Below are positions 1 to 32,251 of a stretch of DNA of 32,251 nucleotides, piece by piece. This DNA comes from a virus, in the IMG/VR virus record IMGVR_UViG_3300011113_000300, positions 1 through 32,251 of that record, one strand, 5' to 3'. The stretch's first letter is position 1. The number at the start of each line of letters is the position of its first letter. The translations under genes were made by a program, and so were the position numbers. The notes beneath the pieces were generated by a model that was given only the letters and a program-made list of their open reading frames with translations, was not told the DNA's origin and made no database searches.

Positions 1-1
1 T

Positions 2-388
2 TATGATAAAATGGAAGAAATGGGTGAAGAATATGGAATGCATAGAGCAAGAAAACCAAGACATACTTACAACCATTTTTCTCATGGAACTTTTGGTGAA
101 TCAAAAGTAGACAAGATTTTGTCAAAATATTTTATTCAAACAAAACAAGAAATTATTAATGAAGAAAAGAAAAGATTAAAAAAGGAATCTTTATTTGAGT
201 CTAAATTGGAAAAAGATTTAAAATATTTAAAAACAATTTCTGAAAATGTTAGACAAGAAAGAGCGGCTTTCAAATATTTGGAAAATAACCCAACATCAAA
301 ACTTGTTGGAAAAACAAATCAAGGAAATATTATTTTCCAAGAAGGAAATATTATTACAAAACTTACAATTAACGGAACAGTAATATGA
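2..388 (+). CDS. Unassigned protein, 5' end outside the window
   Basis: The reading frame is already open at base 2 and the first ATG (base 11) falls inside what looks like ordinary protein, so this is probably the C-terminal part of a longer gene; ATG 11 remains a possible start. The visible ~128 residues are charged and Lys/Glu-rich, with a predicted helical stretch around the motif ILSKYF and a more beta-like end (GNIIFQEGNIITKL). No catalytic motif or known domain was recognised. Its stop overlaps the next start in an ATGA, so the two genes are probably translated together. The T4-like context (a few genes upstream of the large terminase) suggests a late or virion-related gene, but that is inference only. 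Confidence 0.6.
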   Translation, partial: YDKMEEMGEEYGMHRARKPRHTYNHFSHGTFGESKVDKILSKYFIQTKQEIINEEKKRLKKESLFESKLEKDLKYLKTISENVRQERAAFKYLENNPTSKLVGKTNQGNIIFQEGNIITKLTINGTVI

Positions 389-792
389 GTTTTTTAATTT
401 ACATCAACGGACTTGGTTCTAATTATAAAGGAGAGCACATCTATGAATTTATTTTTTCAAATTCTATTGATGAAGTCTGGGGTGAAAATTGGGAGTCAAA
501 ACCGGCAAATGGTTATCCATCACCACCTGATATCGAATACGTATCAAAGGTTGGTGTTTTGACACATGGGGATATTAAATTAGAATTAATTCAAAACTCT
601 GATGTTTTTTCGGTTCAAGACTCACTTGATGATGTTATTGCTCTTGGTTGGGAAATTGAAGATGAGATTGATTTTTCTTTGGTAAAAAGATTAGTATTTA
701 GATTTGGAGAACAAGAACAAATCGTAAAAGATAAATTATATGAGAGAGATCTTGTATTACAATTTGAAAAAAAAGTAGTTTATGAAAGCTAA
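385..792 (+). CDS. Unassigned 135-residue phage protein
   Basis: A compact protein of mixed alpha/beta character that starts in the ATGA overlap with the preceding gene and overlaps the next start by 11 bases, so it belongs to a tightly packed operon. The sequence begins FLIYINGLGSNYKGEHIYEF and contains DEVWGENWESKPANGYPSPP followed by a segment that alternates acidic and hydrophobic residues. There is no signal peptide, transmembrane helix or recognisable active site. The pattern of length, acidity and close packing is typical of small conserved phage proteins upstream of the terminase, but I cannot name the family. Confidence 0.65.
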   Translation: MSFLIYINGLGSNYKGEHIYEFIFSNSIDEVWGENWESKPANGYPSPPDIEYVSKVGVLTHGDIKLELIQNSDVFSVQDSLDDVIALGWEIEDEIDFSLVKRLVFRFGEQEQIVKDKLYERDLVLQFEKKVVYES

Positions 793-1789
793 AAACAATG
801 TATTAGTTTTATTGGAAAATGGTTTCCATTTTGATTTTGTGTCAAGATTAAACCCGAAAGAAATTTCAATTTTGGCAGAAAAGGTTTATAAAAGAAACCA
901 AGAAACCAAAGAAGCGGTTCAAACAGTACAACAAACCGGATACAAAACAACCGTTACTCCAGGAACAAAGGCAAATTTAAATGTCAATGGAGCCGACATA
1001 AGTGTGGATCCACAAAAAGGTATTACTATGACCACATCAACTAAACCTGTTGGAACTGGAGAAGTTACAGAAAAGTTTCAGTCAAAAAAACAACAAGGTT
1101 TATTTTGGGCTCGTTGTAATCGATGTGAATCAAAAAATTGTAAGTGGTGTAAAATGGCAAAAGAATTTTCAGATAAAACCACTAAAAAAGATTATGAAAA
1201 TATTCCAGATGAGGTTGCCGAAGATTTTTTTACCAAAAAACAACCAAAAGGAAAATCAAGTGAAGAAATTGAAAATTATCTTGAAGATAGAATTTTTGAA
1301 ATGATTGAAAGACATATTAATCCAAGCATGACTAAAGGAGAACTTATCAACACAATTTTAGAAAAGGTTGCTAAGCGTGAAAACATGATTTTGAAAAATC
1401 CAAAAAAAATGTCTATGTTTTCAAAAGATGAGGGAATGGAAATGAAAACTCCAATCGGAAAAATGTTTAGTATGTCAGGAGAAATGAAAGAAAATACAAA
1501 AGAAAAAGAAAGAACTCGAGAAAAAGATAGAACAAAAGAAAAGGATAAGGGTAGAAGAGAAAATCCATTCAAAGATCCAAATCCAGACGTTGAAGAAAAA
1601 CCAAAAGCGTCCACAAAAGAAAAAGAAAGAACTCGAGAAAAAGATAGAACAAAAGAAAAGGATAAGGGTAGAAGAGAAAATCCATTCAAAGATCCAAATC
1701 CAGACGTTGAAGAAAAACCAAAAGCTGGTCAAGAAACAGAAAAGCAAAAAAGTGATTTTATGCAAGTTATAACTATGGCTTTAAAATAA
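782..1789 (+). CDS. Unassigned protein with a four-Cys knuckle and a duplicated charged repeat
   Basis: 335 residues. Residues 112-123 hold a C-X2-C-X4-C-X2-C cluster (C112, C115, C120, C123) that could bind zinc. The C-terminal third is Lys/Glu/Arg-rich and contains two identical 39-residue units (about 239-277 and 278-316) built on KEKERTREKDR and NPFKDPNPDVEEKP; the underlying DNA is a perfect 113-bp repeat. A helical section with ERHINPSMTKGELI lies in between. The ATG at 782 overlaps the preceding gene by 11 bases, which is usual for this operon. It ends 5 bases before the next start. No known family was recognised; a nucleic-acid or protein-binding role would fit the Cys cluster and the charged tail, but this is a guess. 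Confidence 0.65.
   Translation: MKAKNNVLVLLENGFHFDFVSRLNPKEISILAEKVYKRNQETKEAVQTVQQTGYKTTVTPGTKANLNVNGADISVDPQKGITMTTSTKPVGTGEVTEKFQSKKQQGLFWARCNRCESKNCKWCKMAKEFSDKTTKKDYENIPDEVAEDFFTKKQPKGKSSEEIENYLEDRIFEMIERHINPSMTKGELINTILEKVAKRENMILKNPKKMSMFSKDEGMEMKTPIGKMFSMSGEMKENTKEKERTREKDRTKEKDKGRRENPFKDPNPDVEEKPKASTKEKERTREKDRTKEKDKGRRENPFKDPNPDVEEKPKAGQETEKQKSDFMQVITMALK
1496..1725 (+). repeat. Perfect 113-bp tandem duplication inside a gene
   Basis: Bases 1496-1608 recur without any mismatch at 1613-1725, with a 117-bp period (39 codons, so the frame is kept). The two copies are separated by four bases. The lack of any synonymous difference points to a recent duplication or to ongoing copy-number change. 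It encodes the KEKERTREKDR/NPFKDPNPDVEEKP unit twice. Confidence 0.95.
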
Positions 1790-1794
1790 TAAAA

Positions 1795-3186
1795 ATGAGT
1801 GAAGAACTATTAAAAAGATTGATTAAAAGGGTTATTAAAGAAGCCCCTGTAGATGATTATCTTCAGGATTATGAAGAAAGAATGCACCCAAGAACAAAAG
1901 AAAGAATTGAGGATCCAGAAGGGATTTACGCAAAAAACAAAGCGTTCAGGGGTGGTGCTTCAGACGTGGAAAGAGTTGCCGCAACAAGGTTTAAAGAAAT
2001 TGTTGATTACGTAAAAAGATATTTTGGAACCGATCAAAATATTACAGACCCAAGAGTTAAAAGAGCAATTCAAATGGAACAAATGATGGCCGTTAGACAA
2101 GTGATGTCTATTGAACCACGACATAGAGAAGCTCTACGTGATCTTGCAATAGAAATCGCTTCTAAAGAAGAAGGATGGATGCCTTATTCAGTTGAAGATG
2201 ATAAACCGCTTACTATGAAAGATGCAATAGAAAGTGGTCTTGTGTTAAAAAAACAATCAAATACGGGTGGAGTTATTTATGAATTTGATTACGTAAAAAT
2301 TCAAACTTATTTAGGCGAAAAACCAATTGACCCAAATGCATTTCAAATGAAACCGGCAAAACAGGAAAAACTGCCAATACCTCCAAATTTTTCATTTGAT
2401 GTTGATGATTTAACTCCCGAAGAAGAAAAACAATTGGAAATTGAAAAAAGAAACGTTATAAACGCTCTTATTCAAGGTAACGCAAAAAAAGGTCAATTCG
2501 CATATCAAATTGAAGATTATAAAAGACAACTGGACCAAATAGACCCTAGTTTATACCCTCTTTATAATAAAATTATGAGTGCAAATGATTTGATGTACTT
2601 TACCGATGAAGATTTAATAGAAGCTTTAGGTGGAAATGCCGCTGGTGAAGCTGGTAAAGGTGATAGTGATGCTGATGATGACGAAGATGAGGACGGAGAA
2701 GAACCAAAAGATTTATGGTACGCAAATGGACTTATATTTCCAATATTAGTTCATGAGTTGACAAAAGTATTTGATATGATTCCAGCAAGAAGTCAGTGGA
2801 AAGGAATGGACCCAGAAATGGCAGGTCAAGTAATTAGTCAAACTGATACAATGTCAAACGAACCTATGAATTTTAGAGTTGGGGCTCAACTTGTTAAAGA
2901 TATTCGTTTTTTATTACCGGACGAATTAATTACAAACCCAAAAATGAGAGTTATTAAACCTTACTTCCAACAAGCTTTATATTCGGTACCGGCAAAAGAA
3001 TTTTTACAAGATATTATTGCAAATGTAGTCTCAACAGATCCAAAAGATAAAGAAAAGGCTAGAAAAAAATTCCAAGAATTGTACGACAAAGCAAAAGCAG
3101 AATACAAAAAATACCAAGAAAACACTGATGATGACGATGATGATGATTATGACGAAGAAGATTTTCTAAAATCTTTAGGAATTTAA
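1795..3186 (+). CDS. Acidic 463-residue protein with N-terminal capsid-targeting-like helix
   Basis: The start at 1795 lies 5 bases after the previous stop and follows AATAAAA, the A-rich leader seen in this genome. The N-terminus is a basic amphipathic helix, LLKRLIKRVIKEA, ending in I14-K15-E16/A17, which matches the [IL]xE-[AG S] cleavage rule known for the T4 prohead protease. The body is mixed, with an acidic linker (about residues 283-303) and an Asp/Glu-rich C-terminus (TDDDDDDDYDEEDFLKSLGI). It lies directly upstream of the large terminase, where T4 has the small terminase, but its length and composition do not resemble gp16. Virion-internal or head-assembly protein is my inference; the family is not recognised. 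A rho-independent terminator follows. Confidence 0.7.
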   Translation: MSEELLKRLIKRVIKEAPVDDYLQDYEERMHPRTKERIEDPEGIYAKNKAFRGGASDVERVAATRFKEIVDYVKRYFGTDQNITDPRVKRAIQMEQMMAVRQVMSIEPRHREALRDLAIEIASKEEGWMPYSVEDDKPLTMKDAIESGLVLKKQSNTGGVIYEFDYVKIQTYLGEKPIDPNAFQMKPAKQEKLPIPPNFSFDVDDLTPEEEKQLEIEKRNVINALIQGNAKKGQFAYQIEDYKRQLDQIDPSLYPLYNKIMSANDLMYFTDEDLIEALGGNAAGEAGKGDSDADDDEDEDGEEPKDLWYANGLIFPILVHELTKVFDMIPARSQWKGMDPEMAGQVISQTDTMSNEPMNFRVGAQLVKDIRFLLPDELITNPKMRVIKPYFQQALYSVPAKEFLQDIIANVVSTDPKDKEKARKKFQELYDKAKAEYKKYQENTDDDDDDDYDEEDFLKSLGI

Positions 3187-3207
3187 TCAATCATCAAATA
3201 TTATTAT

Positions 3208-3240
3208 AAACCCTCGACTATAAAATCGGGGGTTTTATAT
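3208..3240 (+). terminator. Rho-independent terminator upstream of the terminase gene
   Basis: A 10-bp stem (3208-3217 with 3226-3235, one G-T pair) with an 8-base loop is followed by TTTTATAT. It separates the first operon from the terminase operon, whose candidate late promoter octamer begins at 3238, right at the end of the terminator. Confidence 0.75.
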
Positions 3241-3245
3241 TTATA
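3238..3245 (+). promoter_or_regulatory. Candidate late promoter octamer TATTTATA
   Basis: TATTTATA begins 21 bases before the terminase ATG, the same spacing as upstream of the genes starting at 10497 and, on the other strand, at 19033. It reads as the reverse complement of the T4 late promoter octamer TATAAATA. Assignment is by recurrence and position only. Confidence 0.45.
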
Positions 3246-3258
3246 ATAAAGTATATTC

Positions 3259-5031
3259 ATGGCTTTAACTAAAGAACAACTTACTATTGAGTATGTAAAA
3301 TGTATGAGAGATACTCCATACGCTCTTCGTACATATTTACAAACTTACGATAACACAGTACAAAAGTATGTTCCATTAGAATTATTTCCAGATCAGGTAA
3401 CTCTTTTAACTGACTATGAAAACTTTGAAGAAAACATTGCACTAAAATACCGTCAGGCTGGAGTATCGACCGTAACTGCGGCATGGATATCTAAAAGGTT
3501 AGTTTTTGCAAAAAAAGAAAGACCAGAAAAAATTCTAATTATTGCAAACAAACTTGACACATCAATGGAGATGGCCAATAAAATTAGATCATTTGTTGAT
3601 CAATGGCCAAAATGGGTTGGTGCTGGATTTTCAGCCGATAAAAACTCACAAAGACATTATAAATTAACAAATGGATGTGAAGTCAAGGCGGTTGCAACAT
3701 CAAGAGATGCTCTTCGTGGGTATACACCAACAATTCTTGTTTTTGACGAGGCAGCATTTATTGAAGCTGACAATGATTTCTGGGCGGCTTGTATGGCATC
3801 CTTATCCACCGGTGGTAAGGTTATTGTAGTTTCCACACCCAACGGATACGATCCGATTTATTACGATGTTTACAACCAAGCAACAAAAGGTATTAACAAC
3901 TTTAAGATTACCGAAATGTTTTGGTGGAGAGATCCAAGATATACTAAAGATTTATATTTGGTACCCACTGATGACATGGTTGATTATTTGTTAAATAAAG
4001 ATGAAAAAGATCATTCCCAAAATATATCATTTGAACATATTGATCCCTATGAAAGAGATTATGAAGAACTAAAAAAATATTTTCAAGAAGGATATAAACC
4101 ATGTTCATCTTGGTATGAAAAAATGGTTAAAAAACTTAAATACGATAAAAGAAAAATAAACCAAGAGTTAAATTGCGAATTTCTTGGATCAGGTGATAAC
4201 GTATTTAACAACAAAGAATTAGATTATATCAAAGAAAATTTACTTCAGGAAGCACCAACAAAAATGATGGGTAATTCTCTTTGGATTTGGAAAGATCCAC
4301 AAGAAGGTCATAAATACATTATGGGAATTGACGTTTCTCGTGGTGATAGTGAAGACTTTTCATCAATTCAAATTATAGATTTTGACGAAAGAGAACAAGT
4401 ATTGGAATATGTTGGAAAAATTCCACCGGATTCATTAGCAGAAATTGCATATAAGTGGGCGGTTATGTATAGTGCGTTTATTGTAATTGATATCACCGGA
4501 GGAATGGGAGTTGCAACAAGTAGAAAACTTCAAGAGATAGGATATAAAAACTTATACATCGATGGAGTTGATAGTACAAACGTTTGGAATTATAATCCAA
4601 AGGCTCAAGATAAAATTCCTGGAATTAATTTTAATAATAAAAGAGTTCAAATTATTGCAGCATTTGAAGAGTATGTTAGACATAGATTCAAAATTAGAAG
4701 TGTTCGTTTATATAACGAAATGAATACATTTGTTTATGTAAATGGAAGGCCTGATCACCAGAAAGGTCAACACGACGACTTAATAATGGCGATGTCCATG
4801 GCCATTTATGTTGGAGAGGTCGCATTTCAAAAACTTGAAAAGGTTACCCAACAGACAAAGGTTATGATTGAGTCATGGACTGTATCAAATAATGATGCGG
4901 TACAAAAACAAATACATTTTGATCCGGTTTTACCAAATGCAAATTTGATGAATGAAAGAAGAGGATATAACACAAACCCATCAAAAGATGACTATATGAA
5001 GTATGGTTGGTTATTTGGTGGTAAAAGATAA
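3259..5031 (+). CDS. Terminase large subunit (gp17-like packaging ATPase/nuclease)
   Basis: 590 residues, close to T4 gp17 (610). It should pump DNA into the prohead and cut the concatemer at the portal vertex. The ATPase half shows a Walker A-like loop at 64-71 (YRQAGVST) where the usual Lys before Ser is Val, a Walker B at 159-165 (ILVFDEA), and the coupling motif VSTPNG at 191-196. The nuclease half shows the three acidic motifs of the RNase H-like fold: GIDVSRGDSED (356-366), VIDITGG (409-415) and HDDLIMA (505-511). The next genes include a fibre, then portal, protease, scaffold and capsid, as in T4 head-gene order. A terminator and a TATTTATA octamer lie just upstream, so it probably starts a late operon. 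Confidence 0.95.
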   Translation: MALTKEQLTIEYVKCMRDTPYALRTYLQTYDNTVQKYVPLELFPDQVTLLTDYENFEENIALKYRQAGVSTVTAAWISKRLVFAKKERPEKILIIANKLDTSMEMANKIRSFVDQWPKWVGAGFSADKNSQRHYKLTNGCEVKAVATSRDALRGYTPTILVFDEAAFIEADNDFWAACMASLSTGGKVIVVSTPNGYDPIYYDVYNQATKGINNFKITEMFWWRDPRYTKDLYLVPTDDMVDYLLNKDEKDHSQNISFEHIDPYERDYEELKKYFQEGYKPCSSWYEKMVKKLKYDKRKINQELNCEFLGSGDNVFNNKELDYIKENLLQEAPTKMMGNSLWIWKDPQEGHKYIMGIDVSRGDSEDFSSIQIIDFDEREQVLEYVGKIPPDSLAEIAYKWAVMYSAFIVIDITGGMGVATSRKLQEIGYKNLYIDGVDSTNVWNYNPKAQDKIPGINFNNKRVQIIAAFEEYVRHRFKIRSVRLYNEMNTFVYVNGRPDHQKGQHDDLIMAMSMAIYVGEVAFQKLEKVTQQTKVMIESWTVSNNDAVQKQIHFDPVLPNANLMNERRGYNTNPSKDDYMKYGWLFGGKR

Positions 5032-5037
5032 AAAAAT

Positions 5038-5295
5038 ATGGGATTACAATTAAGACCAACATCAGGTAAAATTTTAAATGGATCTACTTTAATCGTTCCA
5101 GGACAACCTATGTCTAGTTCAAAAGTGTTTCCAACAACGTTTCAGTTTAAAAAAGGAACATCTAGAGAATTAACCAAGGAATATAATGTTATTCCACCAA
5201 CACCAACTCCTACACCAACTCCAAGTCAAACTCCATTGGTGTCACCAACTCCGTTACCAACTCAAACGCCAACACCAAGTCCTACAAGATTTTAA
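5038..5295 (+). CDS. Small protein with Pro/Thr-rich C-terminal tail
   Basis: 85 residues. The first ~53 residues are ordinary (RPTSGKILNGSTLIVPGQP), and residues 54-85 are an almost pure Thr-Pro-Ser tail of TPTP repeats. It starts 6 bases after the terminase stop and precedes the large fibre gene. Such TP-rich, extended tails are common in linker parts of phage virion proteins, so a small fibre- or neck-associated virion protein is plausible. No enzyme motif is present. Confidence 0.7.
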   Translation: MGLQLRPTSGKILNGSTLIVPGQPMSSSKVFPTTFQFKKGTSRELTKEYNVIPPTPTPTPTPSQTPLVSPTPLPTQTPTPSPTRF

Positions 5296-5312
5296 TTTTT
5301 GAATTTGGAAAG

Positions 5313-5320
5313 TATTTATC
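5313..5320 (+). promoter_or_regulatory. Possible late promoter, TATTTATC variant
   Basis: AGTATTTATC, one base off the TATTTATA octamer, begins 37 bases before the fibre gene ATG in a 54-base gap. It is weaker than the other sites because both the last base and the spacing differ. Confidence 0.3.
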
Positions 5321-5349
5321 TAAATAAATAAAAATTAAAAACAATAAAA

Positions 5350-8300
5350 ATGGCTTTTGTAATTATTGATGACCCTGTTGGGGGATTATCGTCAACAGTA
5401 AGATGTGGATCTAGTAACAACGCAAGATCTCCATATTCCACAGTAAGTGGAGGTGCTCTAAACACTTCATCTGGAAAATATTCAACAATATCCGGTGGAT
5501 ATCTAAATACTACAAATAAAGATTATTCGGTTATTGGTGGTGGTTTATATAATACCACCATAGATGCTTTTAATACAATCGGGGGAGGATCAAGAAACAC
5601 TTCTCAAAAAAATTACTCAACAATTGGTGGAGGTTTCTCAAACACTACTAATGGTTGTTTTACAACAATTGCTGGAGGTAGAAACAATAAATCACAAGCA
5701 AATTATTCCACAATAATTGGTGGTTGTAATAATATTGCAAATGGTATTGGGTCAATGGTATTTGGTTTTGACAATACTGCAAATGGTTACAATTCTGTTG
5801 TTTTAGGTGGAAGTAATATTGTAGGTAATAATAATGACACCGTTTATGTACCATATTTAAATATTTCATTCTTACAAACCGGAACTTCAGTGAATAATCT
5901 AGGTATTGATGTGAATGGTAATGTTGTAACTGGAGGTTTGCAACCAGATGTTTACATTACTGGAGGTACTATTGATTACAACACAGGTGATCTAACATTA
6001 GATAATAACAACTCAACTTCTGTTGTGATTTCAGGGTTACAAGACATTTATGCTACTGGTGGTACCTTTACCTTGAATACTCTTACAATAGAAAACAATG
6101 ATGGATCTTCATTTGATGTGACAGGATTTACATCTGGAGGTGGATCATATGAATCATTAACATATATGGAACTTAAGGATATGGTAACCGGAGGCACTTT
6201 AACTCCCGGTGGATATTACTTAATTAATGATTATCAAACATGTTATGATCAACCAGACTTTGATTACAATGGAAATACAATAACAACACCCGAAACATAC
6301 CATGTTTCTGATGTTGAGCAATTGTTGGTTTTTGCAACATCATCAGAAAGTTTGTCTCCAACGGCATATAGTTTAGTTTATCCAAATGATAAAATCACAT
6401 ATGACTATTCTTTCAGTTTTACAGAAGCAACTACAAATCCTGCAAAAGGAAGAATAACAGAAAGAATTGATGAGTATGGAAATAGAACTGATTATGACCA
6501 CAGATCAATACTATTCAAAAGATATCGATCATATTTTAGTGATGGTGAAATTACCGGTAGAATAATAAGCATGAATAATGGTGATGTTACAGGTTTGAAC
6601 ACGTTTTTCAGTGGTAATTTAAATGTTGGTGATGTTATTAAAATTTATTCTAATTCACCTAAATTATATGAAGTTGTTAATATTGTTTCTGATACAAATA
6701 TGCAAGTTGCCGGATTCAATTATGATAATTTTTCAGATTCAGTTGGTTATGTTTGTGATTTAATGTATTCAAATAGTAGTCCTGAATCTGGATCGTTGTA
6801 CTATTTTAATGATGTACCTAGTGGTGAGGGTATTGATGATGGAGGAAATGACATGTATGATGGTGGTAACTATTTAAATACCAATTTATTTAGTTCCATA
6901 CCATATACTCATTCAAGAATGTCTGACCCCCCAGTCAATAACACAAGTCAAGCTTCTTTTGGTGATTTTGTATTTGATGGGTCAATTATGAATGGAGACT
7001 CGTATTTCAATACGGGATCTAATTATTTTACTAACTTATATCCAGGTCTTTTTGTCATGGTTGCGTATGATGTTGCAATTGACACTTTCTTTATTGACGG
7101 AAGTCTTGGTGCAGACGGTAGTGGTGTAATAAGTGACTATTCAAATACTTTTTCTGGATACACAGCCTATGGTAAACTTGTGTCTGGAGCTCAAGATCCA
7201 TCAGTAAACCATATCATGATTGTTAACACAATTGATAGTGGAATTACTCATACTTATTCTCTTAATACAGACAATGATTCAGATACATTATCTAATTTGA
7301 GTGGTGTCACAAAAATACATTATTTGTTATTTGCACTTGCTGGAGGTGTAGAACCAACATATAATCAAATAAACAGTGTGGTTGAAAGTTATCTTTTAAC
7401 AATTGACGAATCTAACTTGAATAACACACTATCTAATTTAAATTCTAATTATTCGGCAATTACATCAAATCTTCCGGCAAATAATTTTTCTTATGATTCA
7501 CTAGATTATAAACAAAACAATATAACTGGAGATACAGGATTTTATAAAGAAATTCCTACTTTTAATTTTAATGGAAATACAATTCTTAACAATTATGTTG
7601 GAAACTTCGCAAATACCAAAGATTGGGAAGGTAACACATTTTTATTAGCAAACAACGTGTTTTATGATAATGACTACATAAATAATATTTTTGGAGATTC
7701 TTGTTTTAACAATACTTTTTGGGATGATTGTTCTAACAATATAGTTGGAAGTTTCTTCTATAACAATTATTTTGATGATGATTTTGATAGAAACATAATT
7801 GGAACATATTTCCACGATAATTACATAACAAGTAATTTTCAATATAATAACATTGGGGATAATTTTTATAACAATACAATTGAGATTGGTTCATTTTATA
7901 GAAATAATGTAGGTAATGATTTTAGAGAAAATATTATGACAAATGATGATTTTCAGAATAATGAAATTGGAAATCAATTTAATAATAATTTCGTTTATGG
8001 TCAGTTCTACAAAAATGATATTGGTAATGGATACAATAACAACAATATTTATGGTGAATTTTATTCAAACTTTATTACAAATGGATATAACAACAATAAT
8101 ATCTATTGTCAGTTTCACGAAAATGTAATTGGTGAATATTTTGAAAGCAACAATATTGGTGATCCTTTAAGTTTGGGGTCTTTTAACTTTATTAAAAATA
8201 ACATTGGTACAAGTTTTACAAATAATAATATTTTAGGAACATTTTCGTATAATAAAATTGGAAATAATTTTTACAGTAATACTATTGGAGATGGTTTTGG

Positions 8301-8592
8301 TTTTGGGTATAGCACAAGTCAAGGAAACAATATTGGAAATTATTTTTATAGTAACACAATTGGCGAGTATTTTTATAATAATGTAATTGCTGATGGGTTC
8401 TATTCAAATATTGCGGCAGATTATTTCCAATTAAATAATGTAAAAACTTCAGTATCTAGTGTTGACTTCACACCAGCATCTCATGTTTACGGAACTTACA
8501 ATTGTGAAATATTCAAAAGACAAGATAGTAACAATAGACTATCTTATTATGATGGTGCTGACGTTATACAAATTGTGAATATTGATGCATAA
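5350..8592 (+). CDS. Long tail fibre / adhesin with two beta-solenoid domains
   Basis: 1080 residues, preceded by the A-rich start context ACAATAAAAATGG. Residues ~28-160 hold about eight 15-residue repeats of the pattern Y-S-T-I-x-G-G-G-x-x-N-T-T, like the head repeats of YadA-type trimeric adhesins. A middle region (~260-420) contains GRITERIDEYGNRTDYDHRS, a motif I recall from other phage fibre proteins. Residues ~740-1030 are a second solenoid of roughly ten-residue units built on N-x-I-G-x-x-F-x-x-N, rich in Asn, Phe and Tyr, as in right-handed beta-helices with Asn ladders. A short C-terminal domain follows (CEIFKRQDSNNRLSYYDGAD). No chaperone or peptidase domain was identified. It most likely binds the host surface. 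It lies between terminase and portal, where T4 keeps tail sheath and tube genes. Confidence 0.85.
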   Translation: MAFVIIDDPVGGLSSTVRCGSSNNARSPYSTVSGGALNTSSGKYSTISGGYLNTTNKDYSVIGGGLYNTTIDAFNTIGGGSRNTSQKNYSTIGGGFSNTTNGCFTTIAGGRNNKSQANYSTIIGGCNNIANGIGSMVFGFDNTANGYNSVVLGGSNIVGNNNDTVYVPYLNISFLQTGTSVNNLGIDVNGNVVTGGLQPDVYITGGTIDYNTGDLTLDNNNSTSVVISGLQDIYATGGTFTLNTLTIENNDGSSFDVTGFTSGGGSYESLTYMELKDMVTGGTLTPGGYYLINDYQTCYDQPDFDYNGNTITTPETYHVSDVEQLLVFATSSESLSPTAYSLVYPNDKITYDYSFSFTEATTNPAKGRITERIDEYGNRTDYDHRSILFKRYRSYFSDGEITGRIISMNNGDVTGLNTFFSGNLNVGDVIKIYSNSPKLYEVVNIVSDTNMQVAGFNYDNFSDSVGYVCDLMYSNSSPESGSLYYFNDVPSGEGIDDGGNDMYDGGNYLNTNLFSSIPYTHSRMSDPPVNNTSQASFGDFVFDGSIMNGDSYFNTGSNYFTNLYPGLFVMVAYDVAIDTFFIDGSLGADGSGVISDYSNTFSGYTAYGKLVSGAQDPSVNHIMIVNTIDSGITHTYSLNTDNDSDTLSNLSGVTKIHYLLFALAGGVEPTYNQINSVVESYLLTIDESNLNNTLSNLNSNYSAITSNLPANNFSYDSLDYKQNNITGDTGFYKEIPTFNFNGNTILNNYVGNFANTKDWEGNTFLLANNVFYDNDYINNIFGDSCFNNTFWDDCSNNIVGSFFYNNYFDDDFDRNIIGTYFHDNYITSNFQYNNIGDNFYNNTIEIGSFYRNNVGNDFRENIMTNDDFQNNEIGNQFNNNFVYGQFYKNDIGNGYNNNNIYGEFYSNFITNGYNNNNIYCQFHENVIGEYFESNNIGDPLSLGSFNFIKNNIGTSFTNNNILGTFSYNKIGNNFYSNTIGDGFGFGYSTSQGNNIGNYFYSNTIGEYFYNNVIADGFYSNIAADYFQLNNVKTSVSSVDFTPASHVYGTYNCEIFKRQDSNNRLSYYDGADVIQIVNIDA
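5434..5830 (+). repeat. Array of 15-residue (45-bp) YadA-head-like repeats
   Basis: Aromatic residues recur every 15 positions (Y29, Y44, Y59, F74, Y89, F104, Y119), each followed by a [ST]-x-I-x-GG-type unit and an Asn-Thr pair. The DNA copies have diverged, so the periodicity is maintained by protein structure rather than by recent duplication. Confidence 0.8.
7565..8445 (+). repeat. Asn-rich beta-helix repeats in fibre C-terminal part
   Basis: About twenty short units of the form N-x-I-G-x-x-F-x-x-N follow one another with near-regular spacing of ten to eleven residues. Individual DNA units differ, though AACAATATT and GGTAATTTT-like words recur. A stacked solenoid is the simplest explanation. 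Confidence 0.75.
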
Positions 8593-8646
8593 ATAAAGTA
8601 AAGACTGGAGTATTTAATTTTAGAGTTTTATAGTTAGATTTCAAAT

Positions 8647-10473
8647 ATGGAAGAGAATAAAAAATTAACGGTTTGGCAACGATTATCCAAAACATTTGGT
8701 CCTAATGCGTTGTTAGGTCAAGACATACCGACTTATCGATTTGATAAGAAAGAATTATTAAAAACTAGAGATAAAAATCAATACGAAAAAGAATTACTTC
8801 AGGCTCAACAATCTATGTATTTGTCTAATCAGTGGGCAAAAATTGAAAGTAATTTATATACTCAAGCGATTTATTACGAACCAACAAGGCTGGCATCATT
8901 TTATGATTATGAGTCCATGGAGTTCACACCTGAAATATCAACAGCGTTAGATATCTACGCCGAAGAGTCCACAACACCAAATGAAGATGGACACGTATTG
9001 TCAATTTATTCGGAATCTAAAAGAATAAAGGCCATATTAGCCGACCTTTTTAATAACACACTTGATATAAACACCAACTTACAAATGTGGATTCGAAACA
9101 CTTGTAAATATGGTGATAACTTTGTTTACATGAAGTTAGATCCAGAAAAAGGTATTATCGGAGCGGTTCAATTACCCAATATCGAAATCGAAAGATTAGA
9201 GAGAGGTATGAAACCAAAAACTCAAAACACTGAAGTAAAAACTGATGAGAAGGGATTGAAGTTTAATTGGAAAGAAAAAAAAATGGAGTTTAATAGTTGG
9301 GAAGTTGCACACTTTAGACTATTAGGTGACGATAGAAAACTTCCTTACGGTACATCAATGTTAGAAAAAGCTCGTCGTATTTGGAAACAATTAGTATTGG
9401 CTGAAGATGCGATGTTAATCTACCGTACATCAAGAGCTCCTGAAAGAAGGGTGTTTAAAGTGTTTGTTGGTAATATGGATGATAAAGATGTTGAAGCATA
9501 CGTACAAAGAGTTGCAAACAAATTTAAAAGAGATCAAATTGTTGATAATAAAACCGGAAACGTAGATTTGAGATTTAATCAAATGGCAGTTGACCAAGAT
9601 TACTTTATTCCTGTTCGTGATGCAACTCAAACAATGCCAATCGAGACATTACCTGGTGGTACAAATCTTTCCGAGATTGCAGATATTGAATATATTCAAA
9701 AGAAACTTGTTACCGCATTACGTATACCAAAGGCGTATTTAGGTTTTGAAGAACCGGTTGGTGATGGTAAAAATTTATCATTACTTGATATTAGATTTGC
9801 AAGAACAATCAATAGAATTCAAAAAAATATTTTATCGGAACTTAATAAAATTGCAATAGTTCATTTATTCTTATTAGGATTCGAAGATGAATTACAAAAC
9901 TTCACATTAGGATTAAACAATCCATCTAAACAGGCTGATTTATTAATGGTAGATGTTTGGAAAGAGAAAGTTTTATTATACAAAGATTTAGTCTCTGAAA
10001 TTCCTAACTCAATTGCACCAACATCAGCAACTTGGGCTAAAAAACATATTTTTGGATTTTCTGATGAAGATATTAAACTTGACGTTCAAAGAATGAGAAT
10101 GGAAAGAGCGGTAGCCGCCGAACTAGCAAACACCGCAACAATCATTTCACATACAGGTATGTTTGATCAAATTGATAAGTTATACAAAACTGTTTCTGGT
10201 TCTACTGAAGCTCCACCTGCCGAAGGGGGTGATGAAGGATTAGGAGGTCTTGGAGGACCTCCATCTCCACCATCAGGACCTCCATCTCCACCATCAGGTC
10301 CACCATCAGGTCCACCACCAGGACCAGAACCTGGAGGACCAGCCGGAGGACTTCCAGAAAATAAAGTAAATTTAGAAAAATTAATTCTAGAGTCTGAAGA
10401 TGATGATTTCTTTCAGAAGAACGGATCATTAGGTGAAATGGAAAAAGAATTATTGCGAATATTAAAAGATTAA
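8647..10473 (+). CDS. Portal vertex protein (gp20-like)
   Basis: 608 residues against about 524 in T4 gp20. It forms the dodecameric gate for DNA packaging and the site where the prohead assembles. The core resembles T4-type portals: EFTPEISTALDIYAEEST near residue 100, a long beta/alpha wing region with GDNFVYMKLDPEKG, and the clip/stem part ALRIPKAYLGFEEPVGDGKN near 357-376. The C-terminus is unusual: residues ~519-575 are Gly/Pro/Ser repeats (GGPPSPPSGPPSPPSGPP), followed by NLEKLILESEDDD, which contains a possible protease site (I-L-E/S). It sits after the fibre gene and before a helical protein that may match T4 gp67/68 in position. A TATTTAAT word at 8611 may be a weak late promoter. 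Confidence 0.93.
   Translation: MEENKKLTVWQRLSKTFGPNALLGQDIPTYRFDKKELLKTRDKNQYEKELLQAQQSMYLSNQWAKIESNLYTQAIYYEPTRLASFYDYESMEFTPEISTALDIYAEESTTPNEDGHVLSIYSESKRIKAILADLFNNTLDINTNLQMWIRNTCKYGDNFVYMKLDPEKGIIGAVQLPNIEIERLERGMKPKTQNTEVKTDEKGLKFNWKEKKMEFNSWEVAHFRLLGDDRKLPYGTSMLEKARRIWKQLVLAEDAMLIYRTSRAPERRVFKVFVGNMDDKDVEAYVQRVANKFKRDQIVDNKTGNVDLRFNQMAVDQDYFIPVRDATQTMPIETLPGGTNLSEIADIEYIQKKLVTALRIPKAYLGFEEPVGDGKNLSLLDIRFARTINRIQKNILSELNKIAIVHLFLLGFEDELQNFTLGLNNPSKQADLLMVDVWKEKVLLYKDLVSEIPNSIAPTSATWAKKHIFGFSDEDIKLDVQRMRMERAVAAELANTATIISHTGMFDQIDKLYKTVSGSTEAPPAEGGDEGLGGLGGPPSPPSGPPSPPSGPPSGPPPGPEPGGPAGGLPENKVNLEKLILESEDDDFFQKNGSLGEMEKELLRILKD
10255..10320 (+). repeat. 21-bp tandem repeat encoding a GPPSPPS tail
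   Basis: Bases 10255-10275 are repeated exactly at 10276-10296, and shorter 12-base units (GGTCCACCATCA and a one-base variant) follow at 10297-10320. The resulting protein is a Pro/Gly-rich linker in the portal C-terminus. Confidence 0.85.
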
Positions 10474-10475
10474 TA

Positions 10476-10483
10476 TATTTATA
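10476..10483 (+). promoter_or_regulatory. Candidate late promoter octamer TATTTATA
   Basis: The octamer begins 21 bases before the ATG at 10497, in the 23-base gap after the portal gene. Its position matches those at 3238 and, on the minus strand, 19054. Confidence 0.45.
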
Positions 10484-10496
10484 AAATAAACTAACT

Positions 10497-11213
10497 ATGA
10501 AATTCGGTCTTTTAAAAAGTAAAATAGAAAAATATTTGGTGGAATCTTACAAGAATAAAAACTTTAAAGATTCAATGTTTGTGTTTAATGAATTAATTTT
10601 GAAAAATAAAAACGTATCAAAACTTTTTTATTTATATGATGATCTATCATCGAATAAATCATTAAGTGAATCAATTGCAAACGAGTATATCAACGAATCT
10701 ATTGTTATATTCGAAAATACAATTAATAAGATTTCAAAAAAACAAATGGATGAAATTCAGTTGTGGGTGGGACATTTAAAAACTGAAAACAAATATTCAG
10801 ATATTGATAATTTATTTTCATCAAATCTTTTAACATTAGAAAATAAATTAAAAAGTAGAAAAACTATTTTAGAAAATTTAAAAAAAACAACAATCAAAGA
10901 AGACTTATTTGAAAATGTTAGTCTAAATACTTTGGTTGAGGCGGCAAACAAAACCGTAAATAATTATATAAATGAATTAGACACATCAAGTAAAAAAAGA
11001 CTACTCAAAGTTTTATCTGAAGATGATTCTAAATTAGAAACCAAATATGAAATTCTTAAAGAATCGGTTGTGGAAAAATTGGAAGATCTAAAATCTACAG
11101 AATCTGAAAGTGATGTTGTAAGTAGAATTGAAGAAACGATTCAAAAAGTATCGAATGAGAAATATGATAAAATTTCATACTTCAAACTTTTTGAACTGAA
11201 CAAAAGTCTTTAA
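10497..11213 (+). CDS. Helical protein after portal, prohead-core candidate
   Basis: 238 residues, predicted almost entirely helical and Lys/Glu/Ser/Asn-rich, without enzyme motifs. The N-terminus is a helix (FGLLKSKIEKYLVES) that ends L14-V15-E16/S17, fitting the T4 prohead protease rule at the same position as in three other proteins here. In T4 the genes between portal (20) and protease (21) are the small prohead-core genes 67 and 68, so a core or internal head role is likely from location; sequence similarity to them is not evident to me. Its stop codon shares a TTAA with the stop of the oppositely oriented bS21 gene. A TATTTATA octamer lies 21 bases upstream of its ATG. Confidence 0.75.
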   Translation: MKFGLLKSKIEKYLVESYKNKNFKDSMFVFNELILKNKNVSKLFYLYDDLSSNKSLSESIANEYINESIVIFENTINKISKKQMDEIQLWVGHLKTENKYSDIDNLFSSNLLTLENKLKSRKTILENLKKTTIKEDLFENVSLNTLVEAANKTVNNYINELDTSSKKRLLKVLSEDDSKLETKYEILKESVVEKLEDLKSTESESDVVSRIEETIQKVSNEKYDKISYFKLFELNKSL

Positions 11214-11401
11214 TTATTATTATTGTTAAATTTTTTCTGAACGTAAATCGCTTTTTTATTTTGTTGTCTTTTAACCACAGACTTTTTTGTGAATTCTCGT
11301 CTATCGTTTAAAATTGAATTTTGTCTGGTTTTAATAACCTTACTTTTCAATTCTTTTATCGCTCTCTCGATATCATTTTTTTTAACTTTTACAATTAACA
11401 T
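11210..11401 (-). CDS. rpsU: Phage-encoded ribosomal protein bS21
   Basis: 63 residues that align well by eye with Bacteroidota bS21: start MLIVKVKKNDIERAIKELK, centre RREFTKKSVVKRQQNKKA, then IYVQ. It would join the 30S subunit next to the 16S 3' end. The Tyr (residue 53) in KAIYVQ aligns with the bS21 Tyr that, as I recall from the Flavobacterium johnsoniae ribosome structure, packs against the anti-Shine-Dalgarno. The tail differs from cellular proteins: KKFNNNNN from an AAT-type microsatellite. The gene stands alone on the minus strand inside the plus-strand head operon; its TAA shares the palindrome TTAA with the stop of the neighbour. No Shine-Dalgarno is seen before its ATG (TTAAAAAGT). 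Phage bS21 genes are known from other phages. Confident in family, not in effect. Confidence 0.87.
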   Translation of the reverse strand: MLIVKVKKNDIERAIKELKSKVIKTRQNSILNDRREFTKKSVVKRQQNKKAIYVQKKFNNNNN

Positions 11402-11417
11402 ACTTTTTAAATGGTTT

Positions 11418-11425
11418 TATATTTG
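11418..11425 (+). promoter_or_regulatory. Weak Bacteroidota -7-like element
   Basis: TATATTTG matches the TAnnTTTG element of Bacteroidota housekeeping promoters and lies 63 bases before the ATG at 11488, but no TTG is present 17-23 bases upstream. It is listed because the 86-base gap between divergent genes (11402-11487) should hold a promoter. Confidence 0.25.
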
Positions 11426-11487
11426 ATATATACTTTAAATTTATGTAATTTTTATAAAAATAAACATAATAAGTATGAAAAAATTTT

Positions 11488-11955
11488 ATGAAAAAAGGAA
11501 AAACCTCAAAAATCAATGGTTTTAGATCGTCAAAAGTATCTTATGGAACCGTTGATTCAAAAGAATTTAAATCTTTATATTTAAACATCCAAACCTGGGT
11601 AGAACCCAAAAAAGAAGTTGATAACTGGTCAAGACTTGTGTTAAACACAAATCGATCTATAAAACATTCAGTTTACAATAATTTAGATAAAACAATTTTC
11701 GATGAAAAATTTATTGTAGATATGGATTTAAGAACCAGTGGTTTACAACCTAAAAAAAAATCTTTTATGAATTTAGAAATAAATTTATTTTTAATACAAG
11801 AAATTGATTTCAAATCTATAAAATTAAAAAGATCATTGAAAAAATTAACCAAAGACATATACGATGATGTTTTTATAAGAAACGAAAACTTTAAATTTTA
11901 TCTCACTAAAAACGGTAACACAAAAAAAACTATTATAAAAACTGAACTTGTTTAA
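11488..11955 (+). CDS. Unassigned 155-residue basic protein
   Basis: A Lys-rich protein with a short disordered start (MKKGKTSKINGFRSSK), a conserved-looking centre (LYLNIQTWVEPKKEVDNWSR) and alternating hydrophobic strands near LEINLFLIQ. No domain was recognised. It lies between the bS21 gene (opposite strand) and the prohead protease gene, inside the head-assembly block, so a head-related role is possible by position only. The ATG at 11475 just upstream is out of frame, which supports 11488 as the start. Confidence 0.65.
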   Translation: MKKGKTSKINGFRSSKVSYGTVDSKEFKSLYLNIQTWVEPKKEVDNWSRLVLNTNRSIKHSVYNNLDKTIFDEKFIVDMDLRTSGLQPKKKSFMNLEINLFLIQEIDFKSIKLKRSLKKLTKDIYDDVFIRNENFKFYLTKNGNTKKTIIKTELV

Positions 11956-11963
11956 TATTTATA
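11956..11963 (+). promoter_or_regulatory. Candidate late promoter octamer TATTTATA
   Basis: Lies 27 bases before the protease ATG and begins immediately after the stop codon of the preceding gene (ends 11955). Confidence 0.4.
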
Positions 11964-11982
11964 AAAAAATTAGACAACGAAC

Positions 11983-12711
11983 ATGAAAATATTAGGACCC
12001 AACGAAATTGGTAAGGGTATTCTTGTTGAATACGATGCCGGATATATAAATCCAATGGAAAGAAGAAATTTGGATTTAATCAGAGAAAATAAATCTTTTT
12101 TAGACTATTCGAAACCATTCGAGTTTTATGCGGTTCTTCAAAAATATAATACACCAAATAGAAACGGAAGAGTTTACCCCGAAAAGATACTGAAAAGAGA
12201 GGCCGACAACTATAAAAAAATGATTGATAAGGGTGTTGCACTATCAGAGTTGAATCACCCTGAATCCTCTTTAATTGATTTGGATCGTGTATCACACGCA
12301 ATTACTGAAGTATGGTGGGAAGGTCCAGTTCTTCTTGGTAAATTAAGATTGTTAACAAGTCCTGGATTCCATGAAAGAGGTATTGTATCCACAAAGGGCG
12401 ATTTGGCGGCTAATTATCTTCGTCAAGGAGTAACACTGGGTATTTCTTCTCGTGGAGTTGGGTCACTTAAAAAAGTAGGTGATCAAAACGAAGTTCAAGA
12501 TGATTTTGAATTAATTTGTTTTGACTTGGTTTCATCTCCATCAACACCTGGGGCTTACTTGTTTGTAAATAAAGATGATAGAATGAAATTTGAAGAAAAC
12601 TTGGATGAAGAAAAGAATATGAATTTAGAAAGAGCGACTGGTATGAATACATCTTCAATTGATAAGACGAAAAGTTTAATGGATAAATTATCAGCATTTC
12701 TTGATAAATAA
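11983..12711 (+). CDS. Prohead core protease (gp21-like, S77 family)
   Basis: 242 residues, near the T4 gp21 length (212). It should be enclosed in the prohead and, after assembly, cut scaffold, capsid protein and internal proteins. Motifs shared with gp21 are visible in order: NRNGRVYPEKIL (59-70), the His motif ELNHPES (H92), WWEGPVLLGKLRL (111-123), the nucleophile region GISSRGVGS (S155 or S156) and a later Asp segment (FDLVSSPSTPGA, D181). The C-terminal helix (about 215-242) could be the self-cleaved tail. It is followed by a small protein, the scaffold and the capsid gene, the same order as 21-22-23 in T4. A TATTTATA octamer lies 27 bases upstream. Confidence 0.95.
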   Translation: MKILGPNEIGKGILVEYDAGYINPMERRNLDLIRENKSFLDYSKPFEFYAVLQKYNTPNRNGRVYPEKILKREADNYKKMIDKGVALSELNHPESSLIDLDRVSHAITEVWWEGPVLLGKLRLLTSPGFHERGIVSTKGDLAANYLRQGVTLGISSRGVGSLKKVGDQNEVQDDFELICFDLVSSPSTPGAYLFVNKDDRMKFEENLDEEKNMNLERATGMNTSSIDKTKSLMDKLSAFLDK

Positions 12712-12747
12712 TATTTTTACTATTATACTTTTTTAAAAATTATAATT

Positions 12748-12963
12748 ATGGAACAAGGAGAAAAGTATTTTGTCGCAAAAATTTCATCAGATTTATTAGA
12801 CAACGAATCTGGTCGTGTAAAAAAAATTAAAGAAGAAAAATTAGTATTGGGATATAGCCCAACTGATGTAGAGGCTAAAGTTACGAAGGTTTATGAAAAT
12901 TACACTATGGATTGGAGAATCACTTCAATCACGGAAAGTAAGATCGATGAGGTAATTGAATAA
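12748..12963 (+). CDS. Small DUF4494-like protein
   Basis: 71 residues. The layout YFVAKISS-EEKLVLGYSPTDVEAKVTKVYE resembles, by memory, the Bacteroidota family DUF4494 (a short protein with a conserved E-x-x-LV-x-A-x-S-x-TEAEA core). Function of the family is unknown to me. It lies between protease and scaffold genes and is followed by a strong terminator, so it ends the transcription unit. Its presence supports a Bacteroidota host. The family match should be treated as probable, not certain. Confidence 0.65.
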   Translation: MEQGEKYFVAKISSDLLDNESGRVKKIKEEKLVLGYSPTDVEAKVTKVYENYTMDWRITSITESKIDEVIE

Positions 12964-12985
12964 TTATTTAAGTTAATTTTAATAT

Positions 12986-13020
12986 AAAAGGGATAACGAA
13001 AGTTGTCCCTTTTTTGTTTT
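12986..13020 (+). terminator. Rho-independent terminator with GAAA tetraloop
   Basis: A 12-bp stem (12986-12997 with 13002-13013, one T-G pair) is closed by GAAA and followed by a T-rich run. It separates the protease unit from the scaffold unit. Confidence 0.9.
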
Positions 13021-13055
13021 ATACGCATAAAAATGATTTTTTTATAAATTCGAAG

Positions 13056-13063
13056 TATTTATA
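13056..13063 (+). promoter_or_regulatory. Candidate late promoter octamer TATTTATA
   Basis: AAGTATTTATAATAATAAA lies directly downstream of the terminator and 32 bases before the scaffold ATG. The larger context AAGTATTTATA recurs upstream of the gene starting at 24656 on the minus strand. Confidence 0.5.
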
Positions 13064-13087
13064 ATAATAAAAATCCAAAAAGAATAA

Positions 13088-14653
13088 ATGGAAAGAAACA
13101 TTAACGAAATTGAAGATGCTTTATTTCAAGTGAAAAATCTTGAAGAGTCTCTCAAAAAAAATGCACAAGGAATACTTTCTTCGACAATGAAGAAAGAAAT
13201 CAGTTCATTAGTAAAAGAATCTCTAAAAAAAGAGGTTGATGAAGAAGATGTTGAAGACGATACGGAAGACGTATCGGATGATACTGATAATATGCCGGAT
13301 GACGTAGAAGGTTCAGAAGAAGATGACGTAGATGACGTAAATTTTGAAGAAGATGATTTTATTGAAGAACCACCTGTAAATCCGGAAGATGATGAAGTTG
13401 AAACTATTGACTTACGAGGTGAGAAAAACATAGATAATGTTATGAGAGTTTGGATGTCAATGGATTCTAACGACGGAATCATTGTAACAAAAGACAACGA
13501 AATGATAAATTTATCAGATAAAAACACAGGAAAAGAATATATGATCTCCTTGAATGAATCCGAATTTGATCTTGGTAGTTTTTTAAATGACCCAGAAGAA
13601 GAGTTAGGTATGCCGGGGGATTATTCTGAAAAAGATTATTCTGAAGAAGATTATTTTGGTGATATTGATTATTCTCAATTAGAGGAAATGATGGGCGAAT
13701 TAGGAGGTATGTCTGATAAAGGACATAAAGGTCATAGTGATGTGATGTACGAACTTGAATTTGACGATAAATCTGAATTCAGGGAAGATTCTGATTCAGA
13801 TTTTGATCCATTTGAAGAAAATGAATTCACGGAAGATTTTGATTCAGATTATGATCCAAATGAATTCACGGAAGATTTTGATTCAGATTTTGAAAATGAA
13901 TTCACGGAAGATTTTGATTTTGAAGTAGATCAAAGTATTTTTGAATCTAAAAAAATGTCAACAAAACCAAAAGGTGTTACCGGACATGGTCCAAAATTCA
14001 AATATGGTAAAACAAATAACTTCGAAACAAAAAGACAAAAACCTGCGTTTAGTAAAGAAGGTGTTAAAGCCAAAGGAACTGGTAAAGCTAGATTCGAATA
14101 TGATGAGGATGTAAACATGGATGGATACACAGATAAACCAACCAAACCAACCAAAAGAAAAGAAACTAAAGAGGCATCAAGAACATTAGGTAACGGTTCA
14201 AATTTTAGAAAAGGAGGTCTTCCAAAATTAAGAGCACATTCTAAAAATAATACCGCTATTAATGAAGAACTTCAATTAATGAGAGAAAAAAATGAAGAGT
14301 ACAGAAAAGCTCTTAATTTGTTCAGAAATAAATTGAATGAGGTTGCAGTATTCAACTCTAACTTGGCTTACGTAACAAGATTGTTCACAGAACATTCAAC
14401 AACTAAACAAGAAAAGATTAATATTCTACGTAGATTTGACAATATCGAAACTATTAAAGAATCTAAAAATCTTTACAAAGTTATCAAATCTGAACTTGGT
14501 TCAGGACAAAAATCTCAACAAACAATTCAAGAATCAGTTCAAAGATCTGTAGAAAGAACACCTAGTACAGGTTCTGCAGTGAATTTGATTGAGTCTAAAA
14601 CGTATGAGAATCCACAGTTCTTAAGAATGAAAGATTTGATGAAAAAACTATAA
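13088..14653 (+). CDS. Prohead scaffold core protein (gp22-like)
   Basis: 521 residues, longer than T4 gp22 (about 270). The N-terminal helix contains repeated Lys/Glu/Ser; residues ~45-105 and ~160-285 are extremely acidic, with repeats of NEFTEDFDSD-type units; the C-terminal ~130 residues form a coiled-coil-like section (MREKNEEYRKALNLFRNKLN, then INILRRFDNIETIKES). This order and its place between protease and major capsid protein identify the internal scaffold around which the capsid is built and which the protease then degrades. Several [IL]xE-S words (for example LIES, IQES) could be cut sites. Direct similarity to gp22 is weak, so the assignment rests on composition and synteny. Confidence 0.8.
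   Translation: MERNINEIEDALFQVKNLEESLKKNAQGILSSTMKKEISSLVKESLKKEVDEEDVEDDTEDVSDDTDNMPDDVEGSEEDDVDDVNFEEDDFIEEPPVNPEDDEVETIDLRGEKNIDNVMRVWMSMDSNDGIIVTKDNEMINLSDKNTGKEYMISLNESEFDLGSFLNDPEEELGMPGDYSEKDYSEEDYFGDIDYSQLEEMMGELGGMSDKGHKGHSDVMYELEFDDKSEFREDSDSDFDPFEENEFTEDFDSDYDPNEFTEDFDSDFENEFTEDFDFEVDQSIFESKKMSTKPKGVTGHGPKFKYGKTNNFETKRQKPAFSKEGVKAKGTGKARFEYDEDVNMDGYTDKPTKPTKRKETKEASRTLGNGSNFRKGGLPKLRAHSKNNTAINEELQLMREKNEEYRKALNLFRNKLNEVAVFNSNLAYVTRLFTEHSTTKQEKINILRRFDNIETIKESKNLYKVIKSELGSGQKSQQTIQESVQRSVERTPSTGSAVNLIESKTYENPQFLRMKDLMKKL
13775..13925 (+). repeat. Degenerate GAATTC-containing repeats in the scaffold gene
   Basis: Four related units start at 13775, 13823, 13862 and 13898 (periods 48, 39 and 36), each beginning GAATTCACGGAAGATTTTGA or a close variant. 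They encode the EFTEDFDSD acidic units and create repeated EcoRI sites. Confidence 0.85.
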
Positions 14654-14679
14654 AAAATAAACTTTTATAAAAACCCGTA

Positions 14680-14687
14680 TATTTATT
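14680..14687 (+). promoter_or_regulatory. Possible late promoter, TATTTATT variant
   Basis: CGTATATTTATTATATAC lies 45 bases before the capsid ATG. The long A-rich leader between them (AAAATAAAGCTAAAAAAAAA) may support the very high translation expected for the capsid protein. Confidence 0.35.
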
Positions 14688-14724
14688 ATATACATAAAAA
14701 TAAAGCTAAAAAAAAATAAAAAAA

Positions 14725-16578
14725 ATGGGAGCATTATTAGAATCAGGTCTTGTTGGTAACATCGGTCTTAAGCACCTTAAAGTTATCAAAGAAGATACTA
14801 TTAACAAATGGGACAGATTAGGGTTCCTTGAAGGCTTGAGAGGCCACCTAAAAGAAAACGTAGCACAGTTGTATGAAAACCAAGCTTCTTTCTTGATTAA
14901 CGAAGCAACTTCTGAAGGTTCTAACGGAGCGTTCGAAACAGTTGTTTTTCCAATCGTAAGAAGAGTTTTCTCTAAATTGTTGGCTAACGATATCGTATCT
15001 GTACAAGCAATGAACTTACCTATTGGTAAATTGTTCTACTTTGTACCTAAAATCCAAGGGTACCAAAATGGTTACGCAAACGGAACTGAAGGAGTACACT
15101 ATCCACCAATCGGATCACCTGAAGCGGTTGCTGCTGGTGATAACGATCCAGGACAAGGTTATGGAGATCCTAGTTTAACAAACTTCCCTTACGCAAAAAA
15201 TCTTTATGATTTATTTTATGAAGGTGCTGAACCAGGATTAGATCCAGAAGGTTTATTTGATTATTCTAAAGGTCGTTGGTCTGCAGTCACTGCAGCACCT
15301 ACAGTTGTAGTTTGGTCCAATGGAGATTTAGTAAATGCTGGTAACGACAACGCACAATACCTTGGTAACACTAGAAAAGTACTTATCAAACTTTGTGGAT
15401 GGTCTTCAGTTTTAGGAGCTGGAAAACTAATCGGTCCTGATGGAAATGAAATTGATAGTGAGACTTTCTTGTCCGACTTGAAAATTTTACCAGGAGCTGG
15501 TTTATCATTTGGTGCTGGTTCAGTATGTCCTACACCAAGTTCTACAACACCTTTGTTATTTAGAGTTGTAACTCAAAAATATGGTAAAGGTATTGTTCAG
15601 TATGGTAATCAACAACAAACAGCATTCCCAACTACTGGTAATGGTGGTTCATTCTATGATATCTGTAACGCTGATGGATGTATTATTCTTGAAGTAGACT
15701 TGTCATGTCCAGCATGTGCTTCATGTGGTGATGATTCACTTGATGGTTACACTGGATCAACAATTGATGAAATTTTATCTGGTAATTCATTTGTTGCTGT
15801 ATGGAGAAGATACGAAGAATTAGAATTTGAAGAAAAAATCGGTGAGGTTTCTTTCGATTTAGAATCAGTGACTGTTTCTGTAAGTGAAAGAAAATTAAGA
15901 GCACAATGGTCTCCAGAACTCGCTCAAGACGTTGCGGCATTCCACAACATCGATGCTGAAGCTGAATTAACAGCATTGTTATCAGAACAAGTTGCAGCTG
16001 AAATCGATAGAGAAATTCTACGTGACTTGAGAAAAGGAGCGGCTTGGAATTTACGTTGGGACTACAACGGATGGAGAAGATTGTCTTTAACAACTTCTTA
16101 CACTCAAAAAGACTGGAACCAAACTTTGATTACAGCAATCAACCAGTTGTCAGCACAAATCCACAAATCTACTTTGAGAGGTGGAGCTAACTGGATCGTT
16201 GTTTCTTCTGAAGTTTCAGCTATTTTTGATGATCTTGAGTACTTCCACGTATCAAATGCTTCACCGGAGCAAGATCAATACAACATGGGTATCGAAAGAG
16301 TTGGTACTTTAGCAGGACGTTACCAAGTTTACCGTGATCCTTACTTCCCAGCTAACCAAGTGTTACTAGGACACAAAGGAACATCATTGTTAGACACAGG
16401 TTACATCTACGCACCGTATGTACCTCTACAATTGACACCTACAATGTATAACCCATTCAACTTTACGCCAATCAAAGGTATTATGACCAGATACGCGAAA
16501 AAGATGGTAAATAACCGCTTCTACGCCCGTATTACCGTTGACGGAGTTCGTACATTTGATTTAAGAGAATTGAGATAA
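14725..16578 (+). CDS. Major capsid protein (gp23-like)
   Basis: 617 residues against 521 in T4 gp23. The HK97-fold parts are recognisable: NKWDRLGFLEGL (27-38), VFPIVRRVFSKLLANDIVSVQ (74-94; T4 has VRRAIPNLIAFDICGVQ), MNLPIGKLF, and the C-terminal FTPIKGIMTRYAKKMVNNRF. A predicted cleavage FLINE/AT after Glu60 matches T4 gp23, cut after FLTE at residue 65. A surface insertion region (~190-345) carries a Cys cluster (C314, C319, C328, C331, C334). The gene has more GC-rich, optimised-looking codons than its neighbours, as usual for the most abundant virion protein. It ends at a strong terminator. Very confident. Confidence 0.95.
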   Translation: MGALLESGLVGNIGLKHLKVIKEDTINKWDRLGFLEGLRGHLKENVAQLYENQASFLINEATSEGSNGAFETVVFPIVRRVFSKLLANDIVSVQAMNLPIGKLFYFVPKIQGYQNGYANGTEGVHYPPIGSPEAVAAGDNDPGQGYGDPSLTNFPYAKNLYDLFYEGAEPGLDPEGLFDYSKGRWSAVTAAPTVVVWSNGDLVNAGNDNAQYLGNTRKVLIKLCGWSSVLGAGKLIGPDGNEIDSETFLSDLKILPGAGLSFGAGSVCPTPSSTTPLLFRVVTQKYGKGIVQYGNQQQTAFPTTGNGGSFYDICNADGCIILEVDLSCPACASCGDDSLDGYTGSTIDEILSGNSFVAVWRRYEELEFEEKIGEVSFDLESVTVSVSERKLRAQWSPELAQDVAAFHNIDAEAELTALLSEQVAAEIDREILRDLRKGAAWNLRWDYNGWRRLSLTTSYTQKDWNQTLITAINQLSAQIHKSTLRGGANWIVVSSEVSAIFDDLEYFHVSNASPEQDQYNMGIERVGTLAGRYQVYRDPYFPANQVLLGHKGTSLLDTGYIYAPYVPLQLTPTMYNPFNFTPIKGIMTRYAKKMVNNRFYARITVDGVRTFDLRELR

Positions 16579-16600
16579 TCAATTAAAGTTTTATAAGAAG

Positions 16601-16629
16601 AAAGGTCAGAGAAATCTGACCTTTTTTTT
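16601..16629 (+). terminator. Rho-independent terminator after the capsid gene
   Basis: A 10-bp stem (16601-16610 with 16615-16624) with a GAAA loop is followed by eight T including those of the stem end. The reverse strand also has a T-rich stretch after the hairpin, so it may stop the convergent minus-strand gene too. Confidence 0.9.
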
Positions 16630-16650
16630 GTTTTTAAGTAAAATTAAAAA

Positions 16651-16860
16651 TTACTTCAATAATACTCTAATTGATTTCGATAAAACTTCAGTTTCACCAA
16701 TAGTAAAACAATTTTTATCGTACGCATGACGTACCGCCTCAATAAGATATACAAGTGCATGATTTTTATCCATAGTATCTAAAATACTATCTAAATGATC
16801 TTCAGTTTGTAGATCAATTCTGTTAAACAGATTACCAAATAATTTATTTTCGTTTTCCAT
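16651..16860 (-). CDS. Unassigned 69-residue protein
   Basis: A small acidic, helical protein (NKLFGNLFNRIDLQ, then ALVYLIEAVRHAYDKN) convergent with the capsid gene and divergent from the next plus-strand gene. TATAAATA, the T4-type late octamer, reads on its own strand 17 bases upstream of the ATG. No family was recognised; the regular amphipathic pattern and good start context support a real gene. Confidence 0.65.
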   Translation of the reverse strand: MENENKLFGNLFNRIDLQTEDHLDSILDTMDKNHALVYLIEAVRHAYDKNCFTIGETEVLSKSIRVLLK

Positions 16861-16869
16861 ATTTTATTA

Positions 16870-16877
16870 TATTTATA
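16870..16877 (-). promoter_or_regulatory. TATAAATA octamer between divergent genes
   Basis: On the minus strand it reads TATAAATA, identical to the T4 late promoter core, 17 bases before the ATG at 16860. On the plus strand the same bases read TATTTATA and touch the ATG at 16877, so it could drive either direction. Confidence 0.4.
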
Positions 16878-17896
16878 TGGTAATGATAACAGATTCTTTA
16901 ATAAAGAAAATATTACGTGAAGCAACTACTGACTCGGGTAGTAGAGGGTCGTATACACCACCATTACAACCAGGATTAAGGGACTTTCAAAATAAACTAG
17001 ACCCATTCACAACACCTGTTTCGGACTATAAAAGCCCATTAGTTCAATATGATAGTTATGACCATACATGGGACTTAAGAAGTGATCAAATTAAAGAATT
17101 AGAAAAATCCGCAAAAAAAATACAGGACTATATAAAAAGAAAACCATACGCGACAGTATCTGACGAAGATGGTAATATAATTAATCAAACACCTAGTGGA
17201 AAAAATAAAAAAGGTATAGTTCCAATAGAAACAATAAAAGAGGCTGACACATCAATAAGTGCCGGAGCTTACAATGGTCCTGTTGAGTTAGGTTTAAAAA
17301 AATGGAAAAAACATATATTAAGCCCATTCGATATTGAAATAGATCATAGTTATAATCATTATGCCAAAAAACCTAATATGAAAAATAATATAAAAAAAGT
17401 TGTTGGTATTTGGGAAAAAGATAAAAATGGATCTTACAACCAAGAAGAACACCCAACACATTTTGTAAACGAAGATTTAGCCGTATGGTTTGGAAAAAAG
17501 AAAAAACCAAAAGGGTCTTCACAACCCAAAGGTCCTTGGGTTGATATTTGTAGAAAGGTTGACGGTAAACACCCCCCTTGTGGAAGATCTGACACTTCTA
17601 AAGGTGCTTATCCAAAATGTAGAGCTGCAGGTGTTGCAGGTAAAATGAGTGACACACAAAAAAGATCCGCATGTCAACAAAAAAGACAAGCAGAAAAAAA
17701 AGATACACAAACCGGAAAAGGACAAAAACCAGTTATGACAAGTTATAAACCAAAAAATAAATTAAAAGAAGACATGAGACAACAAATTATTACATTAACC
17801 GAATCAGACATCATGAAAATTGTTAGACGAGTTCTAAAAGAACAAAACGTTGGTGACGACGTAAGTAATTTAGGGACTTTTTATTGGTTTTTTTGA
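16877..17896 (+). CDS. Cys-rich basic protein with targeting-like helices at both ends
   Basis: 339 residues. The N-terminus has ITDSLIKKILREA, ending L13-R14-E15/A16, a fit to the prohead protease rule; similar words occur at 120-123 (IKE/A) and in the C-terminal helix (IMKIVRRVLKEQ, 312-323). Residues ~201-275 contain a domain I recall from phage and giant-virus proteins (possibly DUF5872): WVDICRK, PPCGR, YPKCRAA and RSACQQKR, with C225, C235, C248 and C266. The C-terminal half is strongly basic. A packaged, DNA-associated or injected protein is my inference. Met3 (16883) is an alternative start because a TATTTATA octamer overlaps the first ATG. The 3' end overlaps the convergent next gene by 16 bases. 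Confidence 0.75.
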   Translation: MVMITDSLIKKILREATTDSGSRGSYTPPLQPGLRDFQNKLDPFTTPVSDYKSPLVQYDSYDHTWDLRSDQIKELEKSAKKIQDYIKRKPYATVSDEDGNIINQTPSGKNKKGIVPIETIKEADTSISAGAYNGPVELGLKKWKKHILSPFDIEIDHSYNHYAKKPNMKNNIKKVVGIWEKDKNGSYNQEEHPTHFVNEDLAVWFGKKKKPKGSSQPKGPWVDICRKVDGKHPPCGRSDTSKGAYPKCRAAGVAGKMSDTQKRSACQQKRQAEKKDTQTGKGQKPVMTSYKPKNKLKEDMRQQIITLTESDIMKIVRRVLKEQNVGDDVSNLGTFYWFF

Positions 17897-18312
17897 GTTT
17901 CTTGAACGATTTTTTTATAAATATTATCTAACGTATGTTTAATATTTGTTTTGATTTCTTTTTCGGTGTTAGTACGTCTTTTTTCTGTTTCTGTGTCATA
18001 TAGATATAAAATTCTTTCGAAATCTCTTGACGAAAGTTTTACGTCATAATGAAATACATGATTTGTAATTTCAACTTTACCATAGTCAATTATAATGAAC
18101 AAATTCAAAGTTTCATTTAAAATATATCTTTTGTTTGTGATAGGTGCAATAGTAAAAACTGAATCTTCATGTGAAATAAGTTTTACACAAATTTTAAATG
18201 CGGTTTTTTCATGAAGCTCCAACTCCTCATGAGTTTTCATTGCGGACCTTCGATTAAGTTTTTCTAAAAATACTCTGAACCTTTTATAGAACTTTAAAAT
18301 TTTTTTCTTCAT
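17881..18312 (-). CDS. Unassigned 143-residue protein with host-type promoter
   Basis: The N-terminus is very basic (KKKILKFYKRFRVFLEKLNRR), followed by a beta-rich middle (SVFTIAPITNKRYILNETLN, LFIIIDYGKVEITNHVFHYD) and a charged helical end. No family was recognised. Unlike its structural neighbours it is preceded by a good Bacteroidota housekeeping-type promoter, so it may be an early gene made by host polymerase. The ATG at 18312 sits about 20 bases after the expected transcription start. Its end overlaps the convergent gene on the plus strand. Confidence 0.7.
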   Translation of the reverse strand: MKKKILKFYKRFRVFLEKLNRRSAMKTHEELELHEKTAFKICVKLISHEDSVFTIAPITNKRYILNETLNLFIIIDYGKVEITNHVFHYDVKLSSRDFERILYLYDTETEKRRTNTEKEIKTNIKHTLDNIYKKIVQETQKNQ

Positions 18313-18339
18313 TTACTTGTGTGTTTTATATTTCTTATA

Positions 18340-18370
18340 CAAATATATGAAACAAAAATAAATAAAACAA
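18340..18370 (-). promoter_or_regulatory. Bacteroidota-type promoter (TTG-N20-TATATTTG)
   Basis: On the minus strand, TTG (18370-18368) is followed by a 20-base spacer and TATATTTG (18347-18340), fitting the known -33 TTG and -7 TAnnTTTG pattern with 17-23 bases between. The gene start follows 27 bases later. Confidence 0.6.
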
Positions 18371-18389
18371 AAAAAACAAGAAACAATTT

Positions 18390-18863
18390 TTAACAAAATG
18401 GTGCGGAACAACGTTTTTTTCCGTCTAACCCCGGTTTTTTACCTTTACACACCTGAACAGCGTAACCATTGGCATATGCACTTGGGTACACATCGTATTT
18501 AGCCTTGGCCGCTGATTTACCTCTAGCACAAAGTTTAGTTCCGGTTTTTTTACGACCTTCAGACATGACCATATCTTTATCATCAATATTCATTGACATT
18601 TGCATTCCATGTTTTTTTGTCTCATTCATTAAAAAATCAAAAACTTGATCCATATTGTTTTTTGCTTCAGAAATATGATCCTGTGCCCAATCATGACCAT
18701 TTTCAAGAATTTCTTCAATCATAGAATGATCTAATTCTAATAACATATCACATTGTCTTCTCATTTGTTGTAAGTTAGAAAAAAACATATATCTTGAGGA
18801 TCCTTCCTCATGACTTTCTCTAATTACTTTTCTTATTATTCTATCTAATCTATTCATAATCAT
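18390..18863 (-). CDS. Protein with LCARGK...YPSAYAN Cys domain and targeting-like N-terminus
   Basis: 157 residues. It starts with a basic helix (NRLDRIIRKVIRES) ending I14-R15-E16/S17, the same arrangement as in the products starting at 1795, 10497 and 16877. A Met/His/Gln-rich helical middle is followed by a C-terminal domain (about 108-157) with LCARGKSAAKAKYDVYPSAY, C112, C139, C152 and C157; from memory this motif recurs in many unassigned proteins of T4-like marine phages, with no known function. Its ATG overlaps the stop of the upstream 57-residue gene (ATGA), so the two are co-translated. Internal virion or injected protein is an inference. Confidence 0.8.
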   Translation of the reverse strand: MIMNRLDRIIRKVIRESHEEGSSRYMFFSNLQQMRRQCDMLLELDHSMIEEILENGHDWAQDHISEAKNNMDQVFDFLMNETKKHGMQMSMNIDDKDMVMSEGRKKTGTKLCARGKSAAKAKYDVYPSAYANGYAVQVCKGKKPGLDGKKRCSAPFC

Positions 18864-19033
18864 CCATTTAATCCATTTCCAGATCCTATAAGAATCATAT
18901 TTAGTTGTGTAACCGAATCTCCAGCACCATTTATATAAACAGGGTGAGGAGGTACTACTGCGGTTGATCCAGTAAATTCACAATCTGGTACACATATAAA
19001 AACTTCTGTATTAGCACTTAATGATTCTCCCAT
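18860..19033 (-). CDS. 57-residue small virion-operon protein
   Basis: A short gene running from ATG at 19033 (MGESLSANTEVFICVPDCEF) to a TGA that overlaps the next ATG by four bases. It has two Cys (C14, C18), a Pro-rich turn (AVVPPHPVYINGAGDS) and a Gly/Asn-rich end, giving it a beta-rich, adhesin-tip or decoration-like composition. A TATTTATA octamer begins 21 bases before the ATG, the same spacing as for two larger late genes. That promoter position and the ATGA coupling are the evidence for a real gene; no family is recognised. Confidence 0.7.
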   Translation of the reverse strand: MGESLSANTEVFICVPDCEFTGSTAVVPPHPVYINGAGDSVTQLNMILIGSGNGLNG

Positions 19034-19046
19034 AATTAATTTTATT

Positions 19047-19054
19047 TATAAATA
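19047..19054 (-). promoter_or_regulatory. Candidate late promoter octamer TATTTATA
   Basis: On the minus strand TATTTATA begins at 19054, 21 bases before the ATG at 19033, in the 24-base gap between two genes. Confidence 0.5.
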
Positions 19055-19057
19055 TCT

Positions 19058-20515
19058 TTATTTTTTGTTTACGACTTGAAATTTCAATGTTCTTTTATAT
19101 GTGTTAATCTCGCCACTTGAGATAACCTTCATATCTATGTAATATTCGTTAGGTATTTTATCTCTTGTGTCAAACATTAAATAATATTCTGTTGGTGTCC
19201 TGTTTAGTTTTGTCCAGTCTTGTACTTGTACTTCTGTCTGACCCTCTCTAACATAAACCCTATAATATGCCTCTACTTTTGGTAATCTTTTATTTGTGGT
19301 ATATGCTTGTTTTATAATAACACTAACTTTTCTCATATCAGTGTTTAGTATTTTTTCATCTTGTTTTATACCATAAAAATCAAACCCATATGTTTGTGGT
19401 TCCGTTGATACGACTCCGATTTGTAAAGTTTTTGATATAGGATATACAGTAAATTCATTAACAACATTTGGTAATGAAAAACCATTTAACTTTATGTTTG
19501 ACCATGTGTCAGACAAAGAACAATTTGGTGGAAAACCAACTAATGGCGGAATGGTCACTTCATAAACACCTTGTGTTCTTACGCAACTAGGTAAATTAAT
19601 TAATCCAGGTATTGAATTTCCATTACCATCTTTTATTGTCACCAAAGGATTTTCGTCTAAATTTAAGAAATTACCATCCTCATATGAATAAAGATATAAC
19701 TTGTTTGATTTACCCAATGAAAAAGTATATCTGTCATCCTCAATCAAGTCGTTATATGAAGTTTCAAGACGAGGTTCATAGAACGTTTGAGTGTGCCTTG
19801 AAAAGAACCCAACATAATAAGCTTTTGTTGTACCAGTAAGTAACTCTAATTCCGGAAGATATGATATACCCCAACCCGCAGGATTTTGAATAGTCCCATC
19901 AAGAATTGAGTTAATTTCATTTGTCATGTCAAATTCAATATCCTCATTTCCAAATTCGAAATGTTGAATGTCTACAACTGTTAACGCCGAATAATTAAAT
20001 ACACCCTTATTTTGGTTGTTATATATTCCTTCTTGTTCCCAGTTATCGATTGTTTGTCTTTTAACCCAATTTGATGGTCTTGTTGAATAATTTCTATCTC
20101 CAGGTAAGGAATCTAAATCTGAAAAATCATACCCAACCCCTTCATCCCAGTATTGAGGTTGGTTTGGGTCATTTTCAATATATGGTATTCTCCAAAGTAT
20201 TAAATCAAATGAAATTCCTCGTTCTTTTTCTTCTGATGTTTCCGTATTTAAAAAGTCCCTTGAAAAAGAACTTGTGTTTGTCATTCTTAAAATATGTTTA
20301 ATATCATCATCACATTGACCCGAAATAATTTTATTTTGATATTTTTTTCTTAAAGAATCCAGATCAATGTCAAAAATACATCTTGAAAATCCGTATGGGT
20401 ATCTTACATTCCCATCACCATAATATAATTCTATTATTGGATTTCTACCAGTATTTGTTAAACCTGTATAAACTATGGTATTGTTTCTACTTAAATAAGA
20501 ATTGTGAATTGACAT
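19058..20515 (-). CDS. Putative virion structural protein, 485 residues
   Basis: Begins MSIHNSYLSRNNTIVYTGLT and continues with YGFSRCIFDIDLDSLRKKY, a segment I associate with unassigned structural proteins of T4-like marine phages. The rest is beta-rich with many Asn, Tyr, Thr and aromatic residues, and the C-terminal ~130 residues look like one or two immunoglobulin-like beta domains (AYYRVYVREGQTEVQVQDW, TEYYLMFDTRDKIPNEYYID). No enzyme motif. It lies just downstream of the OB-fold spike/hub gene and has its own TATTTATA octamer 20 bases upstream, so baseplate, tail or neck component is likely. The exact T4 counterpart is not clear. Confidence 0.7.
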   Translation of the reverse strand: MSIHNSYLSRNNTIVYTGLTNTGRNPIIELYYGDGNVRYPYGFSRCIFDIDLDSLRKKYQNKIISGQCDDDIKHILRMTNTSSFSRDFLNTETSEEKERGISFDLILWRIPYIENDPNQPQYWDEGVGYDFSDLDSLPGDRNYSTRPSNWVKRQTIDNWEQEGIYNNQNKGVFNYSALTVVDIQHFEFGNEDIEFDMTNEINSILDGTIQNPAGWGISYLPELELLTGTTKAYYVGFFSRHTQTFYEPRLETSYNDLIEDDRYTFSLGKSNKLYLYSYEDGNFLNLDENPLVTIKDGNGNSIPGLINLPSCVRTQGVYEVTIPPLVGFPPNCSLSDTWSNIKLNGFSLPNVVNEFTVYPISKTLQIGVVSTEPQTYGFDFYGIKQDEKILNTDMRKVSVIIKQAYTTNKRLPKVEAYYRVYVREGQTEVQVQDWTKLNRTPTEYYLMFDTRDKIPNEYYIDMKVISSGEINTYKRTLKFQVVNKK

Positions 20516-20527
20516 TTACTTTTTTAT

Positions 20528-20535
20528 TATAAATA
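20528..20535 (-). promoter_or_regulatory. Candidate late promoter octamer TATTTATA
   Basis: GATATTTATAATAAAAAAG on the minus strand, beginning 20 bases before the ATG at 20515, exactly filling the gap between the two genes. Confidence 0.5.
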
Positions 20536-22056
20536 TCAATTAATTCGAATATTTTGATTAAGAACTGTTTTGTATGCGTTATTAAATGCCGTTTCTATTT
20601 GCGAAACTGTAACTGAATTTAAAGGTTCCTGAATTGGAGCTTCATTTATGTTATGTGTATGACTTGTTAAAAAAGACACAATAAGTCGAAGTAACTTCAA
20701 AAGTTCTTCACCTCTAACCATAGAATTTGTGCTTTTTAATATTTCATCGGTAAATTTTTCTTGAGGGATACCATAAAGAGTGTTACTTAAATTAATTGGA
20801 TTTGTTCCAGGTATTACAGATCTGTGAGATAAAAAATAAAGAAAGTCGCCCCCAACGGAAGCGTAAGTTACAGGACTTTCTTTATATTCGGATTTTTCGA
20901 TTTCATCTTCAATTGTTGTTGTTTGCGGACCAACGGTATTTTTGGACCATATAACCGCAAAACCAACTTCATTACTAACTTCGAACAATTTTATATTATT
21001 ATATATTGCAGAAATAAAGTTTGATTCTATTGGGTCATTTCCAATCATTTTATTATATGTTGTAATTCCTGGTGCAAAAACAAATGGAAACTGATCATTT
21101 AAATATCCATTATTAGGATATTCATTATATCCATTTATATTAATTTTTCCTTTATTATATCCTTTTATATACTGATTGATAAATTGACTTGCCTCACTAA
21201 TTGTAAGACCACTAAAATTCATTTTTGAGTTTGGTACCGGTACCGCTTGAGCATAAGATAAAAATGATATTTGAAATGTTGATACAGTTGTGCCTTCTCC
21301 TAATAAAGGTATTATGCTATTGGTTTCAATATGACCACTAACTGTTTGAGTATTAACATCAACACTGTCAATTGACCATTTTATAAAGTTTTTTAATTGT
21401 AAGTCGTTATACTCTTCACTTGTAATTGTTTCAGTTCCAGTACTTACTTTTTCTAAATCAAAAAAAGATAATTGAACAAAAGATCTTTTGTCATTTAATT
21501 TTATTTGTGGGGAATCTGGCCTATCGTTATTGACTGAAGTTGTATATTTACCAGATCTTAATATTATATCTTGTGTCTTTAATAATAAATCGGTGTTTCC
21601 TCTTCCTAAAATTGCGTTGTCACCTGGTAATGGATAAATTCCTGTTATTTCTTTTTGAACTTCACCGGTTTCACTATCCCTTATGTTATCTGCTTGTTTG
21701 ATATAATCACCATTTGCAAGCATTGCCTGCGAACTATTGAAAGATTCATAATAGTTATTCCAAGGTCTAGTAATAGGTCCCTGTATGTAAAATTTATTCC
21801 AATCTTTAGTTTCATCTCTAGTCGAATAAACTACCCCAACATATTCACCAACTTTTGGAACTTGACTTATATAGTATGGTAAAAGTGGTAAACAAACAAA
21901 TGGATCAAGTTTAGTCCACTCTTGTTTTTTTTCTGGTTGATTTTGTACCTCATTTTCAATTTTAGGTAAAACTCTTACCCTACCTAACATTAGAGGATCG
22001 TTGACATCTAAAACAAGACCAGGAACTATTATTCTTTTATCGTAAATTGCTGACAC
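20536..22056 (-). CDS. Baseplate spike/hub OB-fold protein (gp5-like)
   Basis: 506 residues. The N-terminal part (about 9-100) has the pattern of phage/VgrG spike OB-folds: GLVLDVNDPLMLGRVRVLP, then DPFVCLPLLPYYISQVPKVG with the GEYVGVVYS strand and FYIQGPI. The central part contains LGRGNTDLLLKTQDIILRSG, often seen after the OB fold. Near the C-terminus SHTHN (H466-x-H468) resembles the HxH metal-binding motif at spike tips. No lysozyme domain like that of T4 gp5 was found. The annotated start is GTG (22056), overlapping the upstream gene by 20 bases; the first Met in frame (in LMLGRV) would remove the first strand of the OB fold, so GTG is preferred. It is likely the central baseplate piercing protein. 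Confidence 0.75.
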   Translation of the reverse strand: MSAIYDKRIIVPGLVLDVNDPLMLGRVRVLPKIENEVQNQPEKKQEWTKLDPFVCLPLLPYYISQVPKVGEYVGVVYSTRDETKDWNKFYIQGPITRPWNNYYESFNSSQAMLANGDYIKQADNIRDSETGEVQKEITGIYPLPGDNAILGRGNTDLLLKTQDIILRSGKYTTSVNNDRPDSPQIKLNDKRSFVQLSFFDLEKVSTGTETITSEEYNDLQLKNFIKWSIDSVDVNTQTVSGHIETNSIIPLLGEGTTVSTFQISFLSYAQAVPVPNSKMNFSGLTISEASQFINQYIKGYNKGKININGYNEYPNNGYLNDQFPFVFAPGITTYNKMIGNDPIESNFISAIYNNIKLFEVSNEVGFAVIWSKNTVGPQTTTIEDEIEKSEYKESPVTYASVGGDFLYFLSHRSVIPGTNPINLSNTLYGIPQEKFTDEILKSTNSMVRGEELLKLLRLIVSFLTSHTHNINEAPIQEPLNSVTVSQIETAFNNAYKTVLNQNIRIN

Positions 22057-22264
22057 CGTTTCGTTTTTTGTATTCTTTTAATAATGAATTATAAGTAATT
22101 TCTAATTTATCTAAATGGTCTGTCATTTTGATTAATTGTTCTTTTGTATGATCGAAATCGGCTTTAACAAAGTTCATAGCCAACTCCAAGTCTTTGTTTG
22201 GTCTTTCTCTTCTTTCTGAAATTATTTTTAAAACCTCATCCGAGGTGATTTTTTGTCTATACAT
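22037..22264 (-). CDS. Unassigned 75-residue helical protein
   Basis: I chose the ATG at 22264 (MYRQKITSDEVLKIISERRE), two bases after the upstream stop; a longer reading from 22336 would overlap the upstream gene by 70 bases and begins with an unlikely Trp/Tyr/Ile-rich stretch. The protein is entirely helical and charged, with heptad-like spacing in FDHTKEQLIKMTDHLDKLEI, so a short coiled coil is likely. Its end overlaps the spike/hub start by 20 bases, suggesting translational coupling. It may be a small baseplate or chaperone protein; this is inference. Confidence 0.65.
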   Translation of the reverse strand: MYRQKITSDEVLKIISERRERPNKDLELAMNFVKADFDHTKEQLIKMTDHLDKLEITYNSLLKEYKKRNGVSNLR

Positions 22265-22266
22265 TT

Positions 22267-24285
22267 TTACAATTTTTTTCCATAACATAATCCAGGAGCG
22301 GTCATACCAATTGGAGTAACAGTAAATCCTAAACACGCAATTTCTGTTTTTCCATTTTGTGCCTCTTCCTTGTCAATTCCATCGACAATAGCCTTAACTG
22401 CCGCCATAAATTTATTTGGTGACCCATCGGCCATGGGTCCGGTTGGTATTCCAACACTTTCGAATTCACCAACTATACCTGAATACGCTCTTGATGATGA
22501 AAATCCATCCATAAATTTTGATGCCGCAAGTAAAGGTAATGGTATATCGTTTCCGGCTCCACCAAATATTTTAGAGGTTAATTTTAATAATCTTTGCAAC
22601 TCATCAATTACACTTTTACATTCTCTTACATCAACAACTAAATCATAAAGTGTTGTTACTATTTCTGTAAGTGCTAAAATAATTGCAACTCTCTTATTGT
22701 TTTTTTCATTTTTAATATCTTTTATAACATCCTTGATTAATTTTTTGATATCTTTAACTACCGAATCAAAAATTATTTTTACAAAGATACCTCCTATTTT
22801 AGATACAACTTGAACAAAAAAGTTTTTATATTTTTGAGCAAATTCGGTATAACTTTTTACCGTATCTAAACTATTATTACCTAATGATTTAAGAACAATT
22901 GCAAATGGTAAAATTGTTTTTGGAGAAATAAGCGCATTTATAACCGCCTTTGGTAATTCTTTTATAAACTCCAAATCTAAATTGATCTGAACTGGTAACC
23001 AGTCTGGGTTTTCAGTTATGGATGTTGTAAAATCAATTGCGTTTTCAATATTGTTATTGTTGTTTGATCCCGGAACAAAATTTAAATTATCAACCGCGGA
23101 AATTGCCGCAGAGGAATTTACTGGTAATTTTATGTTATCACAGGTTGCAAAAACAGCAACTCTATTTTGTATGTTAGTTAATGTTTCATCTATAAAATTC
23201 AAATCAATTTCAGTAAATTCAAAAAACGAATCATCTAAATTATCAAGTTCTGATAATTTTGCAGAACCAGACACATCAATTTCTTTGTTAGGATCAAAAC
23301 ATAACCCTAATATTCTTTGTATTATTAATAATATTTTTTGATATTCAATAATATCATTTTGACCGTCTGATTTTTCAATAGAAAGAGCTCCAACTAATTG
23401 GTTAATTAAGTTTGCAAATATATTTTTAAAATCTAATACCTCAATTGTTTTATAATAATCTTTTAAAAATTGTTTTACAATGTTTCCTGTCACTCTGTTG
23501 GCTAATTTAATTTTAAGAAAATTACCATTGTTACCAAGATTATCGACATCAACATATGTCATATCAAATAAATCTTGAGTTGATAATCCTTTATATTGAG
23601 AACCATATTGAACAGAAAATGGTTGATTAATATTTTGTATTCTATTATATATTTCCTTGTTCATTGGAAATGGTTTGGTTGAGAATGATAAATTGTTTTG
23701 TTCGTAAATAATTTTACCCACATCACTAGACGGATCTTGTTTTAACATACCCAAAAAATCAATTGATTGTAATTTTATATACAAATCTTGATTTGGTGTA
23801 AAAGTTTGATTTTCTGAACAACCAGCAGCCTTTAATATTTCATTTTCTAACAACTTTAATATTTCAGGTTTTAAACCTTCAATACCAACTATAAATTTTT
23901 TAATTATATATTTTTTTACATCTTTATCTTCAGGATGTTTTTTTTCAAAATCTCTTTGTCTTTTTTCTAAATTAGAAGTTAAATTAGAAGATAGACTATC
24001 TATAGTAGAAACTCCAAGATCGTCCGAAGATTCAAGTTTTATATTTAAAAGTTCATCGAGTTGTGTTTTGAATTTTTCTTTTGACTTGTTAAATTTTTCT
24101 TTTTTGGATTTGTATTTTTCATTATATTTCTCATATCTTTTAGTTAATTCTTCTTTCTTTTTTTCAAAGGAATCACCATGTTTTTTTTTGAGTTTTTTAT
24201 AATCAGCTTGTAGCTGTTTGAATCTTTTGGTATTTTTTATTTTTTTACCAATTTCCCCATACCCTTCTTCAACATCAATTGCCAT
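22267..24285 (-). CDS. Large unassigned structural-operon protein, 672 residues
   Basis: Residues ~15-80 form a Lys/Glu-rich coiled coil (RFKQLQADYKKLKKKHGDSF). The middle is mixed alpha/beta with LANRVTGNIVKQFLKDYYKT, and residues ~455-570 are hydrophobic helices (KTILPFAIVLKSLG, FFVQVVSKIGGIFVKIIFDS, VAIILALTEIVTTLYDLVVD) that may pack together or contact a membrane. The C-terminus is Gly/Pro-rich with two Cys (IACLGFTVTPIGMTAPGLCY). Its place directly upstream of the spike/hub gene suggests a baseplate or tail protein, perhaps one that reaches the host membrane during infection. No T4 homologue recognised. Confidence 0.6.
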   Translation of the reverse strand: MAIDVEEGYGEIGKKIKNTKRFKQLQADYKKLKKKHGDSFEKKKEELTKRYEKYNEKYKSKKEKFNKSKEKFKTQLDELLNIKLESSDDLGVSTIDSLSSNLTSNLEKRQRDFEKKHPEDKDVKKYIIKKFIVGIEGLKPEILKLLENEILKAAGCSENQTFTPNQDLYIKLQSIDFLGMLKQDPSSDVGKIIYEQNNLSFSTKPFPMNKEIYNRIQNINQPFSVQYGSQYKGLSTQDLFDMTYVDVDNLGNNGNFLKIKLANRVTGNIVKQFLKDYYKTIEVLDFKNIFANLINQLVGALSIEKSDGQNDIIEYQKILLIIQRILGLCFDPNKEIDVSGSAKLSELDNLDDSFFEFTEIDLNFIDETLTNIQNRVAVFATCDNIKLPVNSSAAISAVDNLNFVPGSNNNNNIENAIDFTTSITENPDWLPVQINLDLEFIKELPKAVINALISPKTILPFAIVLKSLGNNSLDTVKSYTEFAQKYKNFFVQVVSKIGGIFVKIIFDSVVKDIKKLIKDVIKDIKNEKNNKRVAIILALTEIVTTLYDLVVDVRECKSVIDELQRLLKLTSKIFGGAGNDIPLPLLAASKFMDGFSSSRAYSGIVGEFESVGIPTGPMADGSPNKFMAAVKAIVDGIDKEEAQNGKTEIACLGFTVTPIGMTAPGLCYGKKL

Positions 24286-24287
24286 GA

Positions 24288-24656
24288 CTATTTTTTGAAT
24301 TTATATTTATTATCAGAGGCATCTTTATCTATTAAAGATTTCATAATGTCCTCGTCTAAATCTAAATCAGATAAGGTAAAATCTTCTTCCTTTTCAGTTG
24401 ATTTTTGCCAAATTTGTGCTTGTAACTTTGATAAGGATAATTTTTTTTCTACACAATCGTTAATTATTTTTTGTTGTTTTTCTATTACTGGACCAATTAG
24501 CGTCATGTCTTCAGGTTCTTTCATCATAGTCAACATTTTATTTTGGATTCTAATTGCGGTACTTCTTTGTTCTACTAATTCATTGTAGATTTCTTGCATC
24601 AAAGAAACCATAGAGTCCTTTGTTAAATTAATTTCTTTTTTTTGTGGTCTTGGCAT
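24288..24656 (-). CDS. Unassigned 122-residue helical protein
   Basis: Two long helices are apparent (KDSMVSLMQEIYNELVEQRS and GPVIEKQQKIINDCVEKKLS), then an acidic stretch (EEDFTLSDLDLDEDIMKSLI). It starts 14 bases after the sigma factor gene stop and ends 2 bases before the next structural gene. A TATTTATA octamer begins 11 bases upstream of the ATG. It may belong to the structural operon as a small baseplate assembly protein, but nothing specific was recognised. Confidence 0.65.
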   Translation of the reverse strand: MPRPQKKEINLTKDSMVSLMQEIYNELVEQRSTAIRIQNKMLTMMKEPEDMTLIGPVIEKQQKIINDCVEKKLSLSKLQAQIWQKSTEKEEDFTLSDLDLDEDIMKSLIDKDASDNKYKFKK

Positions 24657-24659
24657 GTC

Positions 24660-24667
24660 TATAAATA
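24660..24667 (-). promoter_or_regulatory. Candidate late promoter octamer TATTTATA
   Basis: AAGTATTTATAGACATG on the minus strand: the octamer begins 11 bases before the ATG at 24656, so the transcript would be nearly leaderless. It marks the border between the regulator/sugar genes and the structural genes. Confidence 0.45.
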
Positions 24668-24670
24668 CTT

Positions 24671-25417
24671 TTATTTAAAAATTTCCTGAATTAGTTCAAC
24701 ATAGATTTTTTTATATCTTTTCATACAAACTCTAATTTCTTTTGTTGTTAAGTTTGTCATTTCTCGTAATTCGAATAAAATTACATTTTTATTGAATTTA
24801 TTGTTATTTGATTCTGGTAGTAAATTTTTATAATTGTCAAATAAATCAGAAATAGCTCTACCAAGTTTTTTTTCTTCGTCTGTAATTTTTTTATCATTCA
24901 TATTATCGTACAGTTTTTCCTTAAACTTTCTGATAATTTCTTCAGTCGAAATTTCTTCTTCGTCTATAAAATAGATTAAGTCCGGGTTATTTTGAATGTC
25001 AGATGAAATATCTTCATAAGAAACTTTTCTATTCATTTCTTTTTGATCTTTCATTATTTGACCCATCAAATAGTTTTTACAAATAGTCCCAAAGTAAGAA
25101 TATGCCTTTTTTTCTTTTGAAGGTTTAAACTTATCAATTTTGGTCATTAAAAAAGAATGAGTGTCATTATGAATTTCATCATAATTCATATCTTTCCTAT
25201 ACAATTTATATCTTCTTATAATTGAAGATATCATTTTATCTAAAGGGTGCCTTAAAAAATCATTATATATTTTGTTTTTATCTTCAAAAGAACTGGCGAT
25301 TAAAAAATCTCTAACCGCCAATTCTTCCCTTTCCGCAAAATAATTTGTTGTTGTTGGTTTTCTCCCTTTCTTTTTCTTTGTTTCACAATTTAAACAATTT
25401 TCATCTTTTTGTAACAT
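24671..25417 (-). CDS. Late-transcription sigma factor (gp55-like)
   Basis: 248 residues. Residues ~58-135 resemble sigma region 2: DKMISSIIRRYKLYRKDMNY, then ETHSFL-like acidic helix and KAYSYFGTICKNYLMGQIMK, followed by a basic stretch; T4 gp55 has a comparable [20 protein letters not shown]. It probably guides host RNA polymerase to phage late promoters such as the TATTTATA sites. The last ~45 residues (LFELREMTNLTTKEIRVCMK) look like a helix-turn-helix of region 4 type, which T4 gp55 lacks. A CxxC (C8, C11) lies in the N-terminal tail. The ATG overlaps the upstream stop (TAATG), so it is translated with the glycosyltransferase gene before it. Good confidence in sigma-like identity, moderate in the gp55 role. 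Confidence 0.8.
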   Translation of the reverse strand: MLQKDENCLNCETKKKKGRKPTTTNYFAEREELAVRDFLIASSFEDKNKIYNDFLRHPLDKMISSIIRRYKLYRKDMNYDEIHNDTHSFLMTKIDKFKPSKEKKAYSYFGTICKNYLMGQIMKDQKEMNRKVSYEDISSDIQNNPDLIYFIDEEEISTEEIIRKFKEKLYDNMNDKKITDEEKKLGRAISDLFDNYKNLLPESNNNKFNKNVILFELREMTNLTTKEIRVCMKRYKKIYVELIQEIFK

Positions 25418-26223
25418 TAAACAGTTTCGGGTTCATATTTTATTTCTCTATCTTTTATGTAGAAATATTCTTTTTTTGCTAAATCAATCCAAAACTTTAC
25501 TTCATCTTCTGTTAATCGATCATCACCATTTTTGTAATTCCAAAAAATAGAACCAACACGAAGATTCATATGTTTATATCCAATTTTTGGTATGGTCATT
25601 ATTTTTGTTGAATTTTGTGTAAGTCTTAAAAACAATTCATACCCAAAGGTTAATTTTATGGACGGCTTCAATCCACCATTACTCAAGAAAGAATCTCTTT
25701 TTATTACCATTCCAGAAATTTGAAAATTCTGATACGTTAAAAGAGTGTCATTAGTTAGTATACCTATGTCTGAAGATATATTCGCAGCAAAAGTTGCCTC
25801 ATTTGTGAATCCCACAAAAACACCTTTATCGTCAACATCAACAACAACCGGTAAAAACGCATTATAGTCTTGATAAATACTCATATAATTTTTCACATTT
25901 TTAAACCAAATGTTTGAGTATTCATCGTCGAATTCTAAAATGCTAACCCATTCAGATGTGGATTTTTCAACACCAAGATTAACTTGACTTGCAAAATTTG
26001 GAGATCCTTCGTGTTCGTATATTTTTACATTAAGACCTTCAAAATCGAAAGACTCTACATAATTTTTAAAATTATCTTCCCCAGAATGAACAATTACTAA
26101 TTCATTAACTTGTTCATTTTGATTTTTTACCGACAAAATACATTTTTCAAAAAATTCGTCAAAATCCGAAGCGTTTCTTGTCTTGATTGGTAATATTACT
26201 GATATTGTGTTCATGTGTTCCAT
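25417..26223 (-). CDS. Family 2-type glycosyltransferase (GT-A fold)
   Basis: 268 residues with the classic start NTISVILPIKTRN, a VNELVIVHSGED second strand, FASQVNLGVEKSTSEWVSIL and the acidic metal-binding segment LEFDDEYS (DDE at 99-101), all typical of inverting GT-A enzymes. The acceptor part contains QISGMVIKRDSFLSNGGL and FGYELFLRL, matching the usual pattern in which the enzyme checks the acceptor. No membrane segment, so it is probably cytoplasmic. It is one base from the preceding glycosyltransferase gene and overlaps the sigma gene by one base. Sugar donor and acceptor cannot be read from sequence. Met4 (26214) is an alternative start. Confidence 0.85.
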   Translation of the reverse strand: MEHMNTISVILPIKTRNASDFDEFFEKCILSVKNQNEQVNELVIVHSGEDNFKNYVESFDFEGLNVKIYEHEGSPNFASQVNLGVEKSTSEWVSILEFDDEYSNIWFKNVKNYMSIYQDYNAFLPVVVDVDDKGVFVGFTNEATFAANISSDIGILTNDTLLTYQNFQISGMVIKRDSFLSNGGLKPSIKLTFGYELFLRLTQNSTKIMTIPKIGYKHMNLRVGSIFWNYKNGDDRLTEDEVKFWIDLAKKEYFYIKDREIKYEPETV

Positions 26224-26224
26224 A

Positions 26225-27286
26225 TTATTCTATAGTTTCTAATTTATTTAATTGATCTTCAAATGAAGATGATCTTTTATCAAAAATTTCAGAAAAAACA
26301 TTAATAACATTATTTTGAAATTTTTCGTAATCATTATACTCTGATGATGTAGTTTCCATACTCGAATATAGTTCTGGATTGATATTGTCCTCCAACCAGT
26401 TTTGTACAAAATCGGCAACAACGTCAACAATTGAATTTTTATTAACCAACCATAATCCATTGTCCTCATTCAACCAATTTGGTTGTACATAAGGTAATAC
26501 TCCAATTACCGGTATACCCATCTTCATAGATTCCAAAGGAAATGTCCCGAAACTACTTGTTGGGTCTACCCAAATAGAAACAAAACTATCCTTCATTGCC
26601 TCACTAAATTGTTTTTCAGTAAGACCTCTTAAGTCTCTAAAAGTAATCCATCGATATTGTGGAAATCTCGCATAAAACTCTTTGATAACATTCGCAGTGT
26701 CCCTTTGATCTCTAGTGTGTATTGAAATTATAGTTTTTGGTGGTGTTGAGCTCTTCTGAAAACATTCCGATATAACAGGACTAATAATATCAAAAGATAC
26801 TTTTCTCATTATTTTTTCAATATGACTTTTTTGATTTTCTGACGTAGTAATACATTTAAAAAATCCTAATTGAGACCAGGTTTGCCCAGGTTGTAATGTT
26901 TCAAACATGTGGTCATATGCTTGTGTTAAAACAATTTTTCCACAAGGTAAGTTTTTAACCTGTTCCATAATATACCCGAATATTTCAGGAACAATAAGTA
27001 GGTCATCCGGTGATATCTCAAGGTTACCCTCGTCAATAGATTTGTGTGGTAAAGAATCCATGTAATGAGATCCTAACCATTCAGATACCCCAATATAATC
27101 TTTTGTTTCGTGTAAAATAATTGGGTTATATCCGTTTTCTTTTAAGGTTAAAGCAACTTGATAAGTATATCTAACCGATGCTCTAGCATTTCCTTTTGTG
27201 TCTTGGACTACAAAATAAATTCTAGATCTTTTGTCTTTCATGTTAGAAATCGATCTTTCTAATTTTTTGATTTGTTCTGTATTCAT
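26225..27286 (-). CDS. Family 4-like glycosyltransferase (GT-B fold)
   Basis: 353 residues. The N-terminal Rossmann-like domain runs from RIYFVVQDTKGNARASVRYT through HETKDYIGVSEWLG. The C-terminal nucleotide-sugar site is recognisable as SSFGTFPLESMKMGIPVIGV (244-263), the retaining GT-B motif with the conserved Glu in PLES. A short charged leader of ~20 residues precedes the fold. It lies between a small unassigned gene and the GT2-type enzyme, in the same strand and orientation as the fucose genes. The donor is unknown. No signal peptide or membrane helix is visible. Confidence 0.85.
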   Translation of the reverse strand: MNTEQIKKLERSISNMKDKRSRIYFVVQDTKGNARASVRYTYQVALTLKENGYNPIILHETKDYIGVSEWLGSHYMDSLPHKSIDEGNLEISPDDLLIVPEIFGYIMEQVKNLPCGKIVLTQAYDHMFETLQPGQTWSQLGFFKCITTSENQKSHIEKIMRKVSFDIISPVISECFQKSSTPPKTIISIHTRDQRDTANVIKEFYARFPQYRWITFRDLRGLTEKQFSEAMKDSFVSIWVDPTSSFGTFPLESMKMGIPVIGVLPYVQPNWLNEDNGLWLVNKNSIVDVVADFVQNWLEDNINPELYSSMETTSSEYNDYEKFQNNVINVFSEIFDKRSSSFEDQLNKLETIE

Positions 27287-27294
27287 ATTTTATT

Positions 27295-27594
27295 TTATAA
27301 TTTATTTATTATTTGTTTCATTAAAAGGGAATTGAATGCAATCTTAAATGGTATGGTTAGTTCGCTATTATTAGGACCTAACTTTTCGTCCACATCATGT
27401 GACTCTGTCAATACAGTTTCTAACAAATTTTTTATTAACTCATATTTTACTAAATGTATTTGAGCTTCTTCTTTTGGTTCAATACTTTCCATGTCTTCCA
27501 GATTTTCATCATTTTCAACCGGAACTTTGATTTGTACGTATTCATCAATTTTATCGATGTCAACATAATAAGTTTCATTAAATATTTTAAACAT
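27295..27594 (-). CDS. Unassigned 99-residue acidic protein
   Basis: The start FKIFNETYYVDIDKIDEYVQ is beta-like, the centre is acidic (NDENLEDMESIEPKEEAQ) and the end is helical (YELIKNLLETVLTES, FKIAFNSLLMKQIINKL). I have seen similar short proteins in T4-like phage genomes without function. It overlaps the HAD-like gene upstream by 8 bases, which supports translation as part of the same operon. Confidence 0.65.
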   Translation of the reverse strand: MFKIFNETYYVDIDKIDEYVQIKVPVENDENLEDMESIEPKEEAQIHLVKYELIKNLLETVLTESHDVDEKLGPNNSELTIPFKIAFNSLLMKQIINKL

Positions 27595-28252
27595 AACTTT
27601 TCGATATTTTTTCTAATGATAATTTAAATTCCGATAAAGTGGATATTTCATGATCAGTTCGAATGTTTTTATTGTAATTTGTATTAAATTTAATTACTAA
27701 TTTGTTTTCTGGTACATTTTCTAAAAGTGTTGGGTTGGCCGTGAGTAAAACGTCAACCTCATCCCACATTTGATCTTTAGTGATCTCACTATAAAATAAT
27801 ACTTTTTCAATAAGACACCCAAACTTACTCAAGAAGAATAATGAAGCGGGTTTAGACTTACCTATTTCGTCAGACACAATTAACAAATTATATTCATCTC
27901 TTAATTCGTAATATAAATCATTCAACAAGTTAAACGTATTCATTTCTGTTGATGGTGCATGACCAAATAGTTCCATTGTGTATTCTTCATACATAAAAGA
28001 ATATAAATCATCACTATTTTGAAACTTATAATGATCAAGCAGGTTTAAGGAATTAACTTCACTAATAATACCATATTCGAAAGGTTTTGGATATATTGTT
28101 TCTTCTGTGTTTCCAGAATAATCTAATTGATATGTTCTACCCAAAAATAAATCTGGGTCAACATCAACCAAATGTTTTTCGTATACCTGTTTAAACTTTT
28201 CAAGGGTGTCTCTTAAAACACCATTAATTTCAATCCCTATTCTCATCGTCAT
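27587..28252 (-). CDS. HAD-like protein with altered nucleophile motif
   Basis: 221 residues. The start MRIGIEINGVLRDTLEKF has the shape of HAD motif I (hhhhDxDGhh), but the two Asp are Glu8 and Asn10, so phosphatase activity is doubtful. A motif II-like LLIVSDEIGKSK, a Lys-containing helix (KPASLFFLSKFGC) and an end motif DVLLTANPTLL complete the fold. It could bind a phosphate ligand or act as a regulator. Overlaps PhoH by 23 bases; Met3 (28246) is an alternative start. Found between PhoH and a small unassigned gene. Fold assignment is moderate, function unknown. Confidence 0.65.
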   Translation of the reverse strand: MTMRIGIEINGVLRDTLEKFKQVYEKHLVDVDPDLFLGRTYQLDYSGNTEETIYPKPFEYGIISEVNSLNLLDHYKFQNSDDLYSFMYEEYTMELFGHAPSTEMNTFNLLNDLYYELRDEYNLLIVSDEIGKSKPASLFFLSKFGCLIEKVLFYSEITKDQMWDEVDVLLTANPTLLENVPENKLVIKFNTNYNKNIRTDHEISTLSEFKLSLEKISKSYV

Positions 28253-28967
28253 ATCTTTTTAATATTTTACCAATCAATGGATTACGAACATTTTTAGCGT
28301 CTCTAAAATCATAAATGCCAACATCATCAACCCCTTGAAATCTTTGAATTGCATCATATAACCCGGATTGTTTTTTATCTTTATATCGGTCTGTTTGTTC
28401 AAGATCTCCAGATATAAAAAACTTACTATTGAATCCTATACGAGTCAATAATAATTTCATTTGATTTGGTGTTGCATTTTGAGCTTCCTCAAAAATTAAA
28501 ATAGAATTATCAATATTCATACCTCTCATATATGCTAACGCAAATACCTCAATAATTTCGGCTTCTTTTAATTTTTCTCTGGCTTCTTTTCCTATTATTT
28601 TATTTAAAAGATAATACGACGGGAAAATATAGGGGTCAAGTTTTTCTTCTAAATTTCCTGGTAATGACCCTAGTTTTTCCTCGGCCTCAACTGCTGGTCT
28701 AACTATGATTATTTTTTCATAAGAATTTTCCGGATCTAATAACAAGTCAACAGCGGCTTTCATTGCTATGTAAGACTTACCAACACCCGCAGGTCCTGAT
28801 GCGATCGTTATTTGATTTGATTTAAGAATTTTATAATATTCTTCTTGTTGTTCAGAAAGAAATTTATTTTTTTGTTTTCTTTTTACTACGGTATTAATGA
28901 AGTCTTTTCTTGATAAAATCGGTGATGGTTCATCTTTCTGTGGTGTTTGTTTTTTTCTTGTTGTCAT
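28230..28967 (-). CDS. phoH: PhoH-like ATPase
   Basis: 245 residues. Walker A GPAGVGKS (58-65) and a Walker B-type ILIFEEAQN (156-164; most PhoH have DEAQN), plus IIIVRPAVEAEEKLGSLPG (86-104) and FFISGDLEQTD, are the PhoH signature. The N-terminal ~40 residues are charged and less conserved. PhoH genes are very common in marine phages; the biochemical role (nucleotide-driven RNA or phosphate-stress related) is still unsettled. It starts in an ATGA overlap with the cytidylyltransferase gene, so it is expressed with the sugar genes. Confidence 0.93.
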   Translation of the reverse strand: MTTRKKQTPQKDEPSPILSRKDFINTVVKRKQKNKFLSEQQEEYYKILKSNQITIASGPAGVGKSYIAMKAAVDLLLDPENSYEKIIIVRPAVEAEEKLGSLPGNLEEKLDPYIFPSYYLLNKIIGKEAREKLKEAEIIEVFALAYMRGMNIDNSILIFEEAQNATPNQMKLLLTRIGFNSKFFISGDLEQTDRYKDKKQSGLYDAIQRFQGVDDVGIYDFRDAKNVRNPLIGKILKRYDDENRD

Positions 28968-29413
28968 TGAGTTACAAATCTTTTTTTAGATTCTTGTTTA
29001 TAGATTTCTTCTCTTAAAGATGATGTTGAAAAATGGTGATCTCTTCTATTGTAAATAACTTTGATACCTCTTTTTTGACATATGTCTTTTGCGGTAAAAT
29101 CTTGGTTTTTATAATCCTCACCTATGATTCTAATATCTAGATCAAGTGCGGAAAATAATGTCTCTAACTCTTCTTCAGTTGAATATGGTATTATTTTATC
29201 AACGTATTTTACAGCGTCAAGCTGTAGGTATCTTTCAACTAAAGATTGTATTGGTTTATTCTTATTTGGTCTGTCAATTGTTGGGTCAACTTGTAACGCA
29301 CAAATTAAAAAATCACAATATTTTTTACATTCCTCTAACATTATAATATGACCAGTATGTAATAAGTCAAATGTACTACAAGTAATTCCGATTATTTTAT
29401 TTTCTATTTTCAT
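28964..29413 (-). CDS. Cytidylyltransferase-like nucleotidyltransferase
   Basis: 149 residues, near the length of TagD-type glycerol-3-phosphate cytidylyltransferases. The HxGH motif is present (HTGH, 19-22) in STFDLLHTGHIIMLEECKKY, along with PTIDRPNKNKPIQSLVERYL (the RxxxL region) and the second signature STSSLRE (129-135). It would join CTP (or ATP) to a sugar- or polyol-phosphate. It lies between PhoH (ATGA overlap) and Gmd (17-base overlap), so its product probably feeds the same glycan pathway. Substrate cannot be assigned. Confidence 0.85.
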   Translation of the reverse strand: MKIENKIIGITCSTFDLLHTGHIIMLEECKKYCDFLICALQVDPTIDRPNKNKPIQSLVERYLQLDAVKYVDKIIPYSTEEELETLFSALDLDIRIIGEDYKNQDFTAKDICQKRGIKVIYNRRDHHFSTSSLREEIYKQESKKRFVTQ

Positions 29414-30377
29414 AATAATTTATCCAATAATTTATCATTTCATCCAACATACTTTCAAATGTGTATGTAGGATTCCATCCGGTTAATTTTTTTAGTTTAC
29501 TGCAATCACCTTTAAGATCATAAAGTTCTTCTGGTCTATAAAATTTTTCATCTATTTTTACATAATTTTTCCAATCTAAATTTAATTTTGTAAAAACATA
29601 TTCGACTAGTTGTTTTACGGAATGTGAAACACCTGTAGAACAAACAAAATCATCTGGATTGTCTTGTTGTAAAATTAACCACATTGCTTCGACATAATCT
29701 TTTGCATGTCCCCAATCTCTTGTTGCATCCAAGTTACCAAGTTTTAATTCTTGGGACATTCCTAATTTTATTTTAACGGCCTCTTTACAAACTTTATTAG
29801 TTACAAAATTTGTTCCACGTCTTGGTGATTCGTGATTGAATAAAATTCCATTTGAAATAAACATCCCGTAAGAATTTCTATAGTTTCTACAAATGTTATA
29901 AGAAAACACTTTAGCGCAACCATATGGTGATACTGGAGACATTGGAGTCGTTTCCCTTTGATATCCATCACTATCAATGTTATTTCCAAACATTTCTGAT
30001 GAAGACGCTTGATATAATTTTATTTTTGAATTAATTAATTTAACCGCTTCTAACATGTTTAATGTACCCAAACCAGTTACGTTTGCGGTGTAAATTGGTT
30101 GGTCAAAAGAAATTCTAACATGAGATTGTGCGGCTAAATTATATATTTCATTCGGATTTGTTTTTTGAATCACACTGATTAATGATGATAAATCTGATAA
30201 ATCGGCGTAATGTAATTTTAATTTTGAGTATATATTATCTAACCTAGATGTTTGATTTTCAGATACCGAGTTTCTTTTAAGGGTACCATGTACCTCGTAA
30301 TTTTTACTTAACAGAAATTCCGCCAAATATGACCCATCTTGACCATTTATACCTGTAATTAGAGCAACTTTATTCAT
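29397..30377 (-). CDS. gmd: GDP-mannose 4,6-dehydratase
   Basis: 326 residues (cellular enzymes are usually about 345-375). It converts GDP-mannose to GDP-4-keto-6-deoxymannose, the first step to GDP-L-fucose. Evidence: NADP-binding GxxGxxG in ITGINGQDGSYLAE (G9-G15), NLAAQSHVRISFDQP (80-94), ASSSEMFG (124-131), the catalytic YxxxK (Y152, K156 in SPYGCAKVFSY), FNHESPRRGTNFVT and RDWGHAKDYVEAMW, all typical of Gmd. The C-terminal VDEKFYRPEEL-like segment (KIDEKFYRPEELYDLKGDCS) is also present. It is next to Fcl with a 2-base gap, forming a complete two-enzyme route. Confidence 0.95.
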   Translation of the reverse strand: MNKVALITGINGQDGSYLAEFLLSKNYEVHGTLKRNSVSENQTSRLDNIYSKLKLHYADLSDLSSLISVIQKTNPNEIYNLAAQSHVRISFDQPIYTANVTGLGTLNMLEAVKLINSKIKLYQASSSEMFGNNIDSDGYQRETTPMSPVSPYGCAKVFSYNICRNYRNSYGMFISNGILFNHESPRRGTNFVTNKVCKEAVKIKLGMSQELKLGNLDATRDWGHAKDYVEAMWLILQQDNPDDFVCSTGVSHSVKQLVEYVFTKLNLDWKNYVKIDEKFYRPEELYDLKGDCSKLKKLTGWNPTYTFESMLDEMINYWINYYENRK

Positions 30378-30379
30378 TT

Positions 30380-31297
30380 CTATTTTCTTATAAGATTATA
30401 GTTTTTTTCAAAATATTCAATAGTTTCTTTTAGTCCATCATATAATTTAGTAAATTCGAATTTAGGTAAATAATTTTTTATTTTTGAATTATCGCTTGGT
30501 TTTCTATATTGACCATCCGGTTTTGTTGTGTCCCATTTAACAGAACCTTTATAGTTCATAATCTCAACAATAATATCGACAATATCTTTAATTGATACTT
30601 CATCTGAAGTTGATAAAATAATCGGTTCATTTTCGGTGTAGTTTTCTAAAACCCATTCTGTTAGTTTTGCAACATCTTGACTAAATATAAATTCTCTTAA
30701 TGGTTTTCCAGAACCCCACACAACAAAATCTGTTTTATTTTCTCTGGCCAAATAACATTTATGTATCAAAGATGGTATAACATGACCATTTTGTATATTG
30801 TAATTATCATTTGGGCCATATATATTGGTGGGGATTACTGATTTGTAATTTAATCCGTATTGTTCTCTATATGATCTTATTTGAACGTCAACCATTCTTT
30901 TAGAGTATGCGTATGCGTCATTTGAAAAATGTGGCGGTCCAAGGTGTATTTTTTTTTCTGTAAGTGGGTAATCTATGTTGTCCGGAAAAATACATGTAGA
31001 TAGAAAGGCCACTAAATTTTTCACACCATGTAATCTTGAACATTCAATTACGTTGGTATTAATCATAATATTATTGTAGTAAAATTCTCCTTTAAAATTC
31101 ATATTACTACCAACACCACCAACTTTAGCCGCGGTGTGAATTACCGATGAAAAATTATTTGTTTTAAATAATAAATTAGTTTGATGTTTATCGGTTAAAT
31201 CAAATTCGTTTGACCTAAACCTAAAGTACTTTTTATCTTTTAACTCAAACCCAACTAATCCGTATCCGCCAGTAACTAATACATTATTTTTATTCAT
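30380..31297 (-). CDS. fcl: GDP-L-fucose synthase
   Basis: 305 residues. It epimerises and reduces the Gmd product to GDP-L-fucose. Features: nucleotide-binding TGGYGLVG (9-16), the highly specific HTAAKVGGVGSNMN (54-67), FLSTCIFPD with Ser100 and Cys102, the YxxxK pair in AYAYSKRM (Y129, K133), IPTNIYGPNDNYN, and GQYRKPSDNSK near the C-terminus. All known catalytic residues I can place are present. The gene is 2 bases from gmd and 3 bases from the fucosyltransferase-like gene. Confidence 0.95.
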   Translation of the reverse strand: MNKNNVLVTGGYGLVGFELKDKKYFRFRSNEFDLTDKHQTNLLFKTNNFSSVIHTAAKVGGVGSNMNFKGEFYYNNIMINTNVIECSRLHGVKNLVAFLSTCIFPDNIDYPLTEKKIHLGPPHFSNDAYAYSKRMVDVQIRSYREQYGLNYKSVIPTNIYGPNDNYNIQNGHVIPSLIHKCYLARENKTDFVVWGSGKPLREFIFSQDVAKLTEWVLENYTENEPIILSTSDEVSIKDIVDIIVEIMNYKGSVKWDTTKPDGQYRKPSDNSKIKNYLPKFEFTKLYDGLKETIEYFEKNYNLIRK

Positions 31298-31300
31298 ATA

Positions 31301-32119
31301 TTATAATACATTAAGATAATTGTTTACCCTGTCATAAATAAATGCGTAATTATTTTTTGCGATTTGATAATTTTCTAAAATTGCATCTTTTCTTTTGTGA
31401 TAATCTTCTATGGTAAGATTGTTTAATATGTTCTCTAACTCATTTAAATTTTGAAATGTTATAATACCATCCATGTTAAAATATTCACTAATATTTGGGC
31501 ATCCCCAGTAAATTGGTATGGTGTATGTCATAAAACAGTCTATTATTTTTTCAGTAAAATAATTTGTAAATTGTGAATTTTCAATTGAAATGTGGAACAT
31601 AGAATCTTCAAATAACGGAAACTTAAATGGTATTCCATTAGGTATAAACTTTTCAAATGAATATGATTTTTTTAAAACGTCTAAAACCTCAAATCTAAAT
31701 CTATGTCCTGGTAATTGCATTTTCATACTTTTTATGAAACTTAATTTAAATTTTTTATCTAATGAACAATGATTTACATACTCACTTTCAAACTCACATT
31801 TATTTTTGTTGCCGTCAGTTAAAGTCCAACAAGATCCAAAATTAAATTTTTTTGAATTCTCACACATTTTTAAAACATCTTCGTCGAAACTGTAAATTAC
31901 ATCAAATTTATTTTTGTTTTCTATAATTTGTTTCTTTATGTTATTTAACAAAGGTGGTTCACATCCATGAATTAAAACTAAAATGTCATATTCAGATCTT
32001 GTTTTTATTAATTTTTGGTAAAAAAAACTTGGTGGGGGGTCAATACAAAGTATGACATTCTTATTTCCGCTATATGAAAAAAGTTCTGGAAACCCCCAGT
32101 GAGAATATAATTTTAACAT
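31301..32119 (-). CDS. GT10-type fucosyltransferase
   Basis: 272 residues. The key match is the alpha-1,3-fucosyltransferase signature: FHISIENS (175-182), NYFTEKIIDCF (186-196) and IPIYWGCPNI (201-210), corresponding to the family pattern FxxxFENS...YxTEK...PVxxG that binds GDP-fucose. Upstream, LPGHRFRFEVL is also seen in GT10 enzymes. The N-terminal domain is short and has no membrane anchor, so the enzyme is probably cytoplasmic and acts on a carried sugar, protein or lipid intermediate. Adjacent Fcl and Gmd make its donor. The acceptor is unknown. Confidence 0.85.
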   Translation of the reverse strand: MLKLYSHWGFPELFSYSGNKNVILCIDPPPSFFYQKLIKTRSEYDILVLIHGCEPPLLNNIKKQIIENKNKFDVIYSFDEDVLKMCENSKKFNFGSCWTLTDGNKNKCEFESEYVNHCSLDKKFKLSFIKSMKMQLPGHRFRFEVLDVLKKSYSFEKFIPNGIPFKFPLFEDSMFHISIENSQFTNYFTEKIIDCFMTYTIPIYWGCPNISEYFNMDGIITFQNLNELENILNNLTIEDYHKRKDAILENYQIAKNNYAFIYDRVNNYLNVL

Positions 32120-32120
32120 A

Positions 32121-32251
32121 TCAAAACCATGTTGAGACTTTTATACCTAAACTTTTTAATTTCTCAATTAGTTCAGTTTCTGATTGTAACGATTCGCTCC
32201 TGACAAATCTTCTATGAAATTCAATGTAAATTTCATTTATTTTTGTTATTG
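32121..32251 (-). CDS. C-terminal end of an unassigned protein (FkbM-like?)
   Basis: Partial: only the last 43 residues lie in the window, running from the right edge to a TGA at 32121-32123, one base from the next start. The readable end is INEIYIEFHRRFVRSE ... LIEKLKSLGIKVSTWF. The INEIYIEFH word and the final LKSLGIKVS-W pattern remind me of the C-terminus of FkbM-type methyltransferases, common in phage glycan clusters, but this is a weak match to a short fragment. Confidence 0.6.
   Translation of the reverse strand, partial: ITKINEIYIEFHRRFVRSESLQSETELIEKLKSLGIKVSTWF

Follow-up and report, generated by a model that had tools for sequence, protein, structure and literature searches.

Antisense bS21 genes in a phage head gene cluster lack the extended Shine-Dalgarno sequence of host rpsU

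Introduction

How does a phage copy of a ribosomal protein beat the copy of its host? The question applies to bS21, the ribosomal protein that phages carry most often. It is raised here by a 32,251-base linear virus record (the window, meaning the whole stretch of DNA analysed) in which a bS21 gene lies antisense within the head genes. Host rpsU is autoregulated by bS21, its extended Shine-Dalgarno (SD) sequence being read by ribosomes that lack bS21, and pairing energies below -13 kcal/mol are characteristic of this gene (PMC9976891). McNutt et al. speculated that this autoregulation quickly replenishes host bS21 and acts as a counter-defence (PMC9976891).

Chen et al. 2022 described antisense bS21 in this head gene cluster in phages with predicted Bacteroidetes hosts, reported late expression of the phage bS21 along with the major capsid protein (MCP), and hypothesized preferential translation of phage messages (PMC9723584). 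Because that study covers the system in detail, we treat the window finding as one more case within a group already described. A preliminary description of this DNA had called phage bS21 in a Bacteroidota-type setting already known, and the publication on this phage group bears that out. By similarity to the published group, the window virus has a putative Bacteroidota-type host. The main text of PMC9723584 contains nothing on promoters or autoregulation, and its SD passages omit the SD of the bS21 gene. A literature search of open-licence papers found no report comparing the SD sequences of host rpsU and phage bS21. The absence of a host-type extended SD from phage bS21 genes appears to be new.

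Results

The surroundings of the bS21 gene form a T4-like head cluster with terminase, portal, protease and Gp23-type capsid protein genes. The gene itself is antisense and is flanked by two conserved genes, with the portal and protease genes beyond them. The features of the window used below are as follows.

3259 to 5031, plus strand: terminase large subunit
8647 to 10473, plus strand: portal protein
10497 to 11213, plus strand: convergent conserved neighbour, 238 aa, no assigned function, with a TATTTATA leader
11210 to 11401, minus strand: phage bS21 gene, 63 aa, with profile and PDB matches; Tyr53 is the equivalent of host Tyr54
11402 to 11487, minus strand: bS21 leader, without an SD (pairing with the Flavobacterium 16S tail, -2.0 kcal/mol); intergenic region shared with the divergent gene at 11488
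11424 to 11432, minus strand: TATATATCA leader motif, candidate late promoter or operator
11488 to 11955, plus strand: divergent conserved neighbour, 155 aa, no assigned function; confident fold, weak tail/neck-like matches
11983 to 12711, plus strand: head maturation protease
14725 to 16578, plus strand: major capsid protein, Gp23 type
24671 to 25417, minus strand: gene weakly matching a late sigma factor (E 5.5e-5)

The fold of the divergent neighbour was predicted at pLDDT 88. Its one clear structural match was an uncharacterised viral homologue, accompanied by the weak neck/tail-like matches, and assigning a function from the fold was rejected on these grounds. A second small antisense open reading frame (ORF) of the head cluster comes right behind the capsid gene (16651-16860, minus strand, 69 aa) and gave no PHROGs match. 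In the segment 28230-31297 (minus strand), one gene is PhoH-like, one resembles a heptose-phosphate adenylyltransferase, and two neighbouring genes resemble nucleotide-sugar epimerases; the sugar genes perhaps serve surface sugar changes.

The bS21 ORF runs from an ATG at 11401 to 11210 on the minus strand over 63 codons, and its 3' end overlaps the converging gene by 4 bases. The Pfam profile PF01165 (S21) matched residues 4-55 of the product with 35.1 bits (E 1.1e-8), exceeding the gathering score of 27. The NCBIfam equivalog TIGR00030 gave 23.8 against a cut-off of 28.95, below it by about five bits. In a phmmer search of the PDB, the top two matches were the bS21 chains 9i5v and 7jil (F. 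johnsoniae), with E about 2e-6, and the alignment places window Tyr53 opposite F. johnsoniae Tyr54. The AF2 model (pLDDT 84) has helices at residues 11-27 and 39-62. Foldseek of this model against the PDB gave a single hit, B. subtilis bS21, whose E of 3.8 is not significant; a pair of short helices offers too little information. The profile and alignment results confirm the ORF as a phage bS21 gene. Both the assignment of the 63-residue product to bS21 and the retention of the aligned tyrosine at residue 53, as first described, thus hold.

A scan of IMG/VR for viral relatives encoding bS21 found 208 loci, of which 80 near relatives were retained. Of these 80, all have gene 10497 and 79 have gene 11488, each time in the orientation opposite to that of bS21. 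Wherever the terminase, portal, protease or MCP gene is in view, it too runs opposite to bS21. An antisense bS21 gene among these four genes, the mark of the group of Chen et al., was thus found at the 80 close loci, and the same arrangement recurs at 26 of 31 loci from more distant phages. The terminases of eight measured distant phages are 66-70% identical to that of the window. Another arrangement occurs at loci L182 and L190, where protease, bS21 and MCP genes all share one strand. The median dN/dS of phage bS21 was 0.16, and all 231 usable pairs fell below 0.5; by this measure the gene is under purifying selection. The 80 retained viral loci, the low dN/dS and the conserved opposite-strand flanking genes indicate that the ORF is more than a chance frame. 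The earlier reading of bS21 as encoded alone and antisense inside the head genes, in a transcription unit of its own, is likewise supported and had already been published for this phage group (PMC9723584).

Comparison of 36 distinct phage with 54 distinct host bS21 proteins located the phage-specific changes. The position equivalent to Tyr54, a mark of the Bacteroidia-type bS21 that sequesters the anti-SD, is aromatic in all 36 phage proteins (Y in 33, F in 3). In the central part of the protein, some twelve positions are completely different from host bS21, with the segment fixed as KELKSKVIKTRQNS in phages and KRYKRKFDKTGTVR in hosts. In host numbering, the fixed differences are Y/F19L, R21S, F23V, D24I, G27R, T/V28Q, R33N, A/Q37E and P41K, among others. 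With so many middle positions changed, the phage protein may not be a simple substitute for host bS21. The poly-Asn tail described as replacing the host C-terminus is present in the window and its nearest relatives and absent from the others, whose tails read KFKND, KLKSND, KIKIKD, ITPKDL and so on. It was rejected as a meaningful feature and put down to lineage. What changes in the tail across the family is the charge after the tyrosine, mostly +2 in phages and mostly -1 in hosts.

Pairing energies between SD and anti-SD were computed over the 30 bases before each start codon, using the 16S 3' tail GGAACACCUCCUUUCUAGA taken from three Flavobacterium genomes. An extended SD was found in 80 of 80 sampled host rpsU genes, each at -18.3 kcal/mol or stronger, in a sample that is heavy in Flavobacteriaceae because it was picked by similarity to F. 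johnsoniae bS21. Among 108 phage bS21 genes (80 close and 28 more distant), none carried an extended SD and none paired more strongly than -5.1 kcal/mol; these counts take in near-identical sequences, and the 80 close genes encode 36 different proteins behind 30 different 30-base leaders. At -2.0 kcal/mol, the window gene falls short of the about -13 kcal/mol that defines an extended SD.

Strong SDs (below -8 kcal/mol) were absent from all 27 window ORFs of at least 100 aa, in agreement with the earlier statement that the phage mRNAs lack SD sequences. The same description had suggested that bS21 could thereby bias ribosomes toward phage mRNAs, which our data do not support. In Flavobacteriaceae-type contigs, 312 of 313 sampled non-rpsU ORFs were also without a strong SD, one ORF having it. 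Since host mRNAs are SD-less as well, this property cannot mark phage mRNA or steer ribosomes to it. Any ribosome bias must rest elsewhere, for example on the phage-specific N-terminal helix or on A-rich leaders (A content 52% in phage versus 41% in host leaders, p 0.0005).

Phage genes with strong SDs, which might profit from bS21-poor ribosomes, were also sought. Across three relatives of 290, 154 and 104 kb, AGGAGG-start patterns were overall no more numerous than in the reversed-pattern control, and none of six such sites inspected closely had a gene-sized frame behind it. This candidate was rejected. Outside the 108 counted genes, the bS21 gene of the 735-kb phage LR756501.1 has a strong SD, with AAAGGAGGATAA before the ATG (-12.1 kcal/mol; locus L202, before base 1501), so SD absence is not universal among phages. 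Other genes of LR756501 also have SDs more often (11 of 90 ORFs below -8 kcal/mol), and for this reason its copy, the sole SD-keeping one among those examined, was rejected as a clean example.

The leaders of the cluster carry recurring motifs. TATTTAT occurs at most 80 bases upstream of the terminase gene in 25 of 25 distinct leaders, of gene 10497 in 35 of 35, of the protease gene in 31 of 31 and of the MCP gene in 22 of 26, far exceeding shuffled expectation. The bS21 leaders of close relatives instead carry TAT[AT]TATCA (30 of 32 distinct leaders versus 0.3 expected), which as a rule begins some 30 bases ahead of the ATG, and the TATATATCA motif of these leaders resembles the TATTTAT of the head genes. 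In more distant phages, TATTTAT itself appears in 4 of 10 distinct bS21 leaders. Within the window, TATTTATA occurs 11 times (both strands summed), mostly just upstream of genes. Example sites are given below.

3238, 10476, 11956 and 13056, plus strand: TATTTATA
19054, 20535 and 24667, minus strand: TATTTATA

We take TATTTATA as a likely late promoter motif in this group of phages. The leader motifs are candidate late promoters, with bS21 having its own variant; an operator is the alternative reading of that variant. We infer from these leaders that bS21 is expressed late and free of host feedback.

Discussion

These observations suggested a route by which the phage copy could prevail. Phage bS21 would be produced late, from a promoter of its own, and would replace host bS21 in the 30S subunits of the host. 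There, the conserved Tyr53 and the basic C-terminal helix would hold the 16S 3' tail out of reach in the manner of host bS21, and ribosomes carrying the phage protein would keep translating SD-less messages. The feedback that limits host bS21 acts through bS21-lacking ribosomes translating the SD-bearing rpsU; because the phage gene has no SD, it would stand outside this control. Since strong rpsU translation comes from bS21-lacking ribosomes, phage bS21 filling those ribosomes should hold host rpsU down while phage bS21 is still made, and the ribosome pool would shift to the phage form. We infer that the protein is incorporated and host rpsU repressed, and likewise whatever phage translation may gain from this. 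That a phage-adapted bS21, made late, replaces host bS21 in the 30S subunit and escapes the SD-based feedback is a proposal to which we give an even chance. Its further consequence, that the lack of an SD combined with the kept sensor residue turns host autoregulation against the host, switching rpsU off and converting the pool with no need to degrade host bS21, is put forward tentatively, as less likely than not.

The missing SD could also be neutral, as practically all genes of the phage are without one. This point leads to the simplest rival, in which the phage merely tops up a loosely bound bS21 late, as host synthesis falls, and the missing SD reflects ordinary phage signals. The kept Tyr54 equivalent, the strong purifying selection and the lack of an SD in every other phage gene examined fit such a supply role, which leaves the many fixed non-host residues of the phage proteins unexplained; we consider it quite unlikely. 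A second rival is the published hypothesis of specialised ribosomes (PMC9723584), whereby the changed mRNA-facing N-terminal helix recognises features of phage leaders, so that phage messages are preferred. The fixed middle segment and the A-richer phage leaders agree with this hypothesis, although the A-richness may merely follow the lower G+C content of the phage, and phage and host messages alike are SD-less. On balance, we regard specialised ribosomes as unlikely.

Experimental evidence on a phage bS21 comes from pelagiphage HTVC008M, whose protein enters E. coli ribosomes and leaves them with about 5% of translation (PMC6375957). The entry into ribosomes speaks for the feedback proposal and the drop in translation against it. 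The drop would favour a role in shut-off, with phage bS21 poisoning host ribosomes or host initiation instead of aiding phage translation. That test crossed bacterial classes, and poisoning fits poorly with late expression beside the capsid genes (PMC9723584), as the same ribosomes make capsids. We therefore judge shut-off highly improbable.

Under the feedback-escape proposal, the split in extended SDs between host (80/80) and phage (0/108) genes suggests that the reverse of the outcome envisaged by McNutt et al. is possible. It also brings the contest between phage and host bS21 within reach of an easy reporter test in F. johnsoniae.

Compared with known systems, the window gene shares with HTVC008M (Mizuno et al. 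2019, PMC6375957) a phage-encoded bS21; the pelagiphage belongs to an alphaproteobacterial lineage with another host translation system. F. johnsoniae bS21 (7jil; PMC9976891) is of the same protein family, has the Tyr54 equivalent and is of near-equal length. It differs in its middle segment and in its acidic tail, the phage tail being basic, and its gene rpsU carries the extended SD that the phage gene lacks. The closest match is with the freshwater Bacteroidetes myoviruses of Chen et al. 2022, in which Tyr54 or another aromatic residue is kept and C-termini are divergent yet clade-specific (PMC9723584). The window shares their gene order, the antisense placement of bS21 between those structural genes, the aromatic position 54, a clade-specific C-terminus, a similar G+C content, and the PhoH and sugar genes, and it shows no difference in kind from these phages.
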